Below, in pieces: positions 1 to 52,659 of a stretch of 52,659 nucleotides of DNA. Numbering within the stretch: the stretch's first letter is position 1; each line of letters opens with the position of its first letter. The stretch comes from Phycisphaerae bacterium. Lineage in GTDB: Bacteria > Planctomycetota > Phycisphaerae > UBA1845. The position numbers and the translations under genes are program-made. The notes beneath the pieces are model-generated. The model saw only the letters and a list, made by a program, of their open reading frames with translations. It was not told the origin of the DNA and did no database searches. The stretch is taken from contig JAJDDT010000087.1 in the NCBI GenBank assembly GCA_029260165.1, positions 1-52,659 on the forward strand, read 5' to 3'.

Positions 1-132
1 TGGATTGCGAGGCCGACCCATGCCGGTATCATGCGCGCTCGGCCCGGAAAGCGCAAGTTAAGTGTGGCGCGAAAGATGACAGTCAGGCGCGATACGCCCC
101 GCCAGAAAACCCCGTGCCGAACAGTATTGAGC
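1..132. other. Left edge, no supported gene
   Basis: No start, ribosome-binding site or recognisable protein family is seen in these bases. A + frame from base 2 stays open to a TAA at 58-60 and could be the last residues of a gene lying outside the window, but about 19 codons are too few to judge. The tail of a truncated dispersed repeat begins at 133. Confidence 0.4.
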
Positions 133-144
133 GACGCTACATTG
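133..144 (-). repeat. Dispersed hairpin repeat, copy 1 (tail only)
   Basis: Only the tail GACGCTACATTG of the element described at 1019-1047 remains. The left hairpin arm is absent. As in copy 2, the CTA of the tail provides the stop codon (TAG on the minus strand) of the zinc-ribbon gene that ends here. Confidence 0.55.
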
Positions 145-991
145 TTTCTTTTGGGATGGTGCAGGGTTGTCCGCATTCGGGGCAGCGTGGGGTTGTGAGG
201 TGGGTGATGTTGTATCCGCAGGTTGTGCACCGGTCGGGATCGATGAGATCGGGGAACCTGGGATTGCAAAAGAAAATGGCGAGGATGGTTCCGGGCCAAC
301 TGTTGCAGGATCGCAATTTGACTTCGCGTGTGGCTCCGAAGGCGAGGGTGAGGCAGCCTGCGATTGCAACGAACATTCCCCATTCTGCATTTCCTTTAAG
401 GGTGAAAAAGATATCGAAGCCTGCTGAGATCAACATTGCCCAAATCCATTGGCACAACAAAGAGGCGGGTTTGTTGAGCATGGAATTGATGTAGGCGAGC
501 CATGTGAGGATGAGAAGAGAGATGCCGGCGATAAAGTCTCCAGGCATGGTGGGCCGCCATAATAGAGACGGGAGGTACTCGACAACCTCGATCGTCACTC
601 GGAGGAGAACAAGAAGAAGGAAGATGTTTGTGATTTTCAAGAGCGTGCCTGAGTTCGTGACGCATGAGGCGTGATGATTGGTTGGTCGTTTGTGTTGGCG
701 TGTGGCGAGGAGGGCGACCGCGACGATGAACCCGAATAATTGTGGGGCGACGAGAAAGGTGGCTCCGAGGGTGAAGTGTAGGATTCGTTCGAAGTTACCA
801 CTGAGCAGGATTCTGGTCGTGGCCAGTGCGATGGTTGGCTTATACCAGAATCCGATGATCGTCGGGGTGAAGAAAGCGATGGTTAGCAGCAGGCCACCGA
901 TGATTTGGATTTCGCGGGCTTTTTGAAGATTTGTTGGCGAGGTAATGGTTTTGTGAGGGTTTGCGGCGGGTGGCTTGCCTGAGTTTTTCAT
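137..991 (-). CDS. Multipass membrane protein with C-terminal zinc ribbon
   Basis: A 284-residue protein of unknown function. It has several hydrophobic stretches, starting with IIGGLLLTIAFF, and a cytosolic-looking C-terminal zinc ribbon, CTTCGY..CPECG, that carries four metal-binding cysteines. Such CxxCGY..CPECG ribbons on small membrane proteins are common in planctomycetes (general knowledge). The neighbour at 1040-1906 is a paralog: both contain IGGLLLT near the N terminus and end in almost the same ribbon, GYNITHLTTPRCPECGQ. I prefer the ATG at 991; the open frame continues to 1030, but that extension lies in a dispersed repeat. The stop codon lies in another repeat remnant. The coding strand is A/C-rich. 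Real gene likely; function unknown. Confidence 0.8.
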   Translation of the reverse strand: MKNSGKPPAANPHKTITSPTNLQKAREIQIIGGLLLTIAFFTPTIIGFWYKPTIALATTRILLSGNFERILHFTLGATFLVAPQLFGFIVAVALLATRQHKRPTNHHASCVTNSGTLLKITNIFLLLVLLRVTIEVVEYLPSLLWRPTMPGDFIAGISLLILTWLAYINSMLNKPASLLCQWIWAMLISAGFDIFFTLKGNAEWGMFVAIAGCLTLAFGATREVKLRSCNSWPGTILAIFFCNPRFPDLIDPDRCTTCGYNITHLTTPRCPECGQPCTIPKETM

Positions 992-1018
992 GAGGCTGAT
1001 CGCATCATTTTGCCTTTG

Positions 1019-1047
1019 CGCCACCCACAAGGAGTGACGCTACATTG
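1019..1047 (-). repeat. Dispersed hairpin repeat, copy 2
   Basis: Read on the + strand: arm GCCACCC, loop ACAAG, arm GAGTGAC, then GCTACATTG. All arm positions pair if G-T wobbles are allowed. It lies between two zinc-ribbon genes and supplies the stop codon of the upstream one. Strand minus here means the GCTACATTG tail lies to the right on the + strand. Seven further copies and partial copies occur in the window. Confidence 0.85.
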
Positions 1048-1906
1048 GGTTGTTTGGGATTGTACATGGTTGGCCGCATTCGGGGCAGCGGGGGGTTGTG
1101 AGGTGGGTGATGTTGTATCCGCAGTGGTTGCAGCGTGTTGGGTCCTGGTCGATGAGTTTTGGGTTGCATAGTAGGATGTTGAGGATTGTTTTGGTGGAGG
1201 AGGTGAGGGTTCTGGCGCGGAGTTCGTTGAAGGAGCCTATGGTGATGAGGATGCTGCCGGTGGTTGAGATGTATAGGCCGTAGAGGGTGCCTTTTGAGAA
1301 TATCCAGGGTGCGAACCATAGAATCGAGACGAGGGAAACGAAACATTTCAGGCTGACGCGGGCTGCCTGTCCTTTGGCGAGAGCGCGAATTGTGTAGATG
1401 GCGATCATGCAGATGATTGCGGAGAAAATCAGATCATCGGGAGCTTGATGATTGTTGAGGATCACTTCGATGGCGGTTGCGATGACGGCGATGATGACGA
1501 TGAGCGCGAACAGCCAGGCGATTGCGGCGTTGGTGCGGTTGGTGTTTGGCGTTTTTCGTTTGAGCGCTGTCATGGAGCCTATGGCGATGAGGGCACCGAA
1601 AAGGTAGGGGGTGCCGTAGGTGGTGCAGGCTCCGGTGATATCCCCGAGATTTGAAGGGTGTTGGATTGTCTTGATGAGTTCATTGGCGGGGACAATGGAG
1701 CGTTTGCAGCTTTCGACGGCGGGGAGGAAGAAGGCGGTAGTCAGGAGGAGGCCTCCGATGAGTTGGGTTTGGTGTGCGCGGCGGAGGGGTTTGGTTTGGG
1801 ATCTTGCGTTTTGGGGATTCTGAAATCGAGACCCCACATCTGAAGATGTGGGGCACCCATCAGCGTTGGTTTTGCCTGATGTTGTTGGTGGTTGGGGAGG
1901 GTTCAT
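1040..1906 (-). CDS. Multipass membrane protein with C-terminal zinc ribbon (paralog)
   Basis: A 288-residue paralog of the protein at 137-991, with hydrophobic segments and the C-terminal ribbon CNHCGY..CPECGQPC. The ATG at 1906 is favoured because a second copy of this gene start, ATG followed by nearly the same PPQPPTTSGKTN codons, lies 144 bp upstream. No Shine-Dalgarno sequence is visible at either. Residues about 18-25 are encoded by a palindromic repeat (1832-1853), so this N-terminal stretch seems to have been created by repeat insertion and has no counterpart in the paralog. Function unknown. Confidence 0.78.
   Translation of the reverse strand: MNPPQPPTTSGKTNADGCPTSSDVGSRFQNPQNARSQTKPLRRAHQTQLIGGLLLTTAFFLPAVESCKRSIVPANELIKTIQHPSNLGDITGACTTYGTPYLFGALIAIGSMTALKRKTPNTNRTNAAIAWLFALIVIIAVIATAIEVILNNHQAPDDLIFSAIICMIAIYTIRALAKGQAARVSLKCFVSLVSILWFAPWIFSKGTLYGLYISTTGSILITIGSFNELRARTLTSSTKTILNILLCNPKLIDQDPTRCNHCGYNITHLTTPRCPECGQPCTIPNNPM
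1832..1853. repeat. Palindromic repeat inside a reading frame
   Basis: Arms CCCCACATCT and AGATGTGGGG form a perfect 10-bp stem with a 2-nt loop, followed by GGCACCCATC-like sequence. Related units follow at 1956-1975 (CCCACCCAT / ATGGGTGGG) and near 1990-2004. They share a GGGCCACC[CT]GTC-like right flank. The first unit is translated in frame within the zinc-ribbon gene. Confidence 0.7.
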
Positions 1907-2045
1907 TTGGCTTGTTTGTTCGCGTTCGGCGTTGTTCATTGTTCAAATCGACTCCCCCACCCATGAATGGGTGGGCCACCCGTCGCGCATGGTGGGCCAC
2001 CTGTCGGGGTTGGTTTTGCCTGATGTTGTTGGTGGTTGGGGAGGG
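1865..2045. repeat. 144-bp-spaced direct duplication of a gene start
   Basis: The 37 bases at 1865-1901 and 2009-2045 are identical. Each copy, read on the minus strand, begins just after a CAAAATGA or CAAATGA start. The spacing is exactly 144 bp. This is a tandem duplication of the 5' end of the zinc-ribbon gene, with palindromic units in the intervening DNA. Confidence 0.85.
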
Positions 2046-2050
2046 ATCAT
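1943..2050 (-). pseudogene. Truncated duplicate of the zinc-ribbon gene start
   Basis: An ATG at 2050 opens a 35-codon frame beginning MIPPQPPTTSGKTN, then runs through palindromic repeats and stops with TGA at 1943-1945. The first codons match the start of the gene at 1040-1906 (MNPPQPPTTSGKTN). It reads as a remnant of a duplicated 5' end rather than a functional small gene. Confidence 0.6.
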
Positions 2051-2060
2051 TTTGCGTTCT

Positions 2061-2086
2061 CGTCACCCACAAGGGGTAACGCTACA
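2061..2086 (-). repeat. Dispersed hairpin repeat, copy 3
   Basis: Arm GTCACCC, loop ACAAG, arm GGGTAAC (one mismatch to the consensus GGGTGAC), then GCTACA. It lies directly upstream of the truncated gene start, just as copy 2 lies upstream of the gene at 137-991. Flanking ATCATTTTGC is shared with copy 2, so the flank and the repeat were copied together. Confidence 0.8.
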
Positions 2087-2391
2087 GAAGAATCGGGGGT
2101 GAGGCTGCGGAAGAATCGTGGGGTGAGGCTACCGAAGAATGGGGGGGGAGTGGTGGTGGCGGAGGGGGGTTTGATGTTCATGGTGTTGGGGATTGTAGGG
2201 TGGAGTGGGGTTGGGAAACAGGGTTTTTGGGGTGGTGGCGGGGTGAATGTTTCGGGGTGGTAACAAATCGCGGGTTGGTGCGTGGTTGGGTGGGAAGAGT
2301 CTATACTGCGGTGCATACCGGGTGGTCTGGATGGCGACTTGGGTTGGCGGGTGTGGATGGTGTTGACTGATTCTGGTTGTGAAGGAGTTTG
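2087..2391. other. G-rich intergenic region with short tandem repeats
   Basis: No gene seen. At 2087-2150 there are two and a half copies of a 23-24 bp unit beginning GAAGAATCG and containing GGGGTGAGGCT. Further right are G runs (2141-2148, 2205-2245) that could form quadruplexes. A TATACT at 2302-2307 may be the -10 box for the YceI-like gene; no convincing -35 is visible. Confidence 0.5.
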
Positions 2392-2394
2392 ATG

Positions 2395-2961
2395 ATGAGC
2401 AGGCGGTTGGTTTTGGGTGTGTTGGTGTTTGGGTTTGTTGGTGCGGTTGCGCAGGCGGGCAAGTATGAGGTTGATGGTGTTCACTCGGCGGTTCTGTTTC
2501 GGATCAAGCATCTGGACGTGTCGTATTCCTACGGTCGGTTCAACAGGATTTCGGGGAGGATCAAGTTTGATGAGACCAAGCCTGAGAAGAGCAAATTTGA
2601 GGTTGAGATAGAGGCGGAGAGTATTGATACGGGTCATGCGGGTCGTAACAAGCATTTGAAGGGGCCTGATTTTTTCAACGTGAAGGAATTTTCGACGATC
2701 AGGTTCAAGAGCAGGAAGGTGGAGAAGACGAGCGAGAACAAGTATATGGTGACGGGGCAGTTGATGATGCATGGCGAGAAGAAGGATGTGTCATGCGAGT
2801 TGGAGCATGTTGGGACGAAGTCGACGTCTCGGGGTGATAAGATCGGGTTCGAGGGTCATATTGTGGTGAAGCGGAGTGACTTTGGGATGAACTTCATGGT
2901 TGGGAAGGGGCTTGGTGATGAGGTCAACATCTGGGTGAGTCTGGAGGGGACAAAGAAGTAG
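2395..2961 (+). CDS. YceI-like secreted lipid-binding family protein
   Basis: A 188-residue precursor with a signal peptide (LVLGVLVFGFVGAVAQAG). The mature part starts with the family signature KYEVDGVHSAVLFRIKHL and ends with VVKRSDFGMNFMVGKGLGDE, the typical YceI C-terminal strand containing the R-x-D-[FW]-G-M element. YceI-family proteins are single lipocalin-like barrels that bind isoprenoid or other lipid ligands in the periplasm; the ligand here cannot be read from sequence. AGGAG at 2383-2387 sits 7 nt before the ATG at 2395; the ATG at 2392 is also possible. It is followed 90 bp later by a membrane protein on the same strand. Confidence 0.88.
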   Translation: MSRRLVLGVLVFGFVGAVAQAGKYEVDGVHSAVLFRIKHLDVSYSYGRFNRISGRIKFDETKPEKSKFEVEIEAESIDTGHAGRNKHLKGPDFFNVKEFSTIRFKSRKVEKTSENKYMVTGQLMMHGEKKDVSCELEHVGTKSTSRGDKIGFEGHIVVKRSDFGMNFMVGKGLGDEVNIWVSLEGTKK

Positions 2962-3051
2962 GTTTTTGCGTTTTGATTGTGGTTTTTGATGATGGGGCTG
3001 ACCTCGGTCGATTGGCTGGGGGCAGCCCTTTTTTGCGGGTGAGGTTGTGTG

Positions 3052-3894
3052 ATGGAGTTTTTTTGGCAGGGTGTTGGTCCCGGTTTGATTTCGGGTGGGT
3101 TGATGGTTTTGTTGGGTCGGTTGTGGCGTTTTGGGGAGCGCGACGTTGGTTGGGCGTCGTCGTTGGCGGTTGGGGTTGGGGCGGGGGCGGGTTATGTTTT
3201 GATCCGGGACTGGCCTGGGTGGTGGCCACGGGAGTCGACGGCGGTGGTACCGTTTGCTGCGGTATTGGCGGGGGTTGTGGGGATGGTTTGTGCGCGGTGG
3301 TTGCGGGGTTGGATTTGGGGTTTGGTTGGGGCGATGGGGGTTGGGTTTGGGGCGTTCTGGTTGGTGACGCGGAATTTGCGTGCGTATTCGTGGGGGACCG
3401 GTGAGGCGGTTTGCTGGTTGGCGGGTTTGACGTTTGGGGTGGGGATGTTGTGGTTGTGTATGCGTGGGCAGGTTGGTCGTTGGGGTGGGCGGACGTTTGC
3501 GGTGGCGTATGGGTTGTTTTCGGCGGTGATGGGTGGGGTGCTGGTGTTGTCGGGTAGTGCGGCGTTGGGTCAGTTGTCGGGTGGATTGGCGGCTGGGGTT
3601 GGCGGGGTATTCGTGGCGACGTGTTGGCGGCGTGGGGTTTCGTGGGCGGATGGGGTGGTGACGGTGTTGGCGGTGGTGGTTGGGGTGTTGTTGGCGTGCG
3701 GGTATTTGTTTGCGGAGATGGATTGGTATGTGGGGTTGATGGTATTGGGCGGGCCTTTGTTGGGTTTTGTTTCCGAGGTGGCGTGGGTACGGGGGTTGGG
3801 TGGTTGGAAGTTGTTTTTCGTGCGTGTCGGGTTGGTGTTGTGTCCTGTGGTCGGTGGGTTGGTATTGGCGTTTATTGGATATTCCCTTGATTGA
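3052..3894 (+). CDS. Hypothetical multipass membrane protein
   Basis: A 280-residue, strongly hydrophobic protein rich in Gly, Val, Leu and Trp, with about eight or nine predicted membrane segments and almost no soluble loops. I recognise no family motif. The coding strand is extremely G/T-rich, like other genes in this block. The preceding GTG at 3049 could also start it. Same strand as the YceI-like gene, 90 bp downstream, so co-transcription is possible. Function unknown. Confidence 0.7.
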   Translation: MEFFWQGVGPGLISGGLMVLLGRLWRFGERDVGWASSLAVGVGAGAGYVLIRDWPGWWPRESTAVVPFAAVLAGVVGMVCARWLRGWIWGLVGAMGVGFGAFWLVTRNLRAYSWGTGEAVCWLAGLTFGVGMLWLCMRGQVGRWGGRTFAVAYGLFSAVMGGVLVLSGSAALGQLSGGLAAGVGGVFVATCWRRGVSWADGVVTVLAVVVGVLLACGYLFAEMDWYVGLMVLGGPLLGFVSEVAWVRGLGGWKLFFVRVGLVLCPVVGGLVLAFIGYSLD

Positions 3895-4011
3895 CCGGTT
3901 GGGCGCGTCGTTTTTGGTCTGTTCCCCAAAACCCGGTTCAATTCCCGGGGAGCAGTCCAAAGGGACAACACAACCTGCACTCCGAAATCAATCCAGTCAG
4001 ATCGTCCCCTG

Positions 4012-7000
4012 CTACGGGTCAGCCTGTCGGGTTGATGCGAGACCGGCGATCATTTGGTCGCGGATCATCAGCAAGGCTCCGTCGCGCAGTGCGAATCCAC
4101 GAATGTCTTCGTTTGTGCCGAGCAGGATCGACTCTTTCTCCGCTAGTCCAATGATCCGTTGGTGGTCAAATCTTCGAAGGACGTACTCGGCTGGCATGTC
4201 GTGCAGCGTTGTTTCGATTCCGATGATGTCCGTGCTGGTCATGGTTTGGAAAACATAGATGTTGCCGTGCGGGAGGGTGGCTTGCCACAGTGTTCTGCCG
4301 TCGGTGGTATCGAGACCGACAAAGCTTCGATCGGTCATCAGGATCAATTGTCCGTCGCGAAGAACGCCTGATCCCCCCTGGAGTCCGAGGTTCGCCAATG
4401 GTTCGGATTCCCAAATTGCCAGGCCATCTGCGTAACTGATCTTGCGAATTTGTTCACCGTCGTCGGTGAGGTAAACACCATCGAGGTCAAACCGGACAAC
4501 AGGCTCGAAAACATGCCCCGCCAGCGGTGACCGCCAGATGAGTTCGGTGTTCCTGTTGTCTGTTGTGTAGGCGGACACGTCCTGTGTTGACAAAACGATG
4601 AGGCGTTCGTCTGCGGTGATGTGAATGCGTATGGTGTGTGCTGTTTTGTTGAGCGGGATCGTCGTACGGAGCTGGCCGTCGGCGAGGTTGAATATGGCGA
4701 CAGACGGAATGTCGCGAACGGAAGTTGTGAATGCGAAGAGGCGTCCATCTGCAATGACGGGTGATGTGGGGCGAAGATCGAGATGTCGATTCCAGCGAAC
4801 CTGTCCCGTTGAAATGTCGATCGCGGTGGTATTTCCATCGTCCATGAGGCTGATCAACAGTTCCTTCTCGATCGCGTGACCAAACCAGGATGGAAACGAC
4901 TCCGGATCCGTCATGGGATCGTCAAGTTTGTTTGGTCTGCCACCGCAGGTCCAAATGGTTTTTCCCGATTTTGCATCGACGCCGACAATTTTGTGCCGCG
5001 TGGCGAACACATGAACGCGTTCTGTCGCGACAAGGAGCGAAGGTTTGGGACCGAGTGTCGCGAGGTCGATCTCCCATCGCTGGTCACCGGTTGTCGCATC
5101 GTAAACATGCAACGACGCCGCCCCGAGAATGTGCACGGTGGCCAGCTCCGCCGGTGTGCGTACACCGAGTTTGGGTTTGAGTACGCTGACAGGGTCGGGA
5201 AACCACAGCTCGTAGGCGCGGGTGATGTTGCTCCTGAGCGTTGGCCTGGACGATGTTGGCGGCGTCTTGATAAGCTGGTCGCGATATTCCAGAATCGACA
5301 GGCGTTTCCCGCGACGGTCCCGCACTCTTGTTCGGGGAAATTCCCGATGCGCTTTGGTAAGCCATCCGTACGCCGCGTCGTGGCGACCGGCGCTGACGAA
5401 TGCCCTGGCCATCGATTGGGCAATGGATGCTTTTTTCGTCGGGTCATTTTCGATTGCCCACGCTGATGCGAACGAACGTGCTGCCGTCAATGGTTTTCCA
5501 CGATCGCTGAGGATTTTGCCTTGTTTCACGAATGCGTCTGAGATCGCCCTTGCGTTGGGCCGGGTGGTGATCAGGCGTTCCAGAAGCGACAGCGCGTTTT
5601 CACCCTGCGCCGCCCGAAGCCACTCAGCCGCTTCGATGTCGAATTTCCGATAGATGCCTCGTCCATGCCTTGCGATCAGGGACCTGATTTGTTGTTGTGC
5701 GAGGATGCCCGCGATCGATGTTGGTTGCGAATCATGTACGATTGCACGCCGCATGGATCGATCGTTGAGCACCTGCTGGTATTGTCGGACGGCTTTTTCG
5801 TTACTTCCGATTTGCTCAAGGTGCGATCCAAACGCGAGGCGGGTGGCGACATGTGCGTCGGTCGAATGAGCGCAGTCACCAGCCCATTTGAACAACTGCG
5901 TTATCTGCTCTTGATCTTCGACCGTGCGGCGAGGCCAATCGCGTGCAAACCACATGCAATCATCGAACAGGCGATCATGAACGCGCTCATCGAACACGCC
6001 GCCATACGCCTGCACGCGTTCGATGGCGACCGACAGTATATTGGCCGCTTCAGTTCGTTCATCGGAACGGAAGGCGATTTCAGCCAGGTCCATCGCGGGA
6101 ACGGGGTCCCATTCACGGGCGGCCATCTCCGCGTGCAATTTTGCCCACACGTTGGCTTTGCGACCGAGTGCTGCCACCTGATTGACGCCGGCGACGATGA
6201 TCTGATCACCCAGCGGCATCAGATTTCCCGGAGCGTCATCCGACTCCCAGGGGTTCACCGAGCGGACACCGGTTTTCAGATCGAAACCAAAAAGCGAGCG
6301 TCGACACGGCACGAGAAGATGCGAATCCGTGGCGATTCCCCGCCCCATGACGACATCGTCGTCGCAGAGGTCAGCCGACCAGATTTCCTCTCCCGTGCGG
6401 ACGTCAACACAAAACGCGCGTCCACTGACACCATACAATCGGCCCTCGCGAAAAGCATAGAGCGACGTTGACGGCCCCATCGCGGGTGATTGAATCGAGC
6501 GCACGATGTCGCCCGTGTTTCGATTGAGGATCATGGTTCCGGCTGCGTCGAGGGTCTTGCAGGCGAGCAGGTCATCATCGCGCAGGACCGCGTTGTAATG
6601 CCAAGGCATCGTTTCGCCCGAGATGGGACGTGAGATGTCCCGCCAATCCGACGCGGACTGGCGAGGGTAAACGCGTAGCCATTCGACCAGGCCTGTTTGT
6701 CCGGAGACAGCCGCGATGGTGCCGAGGTTTGTGGCGACGTAGATCGTTCCGTCGACGAGGGTTGGTATTGAAAACGTCGAGCGCTTGAAGCCGAATCCCC
6801 CGGTCGTCGCGCTGCCGAGATGGGCGAACCAACGGAGCTTTCCGTCGCGGGCGTCGAGTTTGACCAGATAGCAATCTTCAAACCCGAACGTACGCTGACG
6901 TCGCGCGATAACGAACAGGCTATCCTCCGAAAACAAGGGCGCGGAACCAAACGTGCACCTTTCAAGGGAGTCGCCAAGGTCATCCGGCGTCGTTCGCCAG

Positions 7001-8274
7001 GACAGTTCTCCGGACGTTGCGTTCAGTGCAATGACGCTGGACGTTCCCGTGGAGGCTTCGTATCCGTAGTAGGAAACCGTCTCACTGCCCAGGGATGCGT
7101 AGACAAGTCCGTCACCGTACGCGGGTGAGTACCAACGGGTCGCACTGCTGTCATTGTTGTCGAGAGAATCCGCGCCGCGGATGCTTGCGTCGTGCGTCCA
7201 CGCCAACGTGCCGCTTCGCTCGTGGACAGCCCAGACGTGACGGGCGTCGTGAAAGAACACAAGGTTTTCACCCGCGATCGGGAAGAGATTCAATAGTTTG
7301 CCCGAATCGATGGCTTGTCCCGGTCCGATTGATTCGGCGCTGCCGTCGACCGGATCGAGGCTGGCACGATGAAAGTCGCGAAATCTCCAAAGATTGGCGG
7401 TTCGATCAAAAACAAACGAGCCAATCGAATCCCGGCTTGCACGTCCGCCGAACATGGGCCAGGCTTCGTTTCGACGACGGTGTCCAATCGCCTGCCTTTC
7501 TCGCTCGATCAATCGCATGACATGCGACAACGGCTGTGTTTTGCCATGCCAGCGTAGTTTGGTGTCATTCAGAGCGACATCGCGGGTGTCGTGGGGACGA
7601 TCGTTATTCTGATTCGCCCACGCAGCATTCAACCTGTTTGCAACGACGCGCCTGGCGCGAAAAGTGTTGAGAACATGATCCGCAACGCGCGACTCAAGTA
7701 CGACGTCGCATACATGCCGACCCGTTGTGAAGTGACCAGCCTCAATAGCAAGCTCAAACGCAGCTTCTGCCAGCGCGACGGCGTGCGACGAAAACAGATG
7801 TTGTTCCAGCCCGGACACGAGCGCGTCCGGGTCGCGATTCTTCAACCCTTCCTGCAAAACCCTCCCGGCTTTGCCATCGAATAACTCACGATACACAGTG
7901 ATTCCGTCGGCAGGCCAATCCGCAAGAATCGATCGCACGCGAATGGCCACACTGGTAAACGAAAGGTTTGTGTTCGCAATGGATTTCCCGCCATGCGTGA
8001 ACGAATCCCCACCATCTCGCACCAGTCGCCGACCGTGCTGCGTGACGACGCGATCAGCCACCCGTGACGCCTCGAACCAGGAACCGTCACCCGTCAACTT
8101 CTCCAGTCGCTCGATCAGCTCCGCAGCTTCAAAACTGTCGTCAACGTAGACGTCCACCGGTTTCGCAGTCGGCATGCGCTTGTCGGCTTCCTGCTCGCCG
8201 AACGTCCACCCGCCCGCGAGCAGTAGCGCGGCGCCAAACAAAACGCCGGGACGGAATGTACGCCGACGCGACAT
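4012..8274 (-). CDS. Secreted PQQ-type beta-propeller/TPR-like protein, 1420 residues
   Basis: A very large exported protein. A signal peptide (RPGVLFGAALLLAGGWTFG) follows the ATG at 8274. It contains at least ten PQQ-like propeller blades of the pattern G-x(2)-W, for example GTLAWTH, GELSWRT, GKLRWFA, GEEIWSA, DQRWEID, GKTIWTC, GQVRWNR, LAIWESE and GRTLWQA. They form an N-terminal group (roughly residues 340-700) and a C-terminal group (roughly 1050-1400), separated by a helical, TPR-like region. Such propellers typically mediate protein contacts in the envelope, as in BamB, or bind PQQ in dehydrogenases. No dehydrogenase catalytic region is evident, so a scaffold role is more likely (inference). 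Its ATG overlaps the stop of the phosphorylase gene (TGATG), implying translational coupling. Confidence 0.85.
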   Translation of the reverse strand: MSRRRTFRPGVLFGAALLLAGGWTFGEQEADKRMPTAKPVDVYVDDSFEAAELIERLEKLTGDGSWFEASRVADRVVTQHGRRLVRDGGDSFTHGGKSIANTNLSFTSVAIRVRSILADWPADGITVYRELFDGKAGRVLQEGLKNRDPDALVSGLEQHLFSSHAVALAEAAFELAIEAGHFTTGRHVCDVVLESRVADHVLNTFRARRVVANRLNAAWANQNNDRPHDTRDVALNDTKLRWHGKTQPLSHVMRLIERERQAIGHRRRNEAWPMFGGRASRDSIGSFVFDRTANLWRFRDFHRASLDPVDGSAESIGPGQAIDSGKLLNLFPIAGENLVFFHDARHVWAVHERSGTLAWTHDASIRGADSLDNNDSSATRWYSPAYGDGLVYASLGSETVSYYGYEASTGTSSVIALNATSGELSWRTTPDDLGDSLERCTFGSAPLFSEDSLFVIARRQRTFGFEDCYLVKLDARDGKLRWFAHLGSATTGGFGFKRSTFSIPTLVDGTIYVATNLGTIAAVSGQTGLVEWLRVYPRQSASDWRDISRPISGETMPWHYNAVLRDDDLLACKTLDAAGTMILNRNTGDIVRSIQSPAMGPSTSLYAFREGRLYGVSGRAFCVDVRTGEEIWSADLCDDDVVMGRGIATDSHLLVPCRRSLFGFDLKTGVRSVNPWESDDAPGNLMPLGDQIIVAGVNQVAALGRKANVWAKLHAEMAAREWDPVPAMDLAEIAFRSDERTEAANILSVAIERVQAYGGVFDERVHDRLFDDCMWFARDWPRRTVEDQEQITQLFKWAGDCAHSTDAHVATRLAFGSHLEQIGSNEKAVRQYQQVLNDRSMRRAIVHDSQPTSIAGILAQQQIRSLIARHGRGIYRKFDIEAAEWLRAAQGENALSLLERLITTRPNARAISDAFVKQGKILSDRGKPLTAARSFASAWAIENDPTKKASIAQSMARAFVSAGRHDAAYGWLTKAHREFPRTRVRDRRGKRLSILEYRDQLIKTPPTSSRPTLRSNITRAYELWFPDPVSVLKPKLGVRTPAELATVHILGAASLHVYDATTGDQRWEIDLATLGPKPSLLVATERVHVFATRHKIVGVDAKSGKTIWTCGGRPNKLDDPMTDPESFPSWFGHAIEKELLISLMDDGNTTAIDISTGQVRWNRHLDLRPTSPVIADGRLFAFTTSVRDIPSVAIFNLADGQLRTTIPLNKTAHTIRIHITADERLIVLSTQDVSAYTTDNRNTELIWRSPLAGHVFEPVVRFDLDGVYLTDDGEQIRKISYADGLAIWESEPLANLGLQGGSGVLRDGQLILMTDRSFVGLDTTDGRTLWQATLPHGNIYVFQTMTSTDIIGIETTLHDMPAEYVLRRFDHQRIIGLAEKESILLGTNEDIRGFALRDGALLMIRDQMIAGLASTRQADP

Positions 8275-9164
8275 CACAGGCCTTCCGAAAAATATCGACC
8301 GATTAACGGATGGAGCCGTTGAACCGTCGCGCGATCCACGCCTGTCTTGTCCGACCAGATTCCCATGGCCAACGCATTTTGACAATCGCAGTTTCCGTGC
8401 GACGCTGCCAGTTTCGGAATCACGCTTTCAATCAATCTCGTCGCCGCGGTACACGCCACCTTCATGTTCCCAATGATCTCCTGCAACAATGTACTCTTAT
8501 CGGCACCTTCGGCGTGCGGTCGCCAACAGTCGTAGTCCGTCGGCAGGGCAATCAATGCGTAGCACATCTCCGCCTCGCGCGCGAGCTTCGCCTCCGGCAT
8601 CACCGTCATGCCGATCAGGTCGCCACCCCACATCTGATGCATATGCGACTCCGCCCGTGTCGAAAACTGAGGCCCTTCCATGCACACATACGTTCCGCCA
8701 TCATGCACTTTCAAATCCGTCTCACGCGAGGTTTGCAACAGCGTCTCCCGCAGCGACGGACAGAACGGGTCAGCCATCTCAATGTGCGCGACGATTCCGT
8801 CATCAAAAAACGTCCCAACCCGTCGATGCGTCTTGTCGATGACCTGATCCGCCAACACCAGATGCCCAGGCTCGATCCGCTCCTGCAAACTTCCGACCGC
8901 CCCTGTCGCAATGATTCGCGTCACGCCGAGTTTCTTCAACGCGAAAATGTTCGCCCGATACGGAACGGTCGACGGATTCAAATGATGCCCAGGACCATGA
9001 CGACTCAGAAACAAACACGACACGCCCTCGATCTCCGACTCCAGTATAGGCCCGCTCGGTGGCCCGAATGGCGTGTCGACGACAATTTCGCGCACGTCTG
9101 CCCGTTGAGCAAACGTCTCCCCAATTCCCGAACCGCCGATAAACGCCGGTTTTTCTGCACCCAT
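8274..9164 (-). CDS. mtnP: S-methyl-5'-thioadenosine phosphorylase
   Basis: A 296-residue enzyme of the purine nucleoside phosphorylase family. It splits methylthioadenosine with phosphate into adenine and methylthioribose-1-phosphate, the first step of methionine salvage. Visible motifs are the N-terminal phosphate loop FIGGSGIGE, SRHGPGHHLNPSTVPYRAN, ATGAVGSL, the family signature YVCMEGPQFSTRAES, and the acidic base-binding segment ALPTDYDCW; the TDYDCW form is the methylthioadenosine-type rather than guanosine-type variant. GGAGG lies 7 nt before the ATG at 9164, which fixes the start over an in-frame ATG at 9215. The other methionine-salvage genes are not in the window. The downstream partner is the propeller protein, an unexpected pairing. 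Confidence 0.93.
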   Translation of the reverse strand: MGAEKPAFIGGSGIGETFAQRADVREIVVDTPFGPPSGPILESEIEGVSCLFLSRHGPGHHLNPSTVPYRANIFALKKLGVTRIIATGAVGSLQERIEPGHLVLADQVIDKTHRRVGTFFDDGIVAHIEMADPFCPSLRETLLQTSRETDLKVHDGGTYVCMEGPQFSTRAESHMHQMWGGDLIGMTVMPEAKLAREAEMCYALIALPTDYDCWRPHAEGADKSTLLQEIIGNMKVACTAATRLIESVIPKLAASHGNCDCQNALAMGIWSDKTGVDRATVQRLHPLIGRYFSEGL

Positions 9165-9545
9165 ACGAACCTCCTCCAGGCTGATCAATCGAGCATCAAA
9201 TGTATGCACGAACAATTACAGGTATGGCCCATTGCCGCAATCCCCGTCAATCAGAACGACGCCTTCGGCTCCGGGCGACGAACGATGGGCTGACTCGCCC
9301 AATGTGCGAACCTGTTCGCGACGCGATACCAACCGAGGGGTCACCATACACCCCTCGTCTCGGCAGGCAAAGAAAAACCAGAGGCGCAAGCCATTCAAAA
9401 TCAATATCTTACCGCGAGTTTCGGCAGATTCTGCCCCGTTTGGCACGCCCCATGCTTGATTACAAATCACATGTCGCGGAAACGGCATGAATGAAAACAG
9501 AAAAGTAACAAGACCCCATTTCACCTAATTGACAGGAGATTTGTC
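9165..9545. other. Divergent intergenic region
   Basis: No gene supported. It holds an 8-bp inverted repeat, CGAGGGGT / ACCCCTCG, at 9334-9357 that lacks a T run on either strand, and a sigma-54-like promoter at 9441-9456 for the + gene. Short open frames here look like chance. Confidence 0.5.
9441..9456 (+). promoter_or_regulatory. Candidate sigma-54 (-24/-12) promoter
   Basis: TGGCAC, five bases, then ATGCT. The essential GG (9442-9443) and GC (9454-9455) are separated by exactly ten bases, as the -24/-12 consensus requires. The one deviation is A for T at the first -12 base. Initiation near 9466 would give an approximately 80-nt leader for the coiled-coil gene at 9546. No enhancer site was identified. 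Confidence 0.45.
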
Positions 9546-9926
9546 ATGCAGTCCCTACCCGTTTTCAAGCGTTCGCTCGTCGCCCTCGCAGCCGTCGTGA
9601 TCTTCGCTTCAACAACCCAGGCAGCCGAAAGGTCATCGCTCCGTGAATTGTTAACCGAGCTTGAATCGTTGGAGAAGCAGTTTGCGGAATTCACGGTGGG
9701 CGTGAAGGAGATTGGAGCCAGGCTCGCGGCAGTCGAAGATACGATCGGCAAACTCACCGCCATCATGAAAGACAACCCAGGCGTGCGTGTACGCGAAGCC
9801 CTGGATAGTGCCGTCGCGGAGCGAGAGGTCACACTAAGATCGCTCGCAGACGCCGAAGGCAAGCTGACCGCAACCGGCAAGCGGATCGCTATTGTCAGGC
9901 GAGCCATCAAGGCAATGACCGGATAG
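9546..9926 (+). CDS. Small secreted coiled-coil protein
   Basis: A 126-residue precursor: signal peptide (SLVALAAVVIFASTTQAAE), then about 95 residues of heptad-rich helix (LRELLTELESLEKQFAEF, LAAVEDTIGKL) with no cysteines. AGGAGA 7 nt before the ATG sets the start. A strong hairpin with a T run follows the stop, so the gene is a monocistronic unit, possibly under sigma-54 control. I recognise no family; a periplasmic structural or adaptor role is possible but unproven. Confidence 0.8.
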   Translation: MQSLPVFKRSLVALAAVVIFASTTQAAERSSLRELLTELESLEKQFAEFTVGVKEIGARLAAVEDTIGKLTAIMKDNPGVRVREALDSAVAEREVTLRSLADAEGKLTATGKRIAIVRRAIKAMTG

Positions 9927-9947
9927 CGCGATCGGGCCGTACACATA

Positions 9948-10000
9948 GACAAGGCGGAGCTGTCACCCGTTCCGGTGGCAGCTCCGCCTGTCCAGGTTTT
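9948..10000 (+). terminator. Strong Rho-independent terminator
   Basis: Arms AGGCGGAGCTG (9952-9962) and CAGCTCCGCCT (9979-9989) pair perfectly. The stem extends inward through CACC/GGTG and outward through GAC/GTC past one bulged A. AGGTTTT follows on the + strand. It separates the convergent coiled-coil and fpg genes. Confidence 0.8.
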
Positions 10001-10818
10001 TACAAACCCAACACCTGACAATTCGGACAAAAATGCGTCGATCGACCCGCCGCCACGATTTTTTCGATCACCACACCGCACGTCCGACAGCCCTGCCCAT
10101 CCCGACGATAAACCCGATGCTTCTGTTGAAAACCACCCGGTGCTCCGTCCGGATCGCGATAGTCCATCAGGGTCGTCCCGCGATGCTTGATCGCAGTCCG
10201 CAACACACTCCGCACCGCCCGCCACAACCCACGACGCTCATCCTCCGTCAGGTCCGACGCAATCGTCATCGGATGAACCCCGGCACGATGCAACGCTTCA
10301 TCCACATAAATATTCCCCAACCCCGCGATCACCGCCTGATCCATCAACAACGCCTTCACCTGCCGACGACGATCCAACAGCCCACAAAACCCCCGCGACG
10401 AAATCTCCAAAGGCTCGGGCCCCAACAATCCCAACCGCTTCCCGACGACCGCCTCGTCCGCCGCAAACAACCAAACCCCGCCAAACCGCCGCGGATCACG
10501 AAACCGCAACTCCACCCCACCCGCAAACCCGACCCGCAAATGCGTATGCGTTTCCAACTCCGCCTCGCGCGTCACCACCGCCAACCGCCCACTCATCCCC
10601 AACCCGAACACCAGCTTCTCCCCCGTCTCAAACACGACGATCACTCGCTTACCCCGACGGTACGCCCGCTCGACACGCACCCCCGGCAACTTCGTCAGCC
10701 GATCCACCCGCCCCCGAAAAACATCCCCACGCAACAACACCACCCCGCCCACGACGCGTCCCACCAACGCTTCGTCCAACGCCCGAGCAATCGTTTCCGC
10801 TTCCGGTAATTCCGGCAT
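10000..10818 (-). CDS. mutM: Formamidopyrimidine-DNA glycosylase
   Basis: A 272-residue base-excision repair enzyme that removes 8-oxoguanine and formamidopyrimidines and then cleaves the abasic strand. The catalytic N terminus is MPELPEAETIA, with Pro2 as nucleophile and Glu3, which fixes the start; Lys57 is in RRGKRVIVVF. The H2TH segment contains GLGNIYVDEALHRAGVHP. The C-terminal zinc finger has CRTCG and FCPNC, preceded by QQKHRVYRRDGQGC. No Shine-Dalgarno sequence is present; instead a -10-like TATACT lies six bases upstream of the ATG, suggesting a leaderless transcript. The gene diverges from the zinc-ribbon genes. Confidence 0.96.
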   Translation of the reverse strand: MPELPEAETIARALDEALVGRVVGGVVLLRGDVFRGRVDRLTKLPGVRVERAYRRGKRVIVVFETGEKLVFGLGMSGRLAVVTREAELETHTHLRVGFAGGVELRFRDPRRFGGVWLFAADEAVVGKRLGLLGPEPLEISSRGFCGLLDRRRQVKALLMDQAVIAGLGNIYVDEALHRAGVHPMTIASDLTEDERRGLWRAVRSVLRTAIKHRGTTLMDYRDPDGAPGGFQQKHRVYRRDGQGCRTCGVVIEKIVAAGRSTHFCPNCQVLGL

Positions 10819-10824
10819 GGCCGT

Positions 10825-10830
10825 AGTATA
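10825..10830 (-). promoter_or_regulatory. -10 box placing the fpg start at +1 (leaderless)
   Basis: TATACT on the minus strand, six bases before the ATG of fpg. Normal initiation about seven bases downstream of the -10 would begin at the A of the ATG. The -35 region is weak. The same arrangement is seen at 31864-31869. Confidence 0.5.
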
Positions 10831-10867
10831 GCCGAGACAACCGACACCCGAATACGGCGATCGTCAC

Positions 10868-11434
10868 ATGCGCAAGGAAAACCGAATCACGCTCATCATG
10901 GCGACGCTGGTATTGCTGCCAGTGTTCACATCGGTCGCCGCACACATCGCCGGCAGAATCGCCGCGAATTCAACCAAACCCATGACGGTACAATTCGTCG
11001 CGGGAGCAATGTTGGCGGGCATGGTCCTTTGGTTCTTCTTCACATTGCCCTTGAAGGCTGCCTACGACGTTGCCATGGCGTGGGAACGGTGCACGACGCA
11101 TCAGCGTATCAAGCGGTTTTTTCCCATCGTCGGGGGGATGTTGTTCGGGCTTGCTGCCGAATTCTTCATGTATTTCATGATGGCGCGCTCGATGTTTGGC
11201 AGAGGCCGCGTTTCATCGACAAGTGGTGTCGCATACTTCTTCGGACCATTCACATTCATTCTTCCTGCGATGATCGCCGGATATGTATTCGGTTTCGTTG
11301 TCGGCTGGATTGCACGGCGATATGTGGCTGATACGCCGGACGATCTGCGACCATCCTGCCTGAATTGCGGATATTCCTTACGCGGCCTGGAACATAACAC
11401 CTGCCCGGAATGCGGAACCGAGAGCGCGGAATAG
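10868..11434 (+). CDS. Membrane protein with C-terminal zinc ribbon (tandem copy 1)
   Basis: A 188-residue protein with four or so hydrophobic segments and a C-terminal ribbon CLNCGYSLRGL..CPECG. It starts MRKENRITLIM, almost the same as the next gene (MRRENRITLIM), and the two share FGPFTFILP-like and GWIARR-like segments, so they are tandem duplicates. The ribbon has the same CxxCGY..CPECG plan as the proteins at 137-991 and 1040-1906, but the membrane parts differ. No clear Shine-Dalgarno sequence. Function unknown. Confidence 0.8.
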   Translation: MRKENRITLIMATLVLLPVFTSVAAHIAGRIAANSTKPMTVQFVAGAMLAGMVLWFFFTLPLKAAYDVAMAWERCTTHQRIKRFFPIVGGMLFGLAAEFFMYFMMARSMFGRGRVSSTSGVAYFFGPFTFILPAMIAGYVFGFVVGWIARRYVADTPDDLRPSCLNCGYSLRGLEHNTCPECGTESAE

Positions 11435-11443
11435 CCTACGATT

Positions 11444-11456
11444 CCAGAAATTCTGG
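11444..11456. promoter_or_regulatory. 13-bp palindrome upstream of second tandem copy
   Basis: CCAGAA-A-TTCTGG is a perfect dyad between the two tandem genes, just left of a TAGTAT that could serve as a -10 box. It could be an operator, but there is only one copy and no known match, so this is tentative. Confidence 0.25.
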
Positions 11457-11508
11457 TATCGGTGTAGTATTATCACACCAACTGTTTTGCGGATATGGAG
11501 CCCCATTC

Positions 11509-12081
11509 ATGCGCAGGGAGAACCGAATCACGCTCATTATGCTCGTCGCTGTCACTTTGCCGGCGCTAAATATCACCATTGCGCACTGGGTCGGTTGGCT
11601 GATCGGGAATTCCAGGACACAACTCTCAGCACAGCTGGCTGCCTCGTGGTTCCTGTCCGGATGGCCGACTCTGTTGCTTTTCGTCTTGCCTCTGAAACGC
11701 CTCTATGATTGCGCGGTTGCCTGGGGATTTTCGTCTACTCATCAACGAATAGCACAATTGTACCCCGTCATCGGGGCAATGTGCCTCGGCTTGGTGGCTC
11801 AGTTCCTCATGTATTTTGCGCTCGCAAGTAGCAGATACGATGGCGTTTACACCCGTGGTGAATCTACGAACGGAATAGCCTACGCCTTTGGACCGTTCAC
11901 GTTTGTTCTGCCCATGATGATCGGCGGACACATTGTCGGACTTTTTGTCGGGTGGCTTGCCAGACGCCTTACAAGGGACAATTCAGATGAATTTGGCCCC
12001 TACTGCATGCATTGCGGGTATTCCTTACGCGGATTGACGCACGACACTTGCCCTGAATGCGGCGGTAAAAAAGTGGAATGA
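11509..12081 (+). CDS. Membrane protein with C-terminal zinc ribbon (tandem copy 2)
   Basis: A 190-residue paralog of the preceding gene with the same order of membrane segments and the ribbon CMHCGYSLRGL..CPECG near the C terminus. GGAG at 11496-11499, eight bases before the ATG at 11509, chooses this start over the longer open frame from 11410, which would overlap the preceding gene. Its stop is one base from the end of the convergent epimerase-like gene. Function unknown. Confidence 0.82.
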   Translation: MRRENRITLIMLVAVTLPALNITIAHWVGWLIGNSRTQLSAQLAASWFLSGWPTLLLFVLPLKRLYDCAVAWGFSSTHQRIAQLYPVIGAMCLGLVAQFLMYFALASSRYDGVYTRGESTNGIAYAFGPFTFVLPMMIGGHIVGLFVGWLARRLTRDNSDEFGPYCMHCGYSLRGLTHDTCPECGGKKVE

Positions 12082-12082
12082 A

Positions 12083-12973
12083 TTACGCTTGCAACAACTC
12101 CACAACCGTCTGCCGCAACACATCGTCTCTACCAAACACCATCCCCAACCCCCGCAGCTTTCCCGTCTCTATCCTGTGCTTCGCTCCCTTGTTCAACGAC
12201 GTAATCGTCGACGCACTCCCCGTCAACACCTTCGCAATCCCCGCCACCCGCTCAGCCGACACATACATGTCGTAGCAATTGTACATCTGCCCCGCCACAC
12301 CGTCGGCTGTCAGCAGAATCTCAACCGCCTTCGCAACGTCATCCGCATGAACCTCCTTGCCACCCCTGGCTGACTCGATCGCCTCTCCGCACTTGACCGC
12401 CTGCACGAGGTCATACCACTTGCTCGCGGACGCGGGCCTCGCCATCCCATAGATCCCCGTAGGTCTGACCGCGCAAATATCATACCCATGACCCAAACCA
12501 TACGAACACACGAACTGCTCCACCGCAGCCTTGTGCGCACCGTAGTGCGACTTCGCCCACGTCGGATGGGCTTCATCCAACGCCCGATCCTCCAGAATCA
12601 CCTCATGCACCGCGCACGTCGAAATGAACACGAACCGTGGTACCCCAGCCTCCCGGGCAGCCTCGATCAATCGAATCGTCCCCAACACGTTGCGATCCAC
12701 AAACTCCGCCAAATCCCCCTCCGCCCCGCGAAAACCACGCCCCGGTCGCCACAACGCCGCATGAACCACAGCCTCCGTCCCCTCCACGATTCCCGCCGTC
12801 GAGGCCGCATCATTCAACTCCCCAGCCACCCACTCGATGTTGCCATCATCCGCAAACCCACCTCGATCACTCCCGGACCGAAACCAGCACCGACAGCGAT
12901 GCCCCGCCCCCGTCAACCGATTCACAACATAGCGACCCAGAAACCCCGTCGCGCCGGTTACCGCCACGTTCAT
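12083..12973 (-). CDS. NAD(P)-dependent epimerase/dehydratase (extended SDR)
   Basis: A 296-residue Rossmann-fold enzyme of the extended short-chain dehydrogenase family. The dinucleotide-binding motif TGATGFLG starts at residue 7. Further motifs are AVVHAALW (active-site approach), FVFISTCAV, the catalytic pair in YGAHKAAVEQF (Tyr-x3-Lys), and VRPTGIYG. Family members epimerise, dehydrate or reduce nucleotide sugars or related carbonyls; the substrate here cannot be assigned. TTG at 12976 precedes the ATG at 12973. It is convergent with the zinc-ribbon pair, one base apart. Confidence 0.88.
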   Translation of the reverse strand: MNVAVTGATGFLGRYVVNRLTGAGHRCRCWFRSGSDRGGFADDGNIEWVAGELNDAASTAGIVEGTEAVVHAALWRPGRGFRGAEGDLAEFVDRNVLGTIRLIEAAREAGVPRFVFISTCAVHEVILEDRALDEAHPTWAKSHYGAHKAAVEQFVCSYGLGHGYDICAVRPTGIYGMARPASASKWYDLVQAVKCGEAIESARGGKEVHADDVAKAVEILLTADGVAGQMYNCYDMYVSAERVAGIAKVLTGSASTITSLNKGAKHRIETGKLRGLGMVFGRDDVLRQTVVELLQA

Positions 12974-13034
12974 CAAACACCCTCACAATCGAAATGGAAA
13001 AACATGGAAGAATACCGAAAATTCTCAATCCTGC

Positions 13035-13060
13035 TGTAGCGTCGCCTTTTGTGGGCGGCG
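13035..13060 (+). repeat. Dispersed hairpin repeat, copy 4
   Basis: TGTAGC, arm GTCGCCT, loop TTTGT, arm GGGCGGC. Compared with the consensus arms GTCACCC/GGGTGAC, the A-T pair has become G-C on both sides, a compensatory change; two other positions become G-T wobbles. The orientation is opposite to copies 1-3. Confidence 0.75.
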
Positions 13061-13067
13061 GGCCTGT

Positions 13068-13709
13068 TCAGTCGTCAAGGCAGGTGCTGTCAACAGTCAA
13101 ATGACGGAAACCAATCGTTGGTTGGCGGTGCGGCCTGCGCTTTCTGATTCGGCGCAATCCGTGCACACCGAAGAACAGAACCGACATCGCCATCTCGTCG
13201 CCCATCGTGCCACAGAAGTTGATTTCGATGATCGGGATGACAGGCTGATCGACGGCGTCGCAGACACCGTCGGGCGGCAGATCGACGAATTCGCAGGCGT
13301 CGCATCGGACGCCGGTGAACCTGGCGGGCGTATCCTCAGTCGCGGACGGTACAGCCGTAAAAGGGTCGATGGTGACAACACGTCCGTTGAGCGCGACCCA
13401 CCAGAGCGTTCGGAAACCGTCGCCGTCATCGAAGAACTCAATGAATCCCGCTGGTTGATTATCAAAAAAAACGTTGTTGTCGGCGTCGACGCGTGTGTCT
13501 TCCAGGACTGTGTCGGACTCTGTGACAATCATCAATCGGGCGGGCGGGTCGGACAGAACGACGAGTTGGGCGTTCTCCGCGTTGACGATGCCGCAGATCG
13601 ATCCGGAAATATTCGGGTCGTCCGTGAACTGGTCCCACGCCGTCTGGGCTGTCGCCTGTGTTGCTACCAGAAAGAACGTCATGATCGCAATGGTGGATAT
13701 CGAACGCAT
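13068..13709 (-). CDS. Secreted hypothetical protein with sorting-like C-terminal tail
   Basis: A 213-residue precursor. The signal peptide STIAIMTFFLVATQATAQ follows the ATG at 13709, which has GGAG nine bases upstream. The mature part has no recognised domain; it contains a pair of cysteines in VRCDACEFVD. Near the C terminus a CGTMG motif, a hydrophobic segment (MAMSVLFFGVHGL) and a basic cluster (RRIRKRR) occur in that order, resembling tripartite CTERM sorting signals. Unusually, about 20 further residues follow the basic cluster. Function unknown. Confidence 0.72.
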   Translation of the reverse strand: MRSISTIAIMTFFLVATQATAQTAWDQFTDDPNISGSICGIVNAENAQLVVLSDPPARLMIVTESDTVLEDTRVDADNNVFFDNQPAGFIEFFDDGDGFRTLWWVALNGRVVTIDPFTAVPSATEDTPARFTGVRCDACEFVDLPPDGVCDAVDQPVIPIIEINFCGTMGDEMAMSVLFFGVHGLRRIRKRRPHRQPTIGFRHLTVDSTCLDD

Positions 13710-13880
13710 GGAATATGTCTCCTCGAACATGTGTGGCCACAGGCGACCCTGAATCGCCGACAGGTTGACCCATTATGGTGGACACAAAGTGGGCTGTCAC
13801 GTTGGTTCGTATTTTGTCTGACGGTTGTCCCGTGTGAATCTTCTTGCGATGTGGTCAGTCTGACCGTAAAAGTTCGTGTG

Positions 13881-14150
13881 ATGATTCGCCGAACGGTCTA
13901 TTTCACGGGTGAGGTGCAGGGGGTGTTTTTCCGTGCGACAACGCGTGATATCGCGGGCAGCTACGACGTGGTGGGAACCGTGCGGAATCTTCGCGATGGT
14001 CGGGTGGAGTTGATCGCGGAAGGCGAATCGGAGGAAATCGACGGGTTTGTGTCAGCCGTCAGCAAGGCGAAGCGGGGATTCATCGACGAGGTAACGTCCA
14101 ATAACAGCGATGCAACGGGGGAGTTTTCCGGGTTTGCGGTTGCTCTGTAG
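13881..14150 (+). CDS. acyP: Acylphosphatase
   Basis: An 89-residue enzyme that hydrolyses carboxyl-phosphate bonds of acylphosphates. The family signature GEVQGVFFRATTRD contains the phosphate-binding loop and catalytic Arg, and GTVRNLRDGRVELIAEG contains the catalytic Asn. Length is normal for the family. The ATG at 13881 is chosen because the barrel starts just after it; no clear Shine-Dalgarno sequence is seen and an in-frame GTG lies at 13878. It diverges from the secreted protein at 13068. Confidence 0.93.
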   Translation: MIRRTVYFTGEVQGVFFRATTRDIAGSYDVVGTVRNLRDGRVELIAEGESEEIDGFVSAVSKAKRGFIDEVTSNNSDATGEFSGFAVAL

Positions 14151-14402
14151 TCTGTTCTGCTGATCTCCGGTTTCTCTCCTCGCACAATTCATGGTCGTGG
14201 ATCATTGGTGGTTTCCCGCGTATTTTGCGATTCATGCCGGTTCATGATCGCTGGTGGTGATAAAATTCAGTTTCCACTCAAGCGTTTCAGGCGGTCTACC
14301 CGATAACGTTCGCATGGTCGTGGGAGCGGCAGATTCTCTCTTTTCTGGCGAGCCGCGCTAACGAAGATACCAAGTCACTTCGGTGCGAGATGGAGATGGC
14401 CG

Positions 14403-15725
14403 ATGATCCGTCCGTTTGTTACAAAACTGCATGTCCGGGGTCTGATGGTGGCGATGGCGTTGCTCGCCGTCTCCTGCCCGGTTACGCTGGCACAGTCACC
14501 AGATGAGCTTAAAGAGCTTCGCGAGGAGTTGGAAAAGAGTCGCGAGCTGATTGAGCGGCTATCCAATCGCGTGGAACAACTTGAGAAACGGGGAACCACC
14601 AGTGGTGCCCCAACAGGGGACCCTGGTGACATGGGGGCTCGATTTGACGAGCAGGATGAACGCCTGGAAGAGCTTGAAAACACGCTTTTTGACCTTGATA
14701 CACGGGTTGGCGATCGGGCCATCGTTCATGCGTTCGATGCTGAAGAGCTGGACATAGGCGGATTCATCACCCAGAGCTTCACGCTGTCAACGGGTCAGGA
14801 CGACAGCAACGCGAGTTTTAACCAAACATTGGTCGAAATCCTGATAAAGGCCAAGATTGACGAGAAGTGGGACTTTTTCACAGCGTTGGGATTTCTGCGT
14901 GAAGCGGATCTGGACTTTACCAATCGGAATGAACCGGACTTTCGTCCGCACGCGAATCGGGTACCCCAGATTATCGCCTGGGCAAATTATCGACAGAGCG
15001 ATGCGTTCAATCTCCAGATCGGTCGCTTTGTAACACCCCACGGTATCATCAATATCGAGCATTTCCCACCGGTATTGCTCGACATCAATCAGCCGCAGTT
15101 CCTGAGGCCTTTCTCCGGGGAAACGATTTTTCAGAACTTCACCATCGGTGCACAGGTCCACGGTAAGGTTTTTCTCGGAGCCAACGACGAAGACGAACTG
15201 CAATATAACGTTTACGCAGGTGCCTTCGCGGACAATCCTGAGGAGATTCGCGTCGGTGGTCGCGTCGGGTACACGTTTGGTGATTCCGGATTCACCCTTG
15301 GGGTCAACTACATGCACGGTCGACGCGAGGGTCGAGGCCCCGGCGCTTTGGGTGGGTTGTCCATTGTCGGTAGTCGAAGCCTGACAAACAACGATTTCAA
15401 TGTTGTTGGTGCAGATATTTTGTATGACAAGGGCCGACTCCTTTGGAAGAACGAGTTTTTCATCAGTCTCGAGGAAGGCCTGGAGAATCGGATTGGTTTT
15501 TATACGCAACCTGCGTGGCGAATCAATGACAAGTGGAGTACCTTCTACCGGTTTGACTATCTCGATCCGGGCCAGAGTCTCGGGCACAGCACAGAACATG
15601 TGCTTGGTGTGAATTTCCTTCCCAATGACAATATCCGGTTGCGAGCCGAATACATCTTCAAGCAGTTGAATAATCCGAGTGCCGACGTAGGCATTTTCCA
15701 GTTATCCGCGACTCTTAGTTTCTAA
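14403..15725 (+). CDS. Outer-membrane porin with N-terminal coiled coil
   Basis: A 440-residue precursor. After the signal peptide (LMVAMALLAVSCPVTLAQ) comes a coiled coil (LKELREELEKSRELIERL) at about residues 36-65 and a second near 80-98, then a beta-rich barrel ending in a terminal Phe (QLSATLSF), the usual outer-membrane insertion signal. Segments such as FNLQIGRFVTPHGIINIEHF and WSTFYRFDYLD resemble phosphate-selective-type (OprO/OprP-like) porins; this subfamily call is tentative. GGAG seven bases upstream sets the start. It is followed by a PstS-like binding protein, which fits uptake or sensing of an oxyanion. Confidence 0.82.
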   Translation: MIRPFVTKLHVRGLMVAMALLAVSCPVTLAQSPDELKELREELEKSRELIERLSNRVEQLEKRGTTSGAPTGDPGDMGARFDEQDERLEELENTLFDLDTRVGDRAIVHAFDAEELDIGGFITQSFTLSTGQDDSNASFNQTLVEILIKAKIDEKWDFFTALGFLREADLDFTNRNEPDFRPHANRVPQIIAWANYRQSDAFNLQIGRFVTPHGIINIEHFPPVLLDINQPQFLRPFSGETIFQNFTIGAQVHGKVFLGANDEDELQYNVYAGAFADNPEEIRVGGRVGYTFGDSGFTLGVNYMHGRREGRGPGALGGLSIVGSRSLTNNDFNVVGADILYDKGRLLWKNEFFISLEEGLENRIGFYTQPAWRINDKWSTFYRFDYLDPGQSLGHSTEHVLGVNFLPNDNIRLRAEYIFKQLNNPSADVGIFQLSATLSF

Positions 15726-15777
15726 GAGATATTGGGATGGGCATTGGAAATCAGGATCACGTAACAAGGATGTGACG

Positions 15778-16284
15778 ATGAAGAGTGCAGCAAAAAAACT
15801 GATTGTGTTCGTGGTTGTAGCCTGTGGGGCGGGTTGGTTGCTTCTTGACGGATCGGCGTTTGCGGCGAGTTCCAGCGGAGGAGGCGGCAAATTCGTCGTC
15901 GTCATCAACGCAAAAAACCCGATCAAGGGGCAGGGCAAGAGCGTTGGCGAATTACGTCAACTTGTGAAGCGCCTGTATCTCAAGGAGCGGAGCACATGGC
16001 CCAACGGTTCAGCGGAGGCCAAGCCGTTTAGTCGTCCGTCCGATGCTGAAGAACAAGCCGTCCTGATCAAGCATGTGCTTCAGATGTCTGAAGCTGAGTT
16101 GGCGGCGCATTGGATGTCGCTCAAGCAGAAGAACGGAACAACGCCGCCGCGAAAAGTGAAATCAGAGCGAATGCTCATGAAGTTTATTGGAAAGTTCGAC
16201 GGAGGATTTGGGGTTGCATCGGCTGAGTCAGCTCAAAAGCTGGGTGATGACCTGGCGGTGTTGTTTGAGATTCCCTCTTCCTGA
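15778..16284 (+). CDS. Small PstS-like phosphate-binding family protein
   Basis: A 168-residue secreted protein with a signal peptide (LIVFVVVACGAGWLLLDG..FAA). The mature part follows the short PstS-like pattern: FVVVINAKNPI, then ELRQLVKRLYLKERSTWPNG, a VLQMSEAELAAHWMSLKQ helix, GTTPPRKVKSERMLMKFI and FDGGFGVASAE. In related proteins these are F-L-G-K..W-P-dG, the A-x-Y/W helix and the final G-x-I-G-Y segment. Such proteins are about half the length of a classical PstS. AAGGA lies eight bases before the ATG at 15778. Placed 52 bp after the porin gene, so probably co-transcribed. Confidence 0.8.
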   Translation: MKSAAKKLIVFVVVACGAGWLLLDGSAFAASSSGGGGKFVVVINAKNPIKGQGKSVGELRQLVKRLYLKERSTWPNGSAEAKPFSRPSDAEEQAVLIKHVLQMSEAELAAHWMSLKQKNGTTPPRKVKSERMLMKFIGKFDGGFGVASAESAQKLGDDLAVLFEIPSS

Positions 16285-16357
16285 TTTAGATTGAAAACGG
16301 AACCATTTATTTGGTATTGGTCGAGTACGCCAAATTAACAAGAGCGAGGCAATTGAA

Positions 16358-16543
16358 ATGTCGAAGACGCGTCGAATAGTTCGGATCGTAGCTGCACTGG
16401 TCACTGTCCCGGTTGTTTTTCAGATGACATGCACCGCCACCACGCTTCAAAATGCCTTTGCGAACAGCCTGGGGGCGGCCATTACAACGTATGCGAATGC
16501 GCTGAGTCAGGATATCTCTGACACAATTGTGGATCGGATGTAA
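16358..16543 (+). CDS. Small putative lipoprotein
   Basis: A 61-residue peptide: basic N terminus (MSKTRRIVRIV), hydrophobic core (AALVTVPVVFQM) and a cysteine in FQMTC that resembles a lipobox, then about 35 polar residues (LQNAFANSLGAAITTYANAL). It follows the porin and binding-protein genes on the same strand and is followed by a strong terminator, which supports it being a real last gene of the unit. The lipobox is weak; other lipoproteins in the window read FQSAC and VQAGC. Function unknown. Confidence 0.6.
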   Translation: MSKTRRIVRIVAALVTVPVVFQMTCTATTLQNAFANSLGAAITTYANALSQDISDTIVDRM

Positions 16544-16636
16544 TCCCCGGGTCCGGGCGACCTGTCGGTTGTCTTGCATTGAGCCGACATCCGGGCGGGG
16601 GCGGTGAGTCGTCGGTCATCAATCCAGTCTGAAGAA

Positions 16637-16675
16637 AACGAGTCAGGTGCCGTTTGGCATCTGGCTCGTTCTTTT
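16637..16675 (+). terminator. Rho-independent terminator of the porin unit
   Basis: A 15-bp stem (arms starting AACGAGTCAGG and ending CTGGCTCGTT, with two G-T wobbles), a 4-nt loop and CTTTT. It lies between the small lipoprotein gene (+) and the chemoreceptor gene (-). Confidence 0.82.
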
Positions 16676-16737
16676 AGATGTGCATCATGTTGCTGTTCGA
16701 TGAGCTTCCGGCCTAATTCCCGGTGAGCCTTTTCTTA

Positions 16738-18396
16738 CTACGATGATTCGGAGATATGGAATCGCCCGACGAGTGTTTTAAGCTCTCCTGACAGGCTGAA
16801 CAGCTCGTTCCCGATCTCCCTGGTTTGCGTGGCACCGGATGACGTTGTCCTGGCCACCTCGTCGACCTGATCGATCTTGGATGATATCTCACGACTGGCG
16901 GTCGCCGTTTCCTCGATCCCCGAGGCAACGTTTTCTGCGGCGGTTGATGTTCGCTCCACGTTCACGGAGATTTCCCTGGTCGTCGCGCTCTGCTCTTCCA
17001 CGGCGGCAGCAATGGTCCGGGAAAGCTCGTTGATGCTTCGGATCACGTCGCGGATCTCACCAATTGACGTGATGGCCGTCGCACTGGACGACTGAATGTC
17101 CTCGATCCGATGACGGATGTCGTCTGTTGCACCCGCTGTCTGTTTCGCCAGCTCCTTGACCTCCGTAGCCACGACGGCGAACCCCTTTCCTGCGTCTCCT
17201 GCCCGGGCAGCTTCAATGGTCGCATTCAGCGCCAACAGATTGGTCTGTTCGGCGATGTCCTGAATAATTCCCAGGACTTTGCCAATCTCATCCGTTGCAG
17301 TGCCAAGTCCCCTGATTTCCTCGTTGCTCTTTTCCGCCAGTGAGGTCGCGGTTTGAGCGACACCCGCGGCTGACTCCGCGTTGCGGGCAACCTCGGAGAT
17401 GCTCGCGGTCATTTCCTGGACCGCGACTGCGACGGTACGGATGTCTTTTGTCATGTTTTGCGTGGCTTCGGAGACACCTTTTACGTTTTGTGTTGAGTCA
17501 TTGGCTGCCGATGACACCGCGGCTGCCTGCGTCGTCGTTTCTGCTGCACCGTCGGTCAGCGCTTCTGCGGTTGTTGTCAGTCTCGTGGATGCGTCGCCGA
17601 CCGAGAGTGCTCCGTCCGATATCCTTCCGATCATCGACTGGAGATTCTCAACAACCGAGTTGAATGATTTCCCCAGTGCACCCACCTCGTCGCTGGATTT
17701 GACTGTGGCGCGTTTGGTCAGGTCTCCATTGGCAACGTCCTTGCAGACAGATGCGAGCGACTGGATGGGCCGAATAAACCGACCGGCGAAAATCCATGCG
17801 AAAAGGCCGAGAGATAGTGCGGCTGCCCCACACACGATTGCGCCCACAACGAAAGGTCGATTGTGTATTTGGCGCTCGTGTTCCAGTCCTTCCAGGAGTC
17901 GCTTGCGCAGTTCGACATTCAGCACATTTAGCTTCTCGCCGACGCTGCCGAGCGCTTCGCCCAGGAAAAGTCCGTATTCCTCGATCAGCTCCTCATCAGG
18001 CGGGATCGCGGCCATCGCCTCGGTGAATTTGTCGCGTTCCTGTTGGCTTTCTGCGAGGCTCTCACGGTACGATTCAACGGCTGCTATGGAAAGCGTGAGG
18101 TCGCCGAATGACTCATCGAGGGACGCCGTGGATTTATCCAGCGCAGTCCAATAAACGGCTGTTGTCTTCTTCCATGATTCCTTGTCTTCCGATTCGACGA
18201 CCCGTTCCAACTGCTGCTGGAGCATGTTGACAGCCTCGAGAGCGTCGTAGTCCGCTTCACGGGCAGTGCAGGCTGACGAAACAACCACGACGGCTTGCTG
18301 CATCTGCCTCACGACGACCCCGATCGCGCCAGCCTCAACGATGAGCAGGACCAGCGCGACTCCGAACGCCATCAACATTTTCACTTTGACCGACAT
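16738..18396 (-). CDS. Methyl-accepting chemotaxis protein
   Basis: A 552-residue membrane chemoreceptor. Transmembrane helix 1 at about residues 8-30, a periplasmic helical sensor of about 150 residues (31-180, four-helix-bundle-like), transmembrane helix 2 at about 181-205, a HAMP domain at about 206-258 (starts [11 protein letters not shown]), and the cytoplasmic signalling domain with the conserved hairpin tip [19 protein letters not shown] followed by [13 protein letters not shown]. It should signal to CheA/CheW, which are not in the window. Its 3' end faces the porin/PstS-like unit; whether it senses the same ligand is inference. Confidence 0.94.
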
Positions 18397-18778
18397 ATTT
18401 CACTGTCCCTCGGTGCGTTATTGGACCGCTCGCAGAGCATGAATGGTCGTCTTGCCCATTCCGATGGTTCGCGCGTGCCCGGGTGCGAATACAGGAGTAA
18501 TACGCGATCCACCAACAGTTTCGGTCAGGCAGTGCGTCTGCCATCGAAAACAATTGCTCTGGAACGGAAAAAACGTCAAATAGCGATAATCAGTCGCGTT
18601 TTTGCCCCCTGACGATGACCCGCCCCTGCCGGAAACCATCGCAAAATGGGTCCGATTCCGAATTGCAATCGTGGGCTTTTGTCGGGTTTTGGCCTGGAGT
18701 GGGGGGCGTAGGGGTTTTACAATCGGCTTGGGTTTCAGGGCTGAAACGGTCGATAGGACCAGGATGGAAGTTCCGATA
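18397..18778. other. Divergent intergenic region upstream of FHA gene
   Basis: No gene supported. TACAAT at 18718-18723 could be a -10 box for the FHA gene. Just after it a short dyad, GTTTCAG / CTGAAAC (about 18732-18747), lies in the expected leader. Nothing firm in the half next to the chemoreceptor. Confidence 0.4.
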
Positions 18779-21700
18779 ATGTCAAGACGTGAGGCGGATG
18801 CGGGTGGGACGGGGGTTGATGTCCTTTGGTCCGATACGCGCGTGGATCGGGTTGTGTATGAGCAGCCTCGGTTGCCGGGGTCGTCGCCGACGGCCTGGAT
18901 CAACATTGTTGATGCGAAGCGGGGGTCGTTGCAAAAGACGCGGTTGAGGCACCCGGTGATGTTGGTGGGGTCTCGCAAGGGGTGTCAGATTCGGACGGAA
19001 TCCTCGCGGGTGTCACCGGTGCATTGTGTGTTTGTTCAGACCGGTGACGGCGTGTTTGTGCGGGACCTGGTGAGTCGAACGGGGACCACGGTTGGCGAGG
19101 ACCAGGTGGGCGAGATCGGTCTTGAATCTGGTGATCAGGTGGGTGTGCATCGGTGGTCGTTTGGGGTGGAAATTGAGGGGGTGGATCCTGCGGCGACGCT
19201 GGCTGCTGTTGGGTGTGGTGATTCGTTGACGTTGTCGGGTGAGGCGGGTTCGGGGCGGTGTGGTGGAGAGGATTCGTCGTTGCTGATCGGGCGTGATCGG
19301 CGGTGTGATGTTTCTGTTGATCATGGGAAGGTGTCGCGGGCGCATGCGTTGGTGTTTCCGTTGGCGGGTGGTTGGGCGATTGCGGATTTGTTGAGTGCGA
19401 ACGGGACGGTGGTGAACGGTGAGCGGATTTGCGGGGTGGGTGTGCTGCGTGCGAACGACGTGATTCGGATTGGGGAGGCGGAGTTTACGGTTGTGTTGGC
19501 GTCGGAGGAAACCGGGACGAGCGAGGTGTCTGTTTCGCAGGAGTTTGTGATTCAGTTGGGGACGACCGGTCGGGATGATCGGGTGTGGCTGGTTGATCGG
19601 GAAGAGGAACTCGGTCGGCAGGAAAGCGAGATGGCTGCGAGGGTTGCGGCGGTCGAAGGCCGTGAGACGGTGTTGGCGGAGCGGTTGGGGGAGGTTTTGT
19701 CGCGCGAAGAGGCGTGCGTGGTGGATCGTGAGAGATTGGAGGCGTGTGGGGCTGAGCTTGACGAGCGGTCGCGGGAATTTGATGGTAAGTGGGATGCGGT
19801 TGGTGATCGCGAACATGCGGCGGACGTTTTGGCGACGAAGTTGCGTGCTGAGGCGGAGCGTCTGAAATCAGAGCGGGCGGCGGTCGAAGCGTTGCGTGGG
19901 GACAATGAGGCGGAGTGTGCGGAGGTTGTGAAGGCTCGTGAGGAGGTTCGGGCGGAGCGGTCCGCGATAGAGGGGGAATTGGCTGAGTTGCGGTCGCTGC
20001 GGTCGGGTGCGGATCAGGCGAGGGCGACGTTGGGGACGTTGGCGGAGAAGGAATCGGGCTTGGCGGCTGGGGAAAAGAAGCTGGCTGACGCATTGGCTGG
20101 TTTGCAGAAGCGGGGCAGGGTGGTTGCGGCTGCTGAGAAAAAAATTGAGGCGGAGCGGAAATCGTTTGCGCGCGAGCAGTCCGTGGCTGCGAAGGCGTTG
20201 ACGGTTGCACAGGGAAAGGTGAATGCGCGCGAGGGGGCGGTGCGGAAACGCGATGCGGAGATTGCGGAGAGGGAGGCGTTGGTCGCGGGTTGTGAGGTGC
20301 GGGTTGCTGATGCGGAGAAGGGTGTCGAGCGCGGGAAGTCGGAGGCAGCGAGTAAACGTGCATCGCTGGCGAAGCGTGAATCGAAGGTCGAGGCGGATGA
20401 GCAGCGTGCGGCTGAGCGTGTGCAGAAGGCTGACGAGCGTGAGGGGGTGGTGGCGGAGCTGGAGCAGGAGTTGGAACGTCGGCGGGTGGAGGTTGAGGAG
20501 CGACGGCGGGCGGTTGAGGGGATGGAGGGTGAATTGGGTGCGCGTGAATCGGATGTGGCGGACGAGCAGCGCAGTCTGACCGGGGAGGCTGAGGAACTGA
20601 GTCGGTGTCGGGCGGAGGTTGAGGGACGTGAGGGTGAGCTGGACGAGCGGGAGTTGTCGTGTGATCGCCGGGTGGTGGCGTTGGATCGGCGTGATGCGGA
20701 TTTGCAGCAGGAAGCGGAGTCGCTGGTGGGTGCGACAGAGGATTTGCAACGATTGCAGGGGGAAATGACGGAGCGTCAGGCGGGTTTGCAGTCGTTGGAA
20801 CAGATGTTGGGTGATCGTCGGGCGCTTCTTGATGAGCGTGAGGCATTGTTGGCGACAGAGGCGGATCAGTTGGGGAAGAAGAATCGCGATCTGGAATCGG
20901 TGCTGACAAGACATGATGCGAAGATTCGTGAGGCGCGGGAGGCGACGCGGGAATTGGAGCGGGAGCGGGCGGCGGTTGATGAGCGGATGATGGAAGTGGA
21001 TCGGCGGGGGAAGAAAGTTGATGAGCGAACGAAGGACGTGGGTATTCGCGAGGCAGCCGTTGCGTTGGCGGATCGCGATATGGAGAAGCGTCGTGGGGAG
21101 CTGGATGAGCAGGCGGATCGTCTGGAGGCGGTGTCCGAGCGGGTGACGCACGATCGTGTGGCGGTTGAAAAATCGCTGTCAGAGGCAGAGCAAGCCCGGG
21201 TTGAGGTTCAGGAGCGGATAAAGAAACTTGCGGAGCAGGATGAGAGGTTCGATGGGTCTGAGCGTGCGCTGGCGATGGATCGTAAGGCGTTGAAGGAGTC
21301 GGCTGAGCGGTTGCGTGACCATCAGGGGCGACTCGAAGCGGAGTCTGCGGCGCTCGGGAAGCGGGAAGAGGGTTTGGTGGATGCGGAGGAGTCGTTGCGT
21401 TGTCGGAGGCAGGAAGTTGATGAACAGGTGGAGCGGATGCGGGCTGATGGCGAGCAGTTGGCGGGTGAGTTGAAGGGGCTGGAACGGCAGGAGAGTGAGG
21501 CGGGTGTTCGTGCGAAGGAATTGTTGGGATTGGAAAAGCGGTTGGAGGATGAGCGGTTGGTGTTGGTGGAACGTGGGGATGGTTTGCGTGGAGAGCTTGG
21601 AAAGCTGACTGGAAAAGCGTTGCAACTGGATGATCAGGAGAGATCGCTGGCGGACCTGTCCGAGCAGGCGGACAAGCGGTTGCGGGCGTTGATCGAGCGG

Positions 21701-22033
21701 GAGGAGGGACTGGAGCATCGCGAGCGTGCGCTGGCCAAACGTCGCCGACGTCTGCGTGATTTGATCAACGAAGCCAGCGAACGAATCGCCGAGGCTGCCG
21801 TTGGTGGATCGGAAAGCGATGGTGATCGGCGGTTGTTCGGTCGTGTCGAATCGACGGGCGTGGGTGGGCGACTGGCGAGGGCGGGTTGTGAGCAGGAGGG
21901 TGTCGCGTTGACGTTTGATTTTCGCGATGGGGGTGACGGTGTGTCGGACAAACATAATCTGCCCAGGGTCGGCGGGCTGGATGGGTCGGTGAAGCGTCTT
22001 GCATCGCGTTTGGCCCGGGATCAGCGTGGTTGA
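18779..22033 (+). CDS. Double-FHA protein with very long coiled coil
   Basis: A 1084-residue cytoplasmic protein. FHA domain 1 spans about residues 58-130 (VGSRKGCQIR, then SRTGTTVG). FHA domain 2 spans about 167-240 with canonical GRDRRCDV, SRAHA and SANGTVVNG. FHA domains bind phosphothreonine. From about 272 to 1000 the chain is charged Glu/Arg/Ala heptads with repeated RE..VAERE and DEREA-type segments, an SMC-like rod without ATPase heads. FHA1 lacks the canonical S-R-x-H and may be degenerate. The start is ATG 18779 with GGAAG eight bases before; ATG 18764 is also in frame. The next gene encodes a J-domain/TPR protein, so a phospho-dependent scaffold pair is plausible (inference). Confidence 0.85.
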   Translation: MSRREADAGGTGVDVLWSDTRVDRVVYEQPRLPGSSPTAWINIVDAKRGSLQKTRLRHPVMLVGSRKGCQIRTESSRVSPVHCVFVQTGDGVFVRDLVSRTGTTVGEDQVGEIGLESGDQVGVHRWSFGVEIEGVDPAATLAAVGCGDSLTLSGEAGSGRCGGEDSSLLIGRDRRCDVSVDHGKVSRAHALVFPLAGGWAIADLLSANGTVVNGERICGVGVLRANDVIRIGEAEFTVVLASEETGTSEVSVSQEFVIQLGTTGRDDRVWLVDREEELGRQESEMAARVAAVEGRETVLAERLGEVLSREEACVVDRERLEACGAELDERSREFDGKWDAVGDREHAADVLATKLRAEAERLKSERAAVEALRGDNEAECAEVVKAREEVRAERSAIEGELAELRSLRSGADQARATLGTLAEKESGLAAGEKKLADALAGLQKRGRVVAAAEKKIEAERKSFAREQSVAAKALTVAQGKVNAREGAVRKRDAEIAEREALVAGCEVRVADAEKGVERGKSEAASKRASLAKRESKVEADEQRAAERVQKADEREGVVAELEQELERRRVEVEERRRAVEGMEGELGARESDVADEQRSLTGEAEELSRCRAEVEGREGELDERELSCDRRVVALDRRDADLQQEAESLVGATEDLQRLQGEMTERQAGLQSLEQMLGDRRALLDEREALLATEADQLGKKNRDLESVLTRHDAKIREAREATRELERERAAVDERMMEVDRRGKKVDERTKDVGIREAAVALADRDMEKRRGELDEQADRLEAVSERVTHDRVAVEKSLSEAEQARVEVQERIKKLAEQDERFDGSERALAMDRKALKESAERLRDHQGRLEAESAALGKREEGLVDAEESLRCRRQEVDEQVERMRADGEQLAGELKGLERQESEAGVRAKELLGLEKRLEDERLVLVERGDGLRGELGKLTGKALQLDDQERSLADLSEQADKRLRALIEREEGLEHRERALAKRRRRLRDLINEASERIAEAAVGGSESDGDRRLFGRVESTGVGGRLARAGCEQEGVALTFDFRDGGDGVSDKHNLPRVGGLDGSVKRLASRLARDQRG

Positions 22034-22138
22034 GTTGTGACGCGACGGGTTCTGCGTTCCGCGATAGCATGGTCGGGGCAAAATACGATTGGGGAATTTG
22101 ATTGGCGGTGCTGGTTGGGGGCGGACGGACGATCGCAT

Positions 22139-24766
22139 ATGTCGTGGTTGAATCGCATGTTGGGTGGTCCGGATGAGGGGGGTGATTTGGGGTCATCTCA
22201 GGGGTTGGAACGTGTGCTCGAAGCGGCGGCTGGAGCAGGGGGCGATCGCGAGACGACGGTGAAGCTGGCGCGTTTTTTCAACGTGGCCTGTTTTCTGTCG
22301 CACGTTGAACGCGTTCGTGTGCGAAGCTACGCCTGTCACCATCATCAAATGCTGAGGCTGGTTGATGCGATATGGCATCAGTTGGGGATTCCGTCCGACC
22401 GTCTGTCGGCTGATTTTTCGTATGCGCATTTTCGGGCGCGTGCGCTGGCGGATGAGTCGGCTGTCGCGGTGGTGCTTGAGGCTGCGACGGTGGGGCATGA
22501 CGTTCGGTTTTTTCTGGTGTCGATGGCGTGGCGGTTGTTTATTGATGGTGCGGTCATTGATGACCGGGCTGTGGATACGATGGTGTCGGTTTGTGCGGAC
22601 CTTGGCATGACGCGTGCGGATGTTGAGGCGGCTGCCGTTCCATTTGTTCGTGACGTGCGCCCGCCGACGCAGGGTCGTCGCGCTGAGTTGTGTCGGCGAC
22701 TTGACCTGAGACCGGAGGCGGCTGCGACGGATGTTCGTCAGGCGTTTCGCAAACTGAGTCACAAATATCATCCTGACAAACATCGCGGTTCCGATCCGGT
22801 ATTGGTTCAATTGGCTGAGCAACAGTTCAAGCGTGTTCGTGAAGCCTATGAAGCGTTGACAGGGTCGAGCGGTATCGAGGGCGCGTCGTTTTTCGGGTTG
22901 TCCGGCAGTGGTTCGCTGGTGCGCGGGCGTGGGCAGGTCGTGTGTTATTTTTGCAATGAACCCGGACGGGTTGATGACGATGAGGGGGCGGGTTTGTCGC
23001 GATGCGGGACGTGCGCGTCGCTGCTCTGTTTTGATCGTGAGACAGCCGAGGGGTTTCGCAAGCGGTGGCGGTCTGTTCAGGGGCGTCGCGGAGGGGATTC
23101 GGATGGGTCGGTGTCGCAACTGGTGGATCCGGGGCGTGCGTCAAGGGCGTACGAACACGGCGTGGGGCTGTTGAGGTGCGAGGAGTACGAAGCCTCCGTC
23201 GATCCGTTTCGCGAGGCGATTCGATGCGATGCGAATCATGCGGGTGCGTATTTCAACCTGGGGGTCGCGTTGGGTCGGTTGAATCGACATGAGGAGGCGG
23301 TTGAGGCGTTTGTGCGGACAGTTTCGCTCGAACCTGAACATGCGACCGCCTATCTGAATCTGGGATTGTCGTATGCCAATTTGCAACGCTATGCGAACGC
23401 GATCAAGGGTTTGTCCAGAGCGATCGAGCTTGTTCCGAATCATGTCACGGCCCATGTGACGATGGGACATGCGCTTTGGAAGCTGGGGCGAAACAGGGAG
23501 GCGGTCGGTGCGCTGGAGAATGGATTGCGGTGTGATCCGAGGAGTGCGTCGGCGCGCCGGCTTCTGGGTCACCTGCACATGGAATCGGGGCGGTACGACC
23601 AGGCCGTCGAATGTTTTCGCCGCGTGATCCAGATCGAGCCCGATGAGGCTGCGACGCATGGCGATCTTGGAATGTGTTATGTGGAATTGGGACGCGATGC
23701 GGATGCGTGCAGGGTTTTGGAGCGTGCACGATCGTTGGGATCGGTTGACGAGCGTGTTCTGACGAGGCTGGGGGATGCGTATCTGGCGACCGGGTGTTTC
23801 GAGGATGCGGTGGAGGTTTTTTCGCAGGTCTTGCGGGGCGAACCTGATCATGTGGCTTCGATGTTTGGACTTGGGTTGGCTTGTTCTGCGCTCGATCGAC
23901 ATGAACAGGTTGTCGAGGTGTTGGGGCGACTTGTTCAGACGTCCTGCGAGGATGTCGAGGCGTTGCGATTGTTGGCGCGTGCTCATGTGTCGCTGGGGCA
24001 TTTCAAGCCTGGTCGGGAAGTGGCGGGACGTGTCGTGGCGTTGGATGAGCAAGATGCGGATGGTTGGTTCGTGTGTGGTTTTTGCGACATGACGCTGGGG
24101 CGGATCGAGGAGGCTGTCCGGGAATTTGAGCAGATGACGACGCTGAGGTCGAATGATGTGGCGGGGCAGTACAACCTCGGTTTGTGTTACAAACGGATGG
24201 GGCGATGGGGTGAGGCGGTGTCAGCCTTGCGTCGAGCGGCGGAGTTGGTGGGCGATGATGGTTCGGTGTGGTTCAACCTTGGTGTGTGTTTGAATGAAAC
24301 GGGTGAGCGGGCTGAGGCGGTTGAAGCGCTGGACCGCGCGGTTGCCTGCGATTCGGGGGATCGGGCTGCCTGTGCGTTGGCGGGTCGCATTCGTTTGGAG
24401 ATCGGGGACGTGGAGGCTGCTGTAACGACGTTGGAGAAGGTTGTTGCGTTGGATGCGAACGGGTCAGCCGGGTGGTTCAATCTGGGGTTGGCGCGATGGC
24501 GGGCGGGGCAGGTCGATCGAGCGATTGAGGCGATGGAGCGGGGACTGGAGATTTCGCCTGAAGACGGTGACGCGCACCGGCAACTGGGTCGGCTATACCA
24601 TGATGGTGCGCGGTTTGAAGAGGCTGCACGGGCGTATACCGAAGCCATCCGATTGAACCCCAACGACGCAGAGGCGCATCTGTGGTTGTCGCTGGCGTTT
24701 TCCAGACTCGCGCCGGAAGATGAACCGTCGGTGGAACCTGCTGAATCGGAAAAAACACCTTCCTAA
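22139..24766 (+). CDS. J-domain protein with zinc site and about 16 TPRs
   Basis: An 875-residue protein. Residues about 40-170 are helical and TerB-like, as in DjlA (tentative). A J domain at about 184-242 carries the HPD triad at 211-213 in HKYHPDKH, required to stimulate DnaK ATPase. A four-cysteine zinc site follows (Cys269, 272, 289, 292: CYFC and CGTC). From about 330 to the end are 15-16 tetratricopeptide repeats of 34 residues (AYFNLGVALGRLNRHEEAVE and so on). The ATG at 22139 is preferred over an open frame from 22037. It follows the FHA gene by 105 bp. A scaffolding co-chaperone recruiting DnaK is likely; client proteins are unknown. Confidence 0.85.
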   Translation: MSWLNRMLGGPDEGGDLGSSQGLERVLEAAAGAGGDRETTVKLARFFNVACFLSHVERVRVRSYACHHHQMLRLVDAIWHQLGIPSDRLSADFSYAHFRARALADESAVAVVLEAATVGHDVRFFLVSMAWRLFIDGAVIDDRAVDTMVSVCADLGMTRADVEAAAVPFVRDVRPPTQGRRAELCRRLDLRPEAAATDVRQAFRKLSHKYHPDKHRGSDPVLVQLAEQQFKRVREAYEALTGSSGIEGASFFGLSGSGSLVRGRGQVVCYFCNEPGRVDDDEGAGLSRCGTCASLLCFDRETAEGFRKRWRSVQGRRGGDSDGSVSQLVDPGRASRAYEHGVGLLRCEEYEASVDPFREAIRCDANHAGAYFNLGVALGRLNRHEEAVEAFVRTVSLEPEHATAYLNLGLSYANLQRYANAIKGLSRAIELVPNHVTAHVTMGHALWKLGRNREAVGALENGLRCDPRSASARRLLGHLHMESGRYDQAVECFRRVIQIEPDEAATHGDLGMCYVELGRDADACRVLERARSLGSVDERVLTRLGDAYLATGCFEDAVEVFSQVLRGEPDHVASMFGLGLACSALDRHEQVVEVLGRLVQTSCEDVEALRLLARAHVSLGHFKPGREVAGRVVALDEQDADGWFVCGFCDMTLGRIEEAVREFEQMTTLRSNDVAGQYNLGLCYKRMGRWGEAVSALRRAAELVGDDGSVWFNLGVCLNETGERAEAVEALDRAVACDSGDRAACALAGRIRLEIGDVEAAVTTLEKVVALDANGSAGWFNLGLARWRAGQVDRAIEAMERGLEISPEDGDAHRQLGRLYHDGARFEEAARAYTEAIRLNPNDAEAHLWLSLAFSRLAPEDEPSVEPAESEKTPS

Positions 24767-25395
24767 TCCGGTGTCGCGCTGATGTCGTCGAAAATTTCCG
24801 GTAGTGCGGTGAAGAGTTCCCTGGCGACGTCGACCATGTGGTCGATCTGGTCTTCGGTGAATTCGACGGCGGACATATCACGCTTAAATTCCGCCCAGCG
24901 GTCGCGCTGGAGGTCACCGTAAGGGTCTAGGTATTTCATGCCTCGTCCATCGTGCAGACCATAGGAATGACGGACTGCGATGGCAATGTATTTGGAGCCG
25001 TTGTTGCTTCCTTCGAGAACGTAATGCATGGCGAGCAGCCCGACGGGATCGTTGGCCAACGCGTCGATTCGAGCGATCAGACGTTTTGTCGCGGGGAATG
25101 GTTTGATGGTTTGCGGATCGAGGCCGAAATGGTCGAGGTCTTCGACGAGATAAAGCTCCTGGAACTGAAAGTCGCGAACGACGGTTGCAATCGCGCGGTT
25201 GGTCGAGTGGTTGCGGAGATACCGTTCGAGCGTGCGGTGGATGAGGTAAAATTGCCCCAGCGTGGCGACGTAGTCCTCCTTTGGCAGGGTTCCTGCGACC
25301 TGGGCTTTTTGAAGCGGGTGGTTTTCGGCGGCGGTGTGTAATTCGCGCGTGTCGACACGAAGCCGGTCCATGACCGGGGTTGTTTTGACGACCAT
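24763..25395 (-). CDS. Heme oxygenase-like protein
   Basis: A 210-residue all-helical protein of the heme oxygenase fold, which opens heme to biliverdin, iron and CO. A candidate proximal heme ligand is His20 in RELHTAAENHPLQK. The distal helix contains YVLEGSNNGSKYIA, in line with the Gly-rich distal helix of the family, though the usual G-x(3)-G spacing is altered. GGAGA eight bases before the ATG at 25395 sets the start over an upstream in-frame ATG at 25422. The last four bases overlap the end of the convergent TPR gene. No reductase or heme transporter is adjacent. Could be a non-catalytic relative. Confidence 0.8.
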   Translation of the reverse strand: MVVKTTPVMDRLRVDTRELHTAAENHPLQKAQVAGTLPKEDYVATLGQFYLIHRTLERYLRNHSTNRAIATVVRDFQFQELYLVEDLDHFGLDPQTIKPFPATKRLIARIDALANDPVGLLAMHYVLEGSNNGSKYIAIAVRHSYGLHDGRGMKYLDPYGDLQRDRWAEFKRDMSAVEFTEDQIDHMVDVARELFTALPEIFDDISATPD

Positions 25396-25426
25396 ATCTG
25401 TTTCTCCTGGATTCGGTTGCATCGGG

Positions 25427-25534
25427 TTAGCTGTTCCACCAGACGATGGCGGCTGGGATGATCAGCCAAAGCATCCCCTTGATGAGAAAAAAGAGGAAAC
25501 CCCACACTCCGAGTCGTTTGATGATTGCGCCCAT
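25427..25534 (-). CDS. Small single-pass membrane protein, 35 residues
   Basis: ATG at 25534 opens a 35-codon frame: MGAIIKRLGVWGFLFF, then LIKGMLWLIIPAA, ending VWWNS and TAA at 25427. It has a basic N terminus and one or two hydrophobic stretches broken by Lys-Gly. It ends 31 bp before the heme oxygenase-like gene on the same strand, so it is probably co-transcribed. No Shine-Dalgarno sequence is visible. Its amphipathic, membrane-like composition argues against a chance frame; similar tiny membrane proteins accompany enzymes in many bacteria. Function unknown. Confidence 0.5.
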   Translation of the reverse strand: MGAIIKRLGVWGFLFFLIKGMLWLIIPAAIVWWNS

Positions 25535-25627
25535 GGTTTTTTGAACAATTCTGATGCACTGCCGTCTTAAAACCGCGAGGCTCACCATCATCGGCGGTTG
25601 GCAGATCGCATTTGTCTTTCGCCTGAA

Positions 25628-25656
25628 CCCTTGTTGAGACCGGGTCTCAACAAGGG
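25628..25656. repeat. 13-bp inverted repeat
   Basis: CCCTTGTTGAGAC and GTCTCAACAAGGG pair perfectly around a 3-nt loop. No T run follows on either strand, so a repeat element or RNA hairpin is more likely than a terminator. It lies between the CDF transporter and the small membrane protein genes. Confidence 0.7.
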
Positions 25657-25751
25657 CAGGGGTATGGTACCGGCTGATGCGCTGGCGTCAACGGGAAACG
25701 GCGTCAAAATGGGATTTTTTCGGGGTGGGATGTCAGGTGTACCAAATACCG

Positions 25752-26729
25752 CTACGAGGGCTGTCGAGGGCCAGGTTTGTGGGACGGAAGCGCATCGTCC
25801 GGTGGTTCGTGGCCCGTGGGATGGGCGGATTCGTGGTCAGCCGGTTCGACATGGGTGGTGACCTCGACGGGTTTCGGCGCGAACAGGTTGCGGATGGTTG
25901 ATTCGATTTGGGTGGCCCGGTCGTGGGCCTGAACAATGGTGAGATGGTCAGGAACCTGGATGTGCGCGTCGATCCATATTTCGTCGTTGAGTGCCCGGCA
26001 GCGGAGGCGGTGGTAGCCGACGATCGTGCCTTGTTGGATGGCAGCGTCAAGAGAGGTGACGACCCGGGCAGCCAACTCCGGGTCAAGCTCGTCCATGAGT
26101 CCGGCGATGGATCGACGAACGAGGGATATACCGTTGACGAGGATCATGCCGCCAATGACGAAGGCGGTGACCGGGTCGAGCCAGTCGCGTCCGGTGATCA
26201 AGACAAGTCCGATTCCGATCCCGGCGGCCAGGGTGGTCAGCACATCGGACATGATGTGCTTGCTGTTGGCGATCAACGCGACCGAATCGTGACGAACACC
26301 GATGCGATGAATGTACAACGCCAGGGCGAGATTGATGATGCCGACCAGGGCAGCGATGCCGAATCCGGTGCCGAGTCGGTGCAGGTTGGGACCATGGACC
26401 AGTGAATGGTATCCGCTGAAAAATACGGCGACCGATGCGGTCAGAACCAGCATGCCCTCCGCGCCGACGGACAGATAGACGATGCGACCGTGACCGTAGG
26501 GGTGTCGTTCGTCGGCGGGTTGGGCGGCGTACCAGACCGAAAACGCCACAAACACGGTGGCGACGACGTGTACGACCGATTCGGCTGCGTCGGCGAGCAA
26601 CGCGCTGCTGCCGGTGATCGAGAAAGCTAAGAGTTTTCCAATCATTAGCAGGATGGATACGACCAGGCTCACGCGGGCGGCGATGTGGCGAGCCTGTTGA
26701 CGCTGTTGCGGTGACGACATGGGCGTCAT
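25752..26729 (-). CDS. Cation diffusion facilitator transporter
   Basis: A 325-residue divalent-metal/proton antiporter with six membrane segments and a C-terminal cytoplasmic metal-regulated domain. Metal-site helices are visible: GSSALLADAAESVVHV in helix 2 (the DAAES subfamily rather than D-x3-D) and KHIMSDVLTT in helix 5 (His-x3-Asp). HPYGHGR follows helix 2, as in the family. The tail is His/Pro-rich (DHESAHPTGHEPPDD), which may bind metal. Zn, Fe, Co or Mn cannot be distinguished. The start at 26729 is chosen from the hydrophobicity pattern; 26720 is also possible. Confidence 0.9.
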   Translation of the reverse strand: MTPMSSPQQRQQARHIAARVSLVVSILLMIGKLLAFSITGSSALLADAAESVVHVVATVFVAFSVWYAAQPADERHPYGHGRIVYLSVGAEGMLVLTASVAVFFSGYHSLVHGPNLHRLGTGFGIAALVGIINLALALYIHRIGVRHDSVALIANSKHIMSDVLTTLAAGIGIGLVLITGRDWLDPVTAFVIGGMILVNGISLVRRSIAGLMDELDPELAARVVTSLDAAIQQGTIVGYHRLRCRALNDEIWIDAHIQVPDHLTIVQAHDRATQIESTIRNLFAPKPVEVTTHVEPADHESAHPTGHEPPDDALPSHKPGPRQPS

Positions 26730-26994
26730 GGTAACGGTTTGCGTCGTGTTGGGGCAGTTTCCGGGAAAGGGTTCTGCACATGGGGCATACGGCCCAATCG
26801 GGCGTGCAATCATCCCGTCATCCTGATCGACCGGCACGTTTCACAGGATCGATACTTGAACCACGTCCGTCGCGCGGCTACCCTTGTGGTAATGGTGCGG
26901 GCTGTCTTGAAGCGACGTACGCTGCTCATCCGCCGTCAGCTTTGCAAAATCTCGTCAGAATCCGACGTCAAATACGTCCAAAGGGAGTCTCTTC

Positions 26995-27495
26995 ATGTTT
27001 ATTAAACCACGCACCCTCGCTGTGCTGATCATTGCCACCGTCGCGACAACCGCGCTGTTCCAGTCTGCCTGCATTCCGGGCCTGCCACTCGGTGAGATTC
27101 TTGACAATCTCAATCTCAATCTGAATGGCAACGACAACGGCACAACAGATAATGATAACGGGAGTAACGCCAACGATGACATGTTCCCCGACAACGACAA
27201 TATGTCCAATGACAATAGCAACGAAAACGGCAACATGAGCGACGACAATAGCAACGGTGCCAACGACAACGGTGGCGATGACAGCGACGATGATGGAGAC
27301 GACGACAACGGGAATGGGATGAATGACAACGGGGACGATAGCGACGACGGTGGAGACAATGACAACGGTGACAGCGACGACGACAGCGGAGACGATGATA
27401 ACAGCAACGGCGATGATGATGGAGACGATGACAACAGCAACGGCATGAACGACAACGGGGCTGCCGACAACGGGAACGGCACCGTTCCGCAATAG
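26995..27495 (+). CDS. Asn/Asp-rich low-complexity lipoprotein
   Basis: A 166-residue precursor. GGGAG seven bases before the ATG gives a clear start. The signal peptide (LAVLIIATVATTALFQSAC) ends in a lipobox-like FQSAC, predicting lipidation at Cys26. After CIPGLPLGEIL the rest is almost entirely Asn, Asp, Gly, Ser and Met in degenerate blocks such as DNNSNGMNDNGD. The composition recalls calcium-binding or spacer segments and would be very acidic and disordered. It lies convergent to the sugar dehydratase gene. Function unknown; the DNA repetitiveness invites length variation. Confidence 0.75.
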   Translation: MFIKPRTLAVLIIATVATTALFQSACIPGLPLGEILDNLNLNLNGNDNGTTDNDNGSNANDDMFPDNDNMSNDNSNENGNMSDDNSNGANDNGGDDSDDDGDDDNGNGMNDNGDDSDDGGDNDNGDSDDDSGDDDNSNGDDDGDDDNSNGMNDNGAADNGNGTVPQ

Positions 27496-27540
27496 CAGGG
27501 CCGACACGGGCCGACCTGTCGGGCTGGCCGTCGCGCGAGA

Positions 27541-29571
27541 TCAGGCTGTTCGCGGGTGAGGCACCGCGACGGGGTCAGGCTCTGATTCCCGGGACTCGCG
27601 GGGTGGAACAGGAGATGTCGCAGTCGCAGCAGCCCCCGATGCTTCCGGTTGGTATTCAGGGACCAGCGATTTGAGACAATCCCGAATCGTTGCAGCGTCT
27701 TCACAATCGGCGAGGCCCATCAGCGATTCAATCCCATGGGTGATCCGCCCGAAATCATCGGGCCTGTTTTTCCAGATACCGATTTTCGCATGCCTGGTTC
27801 GGGCGATGTTTTCACCGGTGATGGAAAGCTCTTCGTAGAGCTTCTCGCCCGGGCGTGTGCCTGAAAAGACGATTTCGATATCAGCACCGGGCGACAGTCC
27901 GGACAGCGTGATCATGTCGCGGGCGAGGTCGACAATTTTCACCGGCTCACCCATGTCCAATACATAGATTTCGCCACCGGTTCCCATCGCACCCGCCTGC
28001 AACACAAGCTGGGCAGCCTCGGGAATGGTCATGAAATACCGCGTCATTTCGGGGTGCGTGACGGTGACAGGTCCGCCCCCGGCGATCTGTTCGCGGAAGA
28101 TCGGCACCACGCTGCCACTCGATCCCAGCACGTTTCCGAAACGCACAGTGACAAACTGCGTTTTCGAGCGGGCACTCAAATGCTGCACATACAGCTCAGC
28201 CACACGCTTGGTACACCCCATCATGGAGGTCGGGTTGACGGCTTTGTCCGTCGAAATCATGACCATTTTGTGGACGCCCGCCTCGACCGCAACATCCGCC
28301 ACTGTTTTCGTACCGTTCACGTTGTTCTTGATGGATTCACCGGGATTGATCTCCATCATGGGAACATGTTTGTGGGCAGCCGCGTGGAAAATGACCGTCG
28401 GCTTTTCCCTGTCGAGAATCCCGCGCAGGCGCTCCGCATCACTGATGTCAGCCACATAGGGAACAATGCTGACGTCGCGGAATTGAGCGCGAAGTTCGCG
28501 GTCGATCTCGAACAGGTTGTTCTCCGCGCGCTCGACGAGGATGAGGCGTTCGGGATTGAACCGGGCGATTTGTCGGCACATCTCCGAGCCGATACTCCCG
28601 CCCGCACCGGTCACGAGGATACGCTGATTCGCCAACTGCTCCGCGATCGCTTCGGTTTCAAGCTGAACAGGGTCACGACCCAGAAGATCCTCGATATCCA
28701 CCTCGCGGAGTTGTGTCGCCTGCAGCCTGCTGTCCATGATCTCCGCCATGGACGGCACGATGCGAAACCGCAGATTGTTGCCCTCGCAAATCTCGACGAT
28801 CCGGCGAACCTCGCGCGGTGACGCCTTCGGCAGCGCGATCAGCATCTCGTCCACCGTGTGTCGGTCACAAATATTGGATATATCCTCGAGGGTCCCCATA
28901 ACCTCGTACCCATGAATCGTGTTGCGAATCAGCGCGGGGTTGTCTGCGACGAATCCGACCACGTCGTACGGACTGTCGGGCATGCGCAGAATCTCACGAA
29001 GCAAAACCTCACCGGTGTCACCCGCACCGAAGATCAACACACGCGACTGCTTTTCAATCTGACCGGCTGATACCTCCTCATAATACAAACGCACGAGAAT
29101 GCGACCAAAGCAGACAATTCCGATCGTCCCCGCGCAATCAAGCAGCAGGGTCGATTGTCGCAGGCGAAACTCAAGGCTCTGATCAAACAGGTTGTGTCCG
29201 AAGAGGTAATCCCAAAGATTCTCAACAACGAAAAAAATCGAGATAAATGTAAACGAGCTGATCAAAGCTGCACTGACGATGTCGAGCATGTCGCGCAGGC
29301 TTGTGTACCGCCACGATCCGCGAAACACGCGAAGCCTCGCAAAAACCGCAAGCTTGACCGGAATCGCGAGGGCGGCGATGGGAAGAAAGAGCTTCTGGTT
29401 CCACTCGGCGGTGTGATGAAAATTATACGCAAGGGCAAAGGAGCAAAACAACGCCACGGCGAACATCGCACCATAGGCGATAACCGTCAGAGGCATCCGA
29501 AATCGCGATCGCCAGGGGCGTGGGTCATCCGGTTTGATTGATCGCGATACGTTTTGGGTCATCATTTCCAA
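27541..29571 (-). CDS. CapD/WbpM-type membrane-bound sugar nucleotide dehydratase
   Basis: A 676-residue polysaccharide biosynthesis protein. The N terminus has four membrane helices (about residues 26-165), then a first Rossmann-like module (VLIFGAGDTGE, 178-188) and the catalytic SDR domain: nucleotide-binding TGAGGSIGSE at 321-330, HAAAHKHVP near 397-403, STDKAVNPT at 440-448 and the active-site pair Met451..Lys455. The Met in place of Tyr is normal for this class. Members act as 4,6-dehydratases/5-epimerases on UDP-GlcNAc-type sugars for cell-surface glycans. A Pro/Glu-rich tail follows about residue 640. Start ATG 29571 or 29565. It lies 30 bp downstream of a secreted-protein gene. Confidence 0.92.
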   Translation of the reverse strand: MEMMTQNVSRSIKPDDPRPWRSRFRMPLTVIAYGAMFAVALFCSFALAYNFHHTAEWNQKLFLPIAALAIPVKLAVFARLRVFRGSWRYTSLRDMLDIVSAALISSFTFISIFFVVENLWDYLFGHNLFDQSLEFRLRQSTLLLDCAGTIGIVCFGRILVRLYYEEVSAGQIEKQSRVLIFGAGDTGEVLLREILRMPDSPYDVVGFVADNPALIRNTIHGYEVMGTLEDISNICDRHTVDEMLIALPKASPREVRRIVEICEGNNLRFRIVPSMAEIMDSRLQATQLREVDIEDLLGRDPVQLETEAIAEQLANQRILVTGAGGSIGSEMCRQIARFNPERLILVERAENNLFEIDRELRAQFRDVSIVPYVADISDAERLRGILDREKPTVIFHAAAHKHVPMMEINPGESIKNNVNGTKTVADVAVEAGVHKMVMISTDKAVNPTSMMGCTKRVAELYVQHLSARSKTQFVTVRFGNVLGSSGSVVPIFREQIAGGGPVTVTHPEMTRYFMTIPEAAQLVLQAGAMGTGGEIYVLDMGEPVKIVDLARDMITLSGLSPGADIEIVFSGTRPGEKLYEELSITGENIARTRHAKIGIWKNRPDDFGRITHGIESLMGLADCEDAATIRDCLKSLVPEYQPEASGAAATATSPVPPRESRESEPDPVAVPHPRTA

Positions 29572-29601
29572 CAGTGACGGAAATTCCTGATTGGGACGGC
29601 G

Positions 29602-30642
29602 TTATTGCGCCTGCGACACCGATGCATCTGCGTTGGCAGCTTTACCCCTCGCGGATTCTTCCGCCCGGAGAATCATGGGCAGCAGACCCGCCCAGGTTGA
29701 CTTCGGATGCGATCGTGCGATGGCAGCCGCCACGTTCCGCGCTTCGACTCGAGCTTCCTCGAAGCCCGAGTACCAGAGGACGTAGCAGTAGAGCGCCTGG
29801 ATGCTGGCGCGATCGAGACGACGTTGTGCGAACTCGCGGAGCGATTGCATGCTCACGCGCAGGTCCTCATCATCCTCAAAATAGTCCCGCCATGTCAACG
29901 TGTATTCAAACGCGGGTGGAACCCCGGGCGGACGCTCGCTGTCATACTTCATGATCGTGGCAAGACGCGTTGTCGATCGTGCGTAGTGCTTCTCGACGAC
30001 GTGGATGATCAGCTTGCCGAACCGTGGATAAGGATGATTGCGGTCGGCTGACTCCGCCGCATCGAAAGCACCCGCCGCCCGAATCAGGTCCCCGTCACGG
30101 AGATATCCGAATCCGTCGCGCAGGTATCGTTGTTGCTGCGACCGAACCCGACGCGCAAGAATGGCGGAGTAATCCTGCTCGGAAGGCTCGACATTCATGA
30201 AACTCTCGATGGCCTGGTCAAGTTCCTCCTGTGTCGGTGTGTCAAGGCTGGACGGACCAACGAGACCGGGACTGTAACGACGCACCGGCGCCATGAAACC
30301 TGTGTCACGCAGCAACAGTTGGGGTCGAAACAGTGTTAACGACATATCCGACGCCTGCCCCGTCCGTTGGATAGCAGACCCGAACGCGTTGCTCCGCATG
30401 CCGACTCGGCGATCGCGCGTGTAGAGCATAATCGCGCCATTCGTACCCGGAAGACCGATGGGCCTGGCTTGCGGTCTTGGCGCGAAGGGTCTTTCGTGAT
30501 TGGGGAGTCGGGCGATACCCGGGCGGGGATGTCTGCGAATCTGTCGTTGAATTTGCGCATCCGCCGTTTTCAGTACTGAAATCGACGTTACGAACAGCAC
30601 CAGCCACACGACGTTGGGTCTTGAAAGAACTCGCCTGATCAT
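29602..30642 (-). CDS. Secreted TPR-like hypothetical protein
   Basis: A 346-residue precursor: signal peptide (VVWLVLFVTSISVLKTADAQ), an Arg/Pro-rich segment (IRRHPRPGIARLPNHERPF), then a helical region with repeat-like units (YLRDGFGYLRDGDLIRAAGAF, FAQRRLDRASIQALYCYVLW) that look TPR-related. No recognised family. Start at ATG 30642; the open frame extends to 30669 but the signal peptide is better from 30642. It is followed 30 bp later by the sugar dehydratase gene, so the two are probably co-transcribed. Confidence 0.72.
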   Translation of the reverse strand: MIRRVLSRPNVVWLVLFVTSISVLKTADAQIQRQIRRHPRPGIARLPNHERPFAPRPQARPIGLPGTNGAIMLYTRDRRVGMRSNAFGSAIQRTGQASDMSLTLFRPQLLLRDTGFMAPVRRYSPGLVGPSSLDTPTQEELDQAIESFMNVEPSEQDYSAILARRVRSQQQRYLRDGFGYLRDGDLIRAAGAFDAAESADRNHPYPRFGKLIIHVVEKHYARSTTRLATIMKYDSERPPGVPPAFEYTLTWRDYFEDDEDLRVSMQSLREFAQRRLDRASIQALYCYVLWYSGFEEARVEARNVAAAIARSHPKSTWAGLLPMILRAEESARGKAANADASVSQAQ

Positions 30643-30753
30643 CTCGGTCTCATCTTTCGGGGCGCACAAAAAGGGTGCGGATCAAGCGCCACGATACCGC
30701 GCGCATACCCCCATGTGTATCTCGACATATCGTAGGTCCGACATTCAGGCAAT

Positions 30754-31857
30754 TCAAGGCGTGCTGGAAGGCCTGGCCTGGGCATCGGTTTCGGCGTCAC
30801 TTAATCTTTGCGTGTTACGCAGCAATGCATGAGACCGCGATTTCAGCTCATCAAACAACGCCCGAAGAGGTTCAGAATCCGGCGAACCCGCCTGGTGCGA
30901 GATGGCCGGGTCGGGTAAGGCGTCCGCGTGTTGTGTCCGATAATTCGACGCTCGCGTCTGCATTTCCGACAGAATCGATTCGATGGCTGCGATCTGCCCC
31001 GGGTCAAGTTCGTGCTGTTTGATGAACAGGCGAACCCATTTCCCCCATGTGGATTCATCCTCCGCGCGCCAGGCTGGCGCGACATCCTTCGACGGAGGTA
31101 CGGGTCTTGTGACCGGTGTCGGTTGGGTCGGCGGCATGGAACGGGCGAGTTTCTGGATGGGGTCGTTTTTCATACCCCAGTCCTCCGGTTTCCATTTTCC
31201 CTGTGACCAGGCAGCCCGCAGCTTGAGCATGTCGTTCAAACGATGATCGAAGGCCTGATAGTCGCGGTCCATCAGTGCTTTCTGTTTTTCAGTCATGATT
31301 TTCCGCATGTCCGAAGCGATCCGGTCCATGCGAAATATCGCGTCAGCCATCAGGTCGTCGCTCTCGTCGGTCATGCGTGCGACCTGTTCGGATGTGAACG
31401 GTTTGCGTTCGCTGCGGTTGCGGATGAACTCGCGGGCTTGTCCGGTGATCACGCCGGCGTTTTTGGCGAACATGCCGACAGCTTCCCGCATGACGCGGGA
31501 TTTGAGCTTGTTTTTTTGAGACGGGTCGAATTGATAGCGTTGTCCGACGGTCTCAACGAACATATTCAACCGTTTGTCGATTTCCCACGGTGGGATTCCC
31601 GTGATTCGTCTGGTCAGCTCAAGGGCGAATCGGTCTTCGTCACTGCTCCAGCCGTTGCTCTTGAACACCTCACCGACGAAATCGTCGATCATGTCGGCAT
31701 GGGGTTTCCAGTCGCCGAGCTTGCGAAACTCGTTGGCGACAGGGCCAAGCGTCCGGATGGATTCTGCGGATGACTGCCCGGCGTTGTCGTTGGGCTGGGC
31801 GAACAACGGGACCACAAAGGTCGCGAGCAGGACGACAACAGGCGCGGTTCGGAACAT
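30754..31857 (-). CDS. Secreted helical hypothetical protein
   Basis: A 367-residue precursor starting MFRTAPVVVLLATFVVPLFAQ (signal peptide). The mature part is charged and alpha-helical, with two regions ending in conserved-looking MTEKQKALMDRDYQAF and LDPGQIAAIESILSEMQ, reminiscent of LTxxQ-type helical stress sensors (weak resemblance). The C-terminal tail is Pro-rich. No cysteines except none in the mature core, so no disulfides. A -10 box TATAAT six bases before the ATG suggests a leaderless transcript. Function unknown. Confidence 0.72.
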   Translation of the reverse strand: MFRTAPVVVLLATFVVPLFAQPNDNAGQSSAESIRTLGPVANEFRKLGDWKPHADMIDDFVGEVFKSNGWSSDEDRFALELTRRITGIPPWEIDKRLNMFVETVGQRYQFDPSQKNKLKSRVMREAVGMFAKNAGVITGQAREFIRNRSERKPFTSEQVARMTDESDDLMADAIFRMDRIASDMRKIMTEKQKALMDRDYQAFDHRLNDMLKLRAAWSQGKWKPEDWGMKNDPIQKLARSMPPTQPTPVTRPVPPSKDVAPAWRAEDESTWGKWVRLFIKQHELDPGQIAAIESILSEMQTRASNYRTQHADALPDPAISHQAGSPDSEPLRALFDELKSRSHALLRNTQRLSDAETDAQARPSSTP

Positions 31858-31863
31858 CCTGCT

Positions 31864-31869
31864 ATTATA
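31864..31869 (-). promoter_or_regulatory. -10 box placing a secreted-protein start at +1
   Basis: A perfect TATAAT on the minus strand, six bases before the ATG at 31857, in the context GGCTATAAT. It has the same spacing as the fpg promoter (10825-10830). No strong -35 is seen. Confidence 0.5.
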
Positions 31870-32039
31870 GCCGTTTGATCCCCAACAGGCGACGCCGGTC
31901 CGGTCATCTCCCGCGGGAAGGACTCAACTCCCACAGCATCGCCGAACCCAGCCCCCCGGACATCGCACGACCGTACCGCGAAACCGCCGAATCTCCCAAC
32001 CACAACCCCGTCGGTTCAGTCCGATTCCCGGGCAGACGC

Positions 32040-32708
32040 CTACCGAACCGGATCGATCGCGAAAATCTCGACGCGACGGTTGTCGGCTTTGTTGCCCTTG
32101 TTTGAATTCGGCACGCGCGGACGATGCTGCCCCGCACCACACGCGACCAGTCTCGAAGGCGAAAGCCCGTGTTCGCTCAGATACCGCGTGACGCTCAAGG
32201 CTCGCTGGGATGACAACTCCAGATTGTCCTTCCAGCCACTCTTCTTAATCGGGTCGTTGTCGGTGTGACCGAAAATAAAGATGTCCTTTTCAGTAAAACT
32301 GCTATCAATCCGGCTCGCAATCCGATCCAGACTCGACATCGATTTGTTGCGAAGCTTTGCCTTGCCCGAGGCGAACAAAACGTTGCCCTCCACCGCGATC
32401 ATCGCCCCACCCGGAACCGCCTGCCAACCGTCATCCTCCGCCTGCACCGGCACGGCTGCCAGTTGCGTCCTCGTGGAATCAAGTTCACCCCGGCAATTCG
32501 CCAACTGATCACGCAACTCCTGAGCGCGCGATCCCTCAGCACCCGCCTCACCGCGAAGGGCTGCGATTTCCTCAGCCAACCGCTGGTTCGAATCTTCAAG
32601 GAGCGCAATCTGCGACTCCTTCGCTTTCATGTTGCTTTCGCACCCTGTGGAGAGAAAGGCCGACCCCACCACAGCCACACACATCACTGTCTTCATCATT
32701 CCGCGCAT
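32040..32708 (-). CDS. OmpA-family lipoprotein
   Basis: A 222-residue precursor. AGGAGG eight bases before the ATG at 32708 sets the start. The signal peptide ends in the lipobox LSTGC. A coiled coil (QIALLEDSNQRLAEEIAALR) precedes a C-terminal OmpA/MotB peptidoglycan-binding domain: VLFASGKAKLRNKSMSSL, then FGHTDNDPIKKSGWKDNLELS with the TD and later LVACGAGQHRPR..N..NRRVEIF residues that bind diaminopimelate. It should tether the outer membrane or an envelope complex to peptidoglycan. It follows the LapA-like gene by 62 bp on the same strand. Confidence 0.9.
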   Translation of the reverse strand: MRGMMKTVMCVAVVGSAFLSTGCESNMKAKESQIALLEDSNQRLAEEIAALRGEAGAEGSRAQELRDQLANCRGELDSTRTQLAAVPVQAEDDGWQAVPGGAMIAVEGNVLFASGKAKLRNKSMSSLDRIASRIDSSFTEKDIFIFGHTDNDPIKKSGWKDNLELSSQRALSVTRYLSEHGLSPSRLVACGAGQHRPRVPNSNKGNKADNRRVEIFAIDPVR

Positions 32709-32770
32709 CGATACTTCCTCCTGCTCGCGTGGGCCTGCGTCGCGCTGTGAGCAGGTCCGAACCCATGTCC

Positions 32771-33121
32771 TCAATTCCCGTCTCGCGTTTCGGCGTCGGC
32801 CGATCCTGCGCCAATGCGTTTCTCGGCATCAACCAGCTTCCTCGCGAGTTCCCGCTGCTCCTGTTCCATTCGTTTGCGCTCGGATTCGGCGGCCAACTCC
32901 CTCATATCCCGCCACACACCAAACGTCGCCGTCAACAACCACCACGTCACCACCGAACCAGCCGACGTCACCAACATCAACCACAAAACGTTGATCTGTT
33001 CGTAGGATTTGAAAAACCAGACGTCGACAACGTTCCTGCGGTTGTAAATCACGACCAGCGTGACGACAAACACGACAGCCACGACGAATCCGAGCTTAAG
33101 ATAGACCGACACACGCTTCAT
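32771..33121 (-). CDS. LapA-like small membrane protein
   Basis: A 116-residue protein with two membrane segments (LKLGFVVAVVFVVTLVVIY and VLWLMLVTSAGSVVTWWLL) followed by a basic/acidic coiled coil (ERKRMEQEQRELARKLVDAE). This plan, with NRRNVVDVWFF between the helices, matches LapA/YciS-type (DUF1049) proteins, which in Gram-negative bacteria act with LapB in controlling LPS synthesis; a role here is unproven. ATG 33121 overlaps the stop of the prepilin peptidase gene by four bases (ATGA), so the two are translationally coupled. Confidence 0.82.
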   Translation of the reverse strand: MKRVSVYLKLGFVVAVVFVVTLVVIYNRRNVVDVWFFKSYEQINVLWLMLVTSAGSVVTWWLLTATFGVWRDMRELAAESERKRMEQEQRELARKLVDAEKRIGAGSADAETRDGN

Positions 33122-34563
33122 GACAAGAGTCCAGCCGAAAGGACCGCTACCGATTCCTGTGGGTTTTGCAGGATGACATGGTCCACCACAAAGAGCAGAT
33201 TCTGGATAACTGTTGATTCGACAAGGGGTTGGTAGAATACCGTGGCTGTGAGAAATCCAAGCAGCAGCCAGGGACCCAGCGGAATCGCACGCGTCTGCTT
33301 GAAGGGCAGCACCACCACCCAACCAGCCGACGCCAGCACACAACTCACAACGAAACCCAGCAAAACCACAGGCCAACCCACCACCGCACCCGCAGCCGCC
33401 ATCATGTGAATGTCACCCGTCGCAAACGCCTCCCTGCCAAAACCCAGATTCGACAAAATCCGAACCAACCAGCCAATCCCCGCCGCGATGACGTACCCGC
33501 TGACAGCCGTCCCCAATCCCCACAACGGCTGCCATTCCCCAACCGGGTTCCAATGCAACATATCCACCACCGACGTCGAGAATGACGATCGCATCAAACA
33601 AAAAACCCCAACGCCCACGCCGATCGCAGGCAACAACGTCACCAACTCCATCAACGTCTGCCGACGAGCGTCCGGAGCCTCCTCCTCGATGGCTTCAATA
33701 ATTTCCGTATCCGACGCACGCACCGTGGCTGCCCCACGCAACACGACCCCCACCAACAGCACCAACGGCACCACCACCCGAATCACAGGCCACACGCCCG
33801 CATCATCCCCGCCATCCGACATCGCAGACGTCACCAGCACAAACCCCAACACCACCAGCGGCGGGACAACAGGCCAGTGCGAATCCTCGACAACGTCTGT
33901 CGCGTCTCCGTCCGACGCATCAGGGGCACCCAGCGGATCATCCGCCACCGGTATCCGCCAATCGAGAACCAACAACGTCAGTACAAACGTCACAAAAACC
34001 GCCAAACAGACAACGGACGTGACATCAAACGGACGAACCCACCCGACACTGTGCGCAGGCGTCCAGATTGCAAACAGCACAAACCCCGCCGCCGCCGCAA
34101 AATGCGTGAACCGAATGTCGATCCAATAATGTTCCAGATCAATGGCGGACATCGCCGCCAGACACATGAACAAAATGACATGCGCCAAGAACACAGGCCA
34201 GTCCGACACCAGCCGATTGTTCAGGTCATACCCGCCGCCAAGCCCCTCCCGCCACTGACCGATGAAAAACGTATCCAGAAGCAACAGAACAATGATCGCG
34301 GTCAGAAGCTCCACGACGGGATACCGCACCGATATGGGCAACCCGCAATCCCGACAACGCCCCCCAAGCCGAAAATACCCAACCACCGGAAGATTGTCAT
34401 ACCACGCAATCCGCGTTCGACATTGTGGACAAAACGACCATGTGGGCTTGCTCAACTCAAGCCCGCGAGGCAATCGAAAAACAACGACGTTCAGAAAGCT
34501 GCCAATGCACAGCCCGAAGGCCGTGAAAAAACCAAGCCACCATAACGTCACAATCATCTGCAA
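33118..34563 (-). CDS. Prepilin peptidase with long internal insertion
   Basis: A 481-residue polytopic aspartic peptidase of the A24 family that cleaves and N-methylates type IV prepilins or pseudopilins. The N-terminal methylase region has GSFLNVVVFRLPRG and the zinc-type cysteines 45, 48, 70 and 73. Catalytic Asp142 is in SAIDLEHYWID and Asp384 in ATGDIHMMAAAGAV (the GDxK-type site, here GDIH). Normally the two Asp lie about 60-70 residues apart; here they are 242 apart because of an acidic, hydrophobic insertion of about 180 residues. Start ATG 34563 or 34557. Coupled to the LapA-like gene by ATGA. Confidence 0.9.
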   Translation of the reverse strand: MQMIVTLWWLGFFTAFGLCIGSFLNVVVFRLPRGLELSKPTWSFCPQCRTRIAWYDNLPVVGYFRLGGRCRDCGLPISVRYPVVELLTAIIVLLLLDTFFIGQWREGLGGGYDLNNRLVSDWPVFLAHVILFMCLAAMSAIDLEHYWIDIRFTHFAAAAGFVLFAIWTPAHSVGWVRPFDVTSVVCLAVFVTFVLTLLVLDWRIPVADDPLGAPDASDGDATDVVEDSHWPVVPPLVVLGFVLVTSAMSDGGDDAGVWPVIRVVVPLVLLVGVVLRGAATVRASDTEIIEAIEEEAPDARRQTLMELVTLLPAIGVGVGVFCLMRSSFSTSVVDMLHWNPVGEWQPLWGLGTAVSGYVIAAGIGWLVRILSNLGFGREAFATGDIHMMAAAGAVVGWPVVLLGFVVSCVLASAGWVVVLPFKQTRAIPLGPWLLLGFLTATVFYQPLVESTVIQNLLFVVDHVILQNPQESVAVLSAGLLS

Positions 34564-34617
34564 AGGAATTTCCCGTAACCAATCCGCCGCCGCACGTTTT
34601 CGACGGTCCCCTGAATG

Positions 34618-34857
34618 TTACAGGTTCTTGTGCGCTCCGTCGCACCACGGCATGATATCGCTCTTGTGACACTGACAAACCGCCTTCCTGCAAGGCTCGT
34701 CAATCTCAACAACCACCGGCGCCAAACCCGTCTGCTCCCGAGAGTGCGCCCCGTCGCAATAAGGCAGCTTCTCGGAGTGACCGCAAGTGCAGTACGCCTT
34801 CTTCCCGGGCGTCTCCTCAACCACAATCGGCGACGTCCCATGTCTCGCATCAGCCAT
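34618..34857 (-). CDS. Tandem CDGSH iron-sulfur protein
   Basis: A 79-residue protein with two complete C-x-C-x2-S-x3-P-x-C-D-G-A-H motifs: Cys23, Cys25, Cys34, His38 and Cys61, Cys63, Cys72, His76. Each should hold one [2Fe-2S] cluster with 3Cys-1His ligation, so the monomer would be a two-cluster, pseudo-symmetric version of the usual dimer. Such proteins transfer electrons or clusters. It sits between prepilin peptidase and IspH, itself a 4Fe-4S enzyme. A dispersed repeat lies just upstream. Confidence 0.9.
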   Translation of the reverse strand: MADARHGTSPIVVEETPGKKAYCTCGHSEKLPYCDGAHSREQTGLAPVVVEIDEPCRKAVCQCHKSDIMPWCDGAHKNL

Positions 34858-34899
34858 CGTCTGTCATCCCTTTCAACAACCCCGCCTTACGCTCAGCAA

Positions 34900-34929
34900 C
34901 AATGTAGCGTCACCCCTCGTGGGTGGCGC
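34900..34929 (+). repeat. Dispersed hairpin repeat, copy 5
   Basis: CAATGTAGC, arm GTCACCC, loop CTCGT, arm GGGTGGC. One T-G wobble. Orientation plus. It lies between the IspH and CDGSH genes. Confidence 0.85.
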
Positions 34930-34976
34930 GAAAACCAACAACCGTCAAACGAAGCCAACCAGGCAACACTTCCAAC

Positions 34977-35819
34977 CTAGATCGCCTCCAGCTTCGCCAC
35001 AAAATCCTGAATCACCGACTCCGGGGTCGACGCACCCGCCGTCACACCCACCACCGATTTCCCCACCACCATCTCCGGCTTGTAGTCGTCCCACGTCTCC
35101 AGATGATACGTCGTCACGCCCTCCTTCGTACACAACCGAGCCAGCTCACAGGTGTTCGCAGAGTGCAATCCGCCCAACACGAACATCACATCCACCTCCC
35201 TGCAAAGCGCCACCGCCGCCTCCTGTCGACGCGTCACCTCCAGACACAACGTATTCACAATTTTCAATTCCCGGAAAGGACGCTTCGCAATCTCCGCAAT
35301 CACCGATGCCACATGCTCCGGTGCGTGCGTCGTCTGCGCCACAATCCCCAACCGCTCCCGGTACGGAATAGCCTCATCCAGATCATCCCCCTTGTCGATC
35401 ACGATCACATCCGGCGCATACGCAATCACCCCACGCACCTCCGGATGATTCGCGTCACCGATCATCACGATTTTGTACCCCTCCTCATGAAGCTGTTTCA
35501 CCACATTCTGTGCCCGTGTCACCAGCACGCACGTCGCATCCACGACGTTCAAATTCCGATCCTTCGCCCGTTGCAACGTCTCAGGCGATGCACCATGCGA
35601 CCGGATCAAAACCGCCTTCCCCTCGGGAATCGTCTCCAGATCACCCGACTGATTCAGGCCCTCATCCTCAAGCTTGCGCACCACCGTCTTGTTGTGAATC
35701 ACCGGACCCAGCGCGATGATGTTCCCCGCCCCATGATCGTCGATCGCCTGCTCCGCCAACTCGATCGCATCTTCCACCCCGAAACAGAACCCCCGCGTCG
35801 TCGCAACCCTGACCTGCAT
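34977..35819 (-). CDS. ispH: 4-hydroxy-3-methylbut-2-enyl diphosphate reductase
   Basis: A 280-residue 4Fe-4S enzyme that makes IPP and DMAPP in the last step of the MEP isoprenoid pathway. Cluster ligands: Cys12 in TTRGFCFGVEDA, Cys97 in VVDATCVLVTRAQ and Cys192 in NTLCLEVTRRQEA. Substrate residues include His42 (VIHNKTVV), His75 (RSHGAS), His125-Glu127 (GDANHPEV) and the GLHSANT segment. The second and third motifs differ from the usual DATCPLVTK and NTICxATQxRQ. Start ATG 35819 precedes the conserved N terminus; the longer frame from 35900 adds a non-conserved leader. SurE lies upstream on the same strand. Confidence 0.95.
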   Translation of the reverse strand: MQVRVATTRGFCFGVEDAIELAEQAIDDHGAGNIIALGPVIHNKTVVRKLEDEGLNQSGDLETIPEGKAVLIRSHGASPETLQRAKDRNLNVVDATCVLVTRAQNVVKQLHEEGYKIVMIGDANHPEVRGVIAYAPDVIVIDKGDDLDEAIPYRERLGIVAQTTHAPEHVASVIAEIAKRPFRELKIVNTLCLEVTRRQEAAVALCREVDVMFVLGGLHSANTCELARLCTKEGVTTYHLETWDDYKPEMVVGKSVVGVTAGASTPESVIQDFVAKLEAI

Positions 35820-35898
35820 GATATTTCGTAAACCTTTTAACGACAAAACATTCAAAACTTCTCGCGACAGAGGCCGTACAACGTCCCGACCCCGCGTC

Positions 35899-35904
35899 AT
35901 TATA
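35899..35904 (-). promoter_or_regulatory. Candidate -10 box for ispH
   Basis: A perfect TATAAT on the minus strand, in the context CGCTATAATG, about 80 bases upstream of ispH. The -35 region is weak. It lies at the very end of the surE gene, so ispH may have its own promoter as well as read-through from surE. Confidence 0.4.
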
Positions 35905-35934
35905 GCGGGTTCGCCACGGGTGGCGAGAAAATGC

Positions 35935-36699
35935 TCAAACCAGCCCGCACCAGTCCGTCCTCTCCCACTGCTCCAACCGTTTGTAATCCGTCAGATCGCA
36001 CTGCAAAGGCGTCACCACGACGTACCCCTCGCTCAACGCATGCAGGTCCGTCTCATGCCCATGCTCCAGCTCCGCAAACCCCCCGTCCAATACATACTGC
36101 CGCGATCCGTCCGCCAGCTCAGTCACAATGTAACGATCCACCATCCCGGTCAACGCCTGAGTCGCCACCCGAACCCCCTTCGGACCACCCCGATGCAACG
36201 CGGGAATGTTGATGTTCACCAACTCACCTGCCTTCAACCCCGTCGCCAACAATCGATCGATCACCCCCCGCGCGATCCGCGCTGCCTCCGCAAAATCCAT
36301 CTCCGGACCACGCTCCAGCGAAATCGCCACCGCCGGAAATCCCAAAAGCGCCCCCTCAGCCGCAGCCGCCACCGTCCCCGAATACAACACGTTGATGCTC
36401 ACGTTCGCACCGTCATTGATCCCCGATACCACCAGGTCAGGCCTGTGTTCCATCAACTCCGCCACCGCAATTTTCACACAATCCGCAGGCCGCCCACCAA
36501 CACTCCACCCGTAAAACCGATCATGCACATGAACCTTCTGAACGTTAACCGCCCTGAGAATCGTGATCCCATGCGCCGACGCGGACTGCACCGAATCCGG
36601 AGCAGCCACTGTCACCTCACCGGTATCCGCCAACACCTCATACATCGCCAATATCCCCGGCGCCAATATCCCATCATCATTTGAAAGCAAAATATTCAT
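35935..36699 (-). CDS. surE: 5'-nucleotidase SurE
   Basis: A 254-residue metal-dependent nucleotidase that hydrolyses 5'/3'-nucleotides. Metal ligands Asp8-Asp9 in NILLSNDDG; the phosphate-contact SAHGITI region; GGRPADCVKIAV and DLVVSGINDGANVSINVLYSG, the family signature with catalytic Asn; and GFPAVAISL. Aggag-type ribosome site (AGGAG) lies before the ATG at 36699. Runs in the same direction as ispH. Family length 250-270, so complete. Confidence 0.94.
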   Translation of the reverse strand: MNILLSNDDGILAPGILAMYEVLADTGEVTVAAPDSVQSASAHGITILRAVNVQKVHVHDRFYGWSVGGRPADCVKIAVAELMEHRPDLVVSGINDGANVSINVLYSGTVAAAAEGALLGFPAVAISLERGPEMDFAEAARIARGVIDRLLATGLKAGELVNINIPALHRGGPKGVRVATQALTGMVDRYIVTELADGSRQYVLDGGFAELEHGHETDLHALSEGYVVVTPLQCDLTDYKRLEQWERTDWCGLV

Positions 36700-36756
36700 C
36701 AATCACCACAGCTCCTGTTGTTTCGCTGTTTTTGTGGGTCTTTTTTTGTCGTTTGT

Positions 36757-36780
36757 GTAGGGCAGGTGCTCGCACCTGCC
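36757..36780 (+). repeat. GGCAGGTGC hairpin repeat, copy A
   Basis: GTAG followed by arms GGCAGGTGC and GCACCTGCC around TC. It shares the GGCAGGT[GC]..ACCTGCC core and a neighbouring GTAG/CTAC with the copy at 49826-49843, which is in the opposite orientation. Confidence 0.7.
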
Positions 36781-36820
36781 GTCACCATCAATGGAAAACA
36801 TACCCCGTTTCGCAAACAAC

Positions 36821-36849
36821 CAATGTAGCGTCACCCCTCGTGGGTGACG
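36821..36849 (+). repeat. Dispersed hairpin repeat, copy 6
   Basis: CAATGTAGC, perfect arms GTCACCC / GGGTGAC, loop CTCGT. Orientation plus. Confidence 0.88.
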
Positions 36850-37361
36850 AGCGGGCAAGCCCATCTTTATCCCATCATCATCGGCGACAGCACGACGCGA
36901 TCGATCCGCCGGGTGCATTTCCACACTTTTCCCAAAAAATTTCCATCGGCCCAAACCCAGGCCCCACAACAACATGCCACCCGCCAACCCCGTCCGCCAA
37001 TCCCCGCCCGTCATTATTCAATGCCCTTCCACCATTCCGCGCCGTATGGTGAATATGTGGACAGGATCGGGGAGATCGGCGTTGCACGGACGCTGACAGG
37101 AGGATGACAACGTGCCACGATACATCGACGCGATGGATACCTTCGCTCGTGAAACGATCCGCATGATCATCGCACTGATCAACCTCCTGTTCGCCTGTTC
37201 ATCCCTGCATGCGAAAGCGTCAAAACAGAACACCCAATCCGCCCATTTGCGACCCGTACTTCTCAACTCGACCCCAACTTCTTCCGACGTACCCATGAAG
37301 GTTCCGCGCAAAAGGTGCGCGGGCAGTCAGAACGACACCGCGATCACAAATCGCGACAGGT

Positions 37362-38768
37362 GTGAACGCATTGGCCATCAACGCAACATTGGCGGGTTCT
37401 CTGCTCTACCCGCTGCAGGAACGCATCCTCGGTCGGCCCACGTTTCGCGTGCTCGCCGAGCTGGAAGTGTCCCAGTGGTTCTCCGCAGACCAGCTCCACG
37501 CCCTCCGCGCACGAAAACTCCGCGCCCTGCTCGAACGACTCGTCAGCCGATCCTCCTTCTACAAAAACACCCTGGCCGACCTCGCCGCAGACCCGCGCGT
37601 CGACGACCCCTGGGACATCCTCCGATCACTCCCGTTGATGGACAGATCCGCCATGCGACAGATGGCCGAAACGCTCTGCGACACCCGTCAGCAAGCCCGA
37701 GTCAGGCGCATGTCCACCGGCGGGTCCACCGGCGAACCCCTGACATTCCTGGTCAACCCACTCCGCGAAGCCTACGACAAAGCCTGTCGCATGCGCTCGC
37801 ACCGATGGTTCAACGTCCAGCCAGGACAACGCGAAGTCTACCTGTGGGGGGTGTCCATCGGACACCAACATCAGGATCTGTGGCGGACCATCCGGGACAT
37901 CTTTCTAAACGATCTGCTGCTCAGCGCCTTCGACCTGTCAGCCAACTCGGTTCGACGGTATGTCGCAAAAATGAATGCCTATCAGCCCGTCTGCATCTTC
38001 GGATACCCCAGCAGCCTCGCGACCCTGTGCGAGCTGGCCGTCATCGAGAAAATCCAGCCACGATTGAACCGACTAAAAGCTGTGTTCGTTACCGGCGAGG
38101 TGCTGGACCATCAGCAACGACAGTCGATTCAACAGTTCTTCAACGTGCCGGTGGCAGATGGCTACGGTGGACGCGATTCCGGTTTCTGTGCCCATCAGTG
38201 CAACCACGGGGCGATGCACGTCATGGACGAGCACATCATCATGGAAATCATCGGAGACAATTGCCAACCCGTCCCGGATGGCCAACCCGGCGAAATCGTC
38301 ATCACCAATCTCGACAACCTTGCAACACCGTTCGTTCGCTATCGAACCGGCGACATGGGACAAATGTCAACCGTGCGGTGTTCGTGCGGCAGGGGTTTGC
38401 ACACGATGTCCGTCGTCGCGGGGCGACGGACCGATCACCTCGTCGCCGCAGACGGTTCCCTGCGACACGCGTTATCGCTGATCTATCATCTTCGCGAACT
38501 GAAAGGCGTCGGGCAGTTTCAGGTCTGCCAACGCGCCGACCGATCATTGGAAATCCGAATCGTACCGATCGACGATCGAAACACACCCTCGCAACAGGCA
38601 GTCCTCAACGGTGTCCACGCCTGTGTCGGCCAGGTTCCCGAAGCGCGCGTCCGGTTTGTCAGCCGAATCAACCCCCAGGCGTCCGGCAAGTTTCGCCACG
38701 TTATTTCCGAAGCAGCCGACGCCGTCGCGAATGCAGCCTCAACGACAAAAGACAAACCGACAACGTGA
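37362..38768 (+). CDS. CapK/phenylacetate-CoA-ligase-like adenylate-forming enzyme
   Basis: A 468-residue protein of the ANL-type adenylate-forming superfamily, closest in pattern to CapK and coenzyme F390 synthetase-like proteins often found with surface-polysaccharide genes. Core motifs: STGGSTGEPLTFL (phosphate-binding loop), CIFGYPSSL, VFVTGEVLD, the adenine-binding DGYGGRDSGF, PGEIVITNLDN and YRTGDMGQM (the conserved Y-R-T-G-D). It activates a carboxylic acid as an acyl-adenylate; the acceptor is unknown. A GTG start at 37362 has only GACAGG upstream. The coding strand is A/C-rich, unlike the G/T-rich genes to its right. The last 68 bases overlap the convergent secreted-protein gene. Confidence 0.85.
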   Translation: MNALAINATLAGSLLYPLQERILGRPTFRVLAELEVSQWFSADQLHALRARKLRALLERLVSRSSFYKNTLADLAADPRVDDPWDILRSLPLMDRSAMRQMAETLCDTRQQARVRRMSTGGSTGEPLTFLVNPLREAYDKACRMRSHRWFNVQPGQREVYLWGVSIGHQHQDLWRTIRDIFLNDLLLSAFDLSANSVRRYVAKMNAYQPVCIFGYPSSLATLCELAVIEKIQPRLNRLKAVFVTGEVLDHQQRQSIQQFFNVPVADGYGGRDSGFCAHQCNHGAMHVMDEHIIMEIIGDNCQPVPDGQPGEIVITNLDNLATPFVRYRTGDMGQMSTVRCSCGRGLHTMSVVAGRRTDHLVAADGSLRHALSLIYHLRELKGVGQFQVCQRADRSLEIRIVPIDDRNTPSQQAVLNGVHACVGQVPEARVRFVSRINPQASGKFRHVISEAADAVANAASTTKDKPTT

Positions 38769-39672
38769 CAAACACCATACCCATGCCCGGTGCGCAAAGC
38801 ATCGGCTGCATGTCGTCGGGCATCGGTTCGCCCGTCATGTCATCATCCATCACGTCGTCGTCGCCCGCCATGCCGTCGTCAGGTTCGTTGTCATCGGGTA
38901 TGTTGTTATTCATCATGTCATCATCAGGCATCATGTCGCCGTCATCCATCATGTCATCGACGAGTGGTTCAGCCACCAGCGTCAGAACGGGGATTTCGCC
39001 CGCGTTTCCACGATTGACCGAGTGGAACGTCGCGCCGGTGTTGGCGTCGGTCGCGGAGAAATACAGCGTGACAATCCCGCCCGAAGCCACGTCGAGTGCG
39101 AATTCAAAGGCTGTGTTGAGTTCAAAAATGATGTTTCCGTTTGCACCGGTGTTTTGGAAGGAGCCGAGGTTGGCGTCCGCCAAATCGCTGAGCAACGCCA
39201 GTCCCGCGTCGAAACCGAGTTCGTTGCCGGTGGCTTGTGCTTGCGAGCTTGGCTTGCCATCGCCTTCAGACCAGTTGTCGTTGGCGAGGTAGATGATGTT
39301 GAAGGTACCAACACCGCGACTGAAGATACCGTTTTGCGGCGAGCCGACCTCGTCGAGCGTCAGCGTGGCTGATATGAGGTTCCAACTATTCCGGCCAAAC
39401 TGTTCGTTGAAAAAAGCAGCAGCGGCTGCGGTGTCGAACCTGACGAATGCGTCAGCCGCACCTTGCATATTACCGGCAGCGTTTTGCGCAGCCGCACCCG
39501 CTATGTGAAACGCGCCGCTCCCGCCGAATGTGAGTGTCGGTGCCTGTTCCCGTGTGAAGGTGTCTTCGGTGGGATTGACGTCGAAGGATTGGGATTGTGC
39601 GAGCGCGACCGTGGTGATGCAGAGGATCAGCGCGATCGGGAATGCGGTCGTTTTTCGTGCGTTTGGGATCAT
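38701..39672 (-). CDS. Secreted protein with Asp/Met-rich region and sorting-like tail
   Basis: A 323-residue precursor. GGAG eight bases before the ATG at 39672. After the signal peptide (IALILCITTVALAQS) comes a beta-rich domain of about 210 residues whose opening (NPTEDTFTREQAP, ADAFVRFDTAAA) recalls DNRLRE-type planctomycete extracellular modules (tentative). A low-complexity segment of about 50 residues of Asp and Met follows (DDMMDDGDMMPDDDMM). The C-terminus is CAPG, a hydrophobic stretch (MGMVFVTLSVCLLSL) and an Arg-rich end (SRRRRLLRK), a tripartite sorting-like tail. The 3' end lies within the adenylate-forming enzyme gene (68-bp antiparallel overlap). Confidence 0.78.
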   Translation of the reverse strand: MIPNARKTTAFPIALILCITTVALAQSQSFDVNPTEDTFTREQAPTLTFGGSGAFHIAGAAAQNAAGNMQGAADAFVRFDTAAAAAFFNEQFGRNSWNLISATLTLDEVGSPQNGIFSRGVGTFNIIYLANDNWSEGDGKPSSQAQATGNELGFDAGLALLSDLADANLGSFQNTGANGNIIFELNTAFEFALDVASGGIVTLYFSATDANTGATFHSVNRGNAGEIPVLTLVAEPLVDDMMDDGDMMPDDDMMNNNIPDDNEPDDGMAGDDDVMDDDMTGEPMPDDMQPMLCAPGMGMVFVTLSVCLLSLRLHSRRRRLLRK

Positions 39673-39756
39673 GTCAATATCTCCGTGTGTTTTCGTCAAT
39701 GCGCGTTGGCAGAGGATAGGCTGAGATGGCGAGGAAGTCCAAGGGCGGTGGAGGTG

Positions 39757-40653
39757 CTATATGTCGAGCGAGATGTCGAGTGCGGGGGCGGAGTGGGTGA
39801 TTGCGCCGGTGGAGATGCGATCGATGCCTGTTTCGGCGATGGGGCGGATCGTTTCCAGCGTGATGCCACCGGAGGCTTCCAATGACAATTTGTTTTGCAG
39901 GTTCCTGTCATTGCGCATCCGGACGGCGGAAATCATGTCTTGTATCGAGAAATTATCGAGCAGGATGATATCAATGCCGACGATGTCGAGCAATTGTTGG
40001 AATTGGTCGAGATTGTCTACTTCAATCTGGGTAAACGCTGGTTTGGCTGGCAGGGTTTCGATGTGATTGAGCATTTGGAAGACGTGGTTGGCGAGACGAT
40101 CGACGGGAACGCCCACGAGGTGGTTGTCCTTGATGAGGACGGCATCGTGAAGTCCGAAGCGGTGGTTTTGTCCGCCTCCGCAGCGGACGGCGTATTTTTC
40201 GAGGAGGCGCCAACCGGGGATTGTTTTGCGGGTGTCGTGGATTTTGGCCTCGGTGTGGGCGATGGCGTCGACGAATTGGCGGGTGAGGGTGGCGATGCCC
40301 GATAGTCTTTGCAGGAAGTTCAGGAGGGTTCGTTCGGCGGTGAGGATGCTGGCGCGCGGGCCTGTGATGGTGGCGACGGCGTGAGGCGGGTCGTTGATGA
40401 AAATGCCATCGGTTGTTGATTCGTGCCAGTTGATCTGTAGGGAATCGTCGAAGACGTTGAGTATTGTTTGGGTGATGGCCTGTCCTGCGAAGACGCCTTT
40501 TTGTTTGATGAGGAGTTGGTATTCGGCGGATGAGTCGTTGGGGAGGAGTTGGCTTGTGAGGTCGGTGTTGTCTGGTCCGAGGTCTTCTGTTCGGGCGAGA
40601 TCGGCGAGGTGCCTGGCGGATTGGATGAGTTGGTATTCATTGTTGTTTGTCAT
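39757..40653 (-). CDS. nadC: Nicotinate-nucleotide pyrophosphorylase (carboxylating)
   Basis: A 298-residue enzyme converting quinolinate and PRPP to nicotinate mononucleotide in de novo NAD synthesis. Motifs: LARTEDLGPDNTDLTS (N-terminal quinolinate site), ERTLLNFLQRLSGIATLT, HDTRKTIPGWR with its catalytic Arg-Lys, VRCGGGQNHRFGLHDAVLIKDNH, VEVDN-type VEVDNLDQF, LLDNFS, LEASGGI and GIDRISTGAITHS. Length is complete. The start at 40653 has no clear Shine-Dalgarno sequence. It lies downstream of uvrB, separated by a dispersed repeat; nadA and nadB are absent. Confidence 0.95.
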   Translation of the reverse strand: MTNNNEYQLIQSARHLADLARTEDLGPDNTDLTSQLLPNDSSAEYQLLIKQKGVFAGQAITQTILNVFDDSLQINWHESTTDGIFINDPPHAVATITGPRASILTAERTLLNFLQRLSGIATLTRQFVDAIAHTEAKIHDTRKTIPGWRLLEKYAVRCGGGQNHRFGLHDAVLIKDNHLVGVPVDRLANHVFQMLNHIETLPAKPAFTQIEVDNLDQFQQLLDIVGIDIILLDNFSIQDMISAVRMRNDRNLQNKLSLEASGGITLETIRPIAETGIDRISTGAITHSAPALDISLDI

Positions 40654-40700
40654 TTGTTTTGCCGGATTTAGTTTGTATTATTCCAACAGTTATAAGCCAT

Positions 40701-40731
40701 CGCGCCACCCACGAGGGGTGGCGCTGCATTG
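40701..40731 (-). repeat. Dispersed hairpin repeat, copy 7
   Basis: On the + strand: CGC, arm GCCACCC, loop ACGAG, arm GGGTGGC, then GCTGCATTG. The second arm pair is C-G where the consensus has T-A: another compensatory change. Orientation minus. Confidence 0.85.
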
Positions 40732-40739
40732 TGGGGATG

Positions 40740-42782
40740 TTAGAGTTTTTTTCTGCGGTAGCGTGGGCCTTTTTGATTGTCGCGAGCGTTGTCGCTTGCA
40801 TCGACGGAGACGACGTCTTCGCCTTTTTGTAGTTTTTTGAGTTTTTCGTGGAGTTGGGCGGCGCGTTCGAATTCGAGTTTTTCGGCGGCTTCGAGCATTT
40901 CCTTTTCGATGGCGAGCATGAATTCGTCGCGGTCGTATTCTGATTCGGTGGCGTGGATGGCTTTTGCGGCAACTTGTCTCGCGTTGACCTCGGCGGCGAG
41001 TCCCGAGCGGATGGCTTTTTTGATGGTTTGCGGTGTGATGTTGTGTTTCTTGTTATAGGCGATTTGTTTTTCGCGTCGGCGATCGGTCTCGTCGATGGCG
41101 CGTTGCATGGAGGGGGTCATCTTGTCGGCGTAGAGAATGACTTCTGCGTTCACGTTTCGGGCGGTTCTGCCAATCATCTGGATGAGCGAGGTTTCGCTGC
41201 GGAGGAAGCCTTCCTTGTCGGCGTCGAGGATGCAGCAGAGCGAGACTTCGGGGAGGTCGAGTCCTTCGCGCAGGAGGTTGACACCGACGAGGACGTCGAA
41301 TTCGCCGGCGCGCAGGCCATTGATGATTTCGATGCGTTCGAGGGTGTCGATTTCGCTGTGGAGGTATTTGCAGAGCAATCCTTCTTCCTGGAGGTAGGTG
41401 GAGAGGTCTTCGGCGAGCCGTTTGGTGAGGGTGGTGACGAGGACGCGTTCGCTTGCGGCGGTGCGTTGGATGGCGCGTTGGAGCAGGTCGGGGACTTGTC
41501 CTCTTGCAGGCAGGATGTGGATGGTGGGATCGACGAGTCCTGTGGGGCGGACGATTTGCTCGACAACTTCGCCTTCTGTTTTTTCGAGTTCGTAGGGTCC
41601 GGGGGTGGCGGAGAGGAAGACGACGCGAGGCCAGAGGTCTTCGAATTCCTCGAAGCGGAGTGGTCGGTTGTCGAGGCACGACGGCAGGCGGAAGCCATGC
41701 TCGACGAGGGTGGTTTTTCGACTTCTGTCGCCGGCGTGCATGGCTCGGATCTGTGGGATGCTGACGTGGGATTCGTCGATGACGAGGAGGAAGTCGTCGG
41801 GGAAGTAATCGATGAGGGTGTAGGGTCGTGAGCCTGGGGCGGAGCCGTTGAGGTGGCGGGCGTAGTTTTCGATGCCTGAGCAGTAGCCTACTTCGCGGAT
41901 CATTTCGACGTCGTATTTCGTGCGAGCGGCGAGTCTTTGTGCTTCGAGGAGTTTGCCGTGTTGTCGCAGTTGCATGAGTCGCGTATCGAGTTCTTCGAGG
42001 ATGGATTTTGTGGCGTCTGCGATGCGTTCCTCGGGCATGACGTAGTGGACGGCGGGGAAGAGGTTGATGGTGTTGAGTTTTTGGATGGTTTCGCTGGTGA
42101 GTGGGTTGATGATTTCGAGTTTTTCGATTTCGTCGCCGAACATTTCGATGCGGTAGGCGAATTCCTCGGAGGCTGGGTGGATTTCGACGACGTCGCCTCT
42201 GACGCGGAATTGTCCTCGGGTGAATTCGAGGTCGTTTCTGGAGTATTGGAGATCGACGAATCGTTTGAGCATGGCGTCGCGGTCGACGATATCGCCGACG
42301 TTGATGACGACGGTGCTCTTTTTGTAGTCTTCGGGTGAGCCTAGTCCGAAGATGCAGGAGACGCTGGCGACGATGACGCAGTCTTCGCGAGAGATGAGTG
42401 AGCTGGTGGTGGCGAGTCGGAGGCGGTCGAGGTCGTCGTTTCGGGATGCGTCTTTTTCGATGTAGATGTCGCGTTGTGGGATGTAGGCTTCGGGTTGGTA
42501 GTAGTCGTAGTAGCTGACGAAGTACTGGACGGCGTTGTTGGGCAGGAGTTCCCGGAATTCCTCGTAGAGTTGGGCTGCGAGGGTTTTGTTGTGGGAGATA
42601 ACGAGGGTGGGTTTTTTCCATTTTTCGATGACGTTGGCCATCGTGAATGTTTTTCCCGATCCTGTGACGCCCATTAAACATTGGAATTTTTTGCCGGCGG
42701 CGAGGTCGGTGTGGAGTTTTTCGATGGCTGCGGGCTGGTCGCCGCGGGGTGTCATTTCGGAGATGATTTTGAAATCCGGCAC
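40740..42782 (-). CDS. uvrB: Excinuclease ABC subunit B
   Basis: A 680-residue helicase-like subunit of the UvrABC nucleotide-excision repair complex. Walker A in [11 protein letters not shown]; the damage-probing beta-hairpin in [22 protein letters not shown]; helicase motifs DESHVSIPQ (Walker B), [39 protein letters not shown] and QMIGRTARN; and the C-terminal UVR motif ([20 protein letters not shown]) that contacts UvrC. Length is normal. A good sigma-70-type promoter lies 43-71 bases upstream. Basic C-terminal end (RYRRKKL). Confidence 0.97.
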
Positions 42783-42824
42783 TGAAGGTTTCCCTGAGAC
42801 GGACCGATTCGGCTATTCCGCTCA

Positions 42825-42853
42825 AGGATAGTGTGCGGTCGGGTTGGGGACAA
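42825..42853 (-). promoter_or_regulatory. Promoter of uvrB
   Basis: On the minus strand TTGTCC (42848-42853), a 17-bp spacer and TATCCT (42825-42830). Each box matches the sigma-70 consensus at four positions. Initiation near 42817 would give a leader of about 35 bases. Confidence 0.5.
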
Positions 42854-42872
42854 TGGGCCTTGATTGCGTCAA

Positions 42873-44831
42873 TCAGCGTGGTGGTCCTTCGGGCAGAGAG
42901 ACGAGCTGCCATGCCTGAGTGGCGGGTGAAACGCCGAGGATGATTTGCCTGTAGCGAAAGAGATCGAGCGGGGTGGTTTGGAGATTGCGATCCATATCGA
43001 GGTAGTCACCAAGTGCGCCAACAACGAGTACGGTCTGTGCAGCTATGTACCGTCGGAACTGAAAGAGATCATCAGGACGCACACGGCCATCCTGATTGAT
43101 GTCGCCGGGAAGAAAGCCGACGTGCATCCCGCAGGTGGATTGCCCGCTCTCGCCGACGACAGTTGCACGGATGGTCGTCCATTGGCCGACGGTGATGAGG
43201 CGGTCGAAGAAGAGTGTGACCGTTTGATTGTCCGACGTCGCGAGGCGCTCGATGGTGGGAGGTTCGTCCATACCTGTTTGCTCAATGGTGAATGCATTCG
43301 CGGTGAGGTCGCTTCCATCCATATCATGAACCGGTTCAGAGAAGGCGATTGTGCAATGGTCGATTCCGCGGTTAATTGTTATGCCGTCGTCGCTTTCGAT
43401 GCGTGGGTCGATGTACCGGCTGAATGCGCGGTTGGCGAAAGACTGTGGTGATTCATTGCCAAGTATGTACGGTGCGTCAAAGTCATACTGTAGGATAGCA
43501 CCGGTGCGGTTCCCGAATTCGGAATCCTCCGGCACGGTAGCGAAGATGCCGTGTTCTGAAACAGCGGCACCTCGGAGCGAGACTGAACGGTGTTCAGCAG
43601 TTCCGGGTGGAATGAGTGTACGTTGTTCGGTCCACGACGATGTCTGTTCCTGCATGCTCTTGAACACATAGGATTTGAAGGTCGTGTAGGGCCATACGCC
43701 GTCTGCTTCAACTTGGCCGGCGCTCACTGAGACATAATCTCCCCATATCGCGACGCTGTCTCCTAACGCGCGGACGACATCTGCGTCATGGGGAGTGAGA
43801 TTCTGCTCTTCGATCCAGGTGTTGGATTCGGGGTTGAATCGATAAAGATACACTGCTCCACGGTTTATTTGGTTTTCAGTCTGATTTCCCGCCGCGATGG
43901 CAGCCACGCATTCAGTCGATGAGGCGTGTAGATCAATGTTTTTGCCGAAAAATGTAAACACTCCGACGTCAGCAGGAACGAATTCGTCAGTTTGAACCCA
44001 CCGGGAATCCTGCTCGTCGAACTGAAATGCGAAGACTGCTCCGGATGCAGCCACTGGATCATCATGGGCAACCGCTCCAACGAGGATATGCCCTTCGCAC
44101 AAACCACTACCGATAGCGACGGCCGATCCAAATCGGTCAACCTCCTCACCATCTTCATGCATGAGCTTCTGCTCGGGTTGCCATGCTTGGCCGTCGTACT
44201 TGAACACATAAGCGGCACCGACTCTATTGTGGGCGTGTAACGGGAAGCCATTGTGTTCGTGCGGTTCACCTTCCTCATTGCTGGAGCCAACGATGATGCG
44301 ATCACCGTTGGTGGCAATGCTTTCGCCGAACTGGTCACCCCGGTCGGCACCAAACGTCGGTTCGTGCGTGGCAAAAGGCGTCAGGGTTTGCTCAAACACG
44401 AATTCGGTATCATTGTAACGGTACACATGAACGGCACCATGATCGTCCTCGATACTGTCAGCAAGTTGATCGCCGACGACGGCAATGTCGTTTCCCTGCT
44501 GATCTGACCACAGGGCGAGTGTGCTTCCAAATGCATCACCCATCGAAGGCGATTCGACGAAACTCACAAATTCAAACTGGCCGTCGAGATTCGCTCGAAA
44601 GAAGTAGGTCCGCAACACATTGTTATCATTTTCCGGACTATTGCTGGCGGCGGCGAGCCAGGGACCAAACGCCTCAACGAATGCGATCTTTTCACGGTCA
44701 CGAAAAACGTCAGACGTGATTTTGTCTTTTGGGCATTGGGCGGTTGCACTTGGGGTGAAGCCAGAGCCCAGGGCTGTGAAGATGATGATTGTGAGGACTG
44801 TTGAAAAATGGGGGCAAAAGTGACGGGGCAT
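42873..44831 (-). CDS. Secreted FG-GAP-like propeller protein with dockerin repeats
   Basis: A 652-residue precursor. AAGGA six bases before the ATG at 44831; signal peptide VLTIIIFTALGSGFTPSATAQ. The central part (about residues 60-440) consists of repeats such as GDAFGSTLALW, GDQFGESIATNGDRIIVG and DRFGSAVAIGSG, the FG-GAP pattern of a beta-propeller used in extracellular recognition. Near the C terminus two EF-hand-like calcium loops, PGDINQDGRVRPDDLFQFRR and GDYLDMDRNLQTTPLDLFRY, form a dockerin type I-like pair. It is likely cell-surface or secreted. No cohesin is visible in the window. The promoter just upstream is one of the clearest here. Confidence 0.82.
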   Translation of the reverse strand: MPRHFCPHFSTVLTIIIFTALGSGFTPSATAQCPKDKITSDVFRDREKIAFVEAFGPWLAAASNSPENDNNVLRTYFFRANLDGQFEFVSFVESPSMGDAFGSTLALWSDQQGNDIAVVGDQLADSIEDDHGAVHVYRYNDTEFVFEQTLTPFATHEPTFGADRGDQFGESIATNGDRIIVGSSNEEGEPHEHNGFPLHAHNRVGAAYVFKYDGQAWQPEQKLMHEDGEEVDRFGSAVAIGSGLCEGHILVGAVAHDDPVAASGAVFAFQFDEQDSRWVQTDEFVPADVGVFTFFGKNIDLHASSTECVAAIAAGNQTENQINRGAVYLYRFNPESNTWIEEQNLTPHDADVVRALGDSVAIWGDYVSVSAGQVEADGVWPYTTFKSYVFKSMQEQTSSWTEQRTLIPPGTAEHRSVSLRGAAVSEHGIFATVPEDSEFGNRTGAILQYDFDAPYILGNESPQSFANRAFSRYIDPRIESDDGITINRGIDHCTIAFSEPVHDMDGSDLTANAFTIEQTGMDEPPTIERLATSDNQTVTLFFDRLITVGQWTTIRATVVGESGQSTCGMHVGFLPGDINQDGRVRPDDLFQFRRYIAAQTVLVVGALGDYLDMDRNLQTTPLDLFRYRQIILGVSPATQAWQLVSLPEGPPR

Positions 44832-44873
44832 GGTCAATCCTTTGCGGTTGAAGGCGGGTACCAATCTCCGTTC

Positions 44874-44903
44874 ATTATAGGGAAGCGATCAGCGCGAAGT
44901 CAA
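44874..44903 (-). promoter_or_regulatory. Strong sigma-70-like promoter
   Basis: On the minus strand TTGACT (44898-44903), an 18-bp spacer and a perfect TATAAT (44874-44879). Initiation near 44866 gives a leader of about 35 bases for the dockerin/propeller gene at 42873-44831. It lies in the 111-bp gap after the upstream secreted-protein gene. Confidence 0.72.
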
Positions 44904-44942
44904 CGCGATTCATCTGGAGATGTGTTCGTGTCGGACGAATCG

Positions 44943-46964
44943 TCAGGGGCTTGGTTGGTTGTTGGTCCAGTTTGCGAAGTCGAAGAGGTCGATGTCGCCG
45001 TCGGTGTTGAAGTTGAAGCGGTCTCGGCACCATGCGGAGGGGGGTTGATAGTCCGGGGCGGAGTTGGGACCTGTGTAGCAGAGCATCAGTGCGGAAAAGT
45101 CGACGAGGTCGATGTCACCGTCGTCGTCGGCGTCACCGATGATGCAGCCGTCGCGGCAGGTTTCGAACGGGAGGCATTGAGGGTCTCCACCGAAGTCGAG
45201 GCAGGCCTGGGGTGAGACGATGATGGCGCACAGGGTGATTCCGAAATCGCAGCAGACCTCTTCGCCGCAGAAGCACTGGACGGTTGTGGAGTTTGGGCAG
45301 AGGTCGTCGCAGTCGAGGACGCCGTCGTCGTCAGCGTCGGCGGAGGGTTCGTTGTCGCAGTCGTCGGGAATGGTGTCGTTGTCGCAGTCGGGATCGCAGG
45401 CGTCGGGGATTCCGTTGGTGTTGCAGTCGTCGAAGGCTTCGCAGTCGTCGGGGACACCGGTGTTGTCACAGTCGATGTCGCATTCGTCGGGGATTCCGTT
45501 CGCGTTGCAATCGTCGAATGTCTGGCAGTCGTCGGGTGTGCCGTCACCGTCGCAGTCGGTGTCGCATTCGTCGGGTGACTGGTTTTTGTTGCAGTCCGGG
45601 GCACCGTCGAGGATATCCTGGGCGTCGTCGATGCCGTTGCTGTTGCAGTCAAACAGGGTGACAAGTGGTGCGACGGTTGTGGCGGACATGGACGCGGGGG
45701 AGCCGGGTTTGAACAGGGTGATGGTGGCGGTTTCGGTGGTGTCTGGTGGTGCGTTTGTTTCGAAGCGGAAGTTGTAGAGCGTGCTCCATCGGAGGGCGTT
45801 TGCGTTGGGGTCGGTGTCGAAGTCGGCGGTGGACCATGTGATGTTGTGGCTGGTGATGACTGCGGGCCAATCGGTGCGGTCGTAGGGTTCGTCGGAGTGG
45901 TAATCGATGTCGTGGAATCCGACGTTGCGGATGTCTGCGCCGAGGGGTCTGCGGATGGAGAAGGAGCGTGCTGCGCGGTCGGAGTTCAGGTTGTGCAGGG
46001 CGTATTCATATCGGAAGAATCCGTCGCCGAGGTCGGTTGCGTCTGCGGCGAGGATGAACAGTCCTTCGTTGGGGATCTGGATGTCGGTTTCGACGACGGA
46101 GGGCTGGTTGTCTCTCCATGCGCGGATGGCGGGTTGTTCGGTCTGGGTGGAGCCTGCGAGGTTGACAGCGTAGTCGCCGTTTTTGGAGGGGCCGTTGATG
46201 TTGACGGCGACGTGGGAGGCGTTGTTGTTTCCGTTTCGTGCGGCTGCGTCGTCTGCTGTGACGTAGTGTGCTTCGGCGAAGAACTGAGCGGTGGGGAAGT
46301 CTTTTGCATTGAGGTCAGCGGTTCTGACCTGGAGTCTTTTGAAGATGGAGCTACCGAGGGCGAGGTTATTGAGGATGTAGGGGAAGGGAAATTGTCCTGT
46401 GTCGGGGTTGATTTCGGAGCGTGGTCCGAGGAGGTTTTGATTGGCGTTGAGCTTAACGTCGTAGACATCCCAGCATCCGACGCCGAGGAGGTCGGAGGTG
46501 CCTGCGTCCTGGCAGTCGAGACCGCAGCCGTCCTGGTCGACGGCGGCGAAACCGTGTTTGACCCATGCGAGTCCGATTTGTTCGAATCTGTTGTCGTTGA
46601 GGCGATATATGTTTGTGGCGATGACGGGGTGCTGGTCTTCGTTGCAGTTTTGGGTATCGACGTCGCACCAGTTGAGTGGGACGTCGCCTGAGTTGCAGGC
46701 GGCTGTTCCGACGGAGAATGAGGCGATTTCGGGACTGCAGATGTCTTCGCCGCCGCACTGGGTGTCTGACAGGCAGAATTGTTTAGAGTCGCGGCATTCG
46801 CGTCTTGTGCCGAAATGTCCGACGCCTGTGATGGTGCCGACGGTGACGTCCGGGTTGGACCCTGCGGCTGTTGGGGCGTTGATGTCCGCGATGGCTGCGG
46901 TGAGTCCGATGGCGCAGACCATGAGAATGGTCGTGAACCTGTCGAGGCTTAATTGAGGGTACAT
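44943..46964 (-). CDS. Secreted protein with Cys/Asp calcium repeats and dockerin end
   Basis: A 673-residue precursor; the in-frame ATG at 46982 is an alternative start. After the signal peptide (FTTILMVCAIGLTAAIA) comes a beta-rich N-terminal part. Residues about 465-580 are a repeat array of the type DCNxNGIPDxCDxDCDNTGxPDDC, thrombospondin type 3-like calcium loops in about five units, then a Cys-rich module (CFCGEEVCCDFGITLC). The C terminus has two EF-hand-like dockerin loops, GDADDDGDIDLVDFSALML and FNTDGDIDLFDFANW. Repeat translation also explains the highly repetitive DNA here. Likely an adhesive or enzyme-anchoring surface protein. Leader upstream appears structured. Confidence 0.82.
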   Translation of the reverse strand: MYPQLSLDRFTTILMVCAIGLTAAIADINAPTAAGSNPDVTVGTITGVGHFGTRRECRDSKQFCLSDTQCGGEDICSPEIASFSVGTAACNSGDVPLNWCDVDTQNCNEDQHPVIATNIYRLNDNRFEQIGLAWVKHGFAAVDQDGCGLDCQDAGTSDLLGVGCWDVYDVKLNANQNLLGPRSEINPDTGQFPFPYILNNLALGSSIFKRLQVRTADLNAKDFPTAQFFAEAHYVTADDAAARNGNNNASHVAVNINGPSKNGDYAVNLAGSTQTEQPAIRAWRDNQPSVVETDIQIPNEGLFILAADATDLGDGFFRYEYALHNLNSDRAARSFSIRRPLGADIRNVGFHDIDYHSDEPYDRTDWPAVITSHNITWSTADFDTDPNANALRWSTLYNFRFETNAPPDTTETATITLFKPGSPASMSATTVAPLVTLFDCNSNGIDDAQDILDGAPDCNKNQSPDECDTDCDGDGTPDDCQTFDDCNANGIPDECDIDCDNTGVPDDCEAFDDCNTNGIPDACDPDCDNDTIPDDCDNEPSADADDDGVLDCDDLCPNSTTVQCFCGEEVCCDFGITLCAIIVSPQACLDFGGDPQCLPFETCRDGCIIGDADDDGDIDLVDFSALMLCYTGPNSAPDYQPPSAWCRDRFNFNTDGDIDLFDFANWTNNQPSP

Positions 46965-47095
46965 GTTTCCGTCCCGCCACAAATCGCGACTTGTTGTCGC
47001 GAAGCCTGGTTCTTTCCCCTACCTGCTTTTCTCCGATGCGGCGGAACCCACCCCTGGGATCAGGGGCTGGCCGCGACGCCGGACGGTTTATTGTA
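46965..47095 (-). promoter_or_regulatory. Structured leader of the secreted-protein gene
   Basis: A -10-like TACAAT at 47090-47095 (minus strand) would begin a leader of about 120 bases. It contains a hairpin CCCCTG / CAGGGG (47051-47066) and a perfect 7-bp hairpin TCGCGAC / GTCGCGA with loop AACAA (46984-47002), joined by purine-rich sequence. No known riboswitch was recognised. Confidence 0.4.
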
Positions 47096-47341
47096 CCCGG
47101 TTTTGTCGGCATGTCGCGGGGAAACGCCTCGTTATGCTGTAACATCTCTGTTGACAGGGAGTTGGAGCGATTGGTTATCGGGGGTTGGCGGTGCGGAAAT
47201 CGGTGGGGTTGTCACCGCGGTTGTCAATTTTGTGATGGGCAGCCACAATACGCGGCTTGGTGAAATTGACCGATAACGGGGACTGGTGCGGTTTTTCCGG
47301 ATATGCTGCGTCGTCATGTTGTTGGCATTTGTTGGTTATCC

Positions 47342-47370
47342 CGTCACCCACAAGGGGTGACGCTACATTG
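47342..47370 (-). repeat. Dispersed hairpin repeat, copy 8
   Basis: On the + strand: CGTCACCC arm, loop ACAAG, GGGTGAC arm, then GCTACATTG. A perfect copy. It lies about 40 bp upstream of fabI. Orientation minus. Confidence 0.9.
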
Positions 47371-47409
47371 GAATTGAGCGTGCGAATTGTTGACAGGAAG
47401 GGTCGCCTG

Positions 47410-48189
47410 ATGGGATTGCTGGATGGAAAAAAGGGGTTGGTTTTTGGTGTGGCGAACGATCGGAGCATTGCGTGGCATATCGCGCGGAATCTGATTGCTC
47501 ATGGTGCGACTTGTGGGTTTGCACATTTGCCGGGTGAGAAGATGGAGCGTCGTGCGCGGAAGGCGATCGAAGGCGGTGGAGTGGTCGATCCGTTTTTGGT
47601 GCCTTGTGATGCGTCGAATGATGAGGATCTGGACAGGACGTTTGCGGCGGTGAAGGAACGTTTTGACGCGATTGATTTTCTGGTGCATTCGATTGCGTTT
47701 GCGGATCGGACGTATTTGAAGCACGGCAATTTTCATGAGACGCCTCGGGAGGTGTTTGGGCAGGCGCTGGACATCAGTGCGTACACGTTGGTTGCGATGG
47801 CGAATCGGGCGGCGGCGTGCATGCCGAACGGTGGGTCGATCATCGGGATGACGTATTATGGGAGTGAAAAGGCGATTCCGGGTTACAACGTGATGGGGGT
47901 TGCCAAGGCTGCGTTGGAGGCATGCACGCGTTATCTGGCGTTGGAGCTGGGCGAGAAGGGGATTCGTGTGAACACGATCTCGGCGGGTCCGATCAAGACG
48001 CTGTCGTCGATGGCGGTGGATGGGCTGGATCAGATTTTTGAGTGGGTGGAAAAGAAGGCGCCACTGAGGCGAAACGTTGAGGCGGATGAGGTTGGCAAGT
48101 CGGGGGTTTATCTGGTGAGTGATTTGTCGAGTGGCGTGACGGGGGAGAACATTTACGTGGACTGTGGGTACAACGTGGTGGGGTTGTAG
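47410..48189 (+). CDS. fabI: Enoyl-[acyl-carrier-protein] reductase
   Basis: A 259-residue NADH-dependent reductase of the last step of fatty-acid elongation. The N terminus GLLDGKKGLVFGVANDRSIAW is the FabI-type nucleotide-binding loop. Catalytic Tyr159 and Lys166 lie in YNVMGVAKAALE (Tyr-x6-Lys, the FabI spacing). RVNTISAGPIKTLSS follows. AGGAAG nine bases before the ATG at 47410 sets the start; a longer frame from 47257 is a read-through of the repeat. FabI is the triclosan-sensitive isoform. The CPBP protease starts three bases after its stop, so the two are co-transcribed. Confidence 0.96.
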   Translation: MGLLDGKKGLVFGVANDRSIAWHIARNLIAHGATCGFAHLPGEKMERRARKAIEGGGVVDPFLVPCDASNDEDLDRTFAAVKERFDAIDFLVHSIAFADRTYLKHGNFHETPREVFGQALDISAYTLVAMANRAAACMPNGGSIIGMTYYGSEKAIPGYNVMGVAKAALEACTRYLALELGEKGIRVNTISAGPIKTLSSMAVDGLDQIFEWVEKKAPLRRNVEADEVGKSGVYLVSDLSSGVTGENIYVDCGYNVVGL

Positions 48190-48192
48190 GTC

Positions 48193-48999
48193 GTGTCGGA
48201 ATTTGGGCAGGTTCCGCCGACGTCGCCGGTCATTCCGGTTGCGACACCGGTGGAGCCTGTTGGTCCGTGGGGTTTTTGGGCGACGTTTGGATTGTCGCTG
48301 GGGATTCTTTTCGGATTCGTTGTTGCGCAAGGCATTGTTGGCGGGGTTTATGGTTTTTCAGCGTCAACGAGCGATCCGAATCTGGATTTTGATGCGCTTG
48401 TTAAAGAGCTGGAGTCCGACGGTTTCTTTTTGATGATTGCGACGTTGGCATCGGTGCCGGTGGTGGTTGGGCTGACGGTGTTGTTTGCGGCGTTGCGTCG
48501 GGGGATGCGGTGGACGGATTACCTTGGTTTGCGGCTTCCACCCTGGCGGGAGTGGTTTCGTTGGACGGCGTATTTGTTTGCGTTTTTGTTTGTTTCCGAC
48601 CTGATCGTAGTGTTTTTGGAATTTCCACCCGAGCCTTTCATGCTCGAAACATACGAGACGTCGCGGATTCCCGCGTTGTTTGTGTTGGCGATTGTCGTTG
48701 GGGCACCGGTGTGGGAGGAGACGTTTTATCGTGGATTTATGCTGACCGGGTTTCGGCACTCAGCCGTTGGGGCTGTCGGGGCGTCGATGCTGACTGCGAT
48801 GGCGTGGGCGAGTTTTCACTTGCAATATGAAGGCCACGTTGTGGTGATCATCATGCTGCTGGGTTGCCTGCTCGCGGCTGCACGGATTCGCACCGGGTCG
48901 TTGCTCTTGTGTATTTATTTACATTGCGTGAACAATTTTCTGTCTGTACTGATTGCCATATTCAAACCTGAGTGGTTCGAGGTGCCGGGCGGAATGTGA
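48193..48999 (+). CDS. CPBP-family intramembrane metalloprotease
   Basis: A 268-residue multipass membrane protein of the CAAX/Abi (CPBP) family. The zinc/active site is spread over three motifs: EETFYRGF (Glu175-Glu176, Arg180), FHLQY (His209) and HCVNN (His244, Asn247). Members act as intramembrane proteases, in bacteria often in bacteriocin immunity or peptide processing; the substrate here is unknown. GTG start at 48193, three bases after the fabI stop, so an operon. The coding strand is strongly G/T-rich. Confidence 0.92.
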   Translation: MSEFGQVPPTSPVIPVATPVEPVGPWGFWATFGLSLGILFGFVVAQGIVGGVYGFSASTSDPNLDFDALVKELESDGFFLMIATLASVPVVVGLTVLFAALRRGMRWTDYLGLRLPPWREWFRWTAYLFAFLFVSDLIVVFLEFPPEPFMLETYETSRIPALFVLAIVVGAPVWEETFYRGFMLTGFRHSAVGAVGASMLTAMAWASFHLQYEGHVVVIIMLLGCLLAAARIRTGSLLLCIYLHCVNNFLSVLIAIFKPEWFEVPGGM

Positions 49000-49072
49000 T
49001 TTCGTTTTGCGATGGCGGACGTTCGATCGAAACCGGTGTGAAATGAATCGAAATGAATTTGAGGATATTGAG

Positions 49073-49735
49073 ATGAGAATTCGACGTGCGACAGGATTTG
49101 TCGCCATGGGCGTGTGCGCAATTTTGGTTCAGGCTGGCTGTGACTCGATTTTTGCGCCGCCGGAACTACCCGCGGAATTGCGGTTTGTTACCGAGAATTC
49201 TGCGGATTTTCGTGGAGCGGACATGCCAATCGAGATCGTGGGTGGGGCTGAAATCAGCAAGGAAGTCCTGGACGGCTGCTGGGGAGCCAACGCGGACACG
49301 AGCCTTGACGCGGCTGCCAACGCGGATGGCGAGAACGGTGAATTTGTGGACACCGTTGTGGAGAACTTCGGCGTGTCGCCGGTGGTCCCGGTGCGCGAAT
49401 CGTCGGTGTACCTGTTCGATATGGCAAGTGGCGAAATGCGGTGGGACGCTGTCAGTGGTGATGCGACCGGCTTTTTCACTGTTGCGCAATCGTGGCGTGG
49501 TGTGTTTGAAATACGCGATGGAAACAGGTTGGTATTTACTCCGCAAAGCGCAGGGTTCAGTGACCCTTTTACGAGAATGATTGTTTCCAATGAGGTGCGG
49601 GACCAGGAACCGTTTGAATGGCTGGTGGGTGTTGAGGGCGATGTGATGAGGTTTGAGGCGTTGGGCGAGCTTGCGAATCGGGAGAACAATATCGATCGCG
49701 ACGGTTTCACGTTTCATCGTTTTGCGTGCCCGTAG
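49073..49735 (+). CDS. Secreted lipoprotein, function unknown
   Basis: A 220-residue precursor. The ATG at 49073 with GAGG eight bases upstream is preferred to the ATG at 49043. The signal peptide (GFVAMGVCAILVQAGC) ends in a lipobox-like VQAGC. The mature domain has no cysteine pairs of note, is acidic, and ends in GFTFHRFACP. I recognise no family. It follows the fabI-protease pair by 73 bp on the same strand, and may be co-transcribed. Confidence 0.72.
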   Translation: MRIRRATGFVAMGVCAILVQAGCDSIFAPPELPAELRFVTENSADFRGADMPIEIVGGAEISKEVLDGCWGANADTSLDAAANADGENGEFVDTVVENFGVSPVVPVRESSVYLFDMASGEMRWDAVSGDATGFFTVAQSWRGVFEIRDGNRLVFTPQSAGFSDPFTRMIVSNEVRDQEPFEWLVGVEGDVMRFEALGELANRENNIDRDGFTFHRFACP

Positions 49736-49825
49736 TGTGCCAATGATGGTACCCGTCCTGTGGTGGCTGATGTGAACAGGTGCACTGTTGTGCGCGTCCG
49801 TGGTGGTGGTTGTTTGTTTTGAACA

Positions 49826-49843
49826 GGCAGGTCTCGACCTGCC
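49826..49843 (-). repeat. GGCAGGTC hairpin repeat, copy B
   Basis: Arms GGCAGGTC and GACCTGCC around TC, followed by CTACA. Same family as 36757-36780 but in the opposite orientation relative to its GTAG/CTAC flank. Confidence 0.7.
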
Positions 49844-49893
49844 CTACAGAAGAGATTTATCGTAGCGCACATCAATGGTTGTCCCGTGTTGAA

Positions 49894-51189
49894 TTAGCTG
49901 ATCAATTGTGCGATGGGTTTGGCGTTGGTGTCTTTTACGACGCGGATGGGTCTGCCGTCGGGGGCGTAGTTCATTTCCTTTTGGTTGATGTCGAGGGCGC
50001 TGCAAATCGTGGCGTGGAGTTGGCCTACCTGAATCGGGTCTTTGTCGATCTCCTGGCCGCCTTTGGTGCTGGCGCCGATGAGTTGGCCTCCCCTGATTCC
50101 GCCGCCCGCGATGGCTGCACTCCACACCCGAGGCCAATGGTCGCGACCGTTGTTGCCGTTGATTTTCGGTGTTCGGCCAAACTCGCTGCAGAGCAGGACG
50201 AGCGTGGTATCGAGCAGGTCGAGGCGACGCAGGTCGGAGATGAGGGCGCTGTAGGACTGGTCGAGGTCGGTGCAGAGGTTGGTGACGGTTTCGAAGTTGT
50301 CGTTGTGCGTATCCCAACCCGGAAGTGTGACCTCGACGAAACGGATACCGACCTGCACGAGTCGGCGGGCGAGCAGGCATCCCTGTCCGAAGAAGGTGAC
50401 GCCGTAGCGTTCGCGCACTTTGGGCGGTTCCTTTTCGAGATCGAAGGCGGCCACGCTCGGTGATCGCATCATGTCGTAGGCGGCCTGGTAGTGGTTGATG
50501 TAGGCTTCGATGACCTCTTTGCCGCGATGTTGTCCGGCGAATTTGCGATCGAATTGCCGGAGGAGTTTGAGCCGACGTTGGAATCGCTTGGCGTCGACGG
50601 TGTCGTGGAATTCGAGGTTGTCGGTCGAGTTGTCTGGATCGCCGATGTGGAACGGGGCAAAACCGGATCCGAGGAAACCCGCAGGCCAGGTTCGTCCGCC
50701 GATGGTGATGTAGGGTGGCAGGTCTTCGTTGAGGCGGTTTTTCATTTTGGCGATGACCGAACCGAGGGTGGAATGCTGGAAACTGCCGAGCGGTTTGTAC
50801 CCGGTGTGGAGAAGATAGGTGGCGCGTTCGTGGCTTCCTTCGCGCGAGTTGAGCGAACGAATCAGGGAGATGTCCTTGAATTGCTCGGCGGTCCGAGGCA
50901 GGTGTTGGCTGATCTCGATGCCGTCGGCGGCGGTTTTGATGGCTTCAAACGGTCCGCCGGTTTCGGTGCCTGGTTTGGGGTCCCATGTGTCGATGTGACT
51001 CTGTCCGCCGGCCATCCAGAGGAGAATGACGCTTTTGGCTTTTGCGTTTGGACCTGATTTGGCGAAGAGCAGTTCGGGGTTGGCCAATCCGAGAAAGCCT
51101 GCGGCGGTGACACCGGCGGAGGTGCCGAGGAATTGTCTTCTGGAGAGTCGTTGGTATTCCGAGCATCCACATTCGTTCATCATGGTCAT
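49894..51189 (-). CDS. DUF1501 Tat-exported protein
   Basis: A 431-residue protein of the DUF1501 family, typical of planctomycetes and related groups. The N terminus carries a Tat signal, SRRQFLGTSAGV, before a sulfatase-like fold: VILLWMAGGQSHIDTWDPKP, ISLIRSLNSREGSHERATYLLHTGY, FVEVTLPGWDTHNDNF, LCSEFGRTPKINGNNGRDHW and the H-A-T-I-C-S segment. The metal- and phosphate-site residues of the alkaline phosphatase superfamily (Asp, His, His) are recognisable. It usually sits next to a DUF1549/DUF1553 cytochrome-type gene; none is here. The start choice among ATGs 51201, 51189 and 51180 is uncertain. Confidence 0.9.
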   Translation of the reverse strand: MTMMNECGCSEYQRLSRRQFLGTSAGVTAAGFLGLANPELLFAKSGPNAKAKSVILLWMAGGQSHIDTWDPKPGTETGGPFEAIKTAADGIEISQHLPRTAEQFKDISLIRSLNSREGSHERATYLLHTGYKPLGSFQHSTLGSVIAKMKNRLNEDLPPYITIGGRTWPAGFLGSGFAPFHIGDPDNSTDNLEFHDTVDAKRFQRRLKLLRQFDRKFAGQHRGKEVIEAYINHYQAAYDMMRSPSVAAFDLEKEPPKVRERYGVTFFGQGCLLARRLVQVGIRFVEVTLPGWDTHNDNFETVTNLCTDLDQSYSALISDLRRLDLLDTTLVLLCSEFGRTPKINGNNGRDHWPRVWSAAIAGGGIRGGQLIGASTKGGQEIDKDPIQVGQLHATICSALDINQKEMNYAPDGRPIRVVKDTNAKPIAQLIS

Positions 51190-51285
51190 TATACACGCCA
51201 ATGGTTGACGGTCCTGGGAAAACTGTTCGCAGCGTCTCTTCTATTGAAACGACGGTGCGGGGGGATTATTGCCAATGGCGGGGGA

Positions 51286-52059
51286 TCAGCGTTCTATTGC
51301 AGAGCGATGTTTGGCGAGCTGGCGTTCGATTTTGGCGACAAATTGAGCCATTCGCCGCTGGTTTCGAGCGAATTCGACTTTGGGCCAGGCGACGAACTGG
51401 AGACCGATGAATGTATGTTCGCGGTCTGTTGAGGTTGTCCAGTGAACGGGTTTGGCGAGGAAGACGGCCTCCTCACGGGATTCGTCGGGCAGGTCAAAAA
51501 TGGTGAATAGACGGTCGGACGCGTGGAATTCGTCGCGAACGGAGCGGGGGACCTTCAGTTTCATTCCACCGGCGGAGACATCGACAAGTCGCCCGGTGAA
51601 TCGCTTTGCGTTGAGGGGACAGATGTCGGGTTTGTCGGGTTGGGCGTCGTGGCAGTGGACGTCGATGGTTCGGAGACCTGCCAACTCGACGCGGAAATTG
51701 TTGCGGCGTTGGCCTGACTTGATCCGGGTGGGTTTGGCGATGGCTAGTCCGATAAATTTGTTCTGCTCGTTGAGTTCGATGCGTGCGCGAGGGTCGGTGA
51801 CGGTGGATTTGAAGAAAAAGCGGTCGCGATGGAGGGCGAAGTGGGCTTCGACGGGCATGTTGTCCTGCAAATCGACGCTCGTGCCGACGGCTTGGGGTTT
51901 GTCGAGGTAGATGGTGTTTTCGCCGAGTTTGACGACGCGTGACTTGGCCACCGTAAGCCCACCGCCGCGACTGTGGAAGTGCAGCTCGAAGGGTGTGTTG
52001 CGGGCGCAGGCTTCCTCGAGGACTTCGACGATCTGATTGGCGGTTGGTGTTGTCGTCAT
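51286..52059 (-). CDS. PilZ-domain protein
   Basis: A 257-residue protein. The N-terminal half (about residues 1-115) is a YcgR-like beta domain (ELHFHSRGGGLTVAKSRVV, EAHFALHRDRFFFKSTV). The C-terminal PilZ domain carries the c-di-GMP-binding motifs RRNNFRVEL (RxxxR) and DVSAGGMKL (DxSxxG). Such proteins turn c-di-GMP levels into changes in motility or surface-polymer export. The start at 52059 is chosen because the conserved N terminus begins soon after; upstream residues are not conserved-looking. No Shine-Dalgarno sequence is visible. It lies 97 bp from the DUF1501 gene on the same strand. Confidence 0.85.
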   Translation of the reverse strand: MTTTPTANQIVEVLEEACARNTPFELHFHSRGGGLTVAKSRVVKLGENTIYLDKPQAVGTSVDLQDNMPVEAHFALHRDRFFFKSTVTDPRARIELNEQNKFIGLAIAKPTRIKSGQRRNNFRVELAGLRTIDVHCHDAQPDKPDICPLNAKRFTGRLVDVSAGGMKLKVPRSVRDEFHASDRLFTIFDLPDESREEAVFLAKPVHWTTSTDREHTFIGLQFVAWPKVEFARNQRRMAQFVAKIERQLAKHRSAIER

Positions 52060-52300
52060 TTTGGCAGTTGGCTTCGTGCGTGTCCGGGCAGGGATTTCCC
52101 ATTTCGGAGAATGCACATCCTGCTGCAATATCGACCTTCTGAAGCGATTGCTTGACTGGGTGAAAAGCCGGTTGGGATGCGACGGGCCTGTTATCGGACG
52201 ATCCGGGGTACTGCAACGATTGGTTGACCGTTGCGACGTGTTTGGAGCGGTTTCATTGCAAGTGTCGCGGTCAGAGCGAACTTGCATGGTTTCGCGATCC

Positions 52301-52312
52301 CGTCACCCACAG
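52301..52312 (-). repeat. Dispersed hairpin repeat, copy 9 (half)
   Basis: CGTCACCCACAG matches the left arm and start of the loop of the dispersed repeat; the right arm and tail are missing. The break lies about 30 bp before the transposase remnant, so insertion may have truncated the repeat. Confidence 0.5.
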
Positions 52313-52343
52313 GAAACTATGAAAGCCGGGTCTCCTGGGGGAT

Positions 52344-52611
52344 GATTGGCGGGATCTTGTCCCAGTCTTTAACGGGCTGATCGCGTGGATGCGTGAGGTG
52401 TTCGATCGTGTTCGATCGTGTTCGTCGCGGGAGTCCTGCCCGTCGCAGGATTGCGATTATCGCGGTGGCCAGGCGGTTGCTGATTCGGTGTTGGGCGATG
52501 TTGCGTGACGGTCGTCGCTGGTGTCCGCCGGGTTCGCGATCGACGGTGGCAGCACAGGGTGAGGGCAGATGCGGGCACGGCTCCCGCGGCTGCGCAGGAT
52601 GTTTGCCGTAG
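52344..52611 (+). pseudogene. IS110-like transposase C-terminal remnant
   Basis: Translation gives DWRDLVPVFNGLIAWMREVF, then after a frame change RRGSPARRRIAIIAVARRLL and AMLRDGRRW, closely resembling the C terminus of IS110-family transposases (general pattern: VALVAVARKLL..LNAMLRDGxPW). A 10-bp tandem duplication, TTCGATCGTG at 52401-52410 and 52411-52420, accounts for the frame shift: removing one copy restores one continuous frame. Only about the last 85 codons remain. Stop TAG at 52609-52611. Confidence 0.65.
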
Positions 52612-52659
52612 CGTAAGGTGTTTATCGTTTTTGGGGCCGATTATTTGTTGTTTGCTTTT

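Follow-up and report, generated by a model that had tools for sequence, protein, structure and literature searches.

An FHA coiled-coil gene and a DjlA-like J-domain/TPR gene side by side in a few Phycisphaerae: a possible route from protein phosphorylation to Hsp70

Background

J-domain proteins choose where DnaK works, and to our knowledge few bacterial members of this family take their address from protein phosphorylation. FHA domains that read phosphothreonine carry the motif residues GR, SxxH and N(G). TPRs and a J domain are combined within one protein in the eukaryotic co-chaperones DNAJC7 and DNAJC3/p58IPK, where the TPRs precede the J domain; we know of neither a TerB region nor an FHA partner in these proteins. 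DjlA is described as a co-chaperone of DnaK and contains a TerB-like domain whose role is not known (PMC11709261). GAP1-N2 GTPase systems, described mainly for actinobacteria and firmicutes, include HSP70, GrpE and FNIII-DnaJ or FNIII-TPR proteins (Kaur et al. 2020, PMC7159879), and one reported gliding machinery contains FHA and TPR proteins as separate components (PMC3169522).

The present analysis concerns a stretch of 52,659 nucleotides (the window; contig JAJDDT010000087.1 of the Phycisphaerae assembly GCA_029260165.1), which belongs to a genome of 4.4 Mb in 119 contigs. Two adjacent genes on its forward strand encode an FHA coiled-coil protein (gene 1) and a TerB-like, J-domain and TPR protein (gene 2). 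Like DNAJC7 and DNAJC3/p58IPK, gene 2 unites TPRs and a J domain in one protein. The locus also resembles the GAP1-N2 neighbourhoods, as that source describes them, in linking Hsp70 co-factors to scaffold modules (PMC7159879); unlike in those systems, the neighbours scanned here included neither a GTPase nor an FNIII protein. A first-pass annotation, made from the sequence alone, had named no described system with this pair, in agreement with a search of the openly licensed literature by title or abstract start, which returned no paper on an FHA rod with a J-TPR partner. The pair is plausibly a variant of DjlA-type co-chaperone targeting, with a proposed function that is partly supported. The reading preferred here, to which we give a probability of about 0.4 as a whole, is that genes 1 and 2 form a soluble two-part device for targeting Hsp70.

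Results and discussion

The locus and its gene models

The features of the two genes and of the sequence preceding them are as follows, all on the forward strand.

18721-18783, +, leader and start region of gene 1 (one mismatch in 63 bases relative to genus-mate G001)
18764-22033, +, gene 1, FHA-FHA-coiled-coil protein, from its probable start (ORF call, Pfam, comparison of starts)
18962-19141, +, FHA1, degenerate: GS for GR, TGT for NGT, S-x-x-H kept (motif inspection, Pfam placement)
19283-19474, +, FHA2, canonical: GR, SRAH, NGT (motif inspection, Pfam placement)
19649-21808, +, heptad coiled-coil rod, residues 291-1010 (hydropathy periodicity, absence of proline)
21908-22030, +, conserved C-terminal tail, from the LTFDFR motif (21908-21925) to the penultimate Arg (tail comparison)
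22139-24766, +, gene 2, TerB-like, J, four-Cys and TPR protein of 875 aa, from its probable start (ORF call, orthologue starts)
22244-22654, +, TerB-like helical region (Pfam TerB in relatives, alignment, DjlA profile match, model)
22700-22861, +, J domain with YHPDKH (Pfam DnaJ, alignment)
22943-23014, +, four invariant cysteines, here CxxC-x16-CxxC, a predicted zinc site (alignment)
23129-24709, +, 15 TPRs and a capping helix (Pfam, model, Foldseek)

Both open reading frames of the first-pass annotation are present, with adjusted starts. The length of 1084 residues that it had given for gene 1 holds from ATG 18779, while the likelier start at ATG 18764 gives 1089 aa; the latter is preferred because the N-terminus MEVPIM matches that of G001 and resembles MEPSLP, LETPAP and LEPSLP in three other rods. 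The frame of gene 2 is open from GTG 22037, and this start was discarded, since MSW opens five of the six gene 2 orthologues (own included) and corresponds to ATG 22139, probably the true start, which is separated from the gene 1 stop by 105 bases.

The leader of gene 1 contains an inverted repeat, GTTTCAG-GG-CTGAAAC, with perfect 7-bp arms at 18732-18747, and is nearly identical to that of G001 although the aligned region overall is only 73% identical. Its 24-base core, allowing two mismatches at most, occurs once each in the own genome and G001 and in none of 38 other genomes; a regulon signal was rejected on this distribution (once per genome, 2/40 genomes). A viral origin was likewise rejected, as a scan of viral contigs gave a single match, confined to the J domain.

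Conservation of the pair

The nearest named matches of gene 2 are MAGs of Phycisphaerae and Planctomycetota. When the own genome and 99 relatives were searched, most of the N-terminal unit was matched in six of the 100 (own, G001, G014, G021, G030 and G040) among the matches listed; the others listed start at residue 132 at the earliest and score no higher than 36.3 bits, in line with what J domains would give. A profile search across 114 genomes of the order recovered gene 2 in the same six, together with one TPR-less protein in G496. The orthologues share 33-50% identity with the window protein.

The first-pass annotation had made its proposal depend on the two genes being neighbours in relatives, and they do recur side by side. 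A complete FHA coiled-coil gene lies just upstream of gene 2, on the same strand, in four of the six genomes (own, G001, G021 and G040). The G030 contig begins inside the upstream ORF, which matches the G040 rod over 602 residues (46% identity, E 4e-100) and is clearly, by this alignment, a rod orthologue whose FHA head would lie beyond the contig end. In G014 the ORF upstream of gene 2 is coiled-coil-like and is cut by the contig end, leaving 322 aa. Its best match to the paired rods, with E 2e-6, is to the G014 head on contig C61, and is little better than its best match to unpaired coiled coils (E 1e-4); its heptad period of 3.53 was reached by 15 of 200 shuffles. This ORF is nonetheless probably a rod, because its C-terminus (DLDRETSKPFSQLRG) resembles the tails of the other paired rods, albeit with no LTFDhR. 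Adjacency of rod and gene 2 is thus firm in five of the six genomes and probable in the sixth.

The flanking genes differ between genomes: a heme oxygenase gene follows the pair in the own genome and G001, and two other downstream genes are common to G021 and G030. The pair has thus been retained in changing surroundings. Of the seven flanking proteins scanned, none was a kinase; the own genome as a whole gave 29 Pkinase matches, some of which are pieces of one gene, and six HSP70 matches.

FHA heads and coiled-coil rod of gene 1

The two FHA domains previously noted in gene 1 were recovered by Pfam as two stretches (E 2.9e-26), and only the second keeps all the motif residues associated with phosphothreonine reading. 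All five paired heads have GR and S-[RK]-A-H in FHA2, and four of them the N of NGT, which is C in G040; FHA1 retains SxxH but has lost the aligned Arg of GR and the N of NGT. The first-pass reading of the pair as a phosphothreonine-responsive scaffold finds support from FHA2 and not from FHA1.

The coiled coil of about 700 residues that had been proposed is borne out by a stretch of 720 residues (291-1010) that lacks proline and shows a 3.50-residue hydropathy period, a periodicity whose strength none of 200 shuffles matched. All four complete paired rods behave alike, with a period of 3.50-3.51, no shuffle of 200 reaching the observed strength in any of them, and zero or one proline. Coiled coils extend by about 0.15 nm per residue, which corresponds to a rod of roughly 100 nm.

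Domains of gene 2

Pfam DnaJ matches gene 2 with E 2.5e-10, and many TPR models match it too. The J domain with intact HPD and the four-Cys zinc site of the first-pass annotation both find support in an alignment of 11 sequences (six orthologues and five TPR-less relatives), in which YHPD[KR]H and the four cysteines are invariant; the binding of zinc is predicted. Since the J domain is followed by the four-Cys site and 15 TPRs, it is internal and not C-terminal.

An AlphaFold2 model built from the 11 rows has a mean pLDDT of 86.5 and a pTM of 0.50, and is weak at residues 242-248 and 315-330. Where about 16 TPRs had been counted, the TPR solenoid itself stands and the number shifts: the modelled part (residues 331-857) consists of 15 helix pairs and one cap helix. 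By E-value, the top PDB match found with Foldseek is the TPR superhelix of O-GlcNAc transferase. The whole model matched TPR-type and other solenoid chains among the 50 matches listed, and it therefore gives no separate test of the TerB-like region. Pfam TerB was not found on the window protein at E 0.1 among the best 25 of 35 families; the TerB-like assignment made earlier holds through relatives, as Pfam TerB matches four of the five TPR-less relatives scanned, two of the four being nearly identical, and through the profile alignment with DjlA described below.

Invariant columns number 46 in TPRs 1-6 and 14 in the remaining repeats, a pattern that is only suggestive as a map of docking, because the later repeats contain gaps in the shorter orthologues.

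These data bear on an explanation in which the rod would be a scaffold of the cytoskeleton or envelope, gene 2 would be a scaffold protein of the TPR kind, the FHA heads would have ceased to read phosphate and the J domain would matter little. The degeneracy of FHA1 fits such a role, as does the J-like region of the other FHA-Hsp70 locus described below, where HPD survives in just 8 of 14 sequences. Against it, gene 2 itself keeps HPD in six of six orthologues, down to 33% overall identity, its J domain is invariant at 19 of 64 columns versus 9 of 136 in the TerB region, and the motifs of FHA2 are kept, which together make a pure scaffold the most improbable of the explanations weighed here.

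Kinship with DjlA

When the 11-row profile was aligned with E. coli DjlA using hhalign, the two matched over 230 columns, from the membrane segment to the J domain (18% identity, E 1.5e-16). Gene 2 is like DjlA (b0055) in that a TerB-like region is followed by a J domain with HPD. The two differ at both ends: DjlA has a single N-terminal membrane helix (maximum hydropathy 2.24), whereas a membrane-like segment is absent from the first 60 residues of all six gene 2 orthologues (maximum 19-residue hydropathy 0.53-0.79), and the J domain of DjlA is C-terminal, where gene 2 carries the added four-Cys site and 15 TPRs. The FHA rod as a neighbour is a further difference from DjlA.

TerB-J-four-Cys proteins of about 306-321 aa with no TPRs occur in MAGs of Kiritimatiellae, Verrucomicrobia and Lentisphaerae, and in the planctomycete G496. 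The gene 2 profile matched an ORF in nine loci (L092-L098, L100 and L102); in two of them the best stretch starts at the first profile position, in the other seven further along. These proteins share the N-terminal unit of gene 2, including HPD and the four cysteines, but have a glycine-rich N-terminal segment, no TPRs and no match to the FHA-head profile in loci L092-L102 or L189. Their N-termini reach a maximum hydropathy of 1.03-1.53 in the six tested, versus 2.24 in E. coli DjlA, the value of 1.53 belonging to the glycine-rich N-terminus of the protein in G496, a genome of the same order as the window. Neighbours identified at the TPR-less loci are GH97 genes, a TyrRS gene and a TPR protein.

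On a broader scale, the 11-row profile at a threshold of 1e-12 matched 268 of 392 genomes of the phylum, mostly over the J domain only among the matches listed, with G106, G291, G278 and G118 matching most of the TerB-J-Cys unit. No FHA-head match was found in the seven phylum loci read, in two of which (L155 and L156) the simple ORF caller missed the gene. In other planctomycete genomes, TerB-J-like proteins of 252 aa with glycine-rich N-termini were observed (loci L159 and L160).

Gene 2 looks DjlA-derived because the TerB-J-Cys unit exists with no TPRs and with a glycine-rich, DjlA-like N-terminus. The most economical history that we infer starts from a DjlA-like protein with an added zinc site, which would have given up its anchor and acquired TPRs alongside the rod. 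That gene 2 acts as a co-chaperone of DnaK is the natural reading of its sequence, given HPD in all six orthologues and the likeness of its TerB-J unit to DjlA.

The rod tail and FHA coiled coils without gene 2

Further FHA coiled coils are frequent among the relatives. In a tree of 34 double-FHA heads, the five available paired heads form a seven-row clade with those of G035 and G015 (support 100/99). The paired label requires two changes on this tree, which as such neither shows nor rules out a single origin of the pairing. The G015 rod runs off its contig, in a genome that is 85% complete. The unpaired G035 rod falls within the paired clade, in a genome that is 92% complete and gave no full match to gene 2; the gene downstream of it (L071:3619-4560) encodes a 313-aa protein with a receiver domain at its C-terminus and no assigned domain in its N-terminal half. 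Rods are therefore not bound strictly to gene 2.

In the stretches read, no gene 2 match lies beside the long FHA coiled coils of G035 (1147 aa), G051 (1605 aa) and G058 (1543 aa). Another FHA coiled-coil family adjoins an M28 peptidase gene in G040, G030 and G021 (loci L077, L078 and L079). A general system of FHA coiled coil plus J-TPR protein was considered and set aside, as the FHA coiled coils of this other clade adjoin M28 peptidases (3/3 scanned), and others lie near MutS or other genes.

Paired rods differ from these proteins in their tails. An LTFDhR-like motif (LTFD-hydrophobic-R) near the C-terminus is present in five of the six paired rods (all but G014) and in none of 11 unpaired FHA coiled coils, and a penultimate Arg in six of six versus 0 of 11, both patterns having been chosen post hoc, after the tails were viewed. 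An HMM of the tail gave nothing significant against the 11 unpaired proteins (best E 0.07). The tail is plausibly a candidate docking peptide for gene 2. A read-through model nevertheless spoke against docking of the tail on the TPRs: with the final 99 residues of the rod fused to gene 2, residues 19-157 had pLDDT below 50 and no docking was predicted, a weak test though a negative one, because the tail is present in only three of the six alignment rows.

The rival taken most seriously is that gene 2 serves as the dedicated assembly chaperone of the rod, with DnaK folding, solubilising or remodelling it and the FHA heads having an unrelated scaffold role. Full gene 2 was never seen without an upstream coiled coil (five firm cases of six, one probable), while rods and other FHA coiled coils do occur without gene 2, and the conserved tail would be a plausible docking peptide in this case as well. 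The long FHA coiled coils of G035, G051 and G058, with no gene 2 match in the stretches read, speak against a need for such a chaperone, and on balance we consider it unlikely.

Alternatively, the two genes may be transcribed together and do related work independently, as two stress proteins might, without touching each other; this would fit the lack of docking in the read-through model and the small number of cases, six with one uncertain. Adjacency that persists across orthologues only 33-50% identical and in different genomic settings is harder to reconcile with this explanation, as is a tail motif found in paired rods only (5/6 versus 0/11), and separate jobs appear quite improbable.

Proposed role of the pair

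In the preferred reading of an Hsp70-targeting device, gene 2 would be a DjlA-type co-chaperone in which the membrane anchor has been exchanged for a solenoid of 15 TPRs, and its J domain would stimulate DnaK through HPD. The TPR arm would dock this co-chaperone onto the FHA rod, onto clients, or both. Gene 1 would provide a rod of roughly 100 nm, the FHA2 head of which may bind partners marked with phosphothreonine, and DnaK would thereby act where a Ser/Thr kinase has acted, phosphorylation coming before the chaperone. The device is supported by adjacency in differing surroundings, the invariant HPD and cysteines, the kinship with DjlA and the tail motif, and also by the second double-FHA/Hsp70 pair and the 29 Pkinase matches in the genome. 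Weighing against it are the degenerate FHA1, the read-through model with no docking, the lack of a kinase among the seven flanking proteins, the G035 rod without gene 2, the weak G014 ORF, the only mildly hydrophobic N-termini of the TPR-less proteins, and rarity (6 of 114 genomes). Taken together, the pair suggests a phosphorylation-guided sending of Hsp70 to chosen targets in a few uncultured planctomycetes. If true, this would offer a testable route from Ser/Thr kinases to Hsp70 via a co-chaperone whose anchor was swapped for a TPR arm.

A second FHA-Hsp70 pair in the same genome

Double-FHA modules meet the Hsp70 machinery a second time in this lineage, as a different gene pair. On contig C64 of the own genome (L161:6838-9575), the end of a gene for a 585-aa HSP70 paralogue overlaps by 4 bases a gene for a 327-aa J-like-FHA-FHA protein. 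As with genes 1 and 2, a double FHA is linked to Hsp70 machinery; unlike them, the J-like region and FHA domains are fused in one protein with no TPR match, and the partner is the HSP70 paralogue itself. The J-like region matches Pfam DnaJ with E 4.7e-5 and 23.9 bits, under the cut-off of 27.8.

At E 1e-20, this gene was found in 16 of 60 genomes, own included. The match covers nearly the whole length in 13, in two of these as two pieces, and is partial in G028 and G029 (FHA part) and G056 (J-like part). An HSP70 homologue lies within the adjoining 1.5 kb in all 13 complete cases and in G056, but neither G028 nor G029 has one there. As a J domain, the J-like region may be inactive, given that HPD is kept in only the 8 sequences mentioned above (of 13 complete and G056).

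The second pair makes the idea of an FHA-Hsp70 link more than a single curiosity. It is conceivable, if doubtful, that double-FHA modules have been wired to Hsp70 twice, with Ser/Thr kinases deciding the sites at which DnaK-type chaperones work and the rod setting the reach. The two kinds of gene may also tend to occur together: the J-like-FHA-FHA gene is present in all five J-TPR genomes of the sample versus 8 of the 31 remaining genomes of the family (p 0.003 by Fisher's test, uncorrected for kinship, with G028 and G029 counted as absent and G040 outside the sample).
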